64,000 nucleotides of DNA from Pseudanabaena frigida (GTDB lineage Bacteria; Cyanobacteriota; Cyanobacteriia; Pseudanabaenales; Pseudanabaenaceae). A program made the translations under genes and the position numbers. The notes under the pieces were generated by a model. The model was not told the origin of the DNA, searched no databases, and saw nothing but the letters and a program-made list of their open reading frames with translations. Positions 1 to 64,000 of the stretch are shown here, one piece after another (positions within the stretch are counted from its first letter, which is position 1; each line of letters opens with the position of its first letter). The DNA is taken from the NCBI GenBank assembly GCA_003242085.1, contig QBML01000013.1, forward strand, positions 62,001 to 126,000, in the 5' to 3' direction.

Positions 1-2
1 AA

Positions 3-761
3 CCATCACAAATTCAGCTTTTTCACGGTGGACATTTGTTTAGAACCACCAGCCAAGGAAAGCTCAACCTGCTAGGAACTGATGAACAAGGGCGGGATCA
101 GTTAACTCGACTACTACATGGCGGAAGAATTAGTTTACTCATAGGCTTTATTGGTACGACTATTTCCTATGTAATTGGTTGCATTGTAGGCGGTATTTCT
201 GGCTATATTGGCGGTTGGCTTGATGTGATTTTGATGCGCTTTGTCGAAATCCTGATGTCAGTTCCCTCAATATACTTATTAGTAGCATTAGCTGCAATTT
301 TGCCGCCACAAATCAGCAATACTCAACGATTCGCGTTAATCATTGCGATTATTTCTTTTGTATCATGGGCAGGACTAGCAAGAATTATCAGAGGGCAAGT
401 ATTGTCCATCAAACAGCAAACTTTTATCCTAGCGGCTCGCGCATCGGGAGCAAGCCCGTTGCGGATTATTGTGAATCATGTATTACCCCAGACCATCACC
501 TTCATTATTATTTCGGCAACCCTAGATATCCCCCGATTTATTGTTGTAGAAGCCGTCTTAAGCCTTGTTGGGCTCGGAATTCAGCCTCCAGATCCTTCAT
601 GGGGTAATATGCTATCTTTGTCTACTAACGCATCTATTGTGATCCTTCAACCTTGGTTAGTGTGGGCTCCTGCGCTAGCAATTGTGTTGACGGTGCTATC
701 ATTTAATCTCTTAGGTGATAGTTTGCGTGATGCCCTTGACCCAAAAAACATTAGGCAATAA
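3..761 (+). CDS. ABC transporter permease, DppC/OppC type (5' end missing)
   Basis: Inner-membrane permease subunit of a peptide/nickel-type ABC importer, partial: the frame is open from base 3 and the true start lies upstream of the window. The visible part begins just before the TDEQGRDQLTRLLHGGRISL segment typical of the family, which precedes the transmembrane core. About five hydrophobic segments follow. The cytoplasmic loop that docks the ATPase is recognisable around ARASGASPLRIIVNHVLPQT, and the protein ends with NLLGDSLRDALDPK, the usual OppC/DppC terminus. The substrate cannot be told from one subunit, and partner genes are outside the window. Confidence 0.92.
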   Translation, partial: PSQIQLFHGGHLFRTTSQGKLNLLGTDEQGRDQLTRLLHGGRISLLIGFIGTTISYVIGCIVGGISGYIGGWLDVILMRFVEILMSVPSIYLLVALAAILPPQISNTQRFALIIAIISFVSWAGLARIIRGQVLSIKQQTFILAARASGASPLRIIVNHVLPQTITFIIISATLDIPRFIVVEAVLSLVGLGIQPPDPSWGNMLSLSTNASIVILQPWLVWAPALAIVLTVLSFNLLGDSLRDALDPKNIRQ

Positions 762-1038
762 GCTTTAGGCAGTTTGCCCTAGGAAGTTTAAGGTTTAAAA
801 AAACGATGGGAAATAGTGGCTTTGGTGTCAGTTTTTTATGCAATAACTTTTAGAATGATTTCAGATGGTAGCAGCCGAAGAATCTCCAAAAAGTCTTAAA
901 ATATGTCTCTAAAATGCTCATGCAATTAGGTAGTATGAGATGTGGATCTAGACTATTTTGTATTTTCTATGACGGGTTTTTGCTCTTTCGTCATGTCAAT
1001 CTGAAAGTTAGCATCAGCAAAATAGGAGTATATTTAGC

Positions 1039-2727
1039 GTGCAGTACTTAGCGGAACTTCAAAAAACTCAAGCAGCTTTTGGATTAGGTGGTAACTCGTC
1101 TGTCCGTCTACTAGCACGTAATACGGGTGAAAATGTTTGGCAGCCGATTACTAACGAACAAGTATTGCCAATTCAAGATTCGAGTATGGCAAAAGACTTT
1201 AAAGACGGTCAGTTGTTAATTGCTGAAGTAACGGGTAGCAACCAAGTCCAAAGCATTCAAGATGCCACCAAAAAAATCGTCAATCTTTTGCAAGCTTACT
1301 CGCGATCGCAGGATAAGTACAAATCTGCTGAAGAAGAAGTCGAGCAATGGAAGCAGTCTCTTAATTTTCAAAGCCAAGAGCTACATCGTCGCGAGCAAGA
1401 ATTAGAACAAAAAGAAGTAGAACTAGAGCACCTTGATGCAAGACGGCAGGAAATTGAGGAGTTAGAAGGAAAGTTTGCGAAGGAACGCGATGAAATTGAG
1501 CAGTTGCGCAAAAATATTGAATTAGAGCGCGGTCAATTTGAAGCTAAGGCAGCAGCCTTAACTTCAGAGCAAGCCGATCACCTTAAAACTCTGATCCAAC
1601 AGCTGTCGACAAGTTTTACGAATCCAGATGCCCTCAGAGATAGGATTTATAGCGCACTCGATCTAATTAATAAGCGTCAAGAAGTATTGACAAAATTTTG
1701 GCAAAATTTGGATGGACTCAAAAACGAAGCTGAAAAGCAAAAGGGAATCTTAAGCAAATCAACAGAAGAGCTTAACAATCGCAAAAATCAATGGCAGCAA
1801 ACTCAAACTGCTCTAGCAGATGCGCAGGCTGAGTTGAAAGCTCAACGTGGCATTCTGAAATTGCAAGAGAACAATATGGCAATGTCCAGAGTGCAACTTG
1901 AGGCACAGATCGATCTTTACGAGCAAACCTCTAATGCGATCGAGTCATTTGGTGGTCCAGGTAGCATGGAGGTGCTTAGTCCAGAAGAAGAAAGTCGTTT
2001 ACAATCAATGTCTATCGAGGAGTTAGAATCAACGATTAAGGCTTTACAAGCTGATTTTAACAAGTTAGCTAATTATGTCAGCGCCCAAGAAGATGAGCTA
2101 GCCGGACTCGAAGGAGAAATAGCTGATTTGCAGAGTCAAGTAGAAACTGCCGATCAATTTGACCGCATTGAGCTAGAAAGCAATAAGGAATTTGCAGAAG
2201 AGCAGTACAAAGTTCTTGAAGATAGCGTGATGGGGACAAGGGTAAGTATGCAACAGCGCTTATCGTTGCTAAATCAGCAAAAAGCAGTTTTAGATCGACG
2301 CAAAGGCATTTCGGTTGAAGCTAGTCCAGTCCAAAGTTTACTGCCTCTCCTATCACAAATTGAGTCCCAAAAGAATCGTCAAGAGCAAGAATTGCGAAAG
2401 ATGGAGAGTCAAATTGAAGCAGTAAGAAATTACACACAACAACAGCAAGAAATGCTTGCCAAACAAACTCAAGATCATCAACAGCAGGATCAATCTATTC
2501 GTGCGTTAGAAACCCAACAACAAGAACGGATAAGAATCGTTGCCGAGCTGTTAGGACAAATTAGCGCCCAAGAGCAGCTTTTACGTCCTGTTCAAGATAT
2601 TGTCGATACATTGCGTCCACAACTGCAAGCCGCTGTTGAGGATCTGGGAGTTATGGCAAATGGCAGTAGTTCATCACAAATTCTCAATGATTTACAATCT
2701 ATCATTCAAAATTTAGTAGCTTCGTAA
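1039..2727 (+). CDS. hmpF: Pilus motility taxis protein HmpF
   Basis: A 562-residue protein matching HmpF, the cyanobacterial coiled-coil protein needed for type IV pilus-driven gliding and phototaxis; in Nostoc it concentrates at cell poles near the pilus machinery (family knowledge). The N-terminal 75 residues form a small globular segment opening MQYLAELQKTQ, typical of the family. From about residue 85 to 545 the protein is almost pure coiled coil, rich in E, Q, L and K. The start is GTG, chosen because it gives the family N-terminus. The 277-bp upstream spacer holds ATGACG/CGTCAT half-sites (969-974 and 989-994) that could be an operator. A pilT homologue lies about 3 kb downstream. Confidence 0.88.
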   Translation: MQYLAELQKTQAAFGLGGNSSVRLLARNTGENVWQPITNEQVLPIQDSSMAKDFKDGQLLIAEVTGSNQVQSIQDATKKIVNLLQAYSRSQDKYKSAEEEVEQWKQSLNFQSQELHRREQELEQKEVELEHLDARRQEIEELEGKFAKERDEIEQLRKNIELERGQFEAKAAALTSEQADHLKTLIQQLSTSFTNPDALRDRIYSALDLINKRQEVLTKFWQNLDGLKNEAEKQKGILSKSTEELNNRKNQWQQTQTALADAQAELKAQRGILKLQENNMAMSRVQLEAQIDLYEQTSNAIESFGGPGSMEVLSPEEESRLQSMSIEELESTIKALQADFNKLANYVSAQEDELAGLEGEIADLQSQVETADQFDRIELESNKEFAEEQYKVLEDSVMGTRVSMQQRLSLLNQQKAVLDRRKGISVEASPVQSLLPLLSQIESQKNRQEQELRKMESQIEAVRNYTQQQQEMLAKQTQDHQQQDQSIRALETQQQERIRIVAELLGQISAQEQLLRPVQDIVDTLRPQLQAAVEDLGVMANGSSSSQILNDLQSIIQNLVAS

Positions 2728-2729
2728 GT

Positions 2730-2762
2730 AATTAAGCGGTGCTTTGCACCGCTTAATTTTTA
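2730..2762. terminator. Bidirectional terminator between hmpF and the cyclophilin gene
   Basis: Perfect 13-bp stem AATTAAGCGGTGC with a TTT loop, followed by a T-rich tract on the plus strand; the A-rich left side gives the T-run on the minus strand. It lies between two convergent genes. Confidence 0.8.
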
Positions 2763-2767
2763 TTTTC

Positions 2768-3250
2768 TTATTCTTCAATTTTGACTGAGATAATCTTGTC
2801 ACCGCGACGAATCGCTTGAGCAACTTCAGTATCAGCTGTATATCCAAAAGCGGCATATTGTCCGTCTAAGAATGATGCGTCACCAAGAGTAATAAAAAAT
2901 TGACTTGTAGCACTATTTGGATCGTTAGTACGTGCCATCGAAAAGACACCTGCCTTATTGTGCTTGATTACAGGCTTCTTGCCGCCAGTTAAGATGTTAC
3001 CGACCGTTGCTTGAGTATCACCTTCTGCCCAGATTTCTAGTTTGATGCGATCGCCCGATCCACCAGTACCATTGCCAAGAGGATCTCCACCTTGGATTAC
3101 AAATCCAGGCTCGACACGATGAAAAGTCAATCCATCGTAAAAACCGTGCTTAGATAAATCAACGAAATTTTTAACAGTGAGTGGGGCATGTTGGTCGTCA
3201 AGCTCAACGTTAATTGTCCCTTTGGCGGTTTCCATTACAGCACGGATCAT
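2768..3250 (-). CDS. Peptidyl-prolyl cis-trans isomerase (cyclophilin)
   Basis: A 160-residue single-domain cyclophilin that catalyses cis-trans isomerisation of X-Pro bonds during folding. The active-site blocks are present: FHRVEPGFVIQGGDP (catalytic Arg and Phe) and FSMARTNDPNSATSQFF. There is no signal peptide, so it should be cytosolic, PpiB-like. It is convergent with hmpF and divergent from the phasin-like gene. Length and motif order are normal for the family. Confidence 0.93.
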   Translation of the reverse strand: MIRAVMETAKGTINVELDDQHAPLTVKNFVDLSKHGFYDGLTFHRVEPGFVIQGGDPLGNGTGGSGDRIKLEIWAEGDTQATVGNILTGGKKPVIKHNKAGVFSMARTNDPNSATSQFFITLGDASFLDGQYAAFGYTADTEVAQAIRRGDKIISVKIEE

Positions 3251-3332
3251 AAATAAATTTACCTGAAAGTTTTTGAAATTTAAATCAGTTTAAAGTATAG
3301 CAATCGCCAAGGCGGTTAAGGTATAAAACCCC

Positions 3333-3369
3333 AAAAGCAGAGGCAATTCATAAATTGCCCCTGCTTTTG
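3333..3369. repeat. Inverted repeat in a divergent promoter region
   Basis: AAAAGCAGAGGCAATT pairs with AATTGCCCCTGCTTTT, with one mismatch, and is followed on the plus strand by GTTTAGT. It lies between divergent start codons, so it is not a normal terminator; it may be a dispersed hairpin or a leader structure of the phasin-rsmI transcript. Confidence 0.5.
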
Positions 3370-3417
3370 TTTAGTATGATGGAGTAATAGATTCAGCTTT
3401 AAGGATCGCAAATATTT

Positions 3418-3741
3418 ATGGATAGCAATAATTTGCTCAAGCAGCTACTAATGCTTGGAGTTGGCACAACTTCGATAGTTTTGGAAAAAATAAAAGAAGC
3501 TAGTGAAGATTGGGTCAAAGATGGCAAGATCGATCCCGATCAAGCTTCAGAAATTCTCAATGATATTGCTAGTCGCCTCAAGTCAGAGCAAGGAAATCTG
3601 GAGACTTTAATTCAGCGTCAAATTCGGAATGTGATGCAAGATTTAGGTGTACCTCGCCAAAATGAAATGGATGAATTGCGAGGGCGAATCGATCGTCTGG
3701 AACGTCAAGTTCGAGAATTAGAAAACAAGCAGTGGCGCTAA
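3418..3741 (+). CDS. Phasin family protein
   Basis: A small helical protein of 107 residues. A helical N-terminal half with a mildly hydrophobic start (NLLKQLLMLGVGTTSIVLEK) leads to a charged C-terminal coiled coil (residues 80-105, DELRGRIDRLERQVREL). This is the layout of cyanobacterial PhaF/PhaI-like phasin-family proteins, conserved also in strains without obvious polyhydroxybutyrate granules, so a granule role is not certain. Its stop codon is three bases from the rsmI start, so the two genes are co-transcribed and probably translationally coupled. Confidence 0.65.
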   Translation: MDSNNLLKQLLMLGVGTTSIVLEKIKEASEDWVKDGKIDPDQASEILNDIASRLKSEQGNLETLIQRQIRNVMQDLGVPRQNEMDELRGRIDRLERQVRELENKQWR

Positions 3742-3744
3742 TTA

Positions 3745-4587
3745 ATGGATGATTCAGGGATTCTCTATTTGGTGGGAACGCCGATTGGCAATTTGGAGGA
3801 TATGACTTTTCGGGCGATCGCCACGCTCAAACAGGTTGATTTAATTGCGGCTGAAGATACGCGCCATACAGGTAAGCTCTTACATCATTTCGGAATTGAA
3901 ACACCGCAAACCAGTTATCACGAGCATAATGCTCATAAGCGCGTACCCGAGCTAGTGGAAAAGTTACAGCAAGGTATGTCGATCGCTTTAGTCACCGATG
4001 CAGGAATGCCAGCAATTTCCGACCCTGGAGTGGAATTAGTACAAGGTTGTATTGCCGCGGGGGTGCGTGTCGTCCCAATCCCTGTCGTTACCGCAGGGAT
4101 TACAGCTTTGACGGCCTCAGGTTTTGCCACGCAACATTTCGGTTTTGATGGTTTTTTGCCAACTGATAAGAAAGAAAAAAAAGATCGCTTAGAAATTTTG
4201 CGATTGGAAACAAGGACAATGATTCTCTATGAAGCACCGCATCGGTTATTACGAACTCTTGAGGATTTAGCAGCAAGCCTCGGAAGTGAGAGAAAAATCG
4301 CGATCGCCAGAGAACTAACAAAATTGCATGAGGAATTTTGGCGTGGTTCCATTCAAGATGCGATCGCCTACTTTACGACGCATACGCCTAAAGGAGAGTT
4401 TACACTGGTATTAGAAGGCGCTAAGCCTAGCTTAAAGCCAGTATGGACAGAAGATGTAATTTTAAAAGAATTACAAAATTTGATTGATTCTGGTATTTCA
4501 CGCTCAGATGCTAGTCGCCAACTGGCAGACCTCGCCGATTTACCCCGTCGCCAAATTTATCAGTTAGCACTAACTTTACAAGAATAA
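3745..4587 (+). CDS. rsmI: 16S rRNA (cytidine(1402)-2'-O)-methyltransferase RsmI
   Basis: The 280-residue protein is the SAM-dependent enzyme that methylates the ribose of C1402 in the ribosomal P site. The N-terminal signature LYLVGTPIGNLEDMTFRA is intact, followed by AEDTRHTGKLL and the VTDAGMPAISDPG motif of the tetrapyrrole-methylase fold. The C-terminal helical region, with SRSDASRQLADLADLPRRQ, is the usual RsmI tail. Length is normal. It forms an operon with the phasin-like gene. Confidence 0.95.
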   Translation: MDDSGILYLVGTPIGNLEDMTFRAIATLKQVDLIAAEDTRHTGKLLHHFGIETPQTSYHEHNAHKRVPELVEKLQQGMSIALVTDAGMPAISDPGVELVQGCIAAGVRVVPIPVVTAGITALTASGFATQHFGFDGFLPTDKKEKKDRLEILRLETRTMILYEAPHRLLRTLEDLAASLGSERKIAIARELTKLHEEFWRGSIQDAIAYFTTHTPKGEFTLVLEGAKPSLKPVWTEDVILKELQNLIDSGISRSDASRQLADLADLPRRQIYQLALTLQE

Positions 4588-4629
4588 TTTGCGGCGCGAA
4601 TCGCCACAACTTATTTTCTCCGCCGCAAA
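4588..4629. terminator. Possible hairpin between rsmI and the pseudouridine synthase gene
   Basis: TTTGCGGCG (4588-4596) pairs with CGCCGCAAA (4621-4629) across a 24-base loop that includes the stop codon of the minus-strand gene. It is the only structure in the 23-bp convergent gap. The large loop makes a terminator role tentative. Confidence 0.3.
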
Positions 4630-5585
4630 AATACTAATAATTTCTCAAATCCTTCGGGTAAGATCGCAGTATTCTCAATCAATTCGCCTGAGAATGGATG
4701 AGTAAAGGTTAGTCGCCATGCGTGCAGTGCTTGTCCAGCAAGGTATTGCGAAACCTCCTTATTGGGATGTCCGTAGACAGGATCGCCTGCTATCGCCCAG
4801 CCCATATATGCTGAATGGACGCGAATTTGATGCGTGCGTCCCGTTTCTAAATCAAACTTAACGAGGGTGTAATTACCTAAACGTTCCTTTATTTGCCAAT
4901 GGGTAATCGCTTTTCTTCCATCGTCAGTTACTGCCATTTTTTTGCGATCGCTGGGATGTCGAGCGATCGCTGCATCAATTACCCCTGATTCACCTTTAGG
5001 AACACCACGGACAATCCCTAAATATTCTCGACGTGCTGTTTTAGATTGAATCTGCTTTTGTAAATCTTGATGGGCACGATCGTTTTTAGCAACAACCATC
5101 ACACCACTAGTATCTTTATCCAAACGATGAACAATTCCAGGTCTCTGAGTTCCATTAATGCCTGATAGTTCTGTGCAATGGGCTAGGAGTGCATTCACTA
5201 AGGTTCCGTCGCTATGTCCTGCCGCAGGATGCACCACTAATCCAGCAGGTTTATTAATTACGATTAAATGCTCATCTTCGTAGAGAATATCTAAAGGAAT
5301 TTCTTGAGCAATTAAATCTAATGGTGTGGCAACTGGCGTAATTAATTGAATGAGATCGCCTGCCTTAATTAAATCCTTTTTGTTATTACAGAGCACATCA
5401 TTAACGGTGACATAACCTTCATCAATTAATGTCTGAATTCGCGATCGCGAGAGATCGCTAAAATGATGTGCTAAAAAGCGATCGATTCGTTCAGACTTAG
5501 CAAAATCCTCCGCAACTTCAACCAGATGAATGTTATTTTCTGTGGGAATTATCTCTAAGCTCATAGTTATCTGATTATAAGGCAA
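4611..5585 (-). CDS. RluA/RluD-family 23S rRNA pseudouridine synthase
   Basis: The protein isomerises specific uridines to pseudouridine in large-subunit rRNA. An S4 RNA-binding domain sits at about residues 30-90 (RIDRFLAHHFSDLSRSRIQTLI), followed by the catalytic domain with GIVHRLDKDTSG, in which the Asp is the catalytic residue, and the ETGRTHQIRVHSAYMG block. The architecture is that of RluD (U1911/1915/1917), but RluC-like specificity cannot be excluded. The longest frame starts at 5585; the internal Met at 5564 (MSLEIIPTE) is a more likely start because the preceding seven residues look like leader sequence. Confidence 0.9.
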   Translation of the reverse strand: MPYNQITMSLEIIPTENNIHLVEVAEDFAKSERIDRFLAHHFSDLSRSRIQTLIDEGYVTVNDVLCNNKKDLIKAGDLIQLITPVATPLDLIAQEIPLDILYEDEHLIVINKPAGLVVHPAAGHSDGTLVNALLAHCTELSGINGTQRPGIVHRLDKDTSGVMVVAKNDRAHQDLQKQIQSKTARREYLGIVRGVPKGESGVIDAAIARHPSDRKKMAVTDDGRKAITHWQIKERLGNYTLVKFDLETGRTHQIRVHSAYMGWAIAGDPVYGHPNKEVSQYLAGQALHAWRLTFTHPFSGELIENTAILPEGFEKLLVFLRRRK

Positions 5586-5616
5586 AATTTATAATCAAAT
5601 CATGATGTTTTTCACA

Positions 5617-5729
5617 TATAGCAGTCCCAAATCATTAGTGAGATTCAGAGGCTCAAATCCTCTCAGAATCAAATATCTGAGCAGATTCAAAGCTTTCTCA
5701 TATCATTGAGGACTACTGCCAGTTATATA
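5617..5729. repeat. MITE-like inverted repeat, distant family B relative
   Basis: The left end TATAGCAGTCCCAAATCAT is imperfectly mirrored by the right end (TATCATTGAGGACTACTGCC). A second inverted pair, around AGATTCAGAGGCTC, lies inside. The end sequence resembles that of the family B element at 11538-11652 but lacks its TTCGACTTCGCTCAGCC core. Confidence 0.5.
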
Positions 5730-5759
5730 GCCATAGTCACTTGTATTAGGACAAATCTA

Positions 5760-5810
5760 AACCCAAATATTGTGAGGTGGCGCTTCACGCCACCTCACAA
5801 TATTTGGGTT
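5760..5810. repeat. Family A hairpin (perfect 23-bp stem)
   Basis: AACCCAAATATTGTGAGG plus GTGGCG-type core, perfectly mirrored around a CTTCA loop. The left flank (CACTTGTATTAGGACAAA, 5739-5756) resembles the flank of the copy at 19744. It is too far from the pilT stop to be that gene's main terminator. Confidence 0.85.
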
Positions 5811-5847
5811 AGATGTCAAAACTTCATTGATAAAAAAACAAAATAAA

Positions 5848-5868
5848 ATCCCCCCTAAAAGGGGGGAT
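5848..5868 (-). terminator. Rho-independent terminator of pilT
   Basis: ATCCCCCC/GGGGGGAT stem with a TAAAA loop, followed on the minus strand by a T-rich stretch. It lies 46 bp beyond the pilT stop codon. Confidence 0.75.
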
Positions 5869-5913
5869 AAAAACACTGAATATAGTTTAAAAGCAGTGTA
5901 TAGAACTACAAAG

Positions 5914-7359
5914 TTACATACGACCGCGCAACATTTGCGCCATTTCGTTAGGTTTCGGAGAGTTCTCTACAGCAGTCTCTTCAGTGATCCGACCATCTTC
6001 ATAGAGCTTATAGAGAGATTGATTCATATTAACCATTCCCTCATAGGTACATTTAGGAATGATCGCCTCAATCTCATCTACCTCACCGCGCTTGATATAG
6101 TCGCGCACAGCATCAGTATTGATCATGATTTCATGAACCGCAGCCCGCTTTCCATCCGTAGTACGCACTAGCGATTGAGCGATAACACCCACTAATGATT
6201 CCGCTACTTGGATTCTCATCGGTGCTTGTTGTTCGGGTTCGTATAGATTCAGAATCCGTTCAATCGTTTTAACCGCACTGTTAGTGTGCAGGGTTCCGAA
6301 TACCAAGTGGCCTGTTTGTGCAGCTTTCAGCGCTGTGTTCACAGTTTCTTTGTCGCGCATTTCCCCAATCAGAATGATGTCAGGATCTTCACGCAAAGCT
6401 GCTTTCAGTGCATTATCAAACTTTAGTGTATGAATGCCAACTTCCCGTTGCTTAATCAGCGCTTTTTTACTTTGATGCACAAATTCAATCGGATCTTCGA
6501 TCGAGATTAAGTGCTTCTGCATTTCGGTGTTGATGAAATCTACCATCGCCGCCAATGTGGTCGATTTACCTGAACCTGTTGGACCAGTTACAAGGATCAA
6601 ACCTTTATGGGTATAGCAAAGCTCCCGAAATACTTCTGGCAAGCCAAGCTGATCGATTGACAGAATCTTTAAGGGAATTAGTCGCAAAACCATTGCCGAA
6701 CCGCGCAACGAATCAAAAATATTGATCCGACAGCGGGCAAATTCGTATTGAGTTGCACCGTCAAACTCAAGAGTGTCCCGAAATTGCTGGATTTGCTTTT
6801 CATCCATAATTTCAGTCAGCCAAGTGTCAAAAGTGGGCTTGTCTGGCACTGGATATTGTTCCTGCGTAACCATCAAGCCGCGACTACGAAATCGAACTGG
6901 CTCATTTATTCCAGCATGAATATCCGAACATCCTTGTTCGTAAGCATCTTTGACAATTTGGGCAAGCGTTGGCTGTCCTGAGCTACGCTGCAAAATTGCT
7001 GGCACACCCAGTCCTGGTAGGTTTGGAGGCGGACCTGGACGAATTGGAGGACGTGGATTTGGTGGTGGCGGTACACTCGTAACCTGTGTATCGGTTGGGA
7101 TTGACATCTGGGCTTGACGGGCTGCCGCTGCCGCTCTAGCCTGTTGAGCTTGCAGTTGCGCCTGTTGCAGTTGCGCTTGTTGTTGAGCGGGATTAGGTAC
7201 AGCACTGCGTGCTTGAGCAGCTTGAGGGTTTGGAGGCATTTGTGGATTGGCGACACGCTGCTGGGCGGGTGGTGGCGCGGCGGGATTTGTACGTGGCTGT
7301 TGTGGCACACCGCCCCCAGAAGAAGGTGGTGGTACGGGAGGCATCCCAGATTGCGTCAT
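5914..7359 (-). CDS. pilT: Type IV pilus retraction ATPase PilT (PilT2-like) with Pro/Gln-rich head
   Basis: Hexameric ATPase that powers pilus retraction for twitching/gliding motility. The PilT core spans about residues 125-481. It has Walker A GPTGSGKST (near residue 260), the Walker B-type ILIGEMRDKET, and the His-box LVFGTLHTNSA. The C-terminus NQSLYKLYEDGRITEE...SPKPNEMAQMLRGRM is cyanobacterial and resembles PilT2 of Synechocystis more than PilT1. The first ~115 residues are low-complexity Pro/Gln/Ala sequence, which I infer is disordered and may serve as an interaction tail. A terminator follows at 5848-5868. The gene is monocistronic. Confidence 0.88.
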   Translation of the reverse strand: MTQSGMPPVPPPSSGGGVPQQPRTNPAAPPPAQQRVANPQMPPNPQAAQARSAVPNPAQQQAQLQQAQLQAQQARAAAAARQAQMSIPTDTQVTSVPPPPNPRPPIRPGPPPNLPGLGVPAILQRSSGQPTLAQIVKDAYEQGCSDIHAGINEPVRFRSRGLMVTQEQYPVPDKPTFDTWLTEIMDEKQIQQFRDTLEFDGATQYEFARCRINIFDSLRGSAMVLRLIPLKILSIDQLGLPEVFRELCYTHKGLILVTGPTGSGKSTTLAAMVDFINTEMQKHLISIEDPIEFVHQSKKALIKQREVGIHTLKFDNALKAALREDPDIILIGEMRDKETVNTALKAAQTGHLVFGTLHTNSAVKTIERILNLYEPEQQAPMRIQVAESLVGVIAQSLVRTTDGKRAAVHEIMINTDAVRDYIKRGEVDEIEAIIPKCTYEGMVNMNQSLYKLYEDGRITEETAVENSPKPNEMAQMLRGRM

Positions 7360-7606
7360 AGTTGAACCTCGTTCTTAATCAATTTGGTATTACTAAATAG
7401 ACCTTTAATGACAGGATAGCGGCTGTGCGATACTGGCATTAAGAATCTGAGTTGGACTACAGTGCAGAGCGCTGTAATAGGACATCAGGTTTGATAAGGA
7501 GTGTTTTGCTATTCAAATTCTGTGATTTGACCTAAAAATAACCAATCCTGTTACCTCATAGGCTAAAAATATATTAGCTGTTGTAAATACTATCCTCAAA
7601 TAATTA

Positions 7607-8452
7607 ATGAATATTCTCAGTGCACTGCGATCAAAACCGAGCGCAGACAGCCAAAAAACTTCTAAACAATCGGCTCCTAAGCAAACTAAAGGGATTGAAA
7701 TCAAGTCTCAGCGCGAATTGGACTATATGCGCGAATCATCACGTATTGTAGCCACTGTGCTTAAAGAAATTTCGGAAATAATAGCTCCTGGGATGACCAC
7801 GATGGATCTCGATGCTCACGCTGAAAGACGCATTCGGGAAATGGGTGCGGTTCCGAGTTTTAAAGGATATAGCGGCTTTCCTGCTAGCATTTGCTCTAGC
7901 ATCAATAATGAAGTCGTACATGGCATACCTAGTGCTAAAAAAGTTATCAAACTGGGCGATCTAGTCAAAATTGATACTGGCGCTTTTAAAAATGGGTTTC
8001 ATGGAGATTCTTGTATCACTGTAGCAATTGGTCCAGTTAGTGAGAAAGCGGCTAAATTGATGCGTGTAGCTGAAGAAGCTCTTTACAAAGGGATCGAGCA
8101 GGTTAAACCAGGCAATTGTATGCTCGATTTGGCTGGGGCGATCGAAGATCATGTCAAAGCAAGTGGCTTTACAGTCGTCGAAGATTTTACAGGGCATGGA
8201 GTCGGTCGCAATCTGCATGAGGAGCCTTCAGTGTTTAATTTCCGAACACATCAACTACCAAATGTACGGTTTCGTCCAGGGATGACTTTGGCGATCGAGC
8301 CAATTCTCAACGCTGGCTCAAAGCGGGTGAGGATCTTGGCTGATAAGTGGACAGCAGTAACGGTTGACAACCAGCTTTCAGCTCAGTTTGAACATACGGT
8401 TTTGGTGACTGAAACTGGTTATGAAATTTTTACCGATCGCACCAAAGTCTAA
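7607..8452 (+). CDS. map: Methionine aminopeptidase, type I
   Basis: Removes the initiator Met from nascent proteins. The five metal ligands are visible in order: Asp in IDTGAF, Asp in HGDSCITV, His in [13 protein letters not shown], Glu in LAIEPIL and Glu in AQFEHTVLV. About 32 extra residues, rich in Ser, Lys and Gln, precede the catalytic domain ([16 protein letters not shown]); such extensions occur in some cyanobacterial MetAPs. An SDR gene follows 54 bp downstream. The 247-bp upstream spacer holds one GCGCTGTAATA motif (near 7470) of the kind that flanks family A repeats. Confidence 0.95.
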
Positions 8453-8506
8453 TCACATCACGATCGAAGAGCCTTGATCTACAAGGCTTTTTGATGAAAC
8501 CAAATT

Positions 8507-9184
8507 ATGCAAAATATATTTCTAGCGGGTTCTAGTCGCGGAGTTGGGCGCGAGATTGCCAAACTTTTACTGGAAAACGAACCACCATCAGTAAATTTAA
8601 AAGTGTTGTTACGCAATCCTACCTATGCAGTTGAGCTTGAAGCTCTAGGGGCAGAAGTAGTCTTTGGTGATGCCCTAAATCCTGCTGAGCTAGAAGTAGC
8701 AATACTCCAAGGCAAGGCGATCAATGTGGTAGTTACGACGATGGGCGGTTTGCCAAGCGATCGCGGCGAGCGGGCTGATTGTGAAGGGAATAAAAATCTG
8801 ATCGATATCGCAGTAAGCGCCGGGGTAAAGAAATTTATTCTGGTTTCTTCAATTGGCAGTGGTAACAGTGTTATTGCCCTCGCACCTCAAGTCTTGCTCA
8901 CCTTGGGCGCAATTCTCAAAGAGAAAGAAAAAGCAGAACAGCATTTAGTAGCCAGTGGCTTAAACTATACAATCATTCGTCCTGGCGGATTGAAGTCGAA
9001 AGCAGCAACAGGAAATGCAGTACTTACTGAAGACCCAAACATATCGGGCATTATCCATCGTGCCGATGTTGCTAGCTTAGTGTGTCAATGCTTAAGTTCT
9101 GATAAAGCAAATAATAAAGTTTTCTCAGCGATCGATCGCAATATGCTTTTTAAGCCAGTAGAGTTTGAGAAATTCGAGCTATAA
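8507..9184 (+). CDS. Atypical short-chain dehydrogenase / NAD(P)-binding protein
   Basis: A Rossmann-fold protein of 225 residues. The dinucleotide-binding loop near the N-terminus reads AGSSRGVGREIAKLLL instead of the usual TGxxGxxG, followed by an acidic strand end and VVVTTMGGLPSDRG. The motif KKFILVSSIGSGNS and the later YTIIRPGGLKSK place it with the SDR_a5/NmrA-like atypical SDRs, which are often redox sensors or catalytically poor. The substrate is unknown. It lies between map and the LysM gene with short gaps (54 and 12 bp), so the three may be one transcript. Confidence 0.75.
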   Translation: MQNIFLAGSSRGVGREIAKLLLENEPPSVNLKVLLRNPTYAVELEALGAEVVFGDALNPAELEVAILQGKAINVVVTTMGGLPSDRGERADCEGNKNLIDIAVSAGVKKFILVSSIGSGNSVIALAPQVLLTLGAILKEKEKAEQHLVASGLNYTIIRPGGLKSKAATGNAVLTEDPNISGIIHRADVASLVCQCLSSDKANNKVFSAIDRNMLFKPVEFEKFEL

Positions 9185-9196
9185 ACGAGCTGCAAA

Positions 9197-10363
9197 ATGG
9201 CTATACAAGAATATTTTGTTAAAGCTGGAGACACTCTATCAAGTATTGCCCGAAGTTTTTTGGGCGCAAATGGTGATTGGCGCGAGATTGCTCGCATCAA
9301 TAACATTACCAATCCAGCGAGTTTGCAAATAGGTCAGCGTTTACTCATTCCTAGTACTGACGCTACTCCACCGATCGCTAAAAATCCTGAAGTCGCTATG
9401 GTCAAAAACACCCTACAGGGTGTTTATCCGCCAAATAAAATATCAGTTTCATTTACCACTGTTGGCAGTGATTTAATAGCCAATTTACTTAATACGGGTC
9501 AGCAAGAAACCTTTGCCAAAACTAAAAATCCTGGATTTTACCGACTGGGCATTTTTAAACTGCGAGACTTTATTATTTATGGCTCAGGGTTGCTCCAACA
9601 AGTTCAAATGAGCCTATCCGAAATTAATGTCATGTTAGTAACAGCAGCTAATGAAGGCAGCCTTGATGCCATTAACACATGGGACAATCAGTATCTGAGT
9701 TTTGGCATCTTTCAATGGACGTTAGGTGCAGCAGGTCAGCAGGGCGAGCTACCTGCCTTGCTCACAAATTTGAAAAGAAAATATCCATCAGAATTTCAAT
9801 ATTATTTTGGTCAGTTTGGCATTGATGCTACTTCTTTAGATGGCATCACAGGTTGGCTCTCGCTTAATGGCGTTCGCCTTGTCACTGAAACTGATAAAAA
9901 TCTCATGCGTCAGCCAATTTGGGCTTTGCGGTTTGCCATCGCAGGCATGGATTCTCTCGTTCAATCAGTTCAGGTACTGTACGGGATTTCGCGTCTCGAT
10001 CGCTTTTACTTTAGCCCATCTCAGACACTACAAGGTTTTGCCCTCTCGCAAATTTTAAACTCAGAATTTGCAGTAGCTTTATTGCTCGATCATCATGTTA
10101 ATCGTCCCAGTCATGTAGTTGGCTGTGTTGCTGATGCGATCGCGAGATCTGGCCTAACGCCTGCTCAAGTTGCCCAAAGCTCTACTGACAATGAGCCACT
10201 AATCATTCAAAATTACTTAGTTCTACGTGAAACCTATGGCGGGGCAAATGCCATGACTAAATCGCGAGAAAGAGCCGAATCCATCAGACAAGCGATAAGT
10301 AGTGGCAACTTATCACCACAGAGATTTTCATTCCGCTCTAATCGCCAATCAAGACTTGCCTAG
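9197..10363 (+). CDS. LysM-domain protein with lysozyme-like C-terminal region
   Basis: The 388-residue protein starts with a LysM peptidoglycan-binding domain at residues 5-53 (VKAGDTLSSIARSFLG...IGQRLLIPS). A 300-residue region follows with TAANEGSLDAINTWDNQYLSFGIFQ in its middle. The Glu followed by a Ser/Tyr-rich, FGIFQW-like strand recalls lysozyme/transglycosylase folds, in which that Glu would be the acid catalyst; this is inference from a short motif. No signal peptide is visible, which is unusual for a wall-acting enzyme and suggests release by lysis, non-classical export or a phage origin. Confidence 0.6.
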   Translation: MAIQEYFVKAGDTLSSIARSFLGANGDWREIARINNITNPASLQIGQRLLIPSTDATPPIAKNPEVAMVKNTLQGVYPPNKISVSFTTVGSDLIANLLNTGQQETFAKTKNPGFYRLGIFKLRDFIIYGSGLLQQVQMSLSEINVMLVTAANEGSLDAINTWDNQYLSFGIFQWTLGAAGQQGELPALLTNLKRKYPSEFQYYFGQFGIDATSLDGITGWLSLNGVRLVTETDKNLMRQPIWALRFAIAGMDSLVQSVQVLYGISRLDRFYFSPSQTLQGFALSQILNSEFAVALLLDHHVNRPSHVVGCVADAIARSGLTPAQVAQSSTDNEPLIIQNYLVLRETYGGANAMTKSRERAESIRQAISSGNLSPQRFSFRSNRQSRLA

Positions 10364-10384
10364 CTAGACAAGTTACAACTTTGC

Positions 10385-11116
10385 TCAGCGACGATTGCCA
10401 TCACCATTACTAGGCATTTGTCGGTCAGGAATAAAAAAACTACTAGTTGGTTTTGGCAACACTTCTAAATCTTCAATACTCCCTTTTCTGGGATTGAGTA
10501 AAGCAGAATCACGATCTTCCCATCGGCTGTGAATAGGAGCTGTTTCTATAGGGGAAGACAATAAAGGTAGGCTACTATTGCTGGCATTATTAGCAACAGG
10601 TCGCTCAAAGCTCTCATAGGAGCGGCTGCTTATGTAGACTCTTTGACGCAATTCGGCAATTCTGGCAGCAATTCTCTCATCGGCATTTGCAGAAATAGCT
10701 AGAGGATCGCGCATCGAGTTATAGACTCGGTTAACTCTTGCATATATGATTTTGCGATCGCTAATATTCGCCTTTGCAACTGGATTTGGTCGCGTTAGCC
10801 CTCCCAACTCTTGCTGCGATCGGGCTTTCATTTCAGCGATAACCTCAGATTCATCCAGTAAAAATGAGGTTTTACCATCTTGGCTTTTGGGCGACTCTTT
10901 GGGTTTAGGTGCCGGGCTAGTCTTAGGCAGTTTTATCCCCGAAGGCGAGGGATTAACGCCCTCTAATGCTTGCTTACCAAATTTATATGCCACTAGTCCT
11001 GCAACTGTTCCCACAACTATCATGGCGAATAACAGTAGTAAACTATAGCTAAGCCTAAATTTTTTAGGTGGCTTCTTTTTTTTGCGTAAACGCTTTTCAG
11101 GTCGGGTTGTTGCCAT
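10385..11116 (-). CDS. Conserved hypothetical single-pass membrane protein
   Basis: Not recognised. The N-terminus is very basic (RLRKKKKPPKKFR), followed by one transmembrane helix at about residues 24-46 (LLLLFAMIVVGTVAGLVAY). A Pro/Ser/Lys-rich linker (60-85) and an extracytoplasmic-looking region follow. By the positive-inside rule the short basic tail is cytoplasmic. It is convergent with the LysM gene, leaving only 21 bp between stops, and divergent from the tRNA. Confidence 0.6.
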   Translation of the reverse strand: MATTRPEKRLRKKKKPPKKFRLSYSLLLLFAMIVVGTVAGLVAYKFGKQALEGVNPSPSGIKLPKTSPAPKPKESPKSQDGKTSFLLDESEVIAEMKARSQQELGGLTRPNPVAKANISDRKIIYARVNRVYNSMRDPLAISANADERIAARIAELRQRVYISSRSYESFERPVANNASNSSLPLLSSPIETAPIHSRWEDRDSALLNPRKGSIEDLEVLPKPTSSFFIPDRQMPSNGDGNRR

Positions 11117-11169
11117 AACAAACTTGTTTAGCTAATAATTGCTATCTGGCAACCTGCAAGGTAGCTCGC

Positions 11170-11199
11170 TTGATAGCATATAATACTTACGTCTATAAT
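11170..11199 (+). promoter_or_regulatory. Promoter of tRNA-Ile(CAT)
   Basis: TTGATA (11170-11175) and TATAAT (11194-11199) are separated by 18 bp. The expected transcription start lies a few bases before the tRNA 5' end at 11210. Confidence 0.65.
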
Positions 11200-11209
11200 C
11201 ACAATATCC

Positions 11210-11281
11210 CCAAGGTTGGCTGACTGGTAAAGCAAACGACTCATAATCGTTGATATGTCGGTTCGATTCCGACACCTTGGA
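11210..11281 (+). tRNA. tRNA-Ile(CAT), elongator type with lysidine-34 expected
   Basis: Complete cloverleaf of 72 nt. The 7-bp acceptor CCAAGGT/ACCTTGG is followed by D-stem GCT/AGC, anticodon stem AACGA/TCGTT with loop CTCATAA (anticodon CAT at 11242-11244), T-stem GTCGG/CCGAC with loop TTCGATT, and A73. CCA is not encoded. The CTCATAA loop matches tRNA-Ile2, whose C34 is turned to lysidine by TilS to read AUA. The absence of the three G-C pairs and of a mismatched 1-72 pair rules out initiator tRNA. Elongator tRNA-Met is less likely but not excluded. Confidence 0.88.
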
Positions 11282-11537
11282 TACTAGAAACAGCTCACTG
11301 CAACTAAATTACATCGTGTATCCTCTTACACGGTTAGACACTTTTGGACACATTTAGCTTATTTTTGACTATCAACTCTAGCAGCATCGTCACAAGCAAT
11401 TAGATTAGTTATAGCAATTTTGGATCTGGTGAGGTACACATAATTTCACTACAACCTATGCTTAACAGGGGTTTTAAGCCTTTTATCTTCACCTCATTAG
11501 TGTCGGAATTGCTGTATTATCAACTTCAAAATAGATA

Positions 11538-11652
11538 TATAGCAATCCTAAATGAGATGTAAGAGGCTTCGACTTCGCTCAGCCAGCAATAAGAATCGTT
11601 GGCTGAGCGAAGTCGAAGCCCAATATTTTCACAAATGATTTAGGACTGCTAT
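11538..11652. repeat. Family B MITE-like element
   Basis: Outer ends TATAGCAATCCTAAAT and ATTTAGGACTGCTAT are inverted copies. Inside is a 21-bp stem, GGCTTCGACTTCGCTCAGCC plus A, around a 14-base loop. Other copies are at 17799, 22042 and 47730. It carries no ORF. It lies in the 480-bp gap between the tRNA and the hybrid kinase, which also holds an imperfect inverted repeat near 11410-11520; no gene is visible there. Confidence 0.8.
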
Positions 11653-11764
11653 CTATATAGCAATGCAAGTTTTGCTGATGACAGAAAACATGCATTTAAG
11701 TGAAAGTTTTCACTAAGGTAGAATAATTTGAAATAATGCAAAAACTTGCAGCTAAGTTATTTCT

Positions 11765-14700
11765 ATGAGCGATCGCTTGCAATCTCCAGATCTCCCTAGC
11801 AAACCTAAAAAGTTATCACTTCAAATTATTCTGGTTAGTCAGTTTGCAATCTTGATTGTCGGTATATCAGGATTAATGGCATGGTTATCTTGGCAGAGCG
11901 AACAAGAAACAATCTCAAACTTAGTCGGACAACTTCAGAATGAAATTAGCGATCGCATCGAACAAAAGTTGACTTTTTATTTAGAAACTCCACACTTAAT
12001 TAATAAACTCAACGCTGATGCTGTTCAGCAAGGAATATTAAAACCGCAAGGTCGAGACAGTGAGCGCTATCTTTGGAGACAAATTCAAAACTTTCCAGCC
12101 GTTTCTTGGATCTACTATGGGGGAGAAAAAACTGGAGAATTCGTTGGAATCACTCGCTTAGATACCGATCGCTCTCTTCAACTAGCGATTAACATTAATG
12201 GCTTGCAAAGATTTTATTACAGCCTCGATCTACAAGGCAATCGCCTCAAACTTAAGGGCACATCAGAGATTTACGATGCCCGTCAACGTCCTTGGTATCA
12301 GGCTGCTTTAAAGACCAACAAACCAGTTTGGAGTCCAGTTTACCAAGATTCTATTCTTTTTGAACAGGTGATTACGGCTAGCCTTGCAGTCTACAATACT
12401 AATGGAGAAAGGATTGGGGTTTTGGGTGCTGACTTCTCCTTGGGGAATATTAGCCAGTTTTTACGTGAGTTACAAATTGGCAAGTCTGGCAAAGCTTTTA
12501 TTGTTGAACCATCAGGATTAATGGTAGCGAGTTCAATTCCTGAAGAGCCATATAAAGTTAATAATAATTCCCAAAAGCCAGAGAGGCTGCCAATCAAAGA
12601 GAGCAATCAACCGATGATACGCGCTACAGCTAATTATCTGGAGCAGCAAATTGGAGGTTTGGGACAAATTAATACAGAGAAGCAACTAAATTTCTGGACC
12701 GAAGGGAAACACGTATTTCTTAAAGTATTGCCATATCGGGATGAGCGTGGGATTGACTGGATAATTGCCGTTGTGATACCTGAGTCTGATTTTACAGAGC
12801 AGATTCAGGTAAAGCGCCAAACAACACTTTTGCTAACTTGTGCCTCACTAGGAGGAGCAATCATTTTAGCTGCTCTTACCACGCAATACATCAACAAATC
12901 ATTACGTCGCTTGATATTAGCTAGTCAAGCTCTAGCTAGTGGGCAATTGGATCGCGAAGTGCCTACAGAGGAGATTAATGAACTAAACCTTCTCTCCCGA
13001 GCCTTCAATCAAATGGCAACTCAATTAAAGCAGTCTTTTGCCGAACTAAAAAATGCTAATGAGCATCTAGAATCTCGTATTCAAGAGCGTACAGAATTAT
13101 TACAAGTATCCGAAGAAAAATTTAGGAGCTTAGTCTCTAACCTTTCGGGAATTGTCTATCGATGCCACTGCGATCGTGATTGGACAATGAAATTTCTTGG
13201 TGGAGCAGTTATAGAACTTACAGGCTATCAAGCTGAAGAATTTATTGACAATCAGGTGCGAAGTTGGGCAAGCATTATCCATCCAGAAGATCGGGAGATG
13301 GTTGAGCGGCTAGTGAATGAAAGTTTAGTCTGCAGACAGCCTTATATAATAGAATATCGAATTATTGACAGCCAAGGCAGCGTTCGTTGGCTCTACGAAA
13401 AGGGGCAAGGCATCTTTACCGAAGACGATCGGTTACTCTGGCTAGATGGAGCTATCTTTGACATTAGCGATCGCAAGCAAGTCGAAGCAGAGTTGTTAGA
13501 ACGCGTTCACCTATCAATTTTAATGGCAGAAATTGGTTCTGCTTCTACACAACTTAATAATTTGGAAGAAGTACTTCAAGCGTATGTAGAGTCTTTATGG
13601 CGACATATGGATGTTACGTTTGCTCAGATTTGGGTCGTCAACAATCAGAGAAACAATCTAGATTTACAAGCTAGTGCTGGTCAATACAATCAAGTAGATA
13701 GCGATCGTCTGCGTAATTTAATCGAACAGGATAGAATTTGGTCGATCGCTCAAGGGGATTTTCAGCCACTTTTGACCGATCAGATTCTCGAAAACTCGAA
13801 CGAATCAGAGAAATCATGGTTACAGAACCACGGCATTGTTTCACTCGCAGGATATCCACTGCTGGTAAAAGATCGAGTTATTGGGGTCATGCTTCTGATT
13901 GCCCAGTCTCATCTGGATACAGATATCCAAGCAATAGAATCGGTTGCTAATGCGATCGCCTTAGGTATCGATCGCAAGCAGTCAGAAGAAAAACTCAAAG
14001 CGACCAATGCCGAGATGAGAGCTTTATTTGCGGCGATGGATGAGGTAATCTTAGTACGCGATCGCTTAGGAAGGATTATTAAAATACCTGAAACGCGAAG
14101 AAAAGCCGTATGGGGAGATCATAGCAAAGTTCTTAATAAACTTCCTTCAGAAATTTTTCCTCCAGAACAAGCGGAATTATTCTCAAACTATGTACAGCAA
14201 GTCTTAGAAACTCAAGAAACTTTAAATCTCGAATATATTCTTACTACCACCGACCAACTAATTTGGTGGAATGCTAGCATCTCACCAATTGATACAGAAA
14301 CCGTAGTTTGGGTTGCCCGTGATATTACCGATCGCAAACAGACCGAGCAGCAACTCCAACAAGCAAAACAAGCAGCCGAAGCTGCAAGCCAAGCCAAAGG
14401 ACAGTTTTTGGCTAGTATGAGCCATGAACTCCGAACTCCACTTAACGCCATTCTTGGATTCACGCAACTGATGATCCGCGATAACTCACTTCAGGAAAGT
14501 CATCGCTCCTATCTCAGAATAATCCACAACAGTGGCGAACATCTATTGGAATTAATCAATGATGTTTTAGATATGTCCAAAATTGAATCTGGACGCATCA
14601 CCCTTAATATTACTAGCTTCGATCTTTATCATCTCCTAGAGACTCTTGAAAAAATGTTTCGTCTCAAAGCCAGTGATAAAGGATTGCAGTTAATCTTTAA

Positions 14701-15823
14701 GCGATCGCTAACAGTTCCGCAATGGATTAACAGCGATGAAGGTAAGTTGCGACAAATTTTAATTAACTTGTTAAGTAACGCAATTAAATTTACTGACACA
14801 GGCTCTATAACTCTATCAGTTGCAGAAATCGAGCCGCCTGAATTATTAACTGAAGCGCTCGTCTCTCAAATCAAGGTAACCTTAAAATTTTCAGTACAAG
14901 ATACTGGTCAAGGAATTCCAGAAAATTCTTTAGAAAAGATTTTTGAAGCTTTTGAGCAAACTGAGATTGGTAGACAAGCTACGGAAGGAACTGGTCTAGG
15001 ATTACCGATTAGCTTAAAATTTACTCAATTTATGGGTGGTGAAATTACGGTTAAGAGTAAATTAGGAGAAGGAAGTATCTTTGATGTCAATCTCCCAGTA
15101 AATATTCCCGAATCTCCTGTTAAGTCAAAGCGATTAACCGATCGCCATGTAATCGGCTTAGCCCCTAATCAAGCGGATTATCGAATTTTAGTAGTTGAAG
15201 ATCGTTGGGAAAGCCGACATCTACTAGTTAAATTATTAGAAGCGATCGGTTTCCAAGTTAGCGAAGCTAGTAATGGCGCTGAAGCGATCGAAATTTGGGA
15301 GAAGTGGCAACCGCATCTAATTTGGATGGATATGCGAATGCCTATCATGGATGGCTATGAAGCCACGCGCCAGATTAAATCTCATTTAAAAGGACAGGCA
15401 ACCGTAATTATTGCCTTAACCGCCAGTGCCCTAGAGGAAGAGAAAACAATTATCCTATCAGCAGGCTGTGATGATTTTGTGCGCAAGCCTTTTAGAGAGT
15501 CTCTTATTCTAGATAAATTGGCAGAATATTTGGGAGTAGTTTATCTATATGAAGCCGAAACCGATGACAGTTGTATTGGCACAATGACAGGCAATTTTGA
15601 AAGCTTAGAAGATAATCTCAACAAGTATTTGTCACAAATGCCTGAAAGTTGGACGAATCAACTTCATCAAGCAGCCATGCTTGCTGACAATGATTTAATT
15701 AGTGAATTAATCGGCACAATTCCCGCAAATAACACTGTTTTAATTCAGTCTTTAATCAGCCTTGTCGACAACTTTTGTTACAATCAAATTATGAGTTTAA
15801 CTCAACAAACTATCAACAAATAG
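11765..15823 (+). CDS. Hybrid sensor histidine kinase (Cache-HAMP-PAS-GAF-PAS-HisKA-HATPase-REC)
   Basis: Membrane sensor kinase of 1352 residues. Order: transmembrane helix at about 20-42, periplasmic dCache-like sensor (45-345), second helix (~355-375), HAMP, then PAS (~445-570), GAF (~580-735) and a second PAS-like domain (~745-870). HisKA has [15 protein letters not shown] with phospho-accepting His near 887. The HATPase shows [17 protein letters not shown] and [11 protein letters not shown]-terminal receiver carries Asp near 1188 (LIWMDMRMP). About 90 residues follow the receiver. The small-molecule ligand of the Cache domain is unknown. The GGDEF/EAL response regulator 180 bp downstream is the likely partner. 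Confidence 0.92.
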
Positions 15824-16003
15824 TCAATAAGCGTCAATAAACAACTGTAGAAATCTGAATAACAATTAAAATAGATATTAAATAAGGGAAACAAGGCTCC
15901 TAAGCCTCTTGTCTGTCATAAGAGAAAATATTTATTTTAAAATTGTTGAGTAACTAGTCACCTAATAAGCTTTAAGAAAAAACTTTATGGATACTGCTAA
16001 CTA

Positions 16004-17800
16004 ATGGCTAGAGAATATGTGGGTGACATACTAATTGTCGATGACACGCCAAATAATCTGCGTTTTTTATCGACAACTTTGAGCGAGCAAGGCTATAAAG
16101 TTCGTAGTGTTACAGATGGTTTAATGGCTTTGACAGTAGCGCAGGCAGCAAAACCCGATTTGATCCTATTAGACATCATGATGCCCAATATTGATGGCTA
16201 TGAAGTTTGTCAGCGCCTAAAAGCAAATAGCCAGACCAGTGATATTCCTGTAATTTTCTTAAGTGCGTTAGATGAGGTAATTGACAAAGTTAAAGCATTT
16301 AGTGTTGGTGGTGTTGACTACATTACTAAGCCCTTTCAGCTAGAAGAAGTTTTAGCTCGTATTCAAACCCATTTAAGTTTGAGAGAAGCTCAGAAAGAGA
16401 TAAGCCAATTAAATACAGAACTAGAGCAAAGAGTACGTCAAAGAACTGCACAGTTAGAACAAGAAATTGCCGAACGTTTGCAAGTGCAAGAGAGGCTTTT
16501 ACATCTAGCCTTGCATGATGTTCTCACTGGTCTACCCAATCGCACTTGGTTTATGAAGCGATTGGAGCAACTACTCCAACAGGTTAATCAACAGACCAAC
16601 TATCATTTCGCAGTTCTATTTTTAGACTGCGATCGCTTCCAGTCGGTCAATGATTCCTTAGGTCATTTAGTAGGCGATCAGCTACTAGTCTCGCTTGCCC
16701 GCAGAATTGAGCTATGTTTGCGTCCTGGGACAATGCTTTGTCGGCTTGGAGGCGATGAATTTGCTATTTTGCTCCAAGATATTGCCAACGCTGGTAATGC
16801 ATCCAAAATTGCCGATAACATCCTGCATGAATTAGCTACCCCCTTTCAAATCGGCGATTACCAAGTATTTACCAATGTCAGCATTGGTATTGTCATGGGC
16901 AGCAATATCTATAAACAACCCGAACATATCTTGCGCGATGCTGACACAGCCATGTACAGAGCCAAAGCAAAGGGGAAAGCTTGCTATCAGATGTTCGAGC
17001 AAACCATGCATTCTCGCGCTCTCCACAATTTCCAATTAGAATCTGACCTCAGGCAGGCGTTGGAGCGCAATGAATTTGAAGCCTACTATCAGCCGATCGT
17101 TACCTTAGAAACTAACCAAATCTCATCATTTGAAGCTTTAGTTCGCTGGAATCAACCAGACAAAGGATTTATTATTCCTAATAAGTTTATTCCGATCGCC
17201 GAAGAGACGGGGCTAATAATCGCGATCGATATGTTTATTTTGCGACAAGCCTGTCAGCAATTGCGGAATTGGCAAGATGAAGGGCTAGCAGACAAATCTT
17301 TAACGATGAATGTTAATCTTTCAGTGAAACATTTCATGAGTTTCAATTTACTTGATTATATTGATAATGTTCTTCAGGAAACTAGACTTGATGGCTCTTC
17401 CTTGAGATTAGAAATCACGGAAAGCGACATTATGGAAAATGCTGAATTCGCTGGAAAAATTATTGAGAAACTGCGCGAACGAAACATTCAATTGAGTATT
17501 GATGATTTTGGCACTGGTTACTCCTCTCTAAGTTATCTCCATCGCTTACCGATCGATCACCTCAAAATCGATCGCTCTTTTGTAATGAGAATTGGTAAAA
17601 ATGGGAAGAACACTGAGATTATTAAGGCAATCATTGCACTAGCAAAGAGCCTAGGAATGTGCACGATCGCTGAGGGGGTTGAGACTCAAGAACAACTGGA
17701 GCAGATCAGAAGTTTGAAGTGTGAATTTTGCCAAGGATATTTGTTTTCTAAGCCCGTAGATGCCGAAGCAGCTAGGAATTTATTAATCACAGGTTTTTAG
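16004..17800 (+). CDS. Response regulator with GGDEF and EAL domains (c-di-GMP turnover)
   Basis: A 598-residue cytoplasmic protein. The N-terminal receiver (LILLDIMMPNIDGYEV, Asp near 57) is joined by a coiled coil to GGDEF (RLGGDEFAILL, near 250) and EAL domains (SFEALVRWNQ, near 380). EAL catalytic signatures, including ITESDIM and DDFGTGYSSL, are present. Both active-site motifs are intact, so it could make and degrade c-di-GMP, with net direction set by phosphorylation. It follows the hybrid kinase in the same orientation. In cyanobacteria c-di-GMP controls the switch between motility and attachment; hmpF and pilT are nearby. The stop codon overlaps the arm of a family B hairpin. Confidence 0.93.
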   Translation: MAREYVGDILIVDDTPNNLRFLSTTLSEQGYKVRSVTDGLMALTVAQAAKPDLILLDIMMPNIDGYEVCQRLKANSQTSDIPVIFLSALDEVIDKVKAFSVGGVDYITKPFQLEEVLARIQTHLSLREAQKEISQLNTELEQRVRQRTAQLEQEIAERLQVQERLLHLALHDVLTGLPNRTWFMKRLEQLLQQVNQQTNYHFAVLFLDCDRFQSVNDSLGHLVGDQLLVSLARRIELCLRPGTMLCRLGGDEFAILLQDIANAGNASKIADNILHELATPFQIGDYQVFTNVSIGIVMGSNIYKQPEHILRDADTAMYRAKAKGKACYQMFEQTMHSRALHNFQLESDLRQALERNEFEAYYQPIVTLETNQISSFEALVRWNQPDKGFIIPNKFIPIAEETGLIIAIDMFILRQACQQLRNWQDEGLADKSLTMNVNLSVKHFMSFNLLDYIDNVLQETRLDGSSLRLEITESDIMENAEFAGKIIEKLRERNIQLSIDDFGTGYSSLSYLHRLPIDHLKIDRSFVMRIGKNGKNTEIIKAIIALAKSLGMCTIAEGVETQEQLEQIRSLKCEFCQGYLFSKPVDAEAARNLLITGF

Positions 17801-17853
17801 GCTTCGACTCCGCTCAGCCACCAGTCTACGTTGGCTGAGCGGAGTCGAAGCCT
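17799..17853. repeat. Family B hairpin serving as terminator
   Basis: Perfect 22-bp stem AGGCTTCGACTCCGCTCAGC plus CA, with an 11-base loop. It starts inside the stop codon of the GGDEF/EAL gene and lies between that gene and convergent gpsA. Against the 47730 copy the arm has C for T at one position, matched by G for A in the other arm, so the stem is conserved by compensation. Confidence 0.8.
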
Positions 17854-17877
17854 TATCTCATTTAGAGCAAGCAACAA

Positions 17878-18804
17878 CTAGTTTTCTGGCTTAAGTTCTC
17901 GTTCCATAAGTCCTTCGATTGCTTGCTGCAAAGTAATTTCTCCTTTGAGTAATCGATAGACATAGCGCGAAACAGGAACACTAATTTTTTCGCGATCGCT
18001 AATTTCGATCAGGACATTAGCCGTATTTACACCTTCAGCAGTACCTTGCACATTAGCAATCGCTTCATCTAAACTCTGTCCCTGCGCGATCGCATAGCCA
18101 ATTTGATAATTGCGACTGAGATTACTATTACAAGTTGCTAACAAATCGCCTAGCCCCGATAATCCCCAAAAAGTTTCTGGCTGCGCTCCAAAATAAACTC
18201 CGACACGAATAATTTCAATCAGCGATCGCGTAATTAATGCAGATTTTGCATTAGTCCCAAGATTTAAACCATCACAAGCACCAACCGCGATCGCAATCAC
18301 ATTTTTAAGCGTACCGCCCAACTCCACCCCGATCGGATCGGAATTTGTATAGACTCTGAAATTTCGCGATGCAAAGATACTTTGTATGGACTGGCATTCT
18401 ATCTCATCCTTGCTGGCAACTACTGTCGCCGCAGGCTTACCCTCCATAATTTCTTTAGAGAGATTTGGTCCTGATAAAACTACTAGTGGACGATCGGGCA
18501 CCAAAGATTGCCAAATTTGCGATGGCGTTTGTCTTGTAATTGGTTCGAGTCCTTTAGTGGCACTAACTAAAATTGCGTGGGGCAGCAGCTTAGCCAATTG
18601 CAACTGCTCAGCGATAAACCTTACCCCTTTTATTGAAACCGCAGAGATAATCGCATCGCTATCACTGACGACTTCTGCTAATGAGTATTTACTTTGGCGA
18701 GACCAAATTTGGACGTGATGGTGATTGGTTTGGACTAGACTCGCCAGTGCCGAACCCCATGCCCCAGATCCAATAATCGTCACATTTTTTAAGTCAGATT
18801 TCAT
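17878..18804 (-). CDS. gpsA: NAD(P)H-dependent glycerol-3-phosphate dehydrogenase
   Basis: Reduces dihydroxyacetone phosphate to sn-glycerol-3-phosphate for phospholipid and glycolipid synthesis. The N-terminal nucleotide-binding loop reads IIGSGAWGSALASL. The catalytic Lys block GTLKNVIAIAVGACDGL and the GLSGLGDLLATC motif are present. At 308 residues it is at the short end of the family but complete. It is monocistronic, convergent with the GGDEF/EAL gene. Confidence 0.94.
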   Translation of the reverse strand: MKSDLKNVTIIGSGAWGSALASLVQTNHHHVQIWSRQSKYSLAEVVSDSDAIISAVSIKGVRFIAEQLQLAKLLPHAILVSATKGLEPITRQTPSQIWQSLVPDRPLVVLSGPNLSKEIMEGKPAATVVASKDEIECQSIQSIFASRNFRVYTNSDPIGVELGGTLKNVIAIAVGACDGLNLGTNAKSALITRSLIEIIRVGVYFGAQPETFWGLSGLGDLLATCNSNLSRNYQIGYAIAQGQSLDEAIANVQGTAEGVNTANVLIEISDREKISVPVSRYVYRLLKGEITLQQAIEGLMERELKPEN

Positions 18805-19021
18805 GTTTTAGATAGTTTTTTGTTAAACCTAGAAGATAACTCTGTCTCGAAGAGCCTCCTCCATCCTTAAATGCTGCACTTTGAATCAAACAAACTACCA
18901 AATTTTTAAAATCGTTATTTCACAACACTTTTAAAAACCTAGTTTTAATTTGATGCAAAGCGCTGTAATAACCAAGCATCAGCAAAAACAAGACTAGAAG
19001 CCAGACTCCATATCGCGACGG

Positions 19022-19030
19022 TGATATAAT
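19022..19030 (+). promoter_or_regulatory. Extended -10 promoter candidate
   Basis: TGATATAAT, an extended -10 (TGnTATAAT), sits 134 bp before the bifunctional-nuclease gene. No good -35 is seen. The rest of the 359-bp gap (18805-19163) holds only a GCGCTGTAATA repeat motif near 18960 and no gene. Confidence 0.4.
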
Positions 19031-19163
19031 AGCGTGCAAAAGCCTCTCAAGTTTTAAAACTCTTGCTAGTTAGATATTGTTAGTCTTTAATTATCAATAT
19101 CACATCAAAAGTTTTGATTGATGAGGGGTACTTTCGCTCATTTCTTGAGGAAGGCTGGCAACA

Positions 19164-19661
19164 ATGATCGAAATGAAGGTGGCTGGCATTGCTATAGATG
19201 CTGTTAGCCGTAATCCTATCGTCCTACTGCGAGATACTTTAGAACGGAGAGCTTTGCCGATCTGGATCGGCGAAGCAGAGGCTAGAGCAATTAACGGGGC
19301 TTTAGATGGTAGACCTCTAGAGCGCCCAATGACTCACGATCTCATGCTGAACTTTTTAGATGCTTGGGGTATTACTGTTGAGCGCATTGTCGTGCATGGG
19401 CTAAAAAATAGCACTTTCTATGCTTCGATTACGGTTTCGCAAGGAGACATTAAAAAGGAAATGGACGCACGTCCAAGTGATGCGATTGCGATCGCGGTAC
19501 GTGCAAAATGTCCCATTTGGGTAATGGAAGAGGTTATCTTAGAAGCATCGATTCCTGTCGATCAGGATGCCGATGAAGCTGAAAGAAGAGCATTTCGTGA
19601 GTTTTTAGCAAAGCTCACGCCAGAGGAATTAGTGAAAAAAAGTGGTTTGGAAAGCAATTAA
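19164..19661 (+). CDS. Bifunctional nuclease (BFN/DUF151) family protein
   Basis: A 165-residue protein starting with MIEMKVAGIAIDAVSRNPIV and containing LPIWIGEAEARAI, the hallmark of the BFN family. RPSDAIAIAVRAKCPIWV and a C-terminal FLAKLTPEEL segment complete the usual length. Plant homologues have RNase and DNase activity; the cyanobacterial role is not settled. The start is supported by GAGGAAGG a few bases upstream. Alone on its transcript. Confidence 0.88.
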   Translation: MIEMKVAGIAIDAVSRNPIVLLRDTLERRALPIWIGEAEARAINGALDGRPLERPMTHDLMLNFLDAWGITVERIVVHGLKNSTFYASITVSQGDIKKEMDARPSDAIAIAVRAKCPIWVMEEVILEASIPVDQDADEAERRAFREFLAKLTPEELVKKSGLESN

Positions 19662-19743
19662 AACTAAAGAGACACCAAGGATTTGCTGCCTCTTTATCTG
19701 TAAGTATTTTTGTAGCTGCCGCCAAGTGTATTAGTACATAAAG

Positions 19744-19790
19744 CCCAAGAAGAGAATGGCGGCGCTAAGCGCCGCCATTCTCTTCTTGGG
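19744..19790. repeat. Family A hairpin (perfect 22-bp stem)
   Basis: CCCAAGAAGAGAATGGCGGC plus GC, mirrored around TAA. Outer flanks from about 19710 (GTAGCTGCCGCCAAGTGTA) to 19820 form a further imperfect inverted repeat. It lies in the 298-bp gap downstream of the BFN gene. Confidence 0.85.
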
Positions 19791-19888
19791 TTTTGATTTT
19801 GTCCTACCGCAAGTGGCTACAGTTATATAAACAGTATTTTATACCTTTGAAACTTACAGCGCTTTGCCTTCAAATCCAAGTCTGTAAA

Positions 19889-19925
19889 ACAATTGAAAGC
19901 CTTGCTTTGCAAGGCTTTCAATTGT
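19889..19925. terminator. Terminator of the RodZ-like gene, probably bidirectional
   Basis: 17-bp perfect stem ACAATTGAAAGCCTTGC with a TTT loop, T-rich on both outer sides. It lies 35 bp beyond the stop of the minus-strand gene. A TTACAGCGCTTTGC repeat motif is at 19854. Confidence 0.7.
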
Positions 19926-19959
19926 TTATTGTGGTTCGTTCAAGCAATAACTGCTGTAA

Positions 19960-21048
19960 TTAAGGGGTATCGTTGTTAGACATAAATTCAACGAATCCAC
20001 GCAACCCCGAATCATTAGTTTCGAGACTATTAGGCTGATTAATACCAAATAATCTTTCAGCAACTTCTCCCTCTTTGCCAAGCACCTTAATTTGCTGGTT
20101 GTTGTAACTAAGTGCCACAGCAGAAGCATTGCCAGCACGGATTGAAATTTGGCGATCGCCAGACAATGCTAACTTCTTACCTTCATCAAGGACACCTTCA
20201 AACTCAGTTCGCCCATCCACAGTGATACGCAACCAAGATTGGCCTTTCAGTACAATCCCAACATTTACTTGCTTATTACCCGCAAACTCAAAGTCACCGT
20301 TAGCTGCGATCGCCGAACTACTTTGTAAGTTGACATTACTTGTCCAAGTCTTAAGTGCATTATTCAGACTAGAACTTACTTCACCAAAAGAAGTATTAGA
20401 AGGCGATTGCTCAAGTGTTTTGGGGACAGGAATAACATTAGTCGTAGTTTGTGTTGCTGCTAACTTAACTCCAGAAATATTCGATGGATTAGCCATTACT
20501 GATGGCTCAGCAACCGTTTGTCTCAAAACTTCTAACCCACCCATCTTCGGCAACAAAGCATTTACAGTTTCATCAGGGTTTTTCGCTTTTACCGAATTTA
20601 TCTGGGCAGCATTACTAAAATTTGTCTGATTATCATTAATCTTGTTAGCATCAGGCGAATTTAGAAAAGTAGCCAAAAGACTCACAGCACCAGCGATCAC
20701 CCCAACATACAAGGCGTACAAATGTAAAGGACGTAGTTCAGCCGCCGCACTTCCTGCCCACTTTTGTTCTGGCAAAACAGGATTTAAAGGAAAATCTTCT
20801 GAGAGATCTCCAGCCCCCAACGCTGTACCATACTTACGAATAAATCCACGTACATAAACAGGCTCTGGGAGAGAGTCTATTTCGCCATCTTCGATCGCTC
20901 GCAAATATCGTTCAGAAATTAATGTAGTAGCAGTTAGATGCGGAATCGATAGTTCTTTGTCTTGTCGAATTCGCTTAAATTGCGCTCCGATTTCTGCTAA
21001 TTTCTCTGCTTGCTTCGAGGTTGTAATATTCACAATACTCACAGACAT
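19960..21048 (-). CDS. RodZ-like helix-turn-helix membrane protein
   Basis: Likely cytoskeleton-linked cell-shape protein. A Cro/C1-type HTH lies in the first ~80 residues (KRIRQDKELSIPHLTATTLIS...YLRAIEDGEIDSLPEPVYVRGFIRKYG). It is followed by one transmembrane helix (ALYVGVIAGAVSLLATFL), a Ser/Asn/Thr-rich linker and a C-terminal DUF4115-like beta domain (QSWLRITVDGRTEFEGVL...ISIRAGNA). The frame is open to 21111, but I place the start at the Met at 21048 (MSVSIVNITT), since the extra 21 residues are not family-like. No mreB is in the window. It could instead be a general HTH regulator, though the DUF4115 tail argues for RodZ. Confidence 0.8.
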   Translation of the reverse strand: MSVSIVNITTSKQAEKLAEIGAQFKRIRQDKELSIPHLTATTLISERYLRAIEDGEIDSLPEPVYVRGFIRKYGTALGAGDLSEDFPLNPVLPEQKWAGSAAAELRPLHLYALYVGVIAGAVSLLATFLNSPDANKINDNQTNFSNAAQINSVKAKNPDETVNALLPKMGGLEVLRQTVAEPSVMANPSNISGVKLAATQTTTNVIPVPKTLEQSPSNTSFGEVSSSLNNALKTWTSNVNLQSSSAIAANGDFEFAGNKQVNVGIVLKGQSWLRITVDGRTEFEGVLDEGKKLALSGDRQISIRAGNASAVALSYNNQQIKVLGKEGEVAERLFGINQPNSLETNDSGLRGFVEFMSNNDTP

Positions 21049-21213
21049 GTAGGAAAAGATTGGACTGACTGACTTAATCAAACTGGCTTTTAGACGAACT
21101 CGTGCAATCACAAGTTCTATGTTTAGAGCATTGTCGATGTTTCGGGGAGTTAAGCAATATTTAGATATTCTTAACTAAACTAATATAACATTTTGCAAAG
21201 TTTTAGAAGCAAA

Positions 21214-21945
21214 TCAAGATCGTATTGAACATAATTTCTTAATTTCACGATCGCTCAACAGCCGATATGTTCCTATTTTAAGCGAATTAAGTGAAATAGA
21301 GGCGATCGCAACTCGGTGAAGTGCAAGGACGGGATGACCTAATTGTTCTGCCATTCGTCGAATTTGCCGATTGCGACCTTCTTCCAAAATAATCTGCAAC
21401 TGAGTTTTCGGGGTTTGAGTTTTTTCAGTCTTCAAAATGTTGATAGCGGCAGGTAGGGTACGTTTACCATCTAACAGAATTCCTTCCTGCCAATGTTTAA
21501 TGGTTTGTTGACTAGGAATATCTCTGATCCAAACTTCATAAGTTTTGGCAACGTGATGACGAGGATGCATCAAGTAATTAGCAAAATCACCATCGTTGGT
21601 TAATATCAATGCGCCGCTACTGTTATAGTCAAGTCGTCCAACGGGATAAACATGCTGATATTTTTGGGGTAAAATATCGATCACGGTCTTCCTTCCCTGA
21701 GGATCGTTGCAGGTACAGACTACACCAGTTGGCTTATTCAGTAATAGATATATAAATTCAGGTGGGGTGATTTGCAGCAACTTACCATCTACTTCAATGA
21801 GATCGCTCTCAGAATCAGCTTTCACGCCTAATTCAATAATTTTCTTACCATTTACACAGACTCTTCCAGACAATATTATTTGTTCTGCCTCTCTTCGCGA
21901 AGCAATGCCATATCTCGATAGAATCTTTTGTAAGCGTTCAATCAT
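21214..21945 (-). CDS. RsuA/RluB-family pseudouridine synthase
   Basis: A 243-residue enzyme of the RsuA/RluB/RluE/RluF group. The N-terminal S4 domain (RLQKILSRYGIASRREAEQII) is followed by the catalytic motif VGRLDYNSSGALILTNDGDF with the active Asp. The C-terminal EEGRNRQIRRMAEQLGHPV is diagnostic. Target uridine (16S or 23S) cannot be set from sequence by eye; RluB-like is most likely in cyanobacteria. It lies 165 bp from the RodZ-like gene on the same strand. Confidence 0.92.
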   Translation of the reverse strand: MIERLQKILSRYGIASRREAEQIILSGRVCVNGKKIIELGVKADSESDLIEVDGKLLQITPPEFIYLLLNKPTGVVCTCNDPQGRKTVIDILPQKYQHVYPVGRLDYNSSGALILTNDGDFANYLMHPRHHVAKTYEVWIRDIPSQQTIKHWQEGILLDGKRTLPAAINILKTEKTQTPKTQLQIILEEGRNRQIRRMAEQLGHPVLALHRVAIASISLNSLKIGTYRLLSDREIKKLCSIRS

Positions 21946-22041
21946 TCCAAAACAGTAATTTAACTAATACTTATTATGCATACGTAATAATCATGCATAG
22001 ATAGAAATCCTAATAATGATGACTAAATAACAGGGAAAAGG

Positions 22042-22118
22042 CTTCAGTTTCGCTCGGTCAAAGGTTATTATTACTTCCCGATCGAAGTCGAAGCCCAAGA
22101 TTCTCACAAAGGATTTAG
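22042..22118. repeat. Degenerate family B element
   Basis: AGGCTTCAGTTTCGCTCGGTC is imperfectly mirrored by CGATCGAAGTCGAAGCCC, followed by ATTCTCACAAAGGATTTAGG, which matches the right end of the 11538 copy. The left arm has diverged. Confidence 0.55.
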
Positions 22119-22148
22119 GAATTCCATAGATTTATATAGATCTTTAGC

Positions 22149-22227
22149 CAATTGTGACAGGATTTAAATCCCAAAGTAGAGTTAAGCGTTGCAACTCCAC
22201 TTTGGGGTCTAAATCCTGTCACAATTG
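22149..22227. repeat. Long imperfect inverted repeat
   Basis: CAATTGTGACAGGATTTA at the left end pairs with TAAATCCTGTCACAATTG at the right. The mirror continues through CCCAAAGT(A/G)GAGTT with a few mismatches, giving arms of about 35 bp. No ORF. It lies 160 bp upstream of the NtcA promoter of the nitrate operon. Confidence 0.75.
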
Positions 22228-22390
22228 ACTGGACAATCGCCGATCGCTATATTTACTAAGACATAAAGCCTTGAAAGTCAGACGACATAAAGCACGTATT
22301 TACTTCTTGAGTCTTATACGGATATGTATAAATCGTCTATGCGATTATTGCATCTTAGAATTGCAATTGTTAAATAAAGTTTAAAAATAT

Positions 22391-22432
22391 GTAGTTCCTT
22401 ATACGAATTGGGATCGAAACATTAAGTAGTGT
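22391..22432 (+). promoter_or_regulatory. NtcA-activated promoter of the nirA operon
   Basis: GTAGTTCCTTATAC (22391-22404) is a perfect GTA-N8-TAC NtcA site. Exactly 22 bp later TAGTGT (22427-22432) fits the TAN3T -10 box. This is the canonical spacing of class II NtcA promoters, in which NtcA with 2-oxoglutarate replaces the -35 box under nitrogen limitation. The transcription start should be near 22440, giving a 5' leader of about 110 nt. Confidence 0.9.
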
Positions 22433-22551
22433 AAATCAAATCTAAAAATTAAAATCGCAATTGAAGACAGAAGATTCTGAGATTTTTCTTGAAAACTTGA
22501 ACAGTAATCGCTAAATCTGGAATTCATAAGCATGAGCCAAGGATAATTAAC

Positions 22552-24114
22552 ATGGCAAACAAAATTGAAGACCTGAAGGCTGCAAAGGATGGTCTTGCAA
22601 TCAAAGCCGAAATCGATCGCTTCGCGGAAATTGGCTGGGAAGCGATCGATGACGATGATTTACAACATCGTTTGAAATGGCTAGGCGTATTCTTTCGCAA
22701 AAGTACTCCAGGGCGATTCATGGTACGGATGCGGATACCAAATGGATTAATCAACAGCGCACAGATGCGGGTACTTGCTTCTGTAGTCGAAAAGTGCGGC
22801 GAATATGGTGTTGCTGATATTACTACACGTCAGAACATCCAAATGCGTGGCATTTTAATTGAAGATGTTCCCGAAATGTTCGCTAAATTTCAGTCGGTAG
22901 GGCTTACAAGCGTTCAGTCAGCGATGGATAATATCCGTAACATTACAGGATCGCCTGTTGCTGGCATTGATTCTAACGAGCTTTACGATACGAGAGAACT
23001 AGCCATTCAAGTTCAAAACTTGCTTACTAATAATGGCGAAGGGAATTCTAATTTCACCAACTTACCTCGAAAGTTTAATATTGCGATCGCAGGTTGTCGT
23101 GATAATTCGACTCATGCAGAAATCAATGATTTAGCCTTCGTTCCTGCTTATAAAGAAGAGTCTAAGGAAACGTTTGGATTTAATGTACTCGTTGGAGGCT
23201 TCTTCTCTTCCAAGCGCATTGCTGCCGCCATTCCTCTTGATGTATGGGTTCCACCCGAAGATGTGGTGGCTCTATGTGAAGCATTACTGATTGTTTTTCG
23301 TGACAATGGACTTCGCGAAAATCGCCAAAAATCTCGCTTAATGTATCTCATTGATGAATGGGGAATTGAAAAATTCCGAGCTGAAGTTGAAAAGCAAATG
23401 GGTAAACCATTGTCAACCGCAGCCATCAAAGATGAAATTGAATGGGAAAAGCGCGACCATATCGGCGTTCACAAACAAAAGCAAGAGGGCTTTAATTACG
23501 TGGGGCTGCAAATTCCTGTCGGACGCATGTATGCTCCCGACATGTACGAATTTGCTCGTCTCGCTGAAACCTACGGTAACGGCGATATGCGCCTCACAGT
23601 TGAGCAAAATCTGCTCATTACCCATGTGAGTGATGAAAAAGTACCAGCACTTCTACAAGAGTCACTACTTCAGAAGTTTCCTGCCGATCCTGACAATCTC
23701 TTGCGCGGGCTGGTTTCCTGCACGGGAAACCAGTTCTGTCCTGTAGCGATTGTCGAAACCAAAAATCGCTCCCTTGCACTCACTAAACAACTGGCTGAAG
23801 ATTACGATCTTCCTAAAGTTGTCCGCATCCATTGGAGTGGTTGCCCAAACTCTTGCGCTCAGCCTCAGGTTGCCGATATTGGCTTCACAGGCTGTAAAGC
23901 TCGTAAAAATGGCAAAGTTGTCGATGGTGTTGACATTTATATGGGCGGCACTGTCGGCAAAGATGCTCACCTTGGAACATGTGTGATGGAAAAAGTGCCC
24001 TGCGAGGATCTGCGCGAAGTCATTGGCAAGCTCCTAGTTGAACACTTTGGAGCAGTACCAAAACAGAGCAATACGCTCGCCGCAACCTCTGCGGAACTTA
24101 TTTCAGTTAGCTAA
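22552..24114 (+). CDS. nirA: Ferredoxin-nitrite reductase
   Basis: Reduces nitrite to ammonium with six electrons from ferredoxin, using siroheme and a 4Fe-4S cluster. The 520 residues include the two Cys pairs that bind the cluster and siroheme, in CTGNQFC and SGCPNSCAQP, and the TRQNIQMRGI block of the sulfite/nitrite reductase fold. There is no C-terminal ferredoxin extension. It is the first gene of the nitrate operon behind the NtcA promoter; AAGGA serves as ribosome site. nrtA follows after 108 bp. Confidence 0.96.
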   Translation: MANKIEDLKAAKDGLAIKAEIDRFAEIGWEAIDDDDLQHRLKWLGVFFRKSTPGRFMVRMRIPNGLINSAQMRVLASVVEKCGEYGVADITTRQNIQMRGILIEDVPEMFAKFQSVGLTSVQSAMDNIRNITGSPVAGIDSNELYDTRELAIQVQNLLTNNGEGNSNFTNLPRKFNIAIAGCRDNSTHAEINDLAFVPAYKEESKETFGFNVLVGGFFSSKRIAAAIPLDVWVPPEDVVALCEALLIVFRDNGLRENRQKSRLMYLIDEWGIEKFRAEVEKQMGKPLSTAAIKDEIEWEKRDHIGVHKQKQEGFNYVGLQIPVGRMYAPDMYEFARLAETYGNGDMRLTVEQNLLITHVSDEKVPALLQESLLQKFPADPDNLLRGLVSCTGNQFCPVAIVETKNRSLALTKQLAEDYDLPKVVRIHWSGCPNSCAQPQVADIGFTGCKARKNGKVVDGVDIYMGGTVGKDAHLGTCVMEKVPCEDLREVIGKLLVEHFGAVPKQSNTLAATSAELISVS

Positions 24115-24222
24115 GTGGTTCGCAGTAAATCCACACCCAGTTCCAAATCTAGATATTTAGATCGGCTAATAATGCCGCTCTTATCAACTTTCAATCAGTA
24201 ATTAAGGATATAAGATACATAA

Positions 24223-25560
24223 ATGAGTACATTCTCTCGACGCAAGTTTTTGACAACCGCAGGTCTTTCTACTGTTAGCGCGATCGCTTTAAATGCATGT
24301 ACAGGCGGCGAAACCACTAAAACTGAAGCGACCAGCTCTGTTAGTCCCTCCGCTAGTAAGACCGAAGCTCCTAAAGTAAGCGCTGCTGATGCACCTGAAG
24401 TGACTAAGGCAAAGCTGGGATTTATTGCGCTTACTGATGCTTCTCCTTTAATTATTGCGAAAGAGAAGGGACTGTTTGAGAAGTATGGCATGAAGGATGT
24501 TGAAATCCTTAAACAAGCGTCTTGGGGAACTACCCGCGATAACTTGGCACTCGGCTCTGATGCAGGCGGAATTGATGGTGCACACATTTTGTCGCCTATG
24601 CCTTACTTGCTTAGTGAAGGAAAAATCACCAATGGCAAGAAAGTACCAATGTATATCTTGGCTAGACTCAACACCAACGGTCAGGCCATTTCGATCGCCA
24701 ATGACTTTAAAGACCTTAAAATTGCCCTCAAGAGTGATGCTCTCAAGGAAAGCTTTGCCAAAATCAAGTCTGGTGGCAAAGATGTCAAATGTGCTGTGAC
24801 CTTCCCAGGTGGTACTCACGATCTCTGGATGCGCTATTGGCTTGCCGCGAATGGAGTCGATCCTAACAACGATGTCAATACAATTGTAGTTCCACCACCA
24901 CAAATGGTTGCCAACATGAAAGCAGGTAACATGCAAGCCTTCTGTGTTGGTGAGCCTTGGAATGCACGTCTAGTAGCTCAAAATTCAGGTTACAGCGCTT
25001 TAATCACAAGTGAAATTTGGAAAGATCATCCTGAAAAAGCTTTTTCAATGCGTGCTGATTGGGTTGACAAGAATCCTAAAGCTGCGAAAGCTCTGCTGAT
25101 GGCAGTTCTTGAAGCTCAGATGTGGTGTGAGAAAGCTGAGAATAAAGAAGAAATGTGTAAAATTGTCGGTGCTGACAAGTGGTTTAAAGTACCTCCAGCC
25201 GAAATTTTGGGCAGACAGCAAGGCAAGGTTGACTATGGTGATGGTAGAACTCTAGACAATCTCGATCTTTCAATGAAGTTCTGGAAAGACAGTGCTTCCT
25301 ATCCGTTCAAGAGCCACGATCTTTGGTTTGTGACGGAAGATATGCGTTGGGGCTATTTTGACGCTGATACCGATGCCAAGAAGTTGGTTGACAAAGTAAA
25401 TCGCGAAGATCTGTGGAAAGAAGCAGCTAAAGCGATCGGTCAAGAAGCCGCCATTCCTAAGAGTTCTTCTCGTGGTGTGGAAACTTTCTTTGATGGAGTC
25501 AAGTTCGATCCTGAAAATCCTAGCGAATATCTTAAAGGACTCAAGATCAAGAAGGCATAA
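24223..25560 (+). CDS. nrtA: Nitrate/nitrite-binding lipoprotein NrtA
   Basis: Substrate-binding subunit of the ABC nitrate/nitrite importer. The N-terminus has a twin-arginine-like motif (SRRKFLTT) and a lipobox ending LNAC, so it is probably lipid-anchored on the periplasmic side. A Thr/Ser/Ala-rich linker leads into the binding domain from about residue 60 (KLGFIALTDASPLIIAKEKG). The motif VPPPQMVANMKAGNMQAFCVGEPW is shared with the C-terminal half of NrtC in the same operon. A perfect 20-bp palindrome lies between nrtA and nrtB. Confidence 0.95.
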   Translation: MSTFSRRKFLTTAGLSTVSAIALNACTGGETTKTEATSSVSPSASKTEAPKVSAADAPEVTKAKLGFIALTDASPLIIAKEKGLFEKYGMKDVEILKQASWGTTRDNLALGSDAGGIDGAHILSPMPYLLSEGKITNGKKVPMYILARLNTNGQAISIANDFKDLKIALKSDALKESFAKIKSGGKDVKCAVTFPGGTHDLWMRYWLAANGVDPNNDVNTIVVPPPQMVANMKAGNMQAFCVGEPWNARLVAQNSGYSALITSEIWKDHPEKAFSMRADWVDKNPKAAKALLMAVLEAQMWCEKAENKEEMCKIVGADKWFKVPPAEILGRQQGKVDYGDGRTLDNLDLSMKFWKDSASYPFKSHDLWFVTEDMRWGYFDADTDAKKLVDKVNREDLWKEAAKAIGQEAAIPKSSSRGVETFFDGVKFDPENPSEYLKGLKIKKA

Positions 25561-25577
25561 TTCAAGTTTTCTTATTG

Positions 25578-25597
25578 CAAGGGGCTTAAGCCCCTTG
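25578..25597 (+). other. Hairpin in the nrtA-nrtB spacer
   Basis: CAAGGGGCTTAAGCCCCTTG, a perfect palindrome 18 bp after the nrtA stop, followed by TCTTCATATT. It could stabilise the 3' end of an nrtA-containing message or act as a partial terminator, so that the binding protein is made in excess over the membrane subunits. Confidence 0.6.
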
Positions 25598-25635
25598 TCT
25601 TCATATTCATAAATAACAATCAGGAGATATAGAAA

Positions 25636-26565
25636 ATGGCGACAGGAAGCTTAAGTTCCAAATTCACGCCCAACAAAATAGGTGAATGGTTTCAGCAACA
25701 AGCACGGTTCATAATTCCACCTGTTATTGCCATAGTATTTCTTTTAGGAATATGGCAAGTACTTTGCTCGGGAAAAACACCTCCATTACCGCCTCCCGTC
25801 AAAGTATGGCAAGAAACTCAAGAATATATTTGGCATCCATTCTTCGATCGCGATGTCTTTGATGTCAGTACTAAAGATAAAGTTGATAGCCCCGCACGTA
25901 AAGAACTAAAGGAAAAGCTAACCATTGAAAAGGGCTTAGGCGTGAAAACAATGGTCAGTCTTCGTCGCGTCGCAATTGGCTACACGGCTGCATCTCTAGT
26001 TGGGATTGCTTTTGGGATCGCGATCGGCACAAATGCATTTCTTTACCGAGCATTCGACCCCATCTTCCAAGTTTTACGAACTATTCCTCCACTTGCATGG
26101 TTACCGATCGCCATGTCAGCCTTCCAAGGAGTAAATGAATCTCTCAAATCTGTCGGTCTTGATGTTACTGAAGCTGCCGCCTTATTCGTTATTTTTGTCA
26201 CTTCGATCTGGCCAATTTTGATGAATACAGCGGTCGGTGTACAGCAAGTTCCTCAAGATTATCGTAACGTTTCCCGCGTGCTTCGCCTGAGCAAGTTTGA
26301 TTATTTCATTACCATTCTCATGCCCTCAGCAGCCCCCTATATTTTCACAGGTTTACGGATTGCTGTTGGTTTATCTTGGTTAGCGATCGTTGCTGCGGAA
26401 ATGTTAACAGGTGGCGTAGGTATTGGTTTCTTTATTTGGGATAGCTACAACAGCCAAAAGAGCAGCGAGCTAATTTTGGCGCTGGTCTACATCGGCTTAA
26501 TCGGCTTCTTGCTAGACAAAGTTGTTTACTACATCAGCAAATTAGTTGCCCAAGCTGACTCTTAA
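25636..26565 (+). CDS. nrtB: Nitrate ABC transporter permease NrtB
   Basis: A 309-residue inner-membrane subunit. An amphipathic N-terminus precedes the first membrane helix (FIIPPVIAIVFLLGIWQVL). About five more follow. The EAA-type loop contacting the ATPases is near RNVSRVLRLSKFDYFITILMP. The motif LRTIPPLAWLPIAM is typical of the nitrate/sulfonate/taurine permease group. RBS CAGGAG precedes the ATG. It functions as a dimer with NrtC and NrtD on the cytoplasmic face. Confidence 0.95.
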   Translation: MATGSLSSKFTPNKIGEWFQQQARFIIPPVIAIVFLLGIWQVLCSGKTPPLPPPVKVWQETQEYIWHPFFDRDVFDVSTKDKVDSPARKELKEKLTIEKGLGVKTMVSLRRVAIGYTAASLVGIAFGIAIGTNAFLYRAFDPIFQVLRTIPPLAWLPIAMSAFQGVNESLKSVGLDVTEAAALFVIFVTSIWPILMNTAVGVQQVPQDYRNVSRVLRLSKFDYFITILMPSAAPYIFTGLRIAVGLSWLAIVAAEMLTGGVGIGFFIWDSYNSQKSSELILALVYIGLIGFLLDKVVYYISKLVAQADS

Positions 26566-26636
26566 ATTATTAGATGTCTCAGTTCATTTAAAGTATTTCG
26601 ATTAACCTCTCTCTTTCCATCACACACTAATCTCCT

Positions 26637-27473
26637 ATGCAAACGCTTGATATTACGAATAATAATCAGCAAAAACATCAAGACCCTTTTCTGGTAATGG
26701 ACGGCGTTTCTAAGGTCTATCCAACACCTAAGGGACCTTACACCGTTCTGCAAGATGTAAATTTAACAGTATATGAAGGTGAATTCATCTGTATCATCGG
26801 TCATTCAGGATGCGGTAAATCTACTTTATTAAATATGGTAGCTGGTTTTAATAAACCAACTTCTGGTGAAATTTGCTTGCGATCGAAGCCTATTCTTCGT
26901 CCAGGTCCCGATCGCATGGTAGTCTTCCAAAACTATTCTTTACTACCTTGGATGTCGGCATTTGAGAATGTCTATCTTGCCGTGAAGCAAGTTTATACAG
27001 ATAAATCCAAGGAAGAGAAAATTAAAATTGCGAAAGATAGCCTCGAAATGGTGGGCTTGAGCGAAGCAATGCACAAAAGACCAAAAGAGCTATCTGGTGG
27101 TATGCGTCAGAGAGTATCGATCGCCCGCGCCTTATCAATTCGTCCTGAGGTGCTCATTCTTGATGAACCTTTTGGGGCATTAGATGTAATGACTCGCGAA
27201 GAATTACAGGAGGAATTACTGGCAATTTGGCGCGAAAACCGCGTTACAGCGCTGATGATCACCCATGAAATTGACGAAGCTCTTTTTCTTGCCGATCGCA
27301 TTGTGATGATGAGCAATGGGCCTGCTGCGAACATTGCCGAAGTAATTGATGTACCTTTTGCTCGTCCTCGCGATCGCAAAGCGATCGCTGATGATCCTCG
27401 GTATTACACTCTACGTAACTACATTCTCGAATTTCTGTATAACCGCTTTGCACTAGCTGATGAAGCTGATTAA
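26637..27473 (+). CDS. nrtD: Nitrate ABC transporter ATPase NrtD (short ATPase)
   Basis: A single-domain ATPase of 278 residues. Walker [10 protein letters not shown], signature LSGGMRQR, Walker [13 protein letters not shown] and the switch His in MITHEIDEA are all present. It lacks the binding-protein-like C-terminal domain, so by family usage it is NrtD rather than NrtC. It stands before nrtC here, the reverse of the common nrtA-B-C-D order. It pairs with NrtC to form an asymmetric ATPase dimer. Confidence 0.9.
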   Translation: MQTLDITNNNQQKHQDPFLVMDGVSKVYPTPKGPYTVLQDVNLTVYEGEFICIIGHSGCGKSTLLNMVAGFNKPTSGEICLRSKPILRPGPDRMVVFQNYSLLPWMSAFENVYLAVKQVYTDKSKEEKIKIAKDSLEMVGLSEAMHKRPKELSGGMRQRVSIARALSIRPEVLILDEPFGALDVMTREELQEELLAIWRENRVTALMITHEIDEALFLADRIVMMSNGPAANIAEVIDVPFARPRDRKAIADDPRYYTLRNYILEFLYNRFALADEAD

Positions 27474-27630
27474 ATTACGAATTATCAATTACGAATTACG
27501 AATTATCAATTTAATAGTTCGTAATTCCTTAATTGCTAAATGGTAACGCTCAATTCGTAATTCCCAATTCGTAATTCGTAATTCCCAATTCGTAACTCCT
27601 TAACCCCTAATCAATCATCAACAAACCACC
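27474..27630. repeat. Cluster of short AATTACGAATT repeats in both orientations
   Basis: The 157-bp nrtD-nrtC spacer holds several copies of ATTACGAATT (about 27476-27515) and then inverted copies, AATTCGTAAT (about 27551-27596), separated by TATC or CCC. The halves can pair as an imperfect long hairpin. This resembles the short tandem repeats common in cyanobacteria. It is not CRISPR: there are no constant-length spacers. Confidence 0.75.
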
Positions 27631-29649
27631 ATGTCCACATTCCTAGAAATCGATCACGTCAGTCGTATTTTCAAAACCAAAAATGGGCAACCTTATGTTG
27701 CTGTCAAAGATGTCTACTTTGAGATGAAGGAAGGTGAATTTGTCTCGATTATTGGACATTCTGGTTGTGGGAAATCGACGGTTCTGAATATTTTGTCTGG
27801 GTTAGATAAAGCTACTGAAGGCGGTATTGTTTTGGAGGGTCGAGAAGTTCGCGAACCAGGTCCAGATCGTATGTTGGTTTTTCAAAACCACTCGCTACTA
27901 CCTTGGTTAACAGTACGTCAAAATATTGGTTTAGCAGTAAATCGTGTTTTAAAGGATTTATCTAAAGAAGAACGCAGTCGTATTATTCAAGAAAATATTG
28001 ACTTGGTCGGTTTAGGTCATGCGGCGGATAAGTATCCCAAAGAGATTTCGGGTGGGATGAAGCAGCGAGTAGGTATTGCCCGTGCTTTGTCGATCAAGCC
28101 CAAAATTTTATTGCTAGATGAACCTTTTGGAGCCTTAGATGCATTGACTAGAGGGCGATTACAAGAAAAGCTGATGGAGATTTGTGCTGAAAGCAAAATT
28201 TCGGCGGTGATGATTACCCATGATGTCGATGAAGCTTTGCTATTGAGCGATCGCATTATCATGATGACTAATGGACCTGAAGCCAAAATTGGTCAAGTTC
28301 TGACTGTTGAATTACCGCATCCCCGCAAAAAGCTTGAGGCGGTCAATCATCCCAATTATTACCGACTCAGGGGTGAAGTTGTTAATTTTCTAGATCGCCA
28401 AAAGCAGATCAAGCTAGAAAGATTAAAGAACAAGAGTATGGCAGCAGTCAGTCTCGGCAGTATCGAAAAGACCAATCTTACTATTGGCTATATTCCATTA
28501 ACCGACTGTGCTCCCTTTGCGATCGCTCAAGAAAAAGGATTTTTTGCCAAATACGGTCTGGATGTCACTCTCTCCAAAGAAAATAGCTGGAACGATCTAG
28601 CAGAGGGAATTCGCGAAGGTCGTCTGGATGCAGCGCAAATGGTAACGGGAATGCCTCTTGCGATTACTATGGGCATGGGCAGTAAGATTCCCGTACCTGT
28701 AGTCACATCTCTTACACTGAGTCGTAACGGGAATGCCATCACTCTAGGCAAAAAGCTTCAAGATGAAGGCGTACATGACCTTGCATCCCTGAAAGCCTAT
28801 ATCAGTAAATTTAAAGATGCCTATAACCCTGCGATCGGCATGGTGCATCATGCATCCATGCATAATTTACTGCTACGTCATTGGTTAGCAAGTGGTGCGA
28901 TCGAGCCAGACAAAGATGTGGATGTAATCGTAATTCCACCTCCACAAATGGTCTCTAACCTGATGGCTAATAATATTATTGGCTACTGCGTGGGCGAACC
29001 TTGGAACGTACGTGCGGTGCATGACAATGTTGGCTTTGTCGTGGCAACCGATCTCGATATTTGGCGCGGACATCCCGAAAAAGTATTAGGTGTTCGCAAA
29101 GATTGGGCAGAACAATATCCCAATACCCACCTTGCAGTTGTTAAAGCCCTGCTTGAAGCATCACAATTCTGCGAACCACTTGAAAATCGCGATGAGGTAG
29201 TTCTAACTTTGTCAAAGGCAAACTATCTCAATCTCGATCCTATATACATACGTCCCGGATTTGCGGGGCCTTATCGCGTTAGCACAATGGAAGCGAAGTA
29301 CGATCAAGATTTCTGCCAATTTGGTGTGAACAATATGCCATCACGGAAAGAGCATCTATGGGTACTAGCACAAATGGCACGTTGGGGACTAGTTGACTTC
29401 CCTGAGAACCATGCGGAAGTAATCTATAACTTGTTAGCAACCAATGTATATCAACAGGCAGCGAAGGAATTAGAACTACCGATCGCTGAAGAAGATAAAT
29501 CTCCGATTGTTTTAGCGGATGGATCGATCTTTGACCCAACCGATCCGATTTCATCCCTACGCTCTATGCCCTATTCAAAATTTACCGAGGCTAGCTATTT
29601 CGATCCTCTCAAAGGTTTCGCTACCAAAAAAGTAGCTATTCGCCAATAG
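27631..29649 (+). CDS. nrtC: Nitrate ABC transporter ATPase with regulatory domain, NrtC
   Basis: A 672-residue fusion. The ATPase domain occupies about residues 1-260 ([29 protein letters not shown]). The C-terminal domain from about 285 is an NrtA-like fold ([44 protein letters not shown]). In Synechococcus the extra domain mediates ammonium-triggered inhibition of transport (family knowledge). The repeated spacer upstream may affect its expression relative to nrtD. narB starts 14 bp after the stop. Confidence 0.95.
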
Positions 29650-29663
29650 CTCAACATCTGTCT

Positions 29664-31829
29664 ATGTCTGCAACTATCTCTTCTAATACCCATACCACGC
29701 CTCAAATCGTCAAAACCCTTTGTCCTTATTGTGGTGTGGGCTGTGGGTTGGAAGTCGTCGAAACAACTAATCAACCAACAATCAAATTTCCCGATCGCTT
29801 CAAAGTTAGAGGCGATCGCGCTCATCCTTCGAGTCAAGGAATGGTATGTGTTAAGGGAGCAACGATCGCCGAATCAATTCAAAAAGATCGGCTATTGCAT
29901 CCAATGATGCGCGATCGTCTTGATGATGATTTTCATCAAGTAAGCTGGGATGAAGCTCTAGATGCGATCGCGCATCAGATCCAGAAAGTTATCGAAACCA
30001 AAGGCGCAGACGCTCTCTGCATGTACGGGTCTGGACAATTTCAAACCGAAGATTACTACATCGCTCAAAAGTTGTTTAAAGGCTGTTTGGGAACCAATAA
30101 CTTTGACGCCAACTCGCGCCTTTGTATGTCATCGGCAGTTTCGGGCTATGCCAAAAGCTTCGGTGCAGATGGCCCCCCCTGTTGCTATGAAGACCTAGAT
30201 TTAACCGATTGTTTATTTGCGATCGGCACTAATACAGCCGAATGCCACCCGATTATCTTTAATCGCTTCCGCCGCCATCACAAAAAGAATCCCCACGTTA
30301 AGCTCATCGTTGTCGATCCGCGCCGTACCCAAACAGCAGAAGTTGCTGACTTGCATTTAGCGATTCAACCTGGCACAGATATTGATTTACTCAATGGCAT
30401 CGCTCATTTACTATTGCTATGGGAAAAATGCGATCGCAATTTTATCGAACAACATACTATCGGCTTTGCCGAGCTTAGCGAAATCACGCAACTTTACACG
30501 CCCGAATTTGTATCTCGCAGTTGTGGAATTAATATTGACGATCTACATCTAGCCGCAAGATATTGGGCAGAATCCCAACGAGTTCTATCTATTTGGTCAA
30601 TGGGTGTCAATCAATCCACTCAAGGCACTGCCAAAGTCCAAAGTATTATTAACTTACATCTACTGACTGCCCAAATTGGCAAGGCTGGCGCAGGCCCATT
30701 TTCGCTAACTGGACAGCCCAATGCGATGGGTGGAAGGGAAGCAGGTGGTTTAGCACATTTGCTCCCTGGCTATAGATTTGTGGCTAATCCACAACATCGA
30801 GCTGAACTAGAAACTTTTTGGGGTTTGCCTTCTGGACAAATTTCCGATCTGGTCGGGCGGACTGCATGGGATATGGTGCGCGGTTTAGAAGCGGATGAAG
30901 TGGACTTTCTCTGGATTGCGGCAACTAATCCTGCCGTCAGCTTTCCCGATCTAGTGCGAACTAAAGCGGCGTTAAGGCGATCGCCTTTTACGGTTTATCA
31001 GGATGCCTATTATCCGATCGAAACCTCTGCCTTTGCTCATATCCTTCTTCCTGCGACTCAATGGAGCGAAAAGACAGGCACAATGACCAATTCCGAACGC
31101 TGTGTCACTCTCTGTCAAGCCTTCCAACCACCGCTCGGAGAAGCACGCGATGATTGGGCAATTTTTGCAGAAGTCGGACGCAGATTGGGATTTGCAGATA
31201 AGTTTGAATTCCAAACTTCGGCGGACGTACATTCTGAATTCGTGCAGATAACTCGCGATCGCCCCTGTGATATGACTGGTATCAGCCATGCAAAGCTGGC
31301 TAATCTTGGGGTAATGCAATGGCCAAATCCCGACCATGCAACAGAACTCGATCGAAATCGCAATAAACGTTTATATACCGATCTGCAATTCCATACAAGC
31401 GATCGCAAAGCCAGATTTGGAGCCTATCATTCCCAAGGTGTGTTTGAAAGCCCTGATGAGCAATATCCATTTATCCTCACCACAGGAAGGCTTTACGGAC
31501 ATTGGCACACCCAAACTCGCACTGGCAGAATCGATAAAATCCGCCAGATGTATCCCAATCCCTTTATCGAAATCCATCCTAAGGACGCAGATAAGCTTGG
31601 TATTAATAATGGAGATTTAGTAGAAGTTAGATCGCGTCGTGGTTCTTCCAAATTTCCTGCACTGGTAACTGAGGCGATCGCTAGAGGTGTGTTATTCGTA
31701 CCAATGCATTGGGGAGCGCTGTGGGCAGATAATGCTGAAGCTAATGCACTCACCCATGCCGAAGCCGATCTCTATTCCAAGCAACCAGAGTTAAAGGCTT
31801 GTGCGGTAGCGATTAAACTATTCCACTAA
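29664..31829 (+). CDS. narB: Ferredoxin-dependent assimilatory nitrate reductase
   Basis: Molybdopterin enzyme reducing nitrate to nitrite with ferredoxin electrons. The N-terminal 4Fe-4S cluster is bound by Cys20, Cys23, Cys27 and Cys62 ([13 protein letters not shown]...GMVCVKG). Mo-bisMGD-binding blocks follow, including [13 protein letters not shown], and [13 protein letters not shown] in the middle, with the C-terminal cap [13 protein letters not shown]. The 721-residue length is typical. It is the last gene of the operon. A copy of its last ~50 bp recurs at 35086-35132, marking the far side of an accessory island. Confidence 0.96.
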
Positions 31830-31860
31830 ACCTTCAAATCGTTAGATTAGTGATGCTAAA

Positions 31861-31899
31861 TAATGATATGTCCCGTGCTACGCACGGGACATATCATTA
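31861..31899. repeat. Hairpin flanked by a 9-bp direct repeat, just after narB
   Basis: Perfect 18-bp stem TAATGATATGTCCCGTGC with TAC loop. CGTTAGATT occurs at 31840-31848 and again at 31901-31909, as a target-site duplication would. It probably also terminates the nitrate operon. The core GTGC-TAC-GCAC is of family A style, but the outer AAACCCA arm is missing. Confidence 0.7.
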
Positions 31900-31948
31900 C
31901 CGTTAGATTGTGTAAGTGTTATAGTTTCAGGTAGAGTTACGGTTTGCC

Positions 31949-32335
31949 ATGAGTACCCAAATCACAATCACTTTGCCAGATAAAATTTATCAACGTGCAG
32001 AACGCTTTGCTCGATTAGCTAATCGTGATGTTGCTAGTATTTTGGCAGATACTATCCAACTTGCAATACCACCAACTAGATCGGATACTTTTGAGCTAGA
32101 GCCTATTTCTAAACTTTCTGATAATCAAGTATTGGCTCTTACAAAATTACAAATGGAACCGTTTCAAGATACTAGACTGAGTGAATTGCTCGATCGCCAG
32201 CAAGCAGGAATTTTAGTTGAAGATGAGCGGTCAGAGCTACAAACTCTAATGCAAATTTATCAAGAGGGGCTACTCCGAAAAGCTACTGCCCTTAGCGAAG
32301 CTGTCAATCGTGGATTAATGGAACCTTTAGGCTAG
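31949..32335 (+). CDS. Ribbon-helix-helix-like protein upstream of an HNH remnant
   Basis: A 128-residue protein. The start (STQITITLPDKIYQRAERFARL) reads as a ribbon-helix-helix strand and helix, as in CopG/MetJ-type DNA-binding antitoxins. The remaining ~90 residues are helical and charged, with repeated LSDNQVLALT-like segments. In other cyanobacteria, as I recall, this type of gene is followed by an HNH endonuclease gene; here only the 3' tail of such a gene remains (32352-32492), so this may be an orphaned partner. Function unknown. Confidence 0.6.
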   Translation: MSTQITITLPDKIYQRAERFARLANRDVASILADTIQLAIPPTRSDTFELEPISKLSDNQVLALTKLQMEPFQDTRLSELLDRQQAGILVEDERSELQTLMQIYQEGLLRKATALSEAVNRGLMEPLG

Positions 32336-32351
32336 TGAGTCAAACTCCTGA

Positions 32352-32492
32352 AATTCACATAATGGCGATCGCATTTTAGGATTGACTGCTATTGGTCGGG
32401 CAACAGTTTTGGCTTTGCAATTAAACAATCCTTACGCGGTAACAGTTAGACAAGCATGGATATCTGCGGGATGCCATTCACCCAATCGCTAA
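32352..32492 (+). pseudogene. Remnant of HNH endonuclease C-terminus
   Basis: Open frame reading NGDRILGLTAIGRATVLALQ, then LNNPYAVTVRQAWISAGCHSP, ending in TAA. This is the recognisable tail of cyanobacterial HNH endonucleases (RILGLT..GRATV..L.LN.P..V..RR.W...G.HPP). The HNH catalytic region is gone; a stop codon lies just upstream at 32349. Confidence 0.65.
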
Positions 32493-32615
32493 GTTGCCTC
32501 AGAAATTGGGATTGCGTCTGGGATTGTTGTTGGAAAGCTGCACCATGAGGGTTGTTTGTCCTTTAGGCGGGGCAATGATTTGAGGCGAAAGATCGACTGG
32601 GATGATTTTGATTAG
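32493..32615 (+). pseudogene. Remnant of ImmA/IrrE-HigA-type protein C-terminus
   Basis: Directly after the HNH stop and in the same frame: VASEIGIASGIVVGKLHHEG and then CLSFRRGNDLRRKIDWDDFD, ending TAG. This is the typical end of HigA/ImmA-like Xre-peptidase proteins (ELGIAPGIVVGRLQ...LN.LK..ydW). The helix-turn-helix and peptidase domains are absent, so the gene was truncated by deletion or recombination. Confidence 0.6.
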
Positions 32616-32673
32616 AAAACAGCAATAGTGAGATTGTTATAATAATTAAAACTTTTTTGAGGAAAACAATACC

Positions 32674-33744
32674 ATGAGCGATGAGTTGAACAAAATTTTT
32701 GAAAATGATCAGAAAAAATATCGAGTTTTACAGTCTGTGTACAATCTCTCTAATCCAGACAAATTTGTTGGGGTAAGTGCTAAACAAGTTGCTGATTTTA
32801 CACAAATCCCTATGTCTGAGGCTAAAGAAATATTGAATAGGCTATGTGATTTTGATGAATTAATTGATTGTCCTACGAACACTAGTGGATTTATGAGTAA
32901 TCATAAGACGATAGATAAGATTAAACAATATAAAAAATTAGAGATTGAAGAAATTCTTAGGGAGTTTAGGCAAATTGCAAGTGACCTAATTCATATGAAT
33001 TCCTACGATGAAATGAGCTACTTAAAACGATTTATCAATTTTATAGAGAGCAAACCTATTATCTTCGATTTTATACAAGATAATAATCGGGTGAGACAAT
33101 TTGAAATTGAGCGTGTTATTGATAGTTGTGTACAGCTTGTTCATACTTATGTTCAGATTCCTAAAGGTAAAAATGAAGAGATTGCTTTTACTTATCAACT
33201 ACTAAAATATGGTCTAGAAAAATTTAATGCTTACTATGTATTTACGATTCAGATTCCAGCCTATGGAAGTCGTGAAGAAGGAGTGTTAAAATTTAATAAG
33301 ACTATAGTTAGCTATTTTTGTAACCATATTGATCACTACTTGACAACAATGTTAAATAAACTTGGGGCTGATGAACAAAGTTATCTAAATTCAACTACTC
33401 AAAACCTTAACTTTAATGGTAATGTTGGCGCAGTTCAAACTGGCAATCATAATATTGCTCATGTAACCCAAAATAATTATTCATCACAAAGTCTTGTTGA
33501 TGCTGCTAAGGAAATTCAGGAACTTCTAGAAAACCTAGCTCAAATCTATCCAACTAATACTCTGTCTGACAAGATGGTAGTTGTAACTAAAGCAGTTGAA
33601 CAAATCGAAAATAATCGATCTTTAAAAGAACGGACAGTTGGAGCGCTTAAATCTGCTGGGGTCGAGGGGTTTAAAGAACTTATCGATAATCCACTAATCA
33701 ATATTTTGATGGCAGCAATCGAAGGTTGGAAAGAAGGTAAATAA
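32674..33744 (+). CDS. Unknown protein with winged-helix-like head and GAVQTGN motif (356 aa)
   Basis: Not recognised as a named family. Residues ~15-70 look like a winged helix (AKQVADFTQIPMSEAKEILNRL). Residues 85-240 are mostly helical. VGAVQTGNHNIAHVTQNN at 251-268 is a beta-rich motif almost shared with the next gene. The C-terminal 75 residues (VVVTKAVEQIENNRSLKERTVGAL...NPLINILMAAIEGWKEG) resemble tails I recall from cyanobacterial multi-domain proteins of unknown role. The gene is AT-rich and has no HIP1 octamer, unlike its chromosomal neighbours. The next gene starts 13 bp downstream, so the two form an operon. Confidence 0.7.
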   Translation: MSDELNKIFENDQKKYRVLQSVYNLSNPDKFVGVSAKQVADFTQIPMSEAKEILNRLCDFDELIDCPTNTSGFMSNHKTIDKIKQYKKLEIEEILREFRQIASDLIHMNSYDEMSYLKRFINFIESKPIIFDFIQDNNRVRQFEIERVIDSCVQLVHTYVQIPKGKNEEIAFTYQLLKYGLEKFNAYYVFTIQIPAYGSREEGVLKFNKTIVSYFCNHIDHYLTTMLNKLGADEQSYLNSTTQNLNFNGNVGAVQTGNHNIAHVTQNNYSSQSLVDAAKEIQELLENLAQIYPTNTLSDKMVVVTKAVEQIENNRSLKERTVGALKSAGVEGFKELIDNPLINILMAAIEGWKEGK

Positions 33745-33757
33745 GCAACTCAAAGTT

Positions 33758-34378
33758 ATGACTGAAGAATTTTTCAACATCCAGCAAGTTAAACAACTTG
33801 AAATACTGAAATTTATCTGGAAAGATACAAATGGACGAGCAGATAGAGCTTCTGAATTATCTGAGATTTGTAAAGAGATACACGTATCTGAGACAGATAT
33901 TATTCCTCTTCTTAGTTTTCTTGAGAAGTCTTCTTTAATTACAGTACATGGAAATCTGTTGTCTCAAGTTAATGGTATTCAGATTACAAAATCAGGTATA
34001 GAAAAAGTTATAAATAGTCTGAATGCAACAAACAAAACTTCTTCTCAGGTTGTTAATATTAACGCTGAGAAGATAGGAGCAGTTCAAACTGGAAACTACA
34101 ATACAGCTAATGTCACACAGAATTTTGGTGACGAAGTTGCTGAAATTTTAAAAGAGATCGGTTTTCTCCGAGAACAAGTCATTACACTATCAGTTGAAAG
34201 ACAAAATATTGCTAACATGGCACTCAACGACCTTGAATCCGCAGTATCAGATCCTTCATTGATTGATAAAGTAAAAATTAATCTATGGACTCTTTGGGGT
34301 ATTGGACAAAATGTTGTAGCCTTTGCAAATCAGCTTACCGCAACGGCAGAGAGGTTTGGCGTTCATTTTCACAGTTAG
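33758..34378 (+). CDS. Unknown protein with winged-helix-like head and GAVQTGN motif (206 aa)
   Basis: Partner of the preceding gene. Residues 10-90 read as a winged-helix domain (ASELSEICKEIHVSETDIIPLL...LEKSSLITVHGNLL). The motif IGAVQTGNYNTANVTQNF occupies 106-123. A C-terminal helical domain follows (EILKEIGFLREQVITL...ALNDLESAVSDPSLIDKVK...AFANQLTATAERFGV). Only the motif and the layout are shared with the 356-residue protein; the tails differ. AT-rich and without the HIP1 octamer. The pair sits between toxin-antitoxin genes and gene remnants in an island, which suggests a defence or regulatory role; this is inference. Confidence 0.7.
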   Translation: MTEEFFNIQQVKQLEILKFIWKDTNGRADRASELSEICKEIHVSETDIIPLLSFLEKSSLITVHGNLLSQVNGIQITKSGIEKVINSLNATNKTSSQVVNINAEKIGAVQTGNYNTANVTQNFGDEVAEILKEIGFLREQVITLSVERQNIANMALNDLESAVSDPSLIDKVKINLWTLWGIGQNVVAFANQLTATAERFGVHFHS

Positions 34379-34459
34379 GCATGGTGATAATTAATGCAGG
34401 TGAAATCCTCAAATAATTGTTAGCTATAAATTCTAAAATAAATTAGATAGAAAGAGAAT

Positions 34460-34666
34460 ATGAATACAAAACTAGTTGATTCAATTGTGCAAATAGTTTT
34501 ATCTCTAACCAAAGAAGAACAAGATCTTTTAACCGAAAGATTGTTTTATTCCTTGTCTGAACCATCTACCCACGAACTAGCTCAGCTAGTTCAAGCTGGT
34601 GGCGCATTCAAATTTCTTGACGATGAGCCAGATTTATATACCCTTACGGACGGAGAACCAGTCTAG
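34460..34666 (+). CDS. Small antitoxin of a MazEF-type pair
   Basis: The 68-residue protein is acidic and helical (IVQIVLSLTKEEQDLLTERL, then DDEPDLYTL). Its last base overlaps the GTG start of the MazF-like toxin (TAGTG), the usual coupling in toxin-antitoxin operons. It lacks an obvious AbrB or ribbon-helix-helix DNA-binding head, so identity as antitoxin rests on context. Confidence 0.65.
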   Translation: MNTKLVDSIVQIVLSLTKEEQDLLTERLFYSLSEPSTHELAQLVQAGGAFKFLDDEPDLYTLTDGEPV

Positions 34667-35016
34667 TGAATAAGGGTGATATTGTTTTGGTTCCATTCCC
34701 ATTTACAGATCTCAGTCAAAACAAGCTGAGACCTGCGGTTGTCCTATGGTCTACGTCTACAAGTAATGACATTACTCTTTGCTTTGTCTCATCACAAAGT
34801 ATTGAGAATTTAAGTGAAGGCGAATTTATAATCCATTCATCTGATGCGGAATTTAGGAATACAGGTTTAAAAGTTGTATCCAAGGTGAGAGTTACTAGAA
34901 TTGTTACAATTGAGCGATCGCTGATTTTAAGGCGACTAGGCAAATTAAGCAGCAAACACGTTCAACAATTAAATTTAGCCATGATTCAGGTATTTAGGCT
35001 TTTAGATAGTCAGTAA
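34666..35016 (+). CDS. MazF/PemK-family mRNA interferase toxin
   Basis: A 116-residue MazF/PemK fold. The N-terminus reads NKGDIVLVPFPFTDLSQNKLRPAVVL, matching the conserved GDIV...FPFtD...KxRPavVl pattern. A conserved strand with VRVTRIVTIERSLI-type sequence follows. The start is GTG, overlapping the antitoxin stop by one base. The toxin should cut single-stranded mRNA at specific short sites. It lies within the narB-flanked island, and a HIP1-like site appears only near its 3' end. Confidence 0.85.
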   Translation: MNKGDIVLVPFPFTDLSQNKLRPAVVLWSTSTSNDITLCFVSSQSIENLSEGEFIIHSSDAEFRNTGLKVVSKVRVTRIVTIERSLILRRLGKLSSKHVQQLNLAMIQVFRLLDSQ

Positions 35017-35085
35017 ACAGATGTTTGAATACTAAAATCACCCATTATGTAAGGTCAAGGAACTAACCTAAACGATGAGCTGTCT

Positions 35086-35151
35086 GATCGCTATTCCAAG
35101 CAACCAGAGTTAAAGACTTGTGTTGTAGCGATCGCTCTAGCTAACTATTAG
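35086..35151 (+). pseudogene. Duplicate of the narB 3' end
   Basis: Bases 35086-35132 match narB 31767-31813 at 43 of 47 positions, including an unbroken 25-bp stretch starting CTATTCCAAGCAACC. The frame still reads [19 protein letters not shown] and ends with TAG at 35149-35151, against [18 protein letters not shown] in narB. It overlaps the 3' end of the transporter-kinase gene by 11 bp. Confidence 0.85.
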
Positions 35152-38095
35152 CTGACTCCTGCTCAATGGGAATTTCGATAATAAATTCCGTGCCCTTGCC
35201 GACTTCAGAATTACATTTCAAACTGCCGTTATGAATTTCTTTAACAACTTGAAAACTAATTGATAAACCCATTCCCGTCCCTTTGCCCACAGGTTTAGTC
35301 GTAAAGAACGGATCGAACAACCTTTTTTGAACCTCTGGAGGAATGCCTTTAGCATTATCAGAAATAGCAATCCTTACATAGCCATCTTTGGCAACTTCTG
35401 TTTGGATTTTAATTTTGCCTAAATCACGAGCAATTTCTGCGAATGAGTTTTCTAGATAATGTTCCTCGATCGCATCAATAGCATTAGCAAGAATATTCAT
35501 AAAAACCTGATTGAGCTGCCCTGCATAGCATTCCACTTCAGGCAGACGACCATATTCCTTAATGACTTTAATCTCTGGGCGATCGGGTTTTGCTTTGAGT
35601 CGAGCTTGCAAAATCATCAATGTGCTATCAATACCATCATGGATATCTACGGGTTTGAGATTCGCCTCATCCATGCGCGAGAAATTCCGCAATGAGATGA
35701 CGATTTTCTGAATCCGTTCTGCGCCTACTTTCATGGATGAAAGCAAGTTTGGTAAGTCTTCAATCAAAAACTCTAGATCGATCTCCTCTATTTCTGCTTG
35801 AATTGCTGATTCAGGTTGAGGATAGTATTTTCTGTATAGGTCAACCAAACCTAGTAAATCTTGGGTATAGGTTCCAGCATGGATAAGATTGCCGTAAATG
35901 AAGTTCACAGGATTATTAATCTCGTGAGCAACTCCTGCAACTAATTGTCCTAGACTAGACATCTTTTCAGTTTGAATGAGCTGTACTTGTGCTTGCTTAA
36001 GACTACTAATCGCTTCAGATAGCTCTTTTGTGCGATCTTCGACCCGATGCTCTAACTCTGAAGTGATCTCCTGAAGTGCCTCTTCTACTCGTTGGCGTTC
36101 ATCAATTTCCTGCTGAAGTTGCAGATTTTGGCGATCTAGTTCTGATTCAGCTAACTCACGGCTTTCTTCACTCAAAACTAACAACCAAGTCCCTACGCCA
36201 ATTAACACTGATAGAGGTGCGTAGAGTTCTAGCCAAACCCCCAAAAACGCTGAGGTAGAGATTGTAGATAAAATCGGCGATCGCAAGATGCCCTGATAGT
36301 AGACCAATCCGAAAACTGCTGCCATGATGCCTGAGAGCAGTAAAAAGAGGCCGAGGAACTTTACTAATCTCACGCCAAGCTGCGGAGAAATCTTGTCAGA
36401 GAAAACAGTACGCGCCATTACTAGCGCCAGACTACCGAGATCGTCATCGGAAGTCTTGCAAGCATCATGACAACGAGCGTCAAGGCTACAGCAGAGCGAG
36501 CAAATCGCTCCATCATATACTGGGCAATAGGCAGTATCAGCAGGCTCATACTCCTGTTCGCAAATACTACAAGCGATTAAAGATTGAGGATCGACTTTTT
36601 GGGAACGATAAACGTTTTCACGAGCAATGTAATACTTACCTTTAGTAGCGATCGCGATGATTGGCGATAGCACAAAAGCAATTCCTAACGCTAGAAATGG
36701 AGCGTAAGCCTGAGCGTAAGCCCCAAATACACCGACAAAGGCAGTGATTGAGATGATCGAAGCAATCACCATTGAGCCAAATCCCACAGGATTAAAGCTG
36801 TAAAGATAAGCACGTTTGAATTCTATATAGGACGGACTAATTCCCAGTGGTTTATTGATGACGAGATCCGCGACAATAGCGCCAATCCAAGCGATCGCCA
36901 CATTTGAATATAACCCTAGTACTACATCTAAGGTTTCAAATACGCCAAGTTCCATTAACAACAAAGCGATCGCCACATTGAAGATCAACCAGACCACTCG
37001 TCCTGGGTGACTATGGGTCAGCCGAGAAAAGAAGTTTGACCATGCTAACGAGCCTGCATAGGCGTTGGTCACATTGATCTTAATTTGCGAAACAATTACA
37101 AATACGGTGGCAACAGTTAAAACGATTTTCGGATCGGCGAACATATCCGCGAATCCCGCCATATACATTTGGATCGGCTCTTTAGCATGGGAAACTTCTA
37201 TCCCTCGATTAATTGCTAAAGAGGCAAGGAATGCCCCTCCTAACTGCTTCGCAACTCCTAAAACAATCCAACCAGGCCCCGCCAAAACGACCGCTAGCCA
37301 CCATTGAACACGATTATGTTTTTGTTTCTCAGGTAGAAATCGCAAATAATCTACCTGTTCGCCCAATTGAGCAATTAAGGAAAAGGAAACAGTGGCGGCG
37401 GCACCAAATAGTAAAGGATGAAATCCTGCTCCACTAGAAGAATTACCTGCAAAATTTACCCAGTTCGCGATCGCATCAGGTTCTTTATATAGAACGAAAA
37501 TGAAAGGTAGAATCATCAAACTCAACCAGATTGGCTGCGTCCAGAGTTGTAACTGGTTAATTAGGGTGACTCCATAAAACACTACAGGAATGATGATCAG
37601 AGAACAGAGGATATATCCCAAAGACAAAGGTAAATGGAAGTAAAGCTGCAAAGCCTGCGCCATAATTGCAGCTTCGAGCGCAAAAAATATAAACGTAAAG
37701 GACGCATAAATGAGAGAAGTGATTGTTGAGCCGATATAGCCAAACCCCGCCCCGCGTGTCAACAAATCGATATCAATATTGTATTTAGCCGCATAGTAAG
37801 CGATCGGCAAACCTGCCAAGAATATAATTCCCCCCACTACTAGAATTGCCCAGAAAGAGTTGGCAAATCCATAACTAATCAGTAGAGATCCCCCGATCGC
37901 TTCTAGCGCCAAGAAAGAAATACCGCCTAGAGCGGTATTGGCGACTAGAAATTCCGACCATTTCCTGAATGATTTAGGAGCATAACGGAGCGAATAGTCT
38001 TCTAAAGTTTCATTCGCAACCCACGTGTTATATTCCCTACGCTCCTTGACAACCTTATTAGTTGATTTAGTATGCATTAATATCCTGACAATCAA
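35141..38095 (-). CDS. NCS1-type transporter fused to a sensor histidine kinase
   Basis: A 984-residue fusion. Residues ~25-500 form a polytopic module of about 12 helices resembling the NCS1 nucleobase:cation symporters (CodB/allantoin permease type). Cys-rich residues ~505-545 (ACSICEQEYEP, AYCP, CSLCCSLDARCHDAC) look like a zinc-binding ribbon. Two further helices (~570-640) and a coiled coil follow. HisKA contains VAGVAHEINNPVNFIYG, His near 722, and the HATPase has DNAKGIPPEVQKRLFDPFFTTK and GTGMGLSIS. By analogy with CbrA-like kinases the transporter may sense its substrate. No response regulator is adjacent. The internal Met seven residues in (MHTKSTN) could be the start. Confidence 0.85.
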   Translation of the reverse strand: MIVRILMHTKSTNKVVKERREYNTWVANETLEDYSLRYAPKSFRKWSEFLVANTALGGISFLALEAIGGSLLISYGFANSFWAILVVGGIIFLAGLPIAYYAAKYNIDIDLLTRGAGFGYIGSTITSLIYASFTFIFFALEAAIMAQALQLYFHLPLSLGYILCSLIIIPVVFYGVTLINQLQLWTQPIWLSLMILPFIFVLYKEPDAIANWVNFAGNSSSGAGFHPLLFGAAATVSFSLIAQLGEQVDYLRFLPEKQKHNRVQWWLAVVLAGPGWIVLGVAKQLGGAFLASLAINRGIEVSHAKEPIQMYMAGFADMFADPKIVLTVATVFVIVSQIKINVTNAYAGSLAWSNFFSRLTHSHPGRVVWLIFNVAIALLLMELGVFETLDVVLGLYSNVAIAWIGAIVADLVINKPLGISPSYIEFKRAYLYSFNPVGFGSMVIASIISITAFVGVFGAYAQAYAPFLALGIAFVLSPIIAIATKGKYYIARENVYRSQKVDPQSLIACSICEQEYEPADTAYCPVYDGAICSLCCSLDARCHDACKTSDDDLGSLALVMARTVFSDKISPQLGVRLVKFLGLFLLLSGIMAAVFGLVYYQGILRSPILSTISTSAFLGVWLELYAPLSVLIGVGTWLLVLSEESRELAESELDRQNLQLQQEIDERQRVEEALQEITSELEHRVEDRTKELSEAISSLKQAQVQLIQTEKMSSLGQLVAGVAHEINNPVNFIYGNLIHAGTYTQDLLGLVDLYRKYYPQPESAIQAEIEEIDLEFLIEDLPNLLSSMKVGAERIQKIVISLRNFSRMDEANLKPVDIHDGIDSTLMILQARLKAKPDRPEIKVIKEYGRLPEVECYAGQLNQVFMNILANAIDAIEEHYLENSFAEIARDLGKIKIQTEVAKDGYVRIAISDNAKGIPPEVQKRLFDPFFTTKPVGKGTGMGLSISFQVVKEIHNGSLKCNSEVGKGTEFIIEIPIEQESANS

Positions 38096-38211
38096 GCTTT
38101 AGAGCAATACTTATGCTATGTCACAAAAGCTAGTGGCAAGTGTATAAACAATCACAGGAATATCAGAGTCCAAAGATTTTCAGGTTGTGAGTTCTCTGCT
38201 CCAACAAATAC

Positions 38212-38256
38212 AGATACAGAGAGTGGCGGCGCTTCGCGCCGCCACTCTCTGTATCT
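38212..38256. repeat. Family A hairpin (perfect ~21-bp stem)
   Basis: AGATACAGAGAGTGGCGGCG plus C, mirrored around TTC. It lies 27 bp beyond the kptA stop, where it can terminate kptA. Confidence 0.8.
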
Positions 38257-38282
38257 AAGCCTTTTGGCTTAAACTCCATTAG

Positions 38283-38834
38283 TTAATTATCATTTCTTTG
38301 CAAATATTCAGGCGGAACACAATCTACCAACCAAACATTATTGGCGGAACAGTAAAAGATGTAACCTGCTTGATGCATAGATCCCGCATCAACGGAAAAT
38401 ACAACTGGCTTACCATGTCTCTGCCCAACTGTTTTAGCTGTCGATCTTTCGCTTGATAAATGCACGTGATGGCGTGACATTTTCTGTAATCCTGAATGCA
38501 TAATTGCTTCCACATTCTTTTCGGCTGTACCGTGATACAAAAGATCGGGCGGTTGCAGCGGCTCCAACTGCAAATCTACGTCCACACTATGCCCTTGATT
38601 CGCCCGAATTAATGTCCCAGTTAGATCGAACGAAAAGCGCTGCTTCACATTTGTCGCCACAACTTGCTCTAGTTCATCACGACCGATCGCAAAGTTATGC
38701 TGAGCACATGCCCTTAGTAAGTCATCAACTTTTACCCACCCTCCCACATCCAACTGCAAACCAAGCTTTTCGGGCTCATGCCGTAAATATTTGCTGAGAA
38801 ACTTACTGATTGAGGTATTGCGAGACTTTTCCAT
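38283..38834 (-). CDS. kptA: RNA 2'-phosphotransferase KptA/Tpt1
   Basis: A 183-residue enzyme that transfers an RNA 2'-phosphate to NAD+, releasing nicotinamide and ADP-ribose cyclic phosphate. The core residues are visible: KFLSKYLRHEPEKLGL at the N-terminus, LYHGTAEKNVEAIMHSGL and the HHVHLS motif. In bacteria its natural substrate is unclear because the fungal-type tRNA splicing pathway is absent; RNA repair or NAD-dependent tRNA modification are candidates. The first 27 codons and the upstream region are tandemly duplicated (see 38752-39005). Ribosome site GGAGGAA lies 12 bp before the ATG. Confidence 0.93.
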   Translation of the reverse strand: MEKSRNTSISKFLSKYLRHEPEKLGLQLDVGGWVKVDDLLRACAQHNFAIGRDELEQVVATNVKQRFSFDLTGTLIRANQGHSVDVDLQLEPLQPPDLLYHGTAEKNVEAIMHSGLQKMSRHHVHLSSERSTAKTVGQRHGKPVVFSVDAGSMHQAGYIFYCSANNVWLVDCVPPEYLQRNDN

Positions 38835-39005
38835 GATTTTTAGCTATTCCTCCACGATTATAAAATTCGTTCTTTCAAACTGCAAACCAAGCTTTTCGGG
38901 CTCATGCCGTAAATATTTGCTGAGAAACTTACTGATTGAGGTATTGCGAGACTTTTCCATGATTTTTAGCTATTCCTCCACGATTATAAAATTCGTTCTT
39001 TCAAA
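38752..39005. repeat. 126-bp perfect tandem duplication across the kptA start
   Basis: Two identical adjacent copies, 38752-38877 and 38878-39003, with identity running two bases further. The unit covers kptA codons 1-27, its ribosome-binding site and upstream DNA. 126 is a multiple of three. No base differs between copies, so the event is recent or the copies are homogenised. Confidence 0.95.
38844..38960 (-). pseudogene. Truncated upstream copy of kptA (38 codons)
   Basis: The distal copy keeps its own ATG and GGAGGAA. It reads the first 27 KptA residues (MEKSRNTSISKF...GLQ), then FERTNFIIVEE, and stops with TAG directly after the ribosome site of the real kptA (GGAGGAATAG). If transcribed it would be a leader peptide coupled to kptA translation. 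Confidence 0.8.
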
Positions 39006-39093
39006 AGGATTGGGGCTAGTAAATTTGTTGAGGATAGATGTCACATTATAGATAAGAGATATAAATTGCCATTGCCTTGTTTCAAGAATTTTT

Positions 39094-39921
39094 ATGTTAA
39101 ATGCCACTTTGTCCGCCAAGCTCGATCGCTTACGTCACATTTTCAATGAATCATCTGAAGTTCTCGTTGCTTACTCTGGTGGTATTGATAGTACCCTCGT
39201 TGCCAAAGTTGCCTTTGATGTTTTAGGCGATCGCGCCCTAGCGATTACGGCAAATTCACCATCATTATTACCAGCCGATCTTGCCGCCGCCCAAGTCCAA
39301 GCTGAATTTATGGGCATTAAACATCAGATCGTAGATACCGATGAGATGAATAACCCTAACTACACTTCAAATCCGATTAATCGTTGCTATTTCTGCAAAA
39401 GCGAACTGCACGATACCCTGAAACCTCTCGCCAAAACTATGGGTTATGGATATGTCGTCGATGGTTTAAATGTTGACGATTTACAAGATTATCGCCCAGG
39501 CATCCAAGCTGCCAAAGAGCGTGGCGTGAGATCGCCTCTAGCCGAAGTTGGTATTAGCAAAATAGAAGTACGCATGTTATCGCAACATTTAGGAATGCCT
39601 TGGTGGGACAAACCTTCACAGCCCTGCCTTAGTTCGCGATTTCCCTATGGAGAAGAGATTACGATTGAAAAATTACGTCGTGTGGGTAATGCAGAACAGT
39701 ATTTACGCGATCGCGGTTGGAAAGGCGACATTAGAGTGCGATCGATGGGAGATACTGCCAAAATCGAAGTGCCAGGCGATCGCCTCAGCGAATTTATGAC
39801 TGCAATGATAGTCAACGATCTCACCAAAGCTTTTCGCACCTATGGATTTACGTCAGTTACTCTCGACTTAGAAGGATTTCGCAGTGGCAAGATGAATGAC
39901 GCGATCGCTCACATAGCTTAG
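39094..39921 (+). CDS. larE: ATP-dependent sacrificial sulfur transferase LarE
   Basis: PP-loop enzyme that adds sulfur to the pyridinium cofactor of the nickel pincer nucleotide of lactate racemase. The PP-loop SGGIDSTLVAKVA lies near residue 25. RCYFCKSELHDTLK carries the conserved C-x2-C pair. Cys178 in PSQPCLSSRFPYG fits the position of the sacrificial Cys of LarE. At 275 residues, length is normal. LarA, LarB and LarC are not in this window; an alternative is a related thiolation role. Monocistronic, divergent from kptA. Confidence 0.88.
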   Translation: MLNATLSAKLDRLRHIFNESSEVLVAYSGGIDSTLVAKVAFDVLGDRALAITANSPSLLPADLAAAQVQAEFMGIKHQIVDTDEMNNPNYTSNPINRCYFCKSELHDTLKPLAKTMGYGYVVDGLNVDDLQDYRPGIQAAKERGVRSPLAEVGISKIEVRMLSQHLGMPWWDKPSQPCLSSRFPYGEEITIEKLRRVGNAEQYLRDRGWKGDIRVRSMGDTAKIEVPGDRLSEFMTAMIVNDLTKAFRTYGFTSVTLDLEGFRSGKMNDAIAHIA

Positions 39922-39928
39922 TACCCCA

Positions 39929-39967
39929 ATAAAGACAATGTGACATAAATCACCGCATTGTCTTTAT
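39929..39967 (+). terminator. Terminator of larE
   Basis: ATAAAGACAATG pairs with CATTGTCTTTAT around a 15-base loop, ending in a T-rich tract, 8 bp after the larE stop. Confidence 0.55.
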
Positions 39968-40692
39968 AAGTTTGGCAATAAATACAACTTTTCCCAAGTT
40001 TTAGAAAGAATTTTCTGTTAATTGATTAGAAATTCTTATGCATTAGCCTAAAGTGTTTTGCTTAGCTTTTTAGTGATTTCGACACAATTACGATTTTTTT
40101 AATCATAAAAATCTAAATTTAGTTCTTTAAGAGCATATTTACAAAAATAACTTTAAAAAGTTTTCATAGATTTGATTTTAGTATCTATCCTAAGATTGAT
40201 TTATTGTCATTTCTAGCACTTTGTTTCTGAGATCATGTCTTCATAAGGTTTACATACGGACAAAATAGAATATGTATTGTAACTAGAACCGAAAATTTCT
40301 TGTATATTGAGCCGCTATGCATATAAAAGTTTTTTGAGCGCAAAAATGCCTATTTCTAAAGACATACTTTTATAGGGATTTTTTTGTGACGATCGGCACA
40401 AAGTTCCATTTTTATAAAGAATGCTAATGAGAAAGAAGCAAAATTTTGATTTTTAATAAGAAAGAAGCTCTTAAAAGACTATCCAGACTGGGTTTGAGCG
40501 CTAAGCTATTGTCATTTTAAAGAACCATGTTAATCTGAACCACATGAACGAAACCGTTAATGTTTTGTTCCTTGTTCGTTAAGTAATTTGTTTAAGTTTG
40601 TTTGTGATTTAGTTTAGTAAATCAGCTAAATCTTCATCAGGCTAAACCTTTACCAGCGAATCCGTCGTTTATCTTCATTTTCTGCTTTACCT
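39968..40692. other. Long AT-rich non-coding region before the RlpA-like gene
   Basis: About 725 bp with no convincing gene on either strand and no member of the two hairpin families. It is AT-rich with runs of T and A. A 12-codon frame at about 40543-40581 (MNETVNVLFLVR) has no support. The stretch is probably a promoter/leader region of the RlpA-like gene, and could hide a small RNA that I cannot see. Confidence 0.5.
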
Positions 40693-41838
40693 ATGCTTAA
40701 TTGGAACTGGAGCTATACTCTCTCTACCTCAGTAGTAGCTCTTGCTATCATCTCAAGTCTCGCTAACAATAGCGCACAGGCACAAACAGGAACTCAGTCA
40801 GAGGTCAAGTATACTAATGTATCAACTTCTGTCCAACCTAATTCTTTACCTACTTCCCTCAAAATTGGCGAGACGAGATCGCAATCATTAGTTAAAACCC
40901 AAGAAGAATCAATCGCTCGGATATATACCCACAAGTTAAATGGCAAAAATGCCGCTACTGTTTATGTTCGGGGAATACCAGTAGTAACTTATATAGAGTC
41001 TGAAGAATCTGCTAAATCATCTCTAGATAATACCGCTCAAAATGATGGCACCAATGCATCTAAGAGTAAGAGCGAAATTAAGAGTGAAATTAAGGGCGAA
41101 ATCAAAAAGAATTCTGAATCACTCAAGTCATCATCGCTAAACGTTATTAAGACGGAAGTTAACTCAAGCAAGAATTCAGCAAAATCACCAAATGAAAGCG
41201 CTGATTATCTTTTAACTTCACCAAATCCGATCGAACGTGCCACTGCTACCGCAGCCATGATCAACCAACTTAATCGCGATGGACTTGATGCTAAAACAAT
41301 TGTCCCAATTTGGAAGAATGGTAACTATGCGATCGAATTTGGCGATCGCGCCACATTGAAATTTGATAGTCAAGCGATTTTTCCTCAAACTCAACAGAAT
41401 CAATTTCAGGATATTTTAGAATCGGCGAACCTCCTCCGCCGATTGCTGGGTGGTGCTAGTCCTGTAACTGAAGTTGTAAACGCTCCCAAATCCCAAGTAG
41501 CCGCTAACTCTGCATTTAGCCCTGCATTAAATAACCGTATTGTTGGTGTAATGTCAGGCATGGCTTCATGGTATGGTCCAGGCTTTGATGGCAGTTACAG
41601 TGCAAGCGGTGAAATATTTAATGCTAACGACATGACTGCTGCTCATCCTAGCTTGCCTTTTGGGACTCTAGTGCGCGTCGTAAATATGGATAATAACCAA
41701 TCAGTTGTAGTCCGCATTAACGATCGCGGTCCCTACGCCTATGGACGAGTAATCGATATTTCCACAGCTGCCGCCAATGTTATTGGTTTAATTTCTTCTG
41801 GAGTCGCCCCTGTAAGGTTGGAAGTTTTGTCTAAATAG
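40693..41838 (+). CDS. RlpA-like double-psi beta-barrel septal protein
   Basis: An exported peptidoglycan-acting protein. The signal peptide (residues ~1-30) ends near NNSAQAQTG. A Ser/Lys/Asn-rich linker contains a short repeat (KSKSEIKSEIKGEIKK, ~117-136). The C-terminal ~95 residues hold the RlpA double-psi barrel with MASWYGPGFDGSYSASGEIF, MTAAHPSLPFGTLVRV and INDRGPYAYGRVIDIS. The conserved Asp and Glu of RlpA transglycosylases appear present (NDRGP; GEIFN). There is no SPOR domain. No lipobox is seen, so it is probably periplasmic and soluble. Confidence 0.85.
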   Translation: MLNWNWSYTLSTSVVALAIISSLANNSAQAQTGTQSEVKYTNVSTSVQPNSLPTSLKIGETRSQSLVKTQEESIARIYTHKLNGKNAATVYVRGIPVVTYIESEESAKSSLDNTAQNDGTNASKSKSEIKSEIKGEIKKNSESLKSSSLNVIKTEVNSSKNSAKSPNESADYLLTSPNPIERATATAAMINQLNRDGLDAKTIVPIWKNGNYAIEFGDRATLKFDSQAIFPQTQQNQFQDILESANLLRRLLGGASPVTEVVNAPKSQVAANSAFSPALNNRIVGVMSGMASWYGPGFDGSYSASGEIFNANDMTAAHPSLPFGTLVRVVNMDNNQSVVVRINDRGPYAYGRVIDISTAAANVIGLISSGVAPVRLEVLSK

Positions 41839-41989
41839 TTGAGCTTGACTTTGGTGGCTTAGAAAAGCCGAAGCAAACAAAACCGAAGTAACTCTAAATT
41901 GTCTTAAATCATCTTGATTTTAAAAAATCATAGCTACCTCTGTCAGGAGGCAGCTATGATTTTTATGTTGACTTTGTTGAGGGAACTAA

Positions 41990-43564
41990 TTGACACAGCT
42001 ATTTCACACGATCGCTTCTCTTCGCAACTATTTAAATGATTGGAAATCAAAGCAGGCGCTAGGGCAAGTATCAGTGGGGCTTGTGCCAACGATGGGTGCT
42101 TTGCATATTGGCCACTTGAGCCTAATCGATCGCGCAAGAACTGAGAATGCTTGCGTAGTTGCAAGTATTTTTGTCAACCCTTTACAATTTGGCGAAGGTG
42201 AAGATTTTGACAAATATCCGCGCACATTAGATAGTGACTACCAAGTTTGCGAAACTGCTGGAGTTAATGCAATTTTTGCTCCAAGTGCCTCAGAGATGTA
42301 CGCGAGCAGTGACATGATGACTCAAGTACTGCCGCCATCTGAAATGACCAATGTTCTATGTGGGCGATCGCGCCATGGACATTTTCAGGGTGTAGCAGCG
42401 ATCGTTACCAAGCTCTTGAATATAGTCCAACCTAATCGCGCATACTTTGGCAGCAAAGATGGTCAACAACTGGCAATTATTCGGCGATTGGTGGAAGATT
42501 TGAATCTACCTGTCGAGATTATTGGTTGTCCGACAATCCGCGAACCTAGCGGATTAGCTTATAGCTCGCGCAATCAATATTTATCAGAAAGCGATCGCAT
42601 TTTGGCAGCTCATATCTATCAAAGCTTGCAGCAAGCCAAACAGCAATTTTATCTTTGTTACGATCTTTGCTCACCGTCACAAATTCTCGAAGTTGCCCAA
42701 AACTATTTAGCTAAGTTACCTGCAATCAGCCTAGAGTATATTGAGTTAGTCGATGCCAAAACTTTGCAACCATGTACTCAAATTACATCCAAAGATGAAC
42801 TAATGCTGGCAATCGCAGCCCAAATTGGAAATACACGCTTAATCGATAATATTTTGCTGAGTCATACTATTACCCCTAGAAAGCCGATCATCGCGATCGA
42901 TGGGCCGGCAGGTGCTGGAAAATCTACTGTTACTAAACAGGTTGCCAACAAATTAGGTTTGTTGTTTTTAGATACTGGTGCAATGTATCGCAGCGTGACG
43001 CTAGCGGTGCTGCGTGAAGGTATTGATTTGCGCGATCGAGACAAAGTAAAAGCGATCGCCGCCAAATCCAAAATTCAACTTTTCGCTAACCCGATCGCAG
43101 GACAACCGATGCAGGTCTTGCTAAATGGTGAAGATATCACCTCCGAAATCCGCACGCCCGAAGTAACCGCAAATGTATCGGCGATCGCTGCTCAAGCGCC
43201 TGTCCGTGAGATTTTAGTCAAGCAACAGCAACTGATTGGAAATTCAGGTGGTGTTGTCATGGAGGGGCGTGATATTGGTACTCATGTATTTCCTGATGCC
43301 GAAGTAAAAGTTTTCTTGACTGCATCAGCTCAAGAGCGTGCCAAACGCCGACATGCCGATTTAATTGCCCAAGGACAGGTAGCGCCCGATCTGGCGACTC
43401 TCGAGCATGAAATCCAAGAACGCGATCGCAAAGACTCTACCCGTAGCCACGCACCTCTGATTCAAGCGGAGGATGCAACTTTAGTGAACACAGATGGTCT
43501 AACCATAGAAGAAGTGGTCGCAGCCATTGTAAATTTGTTTGAAGCCAAGGTGCAAAATCTATGA
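41990..43564 (+). CDS. panC-cmk: Bifunctional pantoate-beta-alanine ligase / cytidylate kinase
   Basis: Fusion typical of cyanobacteria. Residues ~1-280 are pantothenate synthetase (VGLVPTMGALHIGHLSLI, FVNPLQFGEGEDFDKYPR, HGHFQGVAAIVTKLLNI). Residues ~295-524 are CMP kinase (IIAIDGPAGAGKSTVTKQVA, LDTGAMYRSVTL, GRDIGTHVFPDA). It joins a step of coenzyme A synthesis to pyrimidine nucleotide recycling in one polypeptide. The start is TTG because the codon immediately before it is an in-frame TAA; GAGGGA is the ribosome site. The end overlaps the LptA-like gene by ATGA. Confidence 0.95.
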   Translation: MTQLFHTIASLRNYLNDWKSKQALGQVSVGLVPTMGALHIGHLSLIDRARTENACVVASIFVNPLQFGEGEDFDKYPRTLDSDYQVCETAGVNAIFAPSASEMYASSDMMTQVLPPSEMTNVLCGRSRHGHFQGVAAIVTKLLNIVQPNRAYFGSKDGQQLAIIRRLVEDLNLPVEIIGCPTIREPSGLAYSSRNQYLSESDRILAAHIYQSLQQAKQQFYLCYDLCSPSQILEVAQNYLAKLPAISLEYIELVDAKTLQPCTQITSKDELMLAIAAQIGNTRLIDNILLSHTITPRKPIIAIDGPAGAGKSTVTKQVANKLGLLFLDTGAMYRSVTLAVLREGIDLRDRDKVKAIAAKSKIQLFANPIAGQPMQVLLNGEDITSEIRTPEVTANVSAIAAQAPVREILVKQQQLIGNSGGVVMEGRDIGTHVFPDAEVKVFLTASAQERAKRRHADLIAQGQVAPDLATLEHEIQERDRKDSTRSHAPLIQAEDATLVNTDGLTIEEVVAAIVNLFEAKVQNL

Positions 43565-44160
43565 AGTCCCTATTTTCTAATCTGCTTTCTGGCTTGCATT
43601 TTTCCTCCAAAAAAAATAGTAAATTAGCGATCGCAAGATTATTGCTAATCGCAATTTCCTTTGGGGCGATCGCTGCTAGCTCCATGCCCTCCACCCAAGC
43701 GCAACCTACTAATACCGCTCTTACTATTCGTGCTGATGTCCAAGAAGCTAACTCCATCACTGGAGTAGTTACGGCAAAAGGCAATGTAAAAATGAGTTAT
43801 CCCGCCCGACAGATTGATGCGATCGCCGAGCAAGCACAGTATTTTTCTAAGGAGCAACGTGTAGTTTTAACAGGCAATGTAATTGTTACTCAAGAGGGTG
43901 TAAATAGCATCAAGGCTCAAACTATCACCTATCTTGTCAGTGAAGGTAAATTTGTTGCCGTTCCGCCCACTAATCAACAGGTCGAATCAATTTATGTAGT
44001 ACCAGATCGCGACGCTACTAGCACACCAGCAACTTCCGCCACACCTATAACCCAAATCAAACCTGCTTTTAAAAAGCAACAAATCAGCCCACCTACCTCA
44101 ACAATTTCTCCCGAAAAGTTACAACCAAAACCACAAGAAATTATTCCTGATGGTAAATAA
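43561..44160 (+). CDS. LptA/OstA-like LPS transport protein
   Basis: A 199-residue exported protein of the LptA/OstA fold. A basic leader and hydrophobic segment (residues ~23-48, ending STQAQ) form the signal peptide. The beta-jellyroll repeats (TGVVTAKGNVKMSYPARQIDAIAEQAQYF...VVLTGNVIVTQEGVNSIKAQ) are characteristic. The C-terminus is Pro/Thr/Gln-rich. It should bridge LPS across the periplasm with LptB and the LptF/G permease encoded next to it. The ATGA overlap couples it to panC-cmk. Confidence 0.8.
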   Translation: MKSLFSNLLSGLHFSSKKNSKLAIARLLLIAISFGAIAASSMPSTQAQPTNTALTIRADVQEANSITGVVTAKGNVKMSYPARQIDAIAEQAQYFSKEQRVVLTGNVIVTQEGVNSIKAQTITYLVSEGKFVAVPPTNQQVESIYVVPDRDATSTPATSATPITQIKPAFKKQQISPPTSTISPEKLQPKPQEIIPDGK

Positions 44161-44243
44161 TGTTGATGTATAAAGCTGTAAAAAATGCTTTGCCATAACT
44201 AAGTTCAGTGTTACATTTTCAAATTTCCCAAATAAATTGAGTA

Positions 44244-44972
44244 ATGCAAATCTCCCTCGACAACGTTAGTAAAAGTTACAGTGGCAGGCAAGTCGTTCAG
44301 CAAGTGAGCCTCACCGTCAAACAGGGGGAAATTGTCGGACTACTAGGCCCCAACGGAGCTGGCAAAACGACCTCGTTCTATATGGCAACTGGGCTAATTC
44401 AACCTGACAGCGGTAGCGTCTGGCTAGACAAGCAAGATATTACCCGTTTACCCATTCACCAACGGGCACGGATGGGCATGGCTTATCTTGCGCAGGAAGC
44501 AACGATTTTTCGTCAACTATCTGTGCGTGACAACCTGCTATTAGTTATGCAACAAACTAATGTACCAAAGCCAAAACAGATTCATCGTCTCCGAACTTTG
44601 TTAGAAGAATTTCGATTAACTAAAATTGCTGATACGATGGGAATTCAAGTGTCGGGGGGAGAACGTCGGCGGACTGAAATCGCTAGAGCACTGGCTGTTG
44701 GCGAAGAAGGGCCAAAATTTATTTTATTGGATGAACCATTTGCAGGCATTGATCCGATCGCCGTCAGCGAGATCCAGACAATTATTAGGAATTTACGCGA
44801 GCGCGACATGGGCGTGTTAATTACCGACCATAATGTGCGTGAAACCCTTTCAATTACCGATCGCGCTTACATCATGCGTGAAGGTGAAGTTTTTGCTGAC
44901 GGTTCTAGCCGAGAATTAGCAGACGATCCTGATGTCCGCAAGTATTATCTTGGCGAAAAGTTTCATTTCTGA
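44244..44972 (+). CDS. lptB: LPS export ABC transporter ATPase LptB
   Basis: A 242-residue ATPase that powers LPS extraction from the inner membrane. Walker A GPNGAGKTTS, signature VSGGERRRTEIARAL, Walker B FILLDEPFAGIDPIAV and the LptB-specific ITDHNVRETLSITDRAYIM are intact. It is followed by a 28-bp-stem hairpin and then the LptF/G permease gene. Confidence 0.95.
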   Translation: MQISLDNVSKSYSGRQVVQQVSLTVKQGEIVGLLGPNGAGKTTSFYMATGLIQPDSGSVWLDKQDITRLPIHQRARMGMAYLAQEATIFRQLSVRDNLLLVMQQTNVPKPKQIHRLRTLLEEFRLTKIADTMGIQVSGGERRRTEIARALAVGEEGPKFILLDEPFAGIDPIAVSEIQTIIRNLRERDMGVLITDHNVRETLSITDRAYIMREGEVFADGSSRELADDPDVRKYYLGEKFHF

Positions 44973-44977
44973 CGGAT

Positions 44978-45040
44978 CAAAATCAATTTTTTAGGATTTG
45001 CCTTGTCGATGGCAAGGCAAATCCTAAAAAATTGGTTTTG
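44978..45040. repeat. 28-bp stem hairpin between lptB and the LptF/G gene
   Basis: CAAAATCAATTTTTTAGG plus ATTTGCCTTG, mirrored by CAAGGCAAAT plus CCTAAAAAATTGGTTTTG, with one T/C difference that leaves a wobble pair and a 7-base loop. Starts six bases after the lptB stop. It lacks the AAACCCA arm of family A. Confidence 0.75.
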
Positions 45041-45077
45041 ATGAATACTCCAAAAACCTGTAATCTCGATAAAGGAA

Positions 45078-46265
45078 ATGGCAACCTTACAAACGACTCA
45101 TCCGAGGAAAAAAGTTACAAACGTGTCGCAGGGATGGATACCAAGACTGTCGATCATGGATCGCTATTTAGTCACGCAGATGCTAACCCCGTTTTTGTTT
45201 GGTGTGGGTGCATTTTCTTCCGTGATTTTAGCGATCGGATCTCTTTTTGAACTCATTCGCCTGATTACGGATTCGGGATTGAGCGTTCTGACAGCGCTCC
45301 AGATTTTTGGATACCAAATCCCAGGGTTTATGGTTTACTCATTCCCCATGTCGATGCTACTGGCGACATTGCTCTCCTATAGCCGCATGTCTGGAGATGG
45401 AGAAACAACAGCTTTACGTAGCTGTGGGGTTAGCGCTTACCGATTAGTTTTACCTGCCTTAGTGCTAAGCCTCTTTGTCACTGGCATGACTTACGTTTTT
45501 AATGAAGCGATCGTGCCTGCGGCAAACTGGCAATCTCGGAGTACGCTCAGGGCAGCTCTAAATCAAGAAAATGTCCAGTTTAAAAGCCAAGATATTTTCT
45601 ATCAACAATATGGTGAAGTGAATCAAGACGATGGGACAACGAAGCAAGGACTAGTGCGTAGTTTTTATGCTCGTAGCTTTAATGGCAAAGAAATGCGTGG
45701 CTTGACAGTTTTAGATTTTTCACAAGGTCAGCTCCAGCAAATTCTTGCCGCCGATTCCGCCGTGTGGATTCCAGAGCAAAACGTTTGGAAATTTAGTCAA
45801 GGCACAACTTATCTAGTTGGGTCAGATGGCAATTACCGCAGCATTCTCCGCTTTGATGAGCAAAATCTCCGCTTACCTCGCGCTCCTCTCGATTTAGCTC
45901 AAGAGCAACGCAGTGCCGAGGAAATGAATATTGCGGATATTCGTCGCAATATTGACTTGCTCAAACAGTCAGGTAATACCAAAGAAATCCGCAAACTAGA
46001 GGTCAGACTTGAGCAGAAGTATGCTCTGCCGTTCATCTGTGTGGTCTTTGCGATCGTCGGTGCATCTCTAGGAATGCGTCCACAGCGTACTGGTGCGGCG
46101 ATCGGATTTGGCTTGAGCGTGTTAATTATTTTTGGCTATTATTTGCTACTGTTTATTTGTGGCGCTTTGGGACAAGTGGAATTTCTCTCGCCGATCGCTG
46201 CAGCGTGGATGCCAAATTTGATTGGTATAACGGCTGGGTTTATTATTCTTACTCGTGTTACCTAA
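45078..46265 (+). CDS. LptF/LptG-family permease
   Basis: Inner-membrane permease of 395 residues (YjgP/YjgQ family). Start is followed by a cytoplasmic stretch, then MDRYLVTQMLTPFLFGVGAF, the usual first helix. Three membrane helices, a periplasmic domain (~135-290) and three C-terminal helices (CVVFAIVGASLGMRPQRTGAAIGFG) follow. Cyanobacteria usually have a single such protein acting as homodimer with LptB. The arrangement with LptA-like and lptB genes supports an LPS export role. Confidence 0.92.
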   Translation: MATLQTTHPRKKVTNVSQGWIPRLSIMDRYLVTQMLTPFLFGVGAFSSVILAIGSLFELIRLITDSGLSVLTALQIFGYQIPGFMVYSFPMSMLLATLLSYSRMSGDGETTALRSCGVSAYRLVLPALVLSLFVTGMTYVFNEAIVPAANWQSRSTLRAALNQENVQFKSQDIFYQQYGEVNQDDGTTKQGLVRSFYARSFNGKEMRGLTVLDFSQGQLQQILAADSAVWIPEQNVWKFSQGTTYLVGSDGNYRSILRFDEQNLRLPRAPLDLAQEQRSAEEMNIADIRRNIDLLKQSGNTKEIRKLEVRLEQKYALPFICVVFAIVGASLGMRPQRTGAAIGFGLSVLIIFGYYLLLFICGALGQVEFLSPIAAAWMPNLIGITAGFIILTRVT

Positions 46266-46267
46266 AT

Positions 46268-46299
46268 TTGTAAGGGCAATTCGTGAATTGCCCTTACAA
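46268..46299. terminator. Bidirectional terminator between LptF/G and Uma2 genes
   Basis: TTGTAAGGGCAATTC mirrored by GAATTGCCCTTACAA with a minimal loop. It starts three bases after the LptF/G stop and overlaps the last codons of the minus-strand gene. Confidence 0.6.
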
Positions 46300-46884
46300 G
46301 GAAATATCTTCAGTGCTTCGATCGAATTGAATTTGTCGATACAGATCGCTGACATTTATTTCGATATTTACAGATTTAAGGAATAGGCGATCGCCCAAAC
46401 CATATTCAAAAAACACCCATTGTCTCTGCTCATTGCGCTGAAATACCTCCACAATCGGTTGCTCGACTTGGACTAATACATATTCTTGCAAAGTCTCGAA
46501 ACTACGATATTGGGAAAACTTAAATCCGCGATCGTAGGCTTCGGTCGATGGTGAGAGAACTTCGATAATCAGACAAGGAAAAGCTACTACTTGACTATCG
46601 TTGCGATCGCGTTCATCACAAGTGACGACAACATCAGGATAGAAATATTTGCGTTTTGGTTTGACCTGCACTTTAACATCTGCAATATACATTTCGCATG
46701 GGCGACCTATAAGAGCATCATCTAAAAGTTTAGAAAAGTTAAAAGAAACTCGATTATGGTTACGGCTACCGCCAGCCATCGCCACTACTTCACCATCCCA
46801 AAATTCGTGGCGCATTTCTTGGGTTGATTCCCAAGCGATATATTCTTCGTAGGTCATTAACAAGCGATCGGGTAAAGCAACCAT
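46294..46884 (-). CDS. Uma2-family (DUF820) PD-(D/E)XK endonuclease-like protein
   Basis: A 196-residue protein of the large cyanobacterial Uma2 family. MTYEEYIAWE and HEFWDGEVVAMAGGS start the domain. YFYPDVVVTCDERD supplies the catalytic Asp, and PCLIIEVLSPSTEAYDRGFKFSQYR the E-x-V(K-like) half of the nuclease core. Cellular function is unknown; these genes exist in many divergent copies per genome and spread as mobile-like singletons. Convergent with the LptF/G gene. Confidence 0.9.
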   Translation of the reverse strand: MVALPDRLLMTYEEYIAWESTQEMRHEFWDGEVVAMAGGSRNHNRVSFNFSKLLDDALIGRPCEMYIADVKVQVKPKRKYFYPDVVVTCDERDRNDSQVVAFPCLIIEVLSPSTEAYDRGFKFSQYRSFETLQEYVLVQVEQPIVEVFQRNEQRQWVFFEYGLGDRLFLKSVNIEINVSDLYRQIQFDRSTEDISL

Positions 46885-46977
46885 AATTCAAAGAAGTAGT
46901 AGTTACAGCTCTAATCTTAACGTTAACTTTTTTGCTAACCATAGCTATAGCCATTTTAGTTACAGCACACTTTGCGC

Positions 46978-47032
46978 TCAAACCCAAAAGAGAGTTGCGG
47001 CGCGGAGCGCCACAACTCTCTTTTGGGTTTGA
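46978..47032. repeat. Family A hairpin (near-perfect stem of ~26 bp)
   Basis: TCAAACCCAAAAGAGAGTTG plus CGGCGC, mirrored with one mismatch around GGA. It is preceded by GTTACAGCACACTTTGCGC, a version of the TTACAGCGCTTTGC motif found beside other copies. It lies between the hypothetical gene end and the Uma2 gene start. Confidence 0.85.
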
Positions 47033-47049
47033 CACCGCTTTGCGATGAG

Positions 47050-47700
47050 TTATTTTTTCTTGGTGGATTTGCTCACGGGAATTTCCACAATCGCATCCTC
47101 AATTTCAGTTACAGGCTCTTCCCCATCAGCATTACTGACAATTTCAATAGATTCTGTAGCAGCACTAGTGCCATTTACCGCCTCTGCATTAACACTGGTT
47201 AAATTTTCCGCAGGAATTTTAACTTCTGAGTTGGGAGATTTTAGGGCTTCATCTAAAATCTGGCGAGCATTTTCTGCCTGCGATCGCGCATCGAGAAATC
47301 GCATATTCAACTGAGCAAAACTTTTGAGAGTTTTAAAACCTTCTTTAAGACTATTAATTTGCTCCTCTGACACAAGTTCATCACTAAACAAAATATCGAT
47401 CGCCGATCGCACCTGCATAGCATCGGAGCGTAACTCTTGGACTTTGATTTTTAGCGTTGCCAAGTTGTTTAGGACTTGTACCGCTTGGGTAATGGGATCT
47501 TCGCGATCTTCAGACATGGATAGTTCTCTCACTTCTATAAATTGGTCGGGACTAAAGCCATCAGCAAGATCGGTATCGAGCTTGCCTGAGTCCATTAGTT
47601 CCATCAGTTCTGTCATCGCCTTTTCACGTGCTTTTGGCGAGTCTTTGCCAGCAACTGTCAAGACGACTTCAGGACTTTGGGCAAGGGTGTAGCGCACCAT
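47050..47700 (-). CDS. Conserved hypothetical protein (216 aa)
   Basis: Not recognised. The protein is acidic and mostly helical. It begins with MVRYTLAQSPEVVLTVAGKDSPKAREKAM; the middle (~80-150) is coiled-coil-like (VLNNLATLKIKVQELRSDAMQ). The C-terminal ~60 residues are low-complexity Val/Glu/Asn/Ala with a basic end (KSTKKK). There is no signal peptide or membrane helix. A family B hairpin lies in its upstream region at 47730. Confidence 0.55.
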   Translation of the reverse strand: MVRYTLAQSPEVVLTVAGKDSPKAREKAMTELMELMDSGKLDTDLADGFSPDQFIEVRELSMSEDREDPITQAVQVLNNLATLKIKVQELRSDAMQVRSAIDILFSDELVSEEQINSLKEGFKTLKSFAQLNMRFLDARSQAENARQILDEALKSPNSEVKIPAENLTSVNAEAVNGTSAATESIEIVSNADGEEPVTEIEDAIVEIPVSKSTKKK

Positions 47701-47729
47701 ATTTTTAACTTACATCGGTAACGTGATCT

Positions 47730-47784
47730 GGGCTTCGACTTCGCTCAGCCATCAAAGACTGATGGCTGAGCGAAGTCGAAGCCC
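47730..47784. repeat. Family B hairpin in a divergent intergenic region
   Basis: Perfect 25-bp stem GGGCTTCGACTTCGCTCAGC plus CATCA with a 5-base loop; the right flank GATTAGAACCGCTATATCA resembles the right end of the 11538 copy. It lies 30 bp upstream of the minus-strand gene start, so it is not a terminator. The rest of the 324-bp gap (to 48024) shows a TTCAGCTAAAATCCA inverted pair (47944 and about 47990-48006). Confidence 0.8.
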
Positions 47785-48024
47785 ATAATATCAAAAAAAA
47801 ATTGATTAGAACCGCTATATCATAACAACCAAACAACGATTTTAACTTGTTTTTGCTGGATGGTTCCCATGGCAAAACCTTACAGCAGCAACAAAAGGTA
47901 CATCCAAAGTTACGCTTTGTGTCTCATGCGATCGCAAAATTGATTCAGCTAAAATCCATTGTCTAGATCGGAATAACCCCCTATTTAGACGATGGATTTT
48001 AGCTGAGGATAGCTGTTTGCAAAC

Positions 48025-50121
48025 ATGGATTCTACCCTCTTAGATCAAATACGCCACCTATGCCGCGATCGCTCTTCCTACGAGCACCTAAAAGCAATTT
48101 TGGTGCAGCAGGAACGCGTTCATCAACTTAGCTGGGAAGAGCGCTATACAAAGCTCATTGCCGCGCAAGAATCTTCGGGTGCGACACAAGCATCAGACAT
48201 TTTTAGCAATATCATCGCTCGGGAAAAAGCACTAGCTCAACTTGCCGATGCCATTCAGCGATCGCCTTCTATAGAGCTGGTTTTACAGATCGCAGTTCAA
48301 GTTGCTCAGAAGCTTCTACAAGTCGATCGCGTCGCTATTTTTCGCCGTCTTCCCGATGGACGCGGCGAGTTTGAAACCGATGCGATCGCCGCAGGGCTGG
48401 AATCTCTCGCAGACATGCCCGAAAGACAGCTTTCACTAACTCGACACATAATCGAGTCTACGCAACCAGAAAGCTCTGTGCAAACCGTTGATAACATTAG
48501 TAGTTCGGGTCTGTCTTCACACATTGTGACATTGCTCGAACAAATTGGCATTTCATCCTATGCCACAAATAAAATCTATGCTGGACAAGAGATTTGGGGA
48601 AATTTAGTTGCTTTTCATGGTAGTGCATATCACGTTTGGACTGAAAGCGATCGCACTTCTCTATCATTAATTGCCGCACAAATTGGGATCGCCATATCTC
48701 TAACTAATTTGCGACAACAATCTCAAGATTTAACTAACGATTTACAAACTTTACAGATTGAATTAGCAAATTTACAAAAAACTGTTTTAGAAATTGCCAA
48801 TAGTCAACCCCAGTCGCCAATTCCATTAGGCATCCCAACCGCAGAGGAGCAAGCTATTGCTCCAACCCCTCTAGATTTATTTGAAGAAGATAGTAAAGAG
48901 GATTTGGCCAATGCTATCTCGGAAAATGATAGTGCCGAGGTGGAGACAAATATAGATCGAGTTAATCCAAATTCAGATGGAGAATCTCTTACGATAAAAG
49001 AACAAATAGAAGAAGAACCACAAGCAGCAGCACAAGAAATAGCTAATGATACTGAAGAAATTCTAGATGACGAGATTACAAGTTCTGAATATCCACCAAT
49101 TCCTCAAAATGGAGTCCCCCCACTATTTCTAATTCCAGATCCGCATACATCTTGGTCTACTCTTGAAAATGAACTTAAAAATGAAGATGGGAACTTGAGG
49201 GAAGATATTATTACAGATCGAGAATTAAAATCAATAGAGGAGTTTACTAAAACAGAACCACCTCAGTTCCCTTTAAATAAGAATGATTTAGCAACTAATG
49301 ATTCAGATAGTTCTGAAGTCACAACTCCAGAACTATCTGACGCAGAAACAACCGATTCCGAATCTAAGTTAGAAATTATCGAGCCAGAACTAGTTGAATT
49401 AGAAATTAGCGTATCAGAGGAAGCTGAATCAGAATCTACTGAGTCAGAAATCGTTGATGTCCAATTGGTTCAACCCCAGATATCTGATATAGAGCAAAAT
49501 CAACCAGAAATATCTGAATTAGAGCAATCGGCAGAAATTGAATTAGATAGATCAGAGGAATCCAATTCAGAGATCGACACATTGGAGTCCTCTGAGCCAG
49601 AAGAATCTGAAGTCTCAGCGATCGCCTCTGAAAAGATTAACCAAAATGTAACTGAATCAGAACCAATCGAGTCTGAGCTCGAACAAATAGATGCTTCTCA
49701 GACTAATTTGGAGATGCCTGTACTAGAAATTGACAACGATGACGATCGCGATCCAGCCATTGAACCGCAGTTTATTGAAACAATTTTGTCGATCGCAGGT
49801 CACGATATCAAAGGCATTAATTTCTTATTAGAAGTAATTGATTCCTATTTAGAAGAGACACCTCGAATAGTTCATGCGATTGACAAAGCGATCGCGACTA
49901 ACGATCGTCCTAAAATATTGAATTCAATCAATAAATTACGTGCCAGTAGTGACTACGTCGGAGCTTTGGCGCTTTCCTATCAATGTCGGCAACTTGAGTC
50001 TGCAGTAAAAGCCAACTATGTCGTATTAATTTATGCTTGCTTATCACAGGTGGCAATTGAAGCGCAAAGGGCTACTGATGCATTGCGAATAGAGCGATCA
50101 CGTTATAAGTTTATAGAGTAA
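48025..50121 (+). CDS. GAF-domain protein with acidic linker and degenerate HPt domain
   Basis: A 698-residue cytoplasmic protein. An N-terminal helical region is followed by a GAF domain at ~75-225 (IQRSPSIELVLQIAVQVAQKLLQVDRVAIFRRL). A coiled coil and a very acidic low-complexity stretch (~280-575, repeated ESE/EISELEQ words) follow. The C-terminal ~110 residues fold like an HPt domain, but the phospho-accepting His is replaced by Asn636 (INKLRASSDYVGALAL against the usual HTLKGSS..LGA). It therefore probably cannot relay phosphate and may act as an adaptor. A Ser/Thr kinase gene follows after 10 bp. Confidence 0.75.
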   Translation: MDSTLLDQIRHLCRDRSSYEHLKAILVQQERVHQLSWEERYTKLIAAQESSGATQASDIFSNIIAREKALAQLADAIQRSPSIELVLQIAVQVAQKLLQVDRVAIFRRLPDGRGEFETDAIAAGLESLADMPERQLSLTRHIIESTQPESSVQTVDNISSSGLSSHIVTLLEQIGISSYATNKIYAGQEIWGNLVAFHGSAYHVWTESDRTSLSLIAAQIGIAISLTNLRQQSQDLTNDLQTLQIELANLQKTVLEIANSQPQSPIPLGIPTAEEQAIAPTPLDLFEEDSKEDLANAISENDSAEVETNIDRVNPNSDGESLTIKEQIEEEPQAAAQEIANDTEEILDDEITSSEYPPIPQNGVPPLFLIPDPHTSWSTLENELKNEDGNLREDIITDRELKSIEEFTKTEPPQFPLNKNDLATNDSDSSEVTTPELSDAETTDSESKLEIIEPELVELEISVSEEAESESTESEIVDVQLVQPQISDIEQNQPEISELEQSAEIELDRSEESNSEIDTLESSEPEESEVSAIASEKINQNVTESEPIESELEQIDASQTNLEMPVLEIDNDDDRDPAIEPQFIETILSIAGHDIKGINFLLEVIDSYLEETPRIVHAIDKAIATNDRPKILNSINKLRASSDYVGALALSYQCRQLESAVKANYVVLIYACLSQVAIEAQRATDALRIERSRYKFIE

Positions 50122-50131
50122 AGGGTGGGTC

Positions 50132-51844
50132 ATGCCCACTCGACTCCATAAACTTATAGCGAATTGCATGATTGGCAAAGTGATCGGTGGGCGATATCAG
50201 ATCGTTCAAAACCTCGGAAGTGGAGGTTTTGGGCAAACATTTTTGGCTGAAGATTTACAGTTGCCAGACCATCACCAATGTGTAGTCAAACATTTAAAAC
50301 CAGCAACTAACGATCCTGCTGTATTACAAATTGCTAGCCGTTTATTTGAAACTGAGGCGAGGGTTTTACATCGATTAGGCAGTCACGATCGCATTCCTCG
50401 TTTACTTGCACATTTTGAAGAAGAGCATGAGTTTTATTTAGTCCAAGAGTTAATTGAGGGCGATGACCTTAGCAACGAACTCATCCCAACTGCCCGATCG
50501 CAGGATGGCTATCCCGTAGGGCGAATGAATGAGTCTCAGGCGATCGCTTTTTTACTAGATGTTCTAGAAATACTTGCTTTTGTTCATCAACAGGGCGCGA
50601 TTCACCGCGATATCAAACCTGCCAACTTAATGCGGCGGCGAGTCGATGGCAAATTAGTTCTCATCGATTTTGGAGCCGTTAAACAAGTAGAAACCGCAAC
50701 GACGATCTCGTCAACAGTGGCGATCGGGACTGAAGGTTATATGCCCAATGAGCAAGCGATCGGCAAGCCTAGATCCTGTAGCGATCTTTATGCAGTTGGA
50801 GCGATCGCCATTCAAGGAATAACGGGAATTCCGCCGAGTTTGTTATCTGAGAATATCGAAACAGGCGAACTTGCTTGGCGAGAATCTCCCAAACATGGAT
50901 TTTGCAAATATCGCGCCAATGTTAGCGATGAGTTTGCCAAAATAATCGATAAGTTAGTTAAGTATGACTTTCGCGATCGCTATCAATCTGCTGAAGACGT
51001 ATTAGCCGCAGTGCGTCAATTGCCTTTGGCAAATTCTCTAAATTCTGCATCGAACCATGCTCAGACCTATTCTCAAGAGTTAACAGCCATTGCTAGCACT
51101 GCAAATTCAATTGAGCCGACAATTGTGCAAACAATGCCCGTCACCCCACCGAGAGACATTACTCAGCCTAAGTTGCGGATATGGATAGGGATTGGCTTGG
51201 TAGGTCTGATATCAGCGATCGCCGTTATCAGTACGATTATATTTACCCGCCAATCACCTGCATTCAAAAACAGTGTGAGCATGACTGACAATTCCGCTAT
51301 TTCTCCCGATCGTAGTATTACTACTAATGGCAAGTATCGTTTTTTATCGGAACGGGCGATTACCGATAACGATCTGGCAGACAAAAGTTTGCTTGAGTTA
51401 GATATCATGCGTAATGAGGTTTTTGCCCGTTATGGTCGGCAGTTTAAAGATCCTGAACTACAGTCATACTTTAATAGCCAGCCTTGGTATCAACCAAGAT
51501 ATACACCTGAGAATTTCCCTACGGATTTGCTGACTACAACTGAGCTAAAAAATGTGCAATATATACGCGAGTTTCAAGATCGTTCTGCACAAAATCTAAA
51601 CCCTTCAAAAAATATTGCTAACGATCTTCCAGATTCTCAATGTGACTATACTAAGCGCCTAATTTCCGATCCTAATCCACCGATTAATGTCCGCACAGGT
51701 GCAGGAAAAGATTATCCGATCGCAGGCACTCTAGATAACGGTATCCAGATTAAAGTTGAGGTAGAAAAGCAAGGCTGGCTAAAAATTTCTGCCCCGATCG
51801 CTGGTTGGGTAGCAGCTAATCGTACAAAGTCGATTTGTTTTTAA
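50132..51844 (+). CDS. Serine/threonine protein kinase with YARHG and SH3b domains
   Basis: A 570-residue Hanks-type kinase. The kinase domain is at ~15-300 (Gly-loop LGSGGFGQTF, Lys in CVVKHLKP, HRDIKPANLM, LIDFGAVKQ). One membrane helix lies at ~350-370 (IWIGIGLVGLISAIAVIS). Outside it are a YARHG domain (RNEVFARYGRQFKDPELQSYF) and an SH3b domain (NVRTGAGKDYPIAGTL...GWVAAN), suggesting it senses cell wall. The upstream GAF/HPt-like gene ends 10 bp before, so they are co-expressed. A start at residue 13 (MIGKVIGG) is possible. Confidence 0.9.
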   Translation: MPTRLHKLIANCMIGKVIGGRYQIVQNLGSGGFGQTFLAEDLQLPDHHQCVVKHLKPATNDPAVLQIASRLFETEARVLHRLGSHDRIPRLLAHFEEEHEFYLVQELIEGDDLSNELIPTARSQDGYPVGRMNESQAIAFLLDVLEILAFVHQQGAIHRDIKPANLMRRRVDGKLVLIDFGAVKQVETATTISSTVAIGTEGYMPNEQAIGKPRSCSDLYAVGAIAIQGITGIPPSLLSENIETGELAWRESPKHGFCKYRANVSDEFAKIIDKLVKYDFRDRYQSAEDVLAAVRQLPLANSLNSASNHAQTYSQELTAIASTANSIEPTIVQTMPVTPPRDITQPKLRIWIGIGLVGLISAIAVISTIIFTRQSPAFKNSVSMTDNSAISPDRSITTNGKYRFLSERAITDNDLADKSLLELDIMRNEVFARYGRQFKDPELQSYFNSQPWYQPRYTPENFPTDLLTTTELKNVQYIREFQDRSAQNLNPSKNIANDLPDSQCDYTKRLISDPNPPINVRTGAGKDYPIAGTLDNGIQIKVEVEKQGWLKISAPIAGWVAANRTKSICF

Positions 51845-51921
51845 CCAGTTTCGAGTTTTTGAGATCCTGAGTGCGAAGCGCTGTAAAATTCAACTTATTA
51901 AGCACGGCGCTTTGCACTGTA

Positions 51922-52019
51922 AGTAGCTCAGCATAAATAACCTTAAAACCCAGAAGTGCGTCGCCCGCTACGTGGGCGACACAAGCTTTGGTTTTGATTT
52001 TTAATTATGCTGAGCTACT
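51922..52019. repeat. Family A element with outer terminal inverted repeats
   Basis: The inner hairpin (51945-51993) has AAAACC...GGTTTT ends and a GTCGCCCGC/GTGGGCGAC core. It is enclosed by perfect 15-bp inverted ends AGTAGCTCAGCATAA and TTATGCTGAGCTACT. A pair of GCGCTTTGCAC motifs precedes it. It looks like a tiny non-autonomous mobile unit. Confidence 0.75.
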
Positions 52020-52049
52020 CAGTTAGATTAAACTTACTACATTAATTTT

Positions 52050-52478
52050 GTGACAGAAAATTCTGATTGGAGCGACCTCGAAGCTCAACTCCATGAAACT
52101 AGAAAACTATTAGAAGAAATCGAGCAACGTTTTCTCCAAGTTCGCCGTGACTCCAACGAACAGCAGGAATTGCGAAGACAGCAAGAACAAATCGAATCAC
52201 AAATCCAAGAAGTTTCTACCGATCGCTCTAATAGAAACAACGACCAAAAAATTCGCCGCAAACCTAATTCTAAAAATGGGCAATCACCACCCAATAGCCA
52301 TAAAGAAGAACTTCGCAAACAACTACAAGAGCTAAGCGATCGGCTCGAACAGATTGAGGGCGATTTAGAAAGTCGCCTTATTTCATGGAGTAGTTTCCGC
52401 GAACCGTTCTGGCAAATAGTTCGTTTTGGTGGCATTGGCGTAATTATTGGCGTAATTTTAAGAAGCTGTGTAAATTAA
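52050..52478 (+). CDS. Hypothetical coiled-coil protein with C-terminal membrane anchor
   Basis: Not recognised beyond general layout. Of 142 residues, ~5-110 are a charged coiled coil (LHETRKLLEEIEQRFLQVRR, KEELRKQLQELSDRLEQIEG). The last ~25 form a membrane helix (IVRFGGIGVIIGVILRSCVN), so it is a tail-anchored-like protein facing the cytoplasm. The start is GTG, 30 bp after the inverted end of a family A element. A family A hairpin directly follows its stop. Confidence 0.55.
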   Translation: MTENSDWSDLEAQLHETRKLLEEIEQRFLQVRRDSNEQQELRRQQEQIESQIQEVSTDRSNRNNDQKIRRKPNSKNGQSPPNSHKEELRKQLQELSDRLEQIEGDLESRLISWSSFREPFWQIVRFGGIGVIIGVILRSCVN

Positions 52479-52480
52479 AC

Positions 52481-52535
52481 AAACCCAAAATAAAGAAAGG
52501 CGGCGCGAAGCGCCGCCTTTCTTTATTTTGGGTTT
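52481..52535. repeat. Family A hairpin (perfect 26-bp stem)
   Basis: AAACCCAAAATAAAGAAAGG plus CGGCGC, mirrored around GAA. It starts just after the preceding gene and is followed by ATGTCCTA, a variant of the right flank of the 19744 copy. Confidence 0.88.
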
Positions 52536-52560
52536 ATGTCCTAGCTATCTCTTACATTGC

Positions 52561-52665
52561 TAAGTAGTTTAGGCATAATTAAAAACCAGAGTCAAAACCT
52601 GTGGCGCACGCTGTACGTGCGCCACAGGTTTTTGGGTTTTATATTTAATTGCGCCAAGCTACTTA
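52561..52665. repeat. Family A element with outer inverted repeats
   Basis: TAAGTAGTTTAGGCATAATT at the left is partly mirrored by AATTGCGCCAAGCTACTTA at the right. The inner 17-bp stem is AAAACCTGTGGCGCACG with loop CTGTA. The ends resemble those of the 51922 element. Confidence 0.75.
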
Positions 52666-52668
52666 TAT

Positions 52669-52710
52669 ATTTTTAAAAAGCCTTACAAAAAAGTAAGGCT
52701 TTTTAAAAAT
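52669..52710. terminator. Hairpin with T/A-rich arms before the Spy-like gene
   Basis: Perfect 18-bp stem ATTTTTAAAAAGCCTTAC around AAAAAA. It has terminator form in both directions and separates the repeat cluster from the next gene. Confidence 0.55.
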
Positions 52711-52797
52711 GTATTCGGGTTTATGAACCTTTCGATCGTCGTACTTGTCAAAACCCTCGTACAGATAATTAAGCCTTCTCACAAAGGGGAAAATCAA

Positions 52798-53247
52798 ATG
52801 TTTCATAATATCAAAAAAGTTTTAGCTATTGCTTGTGTAACTGTAGCAGTAGGGGCAGCAACTCTTCCAAGTCTTGTTTCTGCACAAAATACTACAACAC
52901 AAACCCAATCGGAAACCCGTAAGCCTCGTAAAGGCAATAATGGCTGGGCAAAGTTGAACTTGACAGATACTCAAAAAGCTCAACTGAAAACGATTCGCGA
53001 GAATGCCAAAACTCAGACTCAAAGCGTGCTTACTGCCGAACAACGCGCTCAAATCGAGCAAGCTCGTAAGTCTGGCGATCGCAAGGGTGTCCGCAAGTCG
53101 CTCAATCTAACTGATGCCCAAAAGCAACAGATGAAGACGATCGCTCAGAGCACCAAAGAACAAATCAAGAATGTTCTGACTCCTGCTCAGCAACAACAAC
53201 TCGAGCAAATGAAGCAAGAGCGCAAAGCAAATCGTCCTACGCGCTAA
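52798..53247 (+). CDS. Spy/CpxP-like periplasmic protein
   Basis: Small exported protein of 150 residues from the Met at 52798, preceded by AAGGGGA; the frame is open upstream to 52723 but the extra residues do not look like a signal sequence. Signal peptide ~1-27 (VLAIACVTVAVGAATLPSL, cleavage near VSAQ). Two copies of the LTxxQ motif occur (LNLTDTQKAQLKTIRENA and LNLTDAQKQQMKTIAQS), as in Spy/CpxP stress proteins. Mature protein is basic and Gln/Lys-rich. A chaperone or metal-stress role is inferred. Confidence 0.75.
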   Translation: MFHNIKKVLAIACVTVAVGAATLPSLVSAQNTTTQTQSETRKPRKGNNGWAKLNLTDTQKAQLKTIRENAKTQTQSVLTAEQRAQIEQARKSGDRKGVRKSLNLTDAQKQQMKTIAQSTKEQIKNVLTPAQQQQLEQMKQERKANRPTR

Positions 53248-53267
53248 GAGCTTCGCCGTAAAATAAG

Positions 53268-53316
53268 GAACCAATTTTTAGTGGCGCGGCGAAGCCGCGC
53301 CACTAAAAATTGGTTC
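53268..53316. terminator. Family A-type hairpin used as terminator between convergent genes
   Basis: Perfect 23-bp stem GAACCAATTTTTAGTGGCGC plus GGC around GAA, followed by TTTT. It lies between the Spy-like gene and the end of radC. Confidence 0.75.
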
Positions 53317-53318
53317 TT

Positions 53319-54053
53319 TTATTCTGTTTGAGGAACTTCCTTCCATAATGTCGAAGTCTCGCGAATACTAGAAAAGGTTCCATTCCCCAAGATTAAATGA
53401 TCCAGGAGTGGAATACTAAGCATTCTCGCAGCTTCAAGTAATTGGCGGGTGAGAACTATATCCTCTGGACTGGGACTTGTATTACCAGATGGATGATTGT
53501 GCGCCACGATCAGACGCACTGCTCCACTTTTGAGAACTTCGCGAAAAATATCACGGGGATGTGCGATCGTCTCCGTTGCTGTCCCGATGCTGATAATCCG
53601 TTGGGCAACGATCCGATTTTTATTGTCAAGCATCACCACCGCCAAGCGCTCTTGCGGTTGCCACATGAGATCTTGGCTGAGTGCTGCTGCCGCTACGGAT
53701 GGATCGGTCACTTCTGTTAAATCGGGCGGCTTTGCGTAGAGGGCGCGTTTACCTAACTCGATCGCTGCCAAAATTGCTGTTGCTTTCGCGGGTCCAACCC
53801 CTTCGATTTGCATTAATTCCTGTGGAGATACAGTTTGTAGTGCTGCCACAGGATCGCTAGTACGATCTTTACCAATAGTTTGTAAAATTAGTTGCCCTAA
53901 GCCAACCGCAGAGAGTTTGCCTGCACCTTGTCCTGTACCCAACAGGATGGCAATTAATTCAGCATTTGATAGGCTGCGAACTCCCTGACTGAGTAATCTT
54001 TCTCGTGGGCGATCGCTCTCAACCATATCCACAATTCGCAGAGAATAAGTCAT
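53319..54053 (-). CDS. radC: RadC family (JAMM/MPN+) protein
   Basis: A 244-residue protein. An N-terminal helix-hairpin-helix region ([25 protein letters not shown]) is followed by the JAMM zinc-binding motif [20 protein letters not shown], where the His pair, Ser and Asp are intact. The family was long called a DNA repair protein, but that role is disputed in E. coli; a nuclease or deubiquitinase-like peptidase role is possible. Monocistronic. Confidence 0.92.
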
Positions 54054-54251
54054 CTAAAATTCTGCCTAGAGATGCAAAAAGCTTTCTTGTATTTTATAGC
54101 GATCGCTGGCAAAAACACAGAATAAAGAAAAACAAGCGAAGTATATATCTTTCTTTCACGATCGACTTCTCACTTAATCATCTCAAACAGCGATCGCATT
54201 CCTCAAAATCTGAATTCTTATAAGAGCGCTATTATCATAGAATTAGGCTAT

Positions 54252-54506
54252 GTGGAAATCTTGATTATGAAAAACTATCGCGATCGCATACGCATCAATC
54301 CAAATATTCGCAGTGGGAAGCCATGTATAGTTAACACACGCAATGCTGTATCAGATGTGTTTGACTATCTCGGTGGTGGAATGAGTGTTGAAGAGGTATT
54401 AGATGATTTTCCTGATTTAACACTTGCAGATATACAGGCTTGTTTTGCCTTTGCTGCCGATCGAGATCGCCGTTTAACAGTAGTACCCTATGAAGTTGCT
54501 GTTTGA
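54252..54506 (+). CDS. DUF433 antitoxin-type protein
   Basis: An 84-residue protein with RIRINPNIRSGKPCIVNTR, VEEVLDDFPDLTLADIQACFAFAADR, the DUF433 pattern (a MerR/VapB-like winged helix). Such genes precede a PIN-like DUF5615 toxin. Here the toxin frame starts inside the last codons (ATG at 54490) but is broken. An alternative start is the Met at residue 6. Confidence 0.85.
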   Translation: MEILIMKNYRDRIRINPNIRSGKPCIVNTRNAVSDVFDYLGGGMSVEEVLDDFPDLTLADIQACFAFAADRDRRLTVVPYEVAV

Positions 54507-54684
54507 TGAGAATTTGTCTCCAAAGTTGCCTCGTATATTATCTACAGATTTCCCAGAGAGTATGCACGTTCGTGATTGTGGATTGAAGGAATTTCCTGAT
54601 GTGGACATTTGGGAATATGCTCGAAACGCTTGATTTACAATAGTTTCTAAGGATTCAGATTGTTATCAATGGAGTTTGCTTTAG
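54490..54684 (+). pseudogene. DUF5615 PIN-like toxin, nonsense-mutated and truncated
   Basis: Starting at the ATG overlapping the DUF433 gene: MKLLFDENLSPKLPRILS, HVRDCGLKEFPDVDIWEYAR, then TGA at 54631-54633 in the position of a conserved Gly codon (GFTIVSKDSD in homologues). The frame continues FTIVSKDSDCYQWSLL and ends at TAG (54682), short of the usual ~110 residues. One substitution (GGA to TGA) explains the first lesion. Confidence 0.75.
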
Positions 54685-54736
54685 AAGCATCACGTTACCC
54701 TTCAAAAAATTACTTGTTATTTAATTTTTTGAATAA

Positions 54737-55507
54737 TTAAATCCTTAGATCAAAAAGAGAGTATTTCCCAAGCTTTAAAGACCCTAATGGAGAACGGCTT
54801 GGATCTCGAAAAAGTTTATCTAACTCTCTTTTTAGATTCTTATTTCTCGATACATTACCCATAGCACTTCTGACAGCCTGTTTCAAATTTACATTTTGAT
54901 CTTTTTGGACAACACCAATGATAATAATACTTCTCTGGGGTAGTGTGTCATTTGGAGATTTAGCAGAGCAACTGTTGTCATCATATTGCCCTAACAGTAG
55001 AAGAGAAAGTTCTCCTCTTGTTGTATTAGCAATGGATTCTACTGAACGCCGTATTATTTTTGCTCGATTTTCTGCTCTCCTTTCTTCTTCTCTCTGACTA
55101 CCTTCACAAGATGCTACTCCTACAGAAATTATATCTGACGAATTCTCAATCCTCTGTTTCATTCCTGCTTGGTTAAGTTTAGAGAATAAAAATTTTTCTG
55201 CATCTATCGACTGATTCTTAATTCCATCTTGAATGCGTTCCCAACTTCCAAATTCCCATCCATAGTCATTATTAACACCGAATAAAGTATAGAACTCAAA
55301 AGTTGCTTTATTCCCATTCTCATCTTTACCTTCTATTTTCTCAATTACAAACCAGTCCCCAAATTTTCTTATCCATTTCTCTAGTTTGTCAGGGTCAGAC
55401 TCAACTTTAATTGTACCAAAATAAGGAGTCTTCCATTGAAAGCCATAGACTAACATCATAAGTATAATTATAGGTAAGACAATTGTAGATAAGGCGTTAC
55501 TCCGCAT
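54737..55507 (-). CDS. Membrane-anchored protein with OmpA-like segment, partner of GHKL ATPase
   Basis: Not recognised. A membrane helix at residues 7-24 (STIVLPIIILMMLVYGF) anchors a 230-residue soluble part. The segment SVGVASCEGSQREEERRAEN at ~125-150 resembles the OmpA/MotB peptidoglycan-binding helix region (SEG.....LSERRA), and RGELSLLLLGQYDD follows; this likeness is weak. The gene is AT-rich and has no HIP1 octamer. It starts 17 bp after the stop of the upstream GHKL ATPase gene and is surely co-transcribed with it. Confidence 0.55.
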   Translation of the reverse strand: MRSNALSTIVLPIIILMMLVYGFQWKTPYFGTIKVESDPDKLEKWIRKFGDWFVIEKIEGKDENGNKATFEFYTLFGVNNDYGWEFGSWERIQDGIKNQSIDAEKFLFSKLNQAGMKQRIENSSDIISVGVASCEGSQREEERRAENRAKIIRRSVESIANTTRGELSLLLLGQYDDNSCSAKSPNDTLPQRSIIIIGVVQKDQNVNLKQAVRSAMGNVSRNKNLKRELDKLFRDPSRSPLGSLKLGKYSLFDLRI

Positions 55508-55524
55508 TTAACTTCTCCTCATTA

Positions 55525-57516
55525 CTATATGCCCAGCTTTTCAAAAAACACTTTGTGGCGTTGTTTTACATCTACTATAATTTTATCGAAATCAATTATT
55601 TCTGTATGAGCATTTAGTAATCTATTATACGTATAGTAGCCAAATTCTCCTTTCAATTTTGCAAAATTATTATTCTCTGCATATTCAATAACAGGAGGTG
55701 TTAAATCACATATTGCATAACAGTAAAATCGAGTAGAGTCATTTACCGAAAGCATACGACCAGAAGTTGTTTTAACACGACATGCATTTATTTGACGAAC
55801 ATATCTATACAACTGACGTGTAGGATCTTCTTCAAATCTAGATTTTTGAGGCTTCTTCAACTCGATAATGGATACACATCTTGCAATCTTATCATCATCA
55901 ACTTCAGCAAAAACCAGAATATCAGGGCGATCTTCGCTTTCGGATTCTGTTATATCACATAATCTGGGGTCAGATGTAGCAAAAGAATGGAATGTCAATC
56001 TTTCGTCAATGAGCCACATATTATGTTCTTCAAAATTAATCTCATCTGTGGATGTTTTTCTCGGGAAAATTATGTCATGTACAATATTTTCATTGTAGTA
56101 TTTTCCATCGTTTTTGTTAATCTCTAACTTCTTCTCAAGGAGGTCTATTATCATTCTTCTGAAGAGAATATATGCAGTTAACTGATCTTTTTGAAAACTT
56201 TCAAGTTTCTCATTTATGTCTTTATATTCTTGTTTGATTTCGTCTACACTTTCTGATTGTGTTTTCAGCAGCTTTTCGCTTATATTTCTAATCTCAAATT
56301 CAGCTTTCCCTTTGTACTTATAAAGTACCTCATCAACCTTTGCATCTGAAGATGTTGGGTCAATTTCGTCATATACTTCGGGGCAGTAGTGAAGTACAGA
56401 TCTGAGTGTTGGATTTTTCTTCTCGACATAATTAGAAGCGATTTCCTTCTTTCTAACCAGTAAAGAACTTAAATAGTCAGCCAGAAATATTTTCGATCTT
56501 TTTATAGTCTCAAGCTTTACTTCATCAATAGATATGGGGAAATCTCCCGTTAGCAAATCTAATTTATCTGGAATTTCAAAATCTATTCTACTTTGGCTTA
56601 CATATTTATCGAGATAGCTACTAGATATATATGCAGAATATATGAATTTACTATCATTTTCGTCAAACTGTGATGATGTACCTAAAAGATTAGAAATGTT
56701 GAAAGATTTTACTTCTCTACTCCTTCCACAAAAAACTAGATTGTGCATCTTGTTATATGTTGAGTAAAGTTTAATATGAGAGATCTGAAATTTCTCTCCA
56801 GACAATTCTATTCCTTCTGTAGTAATATTTTTTGAAATTTTCTCAAACAAATTATTTAATGAGATGCTTTCATCTTCATCTTTGACTATTATAATAGGAA
56901 CTTTATTTGCAATAAAATACGACAGACAGTGTTCAAGAATACGTTGTGCGATTTTTTCTGTAGTCTTATAAGCACTTGGTTGCTTTCGATATTCTTCTTG
57001 AAATCCAATTAACTTTACAGTTGTTTCTTGCTTAGATTTAGTTGTTGAATCTTTAGCATTACTTATACCATTTCGCCTTGTAAAACGAAAACTCCTCTTT
57101 CTATTTGTTCCATTGCTATAGTAAATACTACTAACTTCAATATGATCAAAAGCTTTTAACCAGAAAAACCGACCAATTCCTTTACAGCCTTTTTCTAACT
57201 TGTGTGTTGTATCCGAAGTTAAGAATGAATCATAGTTTGTATCATCAAACCCTACACCATTATCAATTATTTCAAAGCCAATTATTTTCTGCTTTTCTGA
57301 GTCAAATCCTGGCAGCGAATTTTGTCCATCTCTATTGATTACGACAGTTATCTTCCCATTATCCAAGTTTCCACGCTCTTCAATAGACTGTATTGAATTT
57401 ACAACTGCCTCAAAAATAGGTAGAAGAGCTTCACCTTTAAATTGCGGAAGATTATTGATTTTTCCTGTAAGAGATGTTTTAAGGAATGCCGTCATTTGGG
57501 TGTCGAGTGGAGTCAT
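55525..57516 (-). CDS. GHKL-type ATPase with C-terminal PD-(D/E)XK-like region
   Basis: A 663-residue protein. The GHKL ATP-binding fold is at ~20-230: N-box FEAVVNSIQS (Glu36, Asn40), G1 IDNGVGF (85-90), G2 GCKGIGRFFWL (110-120). Central residues ~230-500 are alpha-rich with a coiled coil (~400-460). The C-terminal part has DRPDILVFAEV (~528-538) and SIIELKKPQ (~549-557), which read as the D...ExK core of a restriction-nuclease fold. The Met at residue 8 is an alternative start. AT-rich; lacks HIP1. I do not know a named system with this pair. Confidence 0.75.
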   Translation of the reverse strand: MTPLDTQMTAFLKTSLTGKINNLPQFKGEALLPIFEAVVNSIQSIEERGNLDNGKITVVINRDGQNSLPGFDSEKQKIIGFEIIDNGVGFDDTNYDSFLTSDTTHKLEKGCKGIGRFFWLKAFDHIEVSSIYYSNGTNRKRSFRFTRRNGISNAKDSTTKSKQETTVKLIGFQEEYRKQPSAYKTTEKIAQRILEHCLSYFIANKVPIIIVKDEDESISLNNLFEKISKNITTEGIELSGEKFQISHIKLYSTYNKMHNLVFCGRSREVKSFNISNLLGTSSQFDENDSKFIYSAYISSSYLDKYVSQSRIDFEIPDKLDLLTGDFPISIDEVKLETIKRSKIFLADYLSSLLVRKKEIASNYVEKKNPTLRSVLHYCPEVYDEIDPTSSDAKVDEVLYKYKGKAEFEIRNISEKLLKTQSESVDEIKQEYKDINEKLESFQKDQLTAYILFRRMIIDLLEKKLEINKNDGKYYNENIVHDIIFPRKTSTDEINFEEHNMWLIDERLTFHSFATSDPRLCDITESESEDRPDILVFAEVDDDKIARCVSIIELKKPQKSRFEEDPTRQLYRYVRQINACRVKTTSGRMLSVNDSTRFYCYAICDLTPPVIEYAENNNFAKLKGEFGYYTYNRLLNAHTEIIDFDKIIVDVKQRHKVFFEKLGI

Positions 57517-57551
57517 TTTAGCGTAGTTTTATGGTAAATTCATGAATTTTA

Positions 57552-57579
57552 AATTATCGTGTCTTTTTAAGCATGTCAA
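57552..57579 (-). promoter_or_regulatory. Promoter of the GHKL ATPase operon
   Basis: On the minus strand TTGACA (57574-57579) is followed after 15-16 bp by GATAATTT (57551-57558). It lies about 40 bp before the ATG. The -10 is imperfect. Confidence 0.45.
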
Positions 57580-57638
57580 CGAAAATTCAAGATCCCCATA
57601 AAACATATGGGTACATCTAAATTACCTCCACAAATTCT

Positions 57639-58046
57639 CTACACACTTTCAACAGGCTCAGGCTTCCAAGTTTCGCCGTACTTGTCTTTGAGAGCCGACC
57701 ATGCCTCGACTTGACCTTCAGCATATTCCCCTGGTTTACCCCATTGCAAGAAAGCACTCATCTGCGCCTTGTCATCGGCATCGAGGAAACGGATTGCATA
57801 GGTGGTGAAATTGCCGCGTTTGGCTTCACCCGTTTCAAAGCGGACATCTGCAATTTTGTCCATGTTTAGATGAAACTCGATATGCTCGGAATGCATATTC
57901 GCATACTTGCCCTTGGGGAGTTCCGCGTAAAAAAGCTTCTCGATATTTACCCTTGCTTCCAGCACACCCGCATCACTGGTGACGATCAGGCGAACTAAGC
58001 CGAGAGTGTGACATTCTTCTAAAAAATCTTTTAAAGTAGCAGCCAT
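57639..58046 (-). CDS. Putative ChuX/HutX-like heme utilisation protein
   Basis: A cytoplasmic protein of 135 residues. KLFYAELPKGKYANMHSEHIEFHLNMDKIADVRFETG resembles the core of ChuX/HutX-family heme-binding proteins (FHL...DKI..v.F.e, then FLDADD and FLQWGKPGEY). The assignment rests on motif resemblance and family length; it could be an uncharacterised relative. No heme transporter genes are adjacent. Monocistronic. Confidence 0.45.
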   Translation of the reverse strand: MAATLKDFLEECHTLGLVRLIVTSDAGVLEARVNIEKLFYAELPKGKYANMHSEHIEFHLNMDKIADVRFETGEAKRGNFTTYAIRFLDADDKAQMSAFLQWGKPGEYAEGQVEAWSALKDKYGETWKPEPVESV

Positions 58047-58264
58047 AGGAGTTTATTTAATATTAATTAATAAGTTTGTGATGATGTTATGAAATTTTTT
58101 TGCGATCGCAATATCCCTATTAAACCCGAAAAGAGTTAGTGTGTGTAGCTTTTAGGCGATAAAAGAAGCGATCGCTTCTTTGCCTCGAGAAATTCAAAAG
58201 ACCTCAAAAATGCTCTAAAGTTGACTACAAGCTCATTTACCCGCAACCATTTAAGCTTTGATCT

Positions 58265-59218
58265 ATGAAAATCGCCAATAATATTACAGAATTAGTCGGT
58301 CGTACTCCCTTAGTCGAATTGCAGCGTATTCCCAAGGCTGAAGGCTGTGTAGCACGAATTATCGTCAAACTAGAGGGCATGAATCCCGCCGCCTCAGTCA
58401 AGGATCGTATCGGCGTGAACATGATCCAAGAAGCAGAAGAACAGGGCTTAATTTCACCTAATAAGACAGTTTTAGTAGAGCCAACTTCGGGTAATACAGG
58501 CATTGCCCTCGCGATGGTAGCAGCAGCGAAGGGTTATAAATTAATTCTGACCATGCCCGAAACCATGAGTATGGAACGGCGATCGATGTTACGCGCCTAC
58601 GGAGCCACCCTCGAACTAACCCCTGGAACTGAAGGCATGGGCGGTGCAATTAGACGCGCTAAGGAAATTAGCGAAAGTACTCCTGATGCCTATATGTTGC
58701 AGCAATTCCGCAATCCTTCCAATCCAGCCATCCATCGCAAGACTACAGCTGAAGAGATTTGGGAAGATACCGATGGGCAGATTGATTTTCTGATTTCTGG
58801 AGTTGGCACGGGCGGTACAATTACGGGAATTGCGGAAGTCATTAAATCGCGTAAGTCATCGTTTAAAGCGATCGCGGTTGAGCCAGCCAATAGCCAAGTC
58901 TTAGCAGGTAATCGCCCAGGTCCTCACAAAATCCAAGGTATTGGCGCAGGCTTTATTCCTGAAGTTTTGAAAACGGAACTGATTGATGAAATTATTCCTG
59001 TAACTGATGATCAAGCGATCGCCTTTGGACGTAGACTTGCCCGTGAAGAAGGACTGCTATCGGGAATTTCTAGTGGTGCGGCACTCTACGCAGCAGTACA
59101 AATCGCGAAGCGTCCTGAGAATGCTGGCAAAATGGTAGTGATGATTCAGCCTAGCTTTGGCGAACGTTACTTGAGTACGCCTCTATTCCAAGATCCTGAA
59201 TTAATGGCGCTAAGTTAG
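58265..59218 (+). CDS. cysK: Cysteine synthase A (O-acetylserine sulfhydrylase)
   Basis: PLP enzyme that makes cysteine from O-acetylserine and sulfide. The PLP-Lys motif [15 protein letters not shown], the substrate-binding [12 protein letters not shown], and [10 protein letters not shown] are intact. [16 protein letters not shown] near the C-terminus binds the cofactor pyridine ring. 317 residues, the normal length. Two CT-rich hairpins follow its stop. Confidence 0.96.
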
Positions 59219-59231
59219 AACCCCTCCCTAG

Positions 59232-59291
59232 CCCTCCCCTTGCAAAGGGGAGGGAATTAGATTTCTAGTCTTCCCCCTTTGCAAGGGGGAA
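59232..59291. terminator. Two CT/AG-rich hairpins between cysK and the protease gene
   Basis: CCCTCCCCTT/AAGGGGAGGG (59232-59254) and TTCCCCCTT/AAGGGGGAA (59271-59291), each with a 3-base loop. Repeats of this CCCTCCCCTTGCAAAGGGG type are widespread in cyanobacteria. They probably terminate both convergent genes. Confidence 0.65.
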
Positions 59292-59301
59292 TTAAAGGGG
59301 G

Positions 59302-60576
59302 TTAATTAGTAGACTTCGCAATTACATTTTTATAAGTTCCATCTAAAACTGATAGAGCTGCTACATACTGCGGATCTTCCTTTGTACCTAGTTGCTTACG
59401 GGTGATTGGTTCCGTCAGCGCAACTTCCACATCAGGAATAATTCCGCGCTTATGTATATTGTGGTGCAATGGAGTTTCATATTTCGCGATCGTCACCGCT
59501 AAACCTGCGCCATCTTCTAATTCATACAGCGATTGAATTAAACCTTTGCCATAGGTTTTAGTGCCAACCAATTGAGCGCGATCGTTCTCTTGCAATGCGC
59601 CAGCGAGAATTTCACTAGCGCTAGCACTACCGCTATCGGTGAGAACTACTAAGGGATCGGTTGTAATCGCATCACCTTTCGCTTCAAAACTTTCTTGGAT
59701 GCCATGACGGTCAACTGTATAAACGACAGTTCCTTCAGGAATCCACATCCGCGCAATTTGTAAACCAGCATCAAAGAGTCCCCCAGGGTTGCCGCGTAGA
59801 TCGAGAACATAGCGATCGGCTCCTTCGGCTTTAAACTTTTTGATAGTCTTTTCCATATCTGCTGAAGCGTTACCGTTGAACTGATTTAAACGGATATAGC
59901 CAACTTTATGATTCTCTTCTTGATTGAGTTTAGCAATGATAGGCGTAACCGCAATCCGATCGCGCTTAATCACGACATCAAGCTTCTCAAAACCTTTACT
60001 ATCAGCGAGTGGACGCTCTAGACTCAGCTTAACTTCAGAGCCGATTGCACCGCGCATTCTATTCGCACATTCATCAAGGCTCAAACCTTTAGTGGGAATA
60101 TTATCGATACCAACAATGCGATCGCGCGATCGCACACCCGCCACCTCCGCAGGCGAACCTTCAATCGGCGCAATCACAGTCACATTATTATCTGGTTCAT
60201 CAACAGCTATTTGCAGTCCTACACCTGTTAACGCTCCCGAAGTACTAGTTTGCATACTTTTAAACTTGTCAGGTTCTAGCAAGCGCGTAAAAGGATCGTC
60301 TAGAGTGGCAAGCATTTCTCGAATCGCTTGATAGGTATCTTCGCGGCTGTTGAATTTGCGATTGACAAATTGGCGGCGAACTTTGTACCAGTTTTGATGA
60401 TTAAAATCAGCGTCAACATAGGAACGGTTGACGATTTGCCAAACATTAGTTAGAAATTTTTGTTCTTGTAATGAGTCGGTAACCGCAGCATTTACGCCAC
60501 CCATCCAAAAAAACTGCAAGGCGATCGCGACTAAACTAATTACAAGCCAAGACCAAATACGACGCTGTTTTACCAT
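59302..60576 (-). CDS. Carboxyl-terminal processing protease (S41)
   Basis: Exported serine protease of the CtpA/B/C group. An N-terminal signal anchor (~8-30, WSWLVISLVAIALQFFWMGG) is followed by a PDZ domain (~110-200, GVGLQIAVDEPDNNVTVIAPI). The catalytic Ser is in LTDSGSASASEIL and Lys in GTKTYGKGLIQS. The CtpA member matures photosystem II D1 protein; which paralogue this is cannot be told here. 424 residues, typical. Divergent from cobS. Confidence 0.92.
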   Translation of the reverse strand: MVKQRRIWSWLVISLVAIALQFFWMGGVNAAVTDSLQEQKFLTNVWQIVNRSYVDADFNHQNWYKVRRQFVNRKFNSREDTYQAIREMLATLDDPFTRLLEPDKFKSMQTSTSGALTGVGLQIAVDEPDNNVTVIAPIEGSPAEVAGVRSRDRIVGIDNIPTKGLSLDECANRMRGAIGSEVKLSLERPLADSKGFEKLDVVIKRDRIAVTPIIAKLNQEENHKVGYIRLNQFNGNASADMEKTIKKFKAEGADRYVLDLRGNPGGLFDAGLQIARMWIPEGTVVYTVDRHGIQESFEAKGDAITTDPLVVLTDSGSASASEILAGALQENDRAQLVGTKTYGKGLIQSLYELEDGAGLAVTIAKYETPLHHNIHKRGIIPDVEVALTEPITRKQLGTKEDPQYVAALSVLDGTYKNVIAKSTN

Positions 60577-60676
60577 GCTCTCTGTAACAAACTTTTTATA
60601 TAAAAATATTTCTCTATCCTAACCAATCTAGCTTTCATCACACCCAATTTCCCGATTTTTAGTACCTAAGATCCCA

Positions 60677-60731
60677 AAAACCCATAAATTTAGAGAGGGC
60701 GCTTCGCGCCCTCTCTAAATTTATGGGTTTT
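60677..60731. repeat. Family A hairpin (perfect 26-bp stem) beside the cobS start
   Basis: AAAACCCATAAATTTAGAGA plus GGGCGC, mirrored around TTC. Its right arm ends five bases before the cobS ATG, so any ribosome site must lie inside the stem. Confidence 0.88.
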
Positions 60732-60736
60732 CTCAA

Positions 60737-61489
60737 ATGAAGCATTGGCGAAAATTTCAAGCAGCGCTAATTTTTTATACTTGTTTGCCTTTGCGTCCGC
60801 AGGGAACACTTGATTTTCGGGGAATTGCTCTCTATGCGCCACTAATCGGTATTTTCATTGGCGTGGCGATCGCCTCTTTTGATCTTTGCCTAGGACTGCT
60901 CAAACCTACCCCAGAGTTTATATATCTGCGATCGCTACTCACAATTTTACTAGGACTATTAATTACGGGCGGATTACATCTTGATGGCGCGATGGATACT
61001 GCCGATGGTTTGGCTGTCACCGATCCTCATCGTCGCCTTGAGGTGATGGCAGATAGTAATACTGGCGCTTTTGGAGCGATCGCGGGAATCGTAATTTTGT
61101 TATTAAAAGTTATCGCGCTTGCCGCCATTAAGGATCAGCGCTTGTGGATTTTAACTAGTGTTTGGGCGTGGGCAAGATGGGGACAACTCCGCGCCATTAT
61201 GGCTTATCCCTATCTCAAAGCGATTGGTAAAGGCAAATTTCATCAAGAAGATTTGCATCACTGGCAGGTGTGGCTAGTGGCAATTTTATTAACGGCTGGT
61301 AATTTCGCGATCGCCTATTTTTACAACTCACTTTATTTAGGAATCGGTTTAACAGTAATTGGGTTTAGCTTTGCATGGCTAATCGGTGCATGGTTTAATC
61401 GTCAACTGGGCGGACAGACTGGCGATACCTATGGGGCGATCGTTGAGTGGACTGAGGCACTGAGTTTATGCGCGATCGCCTACTTGTAA
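60737..61489 (+). CDS. cobS: Adenosylcobinamide-GDP ribazoletransferase (cobalamin synthase)
   Basis: A 250-residue polytopic membrane enzyme that joins adenosylcobinamide-GDP to alpha-ribazole, the last-stage step of cobamide assembly (pseudocobalamin in many cyanobacteria). The GGLHLDGAMDTADGL motif is diagnostic, followed by DPHRRLEVMADSNTGAFGA. Six hydrophobic segments are visible. The start sits next to a family A hairpin that may hide its ribosome site. No cobalamin riboswitch is seen. The next gene starts 47 bp downstream on the same strand. Confidence 0.95.
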   Translation: MKHWRKFQAALIFYTCLPLRPQGTLDFRGIALYAPLIGIFIGVAIASFDLCLGLLKPTPEFIYLRSLLTILLGLLITGGLHLDGAMDTADGLAVTDPHRRLEVMADSNTGAFGAIAGIVILLLKVIALAAIKDQRLWILTSVWAWARWGQLRAIMAYPYLKAIGKGKFHQEDLHHWQVWLVAILLTAGNFAIAYFYNSLYLGIGLTVIGFSFAWLIGAWFNRQLGGQTGDTYGAIVEWTEALSLCAIAYL

Positions 61490-61535
61490 AATAAAATAGG
61501 ACTCTAATTTAATATTTGACCTTACCCCCAACCAG

Positions 61536-62693
61536 ATGTTAACCAAACTCAAAGTTCAACACTATAAGAGCCTCTTTGATACTGAAATCGACCTCGAACC
61601 ACTAACAGTTTTCATCGGGCCAAATGGCTCTGGCAAATCAAATATTTGCGAAGCCCTAGTTGTATTATCTGGTTTTCTTCAAAGATTTACAAACACTGAT
61701 TTCCTTCAAAAGATTAGAGATAATGTTGGTGTTACTGCATACATTAAAGAGTTTTTCTCGCAATCCTTACAATCTATAAGTAAGAATCAACCAAGTATTG
61801 AATCTAAATTTTGGCATGGTAAATTAGATTTTCTTTTCTTCACAGTAATTACTCTTAAGGAGAATATGAGTGAATCTTCAAAGCTTGTAGAACTTTCAGT
61901 GAGTTTTAACTATCAACAACAAAATATTGTAATCAATCTTCTTGAAAATGGGGTTAATAAATTGAAAGTGGAAGATTCATGGCTATATCCCTTGAAGAAT
62001 TTAGTTTCTAATGATTATCCAGACTCACCCGTAGCTGACGATTTACGTAAAATTTGTATTTATGATTTTGCACCATTTAATTTGTCTAACGAATCTACAT
62101 CTACTGTTAGCATGGAAAGAACAGGAGAAGGTATTGCTTATGCTTTAGCAGACATCTTATTTAGCAATCGTAAAAGCTTCGATGAGTTAGAGGAACGCCT
62201 AAGAATTCTTGTTCCCAACATTCAGAGAATCGCATTACTTCGTGGGGAAAATCAAACATTTTCATTGCAGTTAGTAGATAAATACTCGGAACATCCTATA
62301 CCAGCTTCTGATATATCCGATGGAACATTGAGGATATTAGCTTTTCTGGCAGCGCTATATCAAGAAGATACTCCTAGTATTATCTGTTTTGAAGAAATAG
62401 AAAATGGTGTGCATCCTTGGCTACTACACAAAATGATGGAACTATTAAAACTTGTTTCCACAGAAGGGATTACGGGTAAGCCAGTTCAGGTCTTAATTAC
62501 AACCCATTCTCCTACACTGCTAAACTATATCGAACCTCATCAAGTTCGTGCCGTAGAGCTGGACAACGAAGGTAAAACCCAAGTTCATAATTTACCTACA
62601 GATTCCGTCCGTTTTCAAAAAGCTTTAGAAGCCTATGACGGTTCTCTCGGTGAGCTTTGGTTTACGAATCAATTTGGAGGCAATCCCGCATGA
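61536..62693 (+). CDS. AAA-family (RecF/OLD-like) ATPase
   Basis: A 385-residue ATPase of the AAA15/21 type. It opens LTKLKVQHYKSLFDTEIDL, the RecF-like strand, with Walker A GPNGSGKSN at 28-36. The signature-like DISDGTLRILAFLAALY lies near 258-275. The Walker B SIICFEEIENGVHPWLL (~283) and the H-motif TTHSPTLLNYI (~325) follow. The downstream gene overlaps its stop by ATGA. Families of this kind occur in anti-phage units such as OLD, Gabija and PARIS, where the ATPase pairs with a TOPRIM protein. Confidence 0.85.
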   Translation: MLTKLKVQHYKSLFDTEIDLEPLTVFIGPNGSGKSNICEALVVLSGFLQRFTNTDFLQKIRDNVGVTAYIKEFFSQSLQSISKNQPSIESKFWHGKLDFLFFTVITLKENMSESSKLVELSVSFNYQQQNIVINLLENGVNKLKVEDSWLYPLKNLVSNDYPDSPVADDLRKICIYDFAPFNLSNESTSTVSMERTGEGIAYALADILFSNRKSFDELEERLRILVPNIQRIALLRGENQTFSLQLVDKYSEHPIPASDISDGTLRILAFLAALYQEDTPSIICFEEIENGVHPWLLHKMMELLKLVSTEGITGKPVQVLITTHSPTLLNYIEPHQVRAVELDNEGKTQVHNLPTDSVRFQKALEAYDGSLGELWFTNQFGGNPA

Positions 62694-63451
62694 ATCGTGC
62701 GATTCGGATTGGGTTAATTGCTGAAGGTGAAGCAGAACTAGGAGCAAGTATTCCATACATCAACCCAGAAGATGGTGGCAAAGTTATCGAAAGATTTAGA
62801 GAAGGTGCTCTGCATACTCTGATTAGAAGGGAACTTCAAAGCGTTGGTTTAGATTGCGACTTTGTGCAAAGACATCCCACTAACCAAGAAAGTGGAATTT
62901 ATACAAGACGTACTGGGCACTCAATTTTACAGCCTAAATATCTTGCTCAAGTAGTGATTGCATGGCGACCTAAAGAGGTTGATATGATCCTGATTGTGGC
63001 TGATGCAGACGACATTCTGACAAAGAGACAACGTGATTTAGAAACTGCTTTAGCTAAAATTCGTAGCAATCATTTAGATACCGATGAAAAAGAAATTAGC
63101 GATCGCAGTGCAGGTGGTTTAGCGATTAGAAATTTTGAAACATGGCTACTAGCTGATACGCAGACTGTTTCAGAGATTTTAGATGTTGTGATTGGAAAAC
63201 TAGAAAACTTAGAGGATTTAGAAAATACAAAAGAGATTATGGAAAATGCGATCGCTAATTCTACATACCTAACTGAGGAAACCAGTAATCAGCGACCATT
63301 ACAAATTCGCTGGGATCTCGCTACTCATCTCAATTTAGCAACCATTAAAACCTACTGCCCAAATGGGTATGCAGCCTTTATTCACGACCTCATAGACGCA
63401 GCAAAAGTAGTGCAAGAGTTACCTAGTTTCGCTAACACAGATGATGACTAA
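62690..63451 (+). CDS. TOPRIM-like (DUF4276-type) protein, partner of the AAA ATPase
   Basis: Its start overlaps the ATPase stop (ATGA), so I use the Met at 62690 though the frame opens upstream at 62657; that gives 253 residues. The N-terminal IGLIAEGEAEL (Glu12, Glu14) and later MILIVADADD (Asp105, Asp107) fit the Glu and DxD residues of a TOPRIM fold, as in DUF4276 and OLD-type nucleases. The C-terminal part is helical. Together with the ATPase it is a plausible defence pair; activity is inferred. Confidence 0.7.
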   Translation: MNRAIRIGLIAEGEAELGASIPYINPEDGGKVIERFREGALHTLIRRELQSVGLDCDFVQRHPTNQESGIYTRRTGHSILQPKYLAQVVIAWRPKEVDMILIVADADDILTKRQRDLETALAKIRSNHLDTDEKEISDRSAGGLAIRNFETWLLADTQTVSEILDVVIGKLENLEDLENTKEIMENAIANSTYLTEETSNQRPLQIRWDLATHLNLATIKTYCPNGYAAFIHDLIDAAKVVQELPSFANTDDD

Positions 63452-63464
63452 TTATTTACCAACT

Positions 63465-63507
63465 GCTAAAGAATGAGGGTATGCAAGGTATACCCTCATT
63501 CTTTAGC
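63465..63507. terminator. Terminator between the TOPRIM-like gene and the repeat-protein gene
   Basis: Perfect 18-bp stem GCTAAAGAATGAGGGTAT with a 7-base loop and flanking T/A-rich sequence. It lies between two convergent genes. Confidence 0.7.
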
Positions 63508-63509
63508 TA

Positions 63510-63899
63510 TTAAGGGCGATCGCCATTAGCATTTTCAGGTGGTTTGGGTGGTAAGCCCAAAGCTTCAACTAGTTTTTGTTTGGTGATACCCAACTTCTTC
63601 GCTGCTGCATCTAAGTCTGGACGTGGTGGCTTAGTGCGTGGGCGTTCCCCATTAGCATTTTCGGGTGGTTTGGGTGGTAACCCCAAAGCTGAAATTAATT
63701 GCTCTTTGGTAATACCCAACTTCTTCGCTGCTGCATCTAAGTCTGGACGTGGTGGTCTATTGCGCGGGCGCTCTTGATTGGATTCTGACTGGGGCTGAGC
63801 GGATAAATTCAAGCTCATAGAACTTGGTAACATTGCTACAGCGCTCCCTAGAATAAGAGCGATCGCCGCGACTTGGATTGATTTAGTAAGTTTAATCAT
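63510..63899 (-). CDS. Exported protein with two 43-residue repeats
   Basis: Not recognised as a named family. A signal peptide (~1-34, VAAIALILGSAVAMLPSS, ending NLSAQ) precedes two near-identical units with the pattern RPPRPDLDAAAKKLGITK(E/Q)(Q/K)L(I/V)xALGLPPKPPENANG. Each unit has a short helix with KKLGI.K..LV.ALG, the form seen in small protein-binding repeats, flanked by Pro-rich linkers. The DNA of the two units is also highly alike, so the repeat is a recent duplication. The end lies next to the terminator at 63465-63507. Confidence 0.65.
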   Translation of the reverse strand: MIKLTKSIQVAAIALILGSAVAMLPSSMSLNLSAQPQSESNQERPRNRPPRPDLDAAAKKLGITKEQLISALGLPPKPPENANGERPRTKPPRPDLDAAAKKLGITKQKLVEALGLPPKPPENANGDRP

Positions 63900-64000
63900 C
63901 GCTAAATTGTGAAATTACTTTTGATACATTCCATCAAAACCCAAAAAAATGACTGATTACCTAGCAGGAGAATTACAGTTTTGTAATTTTTCTAAAGCTC

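Follow-up and report, generated by a model that had tools for sequence, protein, structure and literature searches.

Two adjacent genes of Pseudanabaena frigida, here called P1 and P2, encode different proteins that share a motif of about 20 residues, and matching motifs of this kind recur in adjacent genes at many related loci, so that the motif probably acts as a recognition tag between partner proteins in what is likely a system for phage defence or cell suicide. We see about an even chance that P1 and P2 form a two-protein, abortive-infection-like module of the AbiT/PDC-M14 kind, joined through a matched β- or amyloid-like tag and akin to the pairs of bacterial amyloid signalling sequences (BASS) while being free of an NLR. 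A defence role of the pair is likely by association; we infer it, together with assembly and amyloid nature, from the comparisons set out below.

Both genes lie on the forward strand of the window (the whole 64-kb stretch of DNA analysed), P1 at 32674..33744 (356 aa) and P2 at 33758..34378 (206 aa), with a gap of 13 bp; the gap, coordinates and translations are as the preliminary description gave them. P2 is built of a head, the motif and a tail, and P1 shows the same order with an extra core before the motif. The motifs, GNVGAVQTGNHNIAHVTQNN in P1 (residues 249-268, 33418..33477) and EKIGAVQTGNYNTANVTQNF in P2 (residues 104-123, 34067..34126), share the pattern GAVQTGNxNxAxVTQN and are identical at 13 of 20 positions overall and at 13 of 16 in the central part. 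P1 and P2 reach a Smith-Waterman score of 86, whereas none of 5000 shuffles of P2 scored above 72; the two tags score 77 against each other. When the whole genome was searched with P2 (E ≤ 1), P1 was the sole hit apart from P2 itself, and it matched at the motif (E 6.2e-4). The alignment score and the core identity bear out the earlier observation of a real motif common to two proteins whose tails differ. The two genes are also AT-rich, as had been reported (GC 0.32 and 0.35, against 0.42 in the window). Neither contains the HIP1 sequence GCGATCGC, again as described; the 64 kb contain 95 such sites, a density at which the pair should have about 2.5, so that this absence alone tells little.

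Different codons are used at 6 of the 13 identical core residues, so that the likeness of the two motifs is no fresh copy and has been kept at the protein level. This bears on the idea that both genes came from a single one that was duplicated or split, the linker being repeated, in which case the motif would have no binding role and the tails would act separately. The heads of P1 and P2 may indeed be distant relatives (89 columns aligned by hhalign, E 3e-4, probability just 18%), the one-chain AbiTii-motif-tail proteins described below make fission possible, and motif types track lineages. Yet 13 of the 16 core residues were kept while those codons changed, and at other loci partners from different families still match in their tags; we consider such a common origin without binding improbable.

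The P1 protein is recognised by a PADLOC profile and can be divided into a head (residues 1-85, 32674..32928) that may be a winged helix and is 44% identical to the head of a protein from Synechococcus PCC 7502 (P0001), a PDC-M14B-like core (approximately residues 86-240, 32929..33393), the motif, and a predicted helical tail A (residues 269-356, 33478..33741) that is covered by a motif-plus-tail profile. PDC-M14B, a candidate defence protein of PADLOC, matches P1 residues 86-319 with an E value of 5.8e-42, spanning the core, the motif and part of the tail, and the core aligns with a Lysinibacillus protein (P0004) and with the M14B protein of a viral contig (L172). Pfam, NCBIfam and PHROGs gave nothing above noise for P1. 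The PDC-M14B profile matches 48 of 339 sampled cyanobacterial genomes at E ≤ 0.001; a match across core and tail (profile positions 3-228) was seen only in the window's genome, those in the other 47 being partial. By eye, most of the 29 listed frames have a short N/Q/G-rich stretch ahead of tail A.

In P2, the head (approximately residues 1-92, 33758..34033), also a possible winged helix, is 29% identical to the head of a Nostoc protein (P0005), and tail B (residues 124-206, 34127..34375) resembles by eye the end of a Nostoc AbiTii protein (P0006). No family of Pfam, NCBIfam, PHROGs or PADLOC rises above noise for P2, and PADLOC is also blank for its motif-tail part. P2 matches at E ≤ 0.001 in 3 of 38 genomes of the order, namely its own, that with the PCC 7502 plasmid (G006) and one with a remnant in a 38-aa frame (G032); at E ≤ 0.01 it matches in 7 of 386 genomes of the phylum including its own, the six others being weak and partial. 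Judged by these searches, P2 is rare and without a close homologue. The label "undescribed" that had been given to the pair is only half apt: P1 is a relative of PDC-M14B, and in the nearest pair the position of P2 is taken by an AbiTii protein. The winged-helix heads proposed in the preliminary description are plausible rather than established: the P2-head profile finds CAP HTH regions as its best solved structures at E 0.14 or worse, the P1 head finds just 8vd6 (E 0.0016) and 5vu3 (E 1.4), and a two-sequence structure prediction of P1 was unusable (pLDDT 40.5). The reported lack of a catalytic motif agrees, as far as tested, with the absence of Pfam matches above cut-off in both proteins.

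The exact pairing of P1 with P2 is known from the window's genome alone in searches of the genomes of the order, the genomes of the phylum and plasmids, and the co-occurrence in other genomes that the earlier account had looked to was not seen in the genome survey. The nearest pairs combine similar parts in other orders. On a Synechococcus PCC 7502 plasmid, P0001 (head, GAVQNGDRNIAHVTQN, tail A) adjoins an AbiTii protein (P0002; PF18864, E 3e-45) that carries GAVQTGRENTANVNQ near its end. On a Nostoc commune SO-36 plasmid, the AbiTii protein P0006, with its tail B-like end, adjoins P0005, which joins a P2-like head to tail A, and both proteins carry another motif type, VAGxxxxG. These arrangements suggest that similar parts have been re-shuffled, with the tag being common to the neighbours in both pairs. 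Farther afield, a Lysinibacillus plasmid and the viral contig L172 each hold a pair of PDC-M14A and PDC-M14B; the latter was the one pair found with the A4 pattern in viral contigs, where short peptide patterns revealed no relatives of P1, P2, P0004 or the AbiTii alignment A2. Phages gave no match to P0002.

The pair stands in a variable site. The upstream gene, which we take to be narB-like, is present in 24 of 26 genomes of the genus, and in the 20 relatives examined, of the 23 that have it, neither P1 nor P2 was found in the approximately 5-6 kb that follow. In one relative (L230) the narB-like gene is followed within approximately 200 bp by genes that in the window stand beyond the island, and in another of the same genus (L224) the site carries a different tagged pair, NINAPVGQLNTGKVDVQGDSIG and NFNAAVGQIITGDISVSGDNIG, the latter with a tail. 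Downstream of P2, and outside the pair, a small gene (34460..34666, forward strand) precedes a gene for a PemK/MazF-like toxin (34666..35016, forward strand; PF02452, E 9.9e-14). The toxin half of the MazEF pair that had been proposed here is confirmed by this match, while the small gene, a possible antitoxin, belongs to no Pfam or PADLOC family. A site that is empty or otherwise filled in relatives, together with nearest relatives on plasmids, would also suit a pair that travels on a mobile island and has a role outside defence, for example element maintenance or transcription control; the listing of the kin AbiTi/AbiTii and PDC-M14B in PADLOC as defence or candidate defence argues against such a role, which we regard as distinctly improbable.

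To establish how far tags match between adjacent genes, we compared them at two sets of loci. The first comprised ten pairs (the window, L018, L020, L064, L065, L067, L102, L106, L118 and L122), in which pairs and motif borders were chosen by eye. Scores with the own partner sum to 562, compared to a permuted mean of 332 (maximum 604), with p 7e-5, or p 1.5e-4 when the near-duplicate L065 is left out. The own partner tops its row in just 5 of the ten pairs, because the motif type is common to related loci.

The second set was drawn from the 103 places, in 50 of 386 cyanobacterial genomes, that match a profile of the motif and tail A. From these, 46 places with open frames of up to approximately 250 aa were picked by hand, some short ones being omitted; 45 of them (L202, without a tail frame, was dropped) together with the window, L018 and L020 gave 48 loci. 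Each motif region was scored against its own neighbours and against the neighbours at all loci (181 proteins). The own neighbour ranks first at 17 loci, within the first four at 34, and seventh or worse at 14, and the own locus is the best at 19 of 48, in comparison with 1 of 48 when the final 55 aa of each protein are used in place of the motif and none with a shuffled motif (permutation p ≤ 5e-5). With a single locus kept per motif cluster, which stops near-copies from competing, the own locus is best at 20 of 37, the controls giving 1 of 37 and 0. At 30 of the 48 loci the own neighbour scores at least 50, and at 28 of these the two genes share a strand. In 27 of these 30 cases the matched stretch is close to one terminus of the partner, either starting before residue 60 (and ending before residue 100) or stopping within 75 residues of the C-terminus; the exceptions are the window, L020 and L215. 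Motif types vary from locus to locus, and the matching within loci could in part reflect shared ancestry. The hetero-assembly through the shared motif that had been put forward for P1 and P2 gains by these matches in adjacent genes at many other loci, from which binding through the tag may be read as the simplest cause of matching. The preliminary description had named as a counter-case a common structural repeat whose genes do not occur together; the motif is indeed a common kind of element, yet its co-occurrence in adjacent genes is frequent.

The partners at these loci are of many kinds. In a scan of 29 partners (the 34 ranked within the first four, minus those of the window, L018, L020, L181 and L182), the families were DUF6232 in 8, HEAT_2 in 7, NB-ARC in 4, NACHT in 4 and pentapeptide in 2, among the 25 of 58 families listed and with overlap possible. 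The genome of the window itself contains one such pair (C66): a HEAT-repeat protein, present as a 987-aa piece, ends in VGQVVENLTVQRDNIATQNN, and its 124-aa neighbour starts with VGQVIAGDQTVTGDNIGTQNN and continues into tail A. On our reading the HEAT protein begins in an NTPase-like manner; the Pfam scan names no NTPase domain there. Against each other the C66 tags score 62, against those of P1 and P2 they score 17-42, so that one cell contains two pairs whose tags differ in sequence. At the narB-like site of the sister species (L224), the two tags score 77 with each other, while the second, from a 130-aa protein, reaches 108 against the tail-A tag of C66. As this exceeds the score with its own partner, tag types recur within the genus; shared ancestry is possible in this case, and any claim of insulation is weak there.

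A parallel case is offered by AbiT, a two-gene abortive-infection system composed of AbiTi and AbiTii with a phage-resistance phenotype. We tabulated 49 AbiTii loci, 9 of them from cyanobacterial genomes and plasmids, 26 from a named genome collection and 14 from plasmids; three weak cyanobacterial AbiTii genomes of ten (G026, G000 and G015), in which no motif was seen, were left out, and L070, L123, L125 and L127 are in the table without being classed. The AbiTii proteins measure 276-403 aa at 37 of the 49 loci, and by eye nearly all of these, L070 excepted, combine the AbiTii domain, an N/Q/G motif (for instance SQIQQGNQNSTQQ, SQIQIGSNSS or LQVGNYNS) and a tail in one chain. Among the 12 shorter proteins, 8 end shortly past the motif and lie next to a protein that carries a matching one (L018, L064, L065, L067, L102, L106, L118 and L122); for the rest, the partner of L120 is out of frame and L123, L125 and L127 are the unclassed loci. 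The partner at L118 has 57 aa and consists of the motif and a very hydrophobic helix (KD 2.9). The split AbiTii pair of Enterococcus (L219) has no shared motif, and inspection of PDC-M14A/M14B pairs made no shared tag visible.

The C-terminal parts of these proteins appear to be related. The PADLOC model of AbiTi matches the motif and tail of the partners at L102 (E 2.7e-40) and L106 (E 2.6e-49), as well as the C-terminal region in AbiTii proteins of the one-chain form (L103, E 6.5e-14; L107, E 1.6e-10), which PDC-M14B models match too; the AbiTi model found no match in the partners of L064, L065, L067, L118 and L122. In a profile alignment, AbiTii-family tails match the tail of the Lysinibacillus M14B protein with E 6e-7 and a probability of 86%. 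Given these model matches and this alignment, AbiTi and the C-terminal regions of one-chain AbiTii and of PDC-M14B would seem to be versions of a single module. The tails of the window are joined to it less firmly. PDC-M14B models match the motif-tail parts of P0001 (tail A, E 1e-4) and P0006 (tail B, E 7.6e-6), and a tail B profile built from the tails of P2 and P0006 together aligns with AbiTii-family tails in hhalign with E 3e-4 and a probability of 16% over the full length and 55% locally. Profile comparison of tail A with tail B, with the AbiTii tails and with the Lysinibacillus M14B tail gave probabilities of 0.2-1.3% and did not join them.

A structural model of a one-chain AbiTii protein, computed from 19 sequences, reached a pLDDT of 84.8, with an ordered AbiTii domain and a four-helix tail. 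The motif (residues 192-212) falls below a pLDDT of 50 and is unstructured in the single chain, which would fit an assembly tag and a plain linker equally. Foldseek comparison of the whole model with the PDB yielded no convincing relative (best E 0.41), and the best VIA-align match (Z 9.1) covers mainly the four-helix tail, a common arrangement.

The pair can be set beside several known systems. As in AbiT, it consists of adjacent genes, and the matching motif of its proteins, which is no official AbiT criterion, recalls the arrangement in which a split AbiTii has its motif at the end and the matching one is where the AbiTi model begins, followed by a helical tail. It differs from AbiT in the extra head on both proteins, in that PF18864 (AbiTii domain) matches neither P1 nor P2 at E ≤ 10, and in that neither P2 nor its motif-tail part is matched by PDLC02333 (AbiTi). 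Excerpts of PMC3710099 describe the AbiTii domain, part of an Abi system, as α+β and as having a conserved glutamate. With PDC-M14 the pair shares P1 residues 86-319, and it departs from it in the extra head of P1, in the absence of the PDC-M14A zinc ribbon from P2, the toxin and two other small neighbours, and in having a tag where none is visible between M14A and M14B.

Motifs common to adjacent NLR-type pairs, with conserved N/Q and G, are described in amyloid signalling (PMC7889193 and PMC7885112, in excerpt), and further background is given by PMC12261475, PMC8086366 and PMC8195603, likewise in excerpt. Like BASS (NLR plus Bell), P1 and P2 have a short motif common to adjacent genes, some tail-A loci have NB-ARC or NACHT partners, and the AbiTii model tail is a four-helix bundle, which excerpts of PMC9815663 give as the central part of HeLo-type domains. 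Unlike BASS, P1 and P2 contain no NACHT or NB-ARC domain by Pfam, hence no NLR, and their motif is internal, with the helical domain after it. Coupling of adjacent genes through like elements is also the principle of effector-associated domains (EADs), of which, according to the portion of PMC7159879 available, copies of one small domain occur in adjacent genes and tend to be closest within a locus, so that this homotypic principle is not new; an EAD is a folded domain, whereas the tag of P1 and P2 has approximately 20 residues, and no EAD is among the Pfam matches listed for either protein (E ≤ 10). Nor is the method of aligning neighbours new, as a motif was found in this way in PMC8086366 (excerpt). 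Neither the tag-plus-tail module nor its link to AbiT was found in the literature searched, where BASS is known via citing papers.

Three further assignments were considered and rejected. The V-Q-x-G-x-x-N wording of both motifs is that of the RHIM/PP motif, and the RHIM core is given as G-(I,V)-Q-(I,V)-G in the accessible part of PMC7885112; P1 and P2 both read A-V-Q-T-G, lacking the G-phi-Q-phi-G core that RHIM or BASS3 membership entails. TRADD-N is described with an RRM-type fold in the part of PMC7159879 at hand, compared to a helical tail here. Comparison was also made with curlin. Curlin repeats have the spacing Q-x-G-x-x-N-x-A-x-V-x-Q, which both motifs fit exactly, and the PF07012 HMM matched nothing in the whole genome at E ≤ 10, although it did match in the E. 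coli control.

Amyloid-like binding is suggested by the N/Q/G content, the VQxG wording and the shared motifs of bacterial NLR pairs, as far as these are set out in excerpts of PMC7889193, PMC9815663 and PMC7885112. An ordinary heteromer interface could likewise account for the shared motif, each chain contributing one strand-turn-strand to a small fixed complex, such as a toxin-antitoxin-like repressor pair, that would be neither amyloid nor seeded. Both heads could bind DNA (P2 has weak HTH matches), a PemK/MazF-type toxin adjoins the pair, and the strict G-phi-Q-phi-G core is missing. Similar tags, however, link quite other proteins (HEAT, NB-ARC, NACHT, DUF6232 and pentapeptide), and amyloid signalling motifs with N/Q and G are known in adjacent NLR-type pairs from the excerpts cited above (PMC7889193, PMC7885112), and we regard a plain heteromer as rather unlikely.

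In the module that we favour, the tag would form a strand-turn-strand through which the chains of partners stack on each other, perhaps as a seed of amyloid-like kind, and the differences in tag sequence between loci would help to hold parallel modules in one cell apart. The heads, a DNA-binding-like head with the PDC-M14B core in P1 and a DNA-binding-like head in P2, would sense or restrain. Upon a trigger such as phage infection, the tags would assemble and bring the helical tails together, whereupon the tails or the M14B core would arrest growth or damage the cell, an outcome suggested by the kinship with AbiTi/AbiTii and PDC-M14B.

More tentatively, and with somewhat less than an even chance, a broad range of abortive-infection modules in bacteria (AbiT and the PDC-M14B-like, NLR-, DUF6232- and pentapeptide-linked pairs) may be built on one plan, in which a short locus-specific, amyloid-like address tag, through which the partners find each other, stands before a helical output domain and lets several suicide circuits run side by side with little cross-talk, P1 and P2 being an NLR-free version that wires two DNA-binding-like proteins. 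If true, this would provide a mechanism-level hypothesis for AbiT, extend amyloid-type signalling beyond NLR-Bell pairs, and make matching tags in adjacent genes a simple rule for finding the partners of uncharacterised proteins. The presence of two differently tagged pairs in one genome would make the specificity of the tags directly testable.

The genome that harbors the adjacent P1 and P2 genes encodes a further tagged pair, located at about 2-3372 of locus L187 (contig C66) and composed of a HEAT protein, whose C-terminal end reads VGQVVENLTVQRDNIATQNN, and its partner of 124 aa, a motif-tail A protein carrying VGQVIAGDQTVTGDNIGTQNN. The strongest match between tags, the short motifs shared by partner proteins, was obtained for the pair at L174:263-1986 (score 170, the best from other loci being 46), formed by a tail-A protein of 145 aa and a protein of 358 aa presenting no Pfam match at E 1e-4.

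Within the same genus, the site following the narB-like gene, which P1-P2 occupies in the window, is taken in a sister species (locus L224) by a different tagged module, consisting of an NTPase-like gene (as judged by eye) and genes for 125-aa and 130-aa proteins whose motifs match each other. In a sister species (G032), a 35-aa remnant of the P2 tail is detected at L009:1501-1608, on a different contig from that species' narB-like gene.

Based on their sequences, nine small proteins (about 167-198 aa; L178, L204, L206, L198, L209, L197, L211, L175 and L176) each appear to pair with a tail-A protein through a C-terminal tag. DUF6232, a family without known function, was matched in Pfam by 8 of the 29 tail-A partners scanned; the small partner in L206 presented no Pfam match.

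Three genomes of the genus encode a short AbiTii-like protein in which no motif is visible (L068, L071 and, in the window's own genome, L069, C22:121352-121735). Since its surroundings, judged by eye, resemble one another and do not look defence-like, it may represent a domesticated AbiTii domain. Among AbiTii partners, the one at L118:2824-2997 comprises just 57 aa, a tag and a single very hydrophobic helix, and, as judged by eye, is flanked by restriction-type genes; its counterpart in L120, a related locus, is out of frame. The AbiTii partner at L122:496-864 weakly matches the PADLOC profile HEC-01B (E 9e-4), hinting that this module may also serve in other candidate systems.
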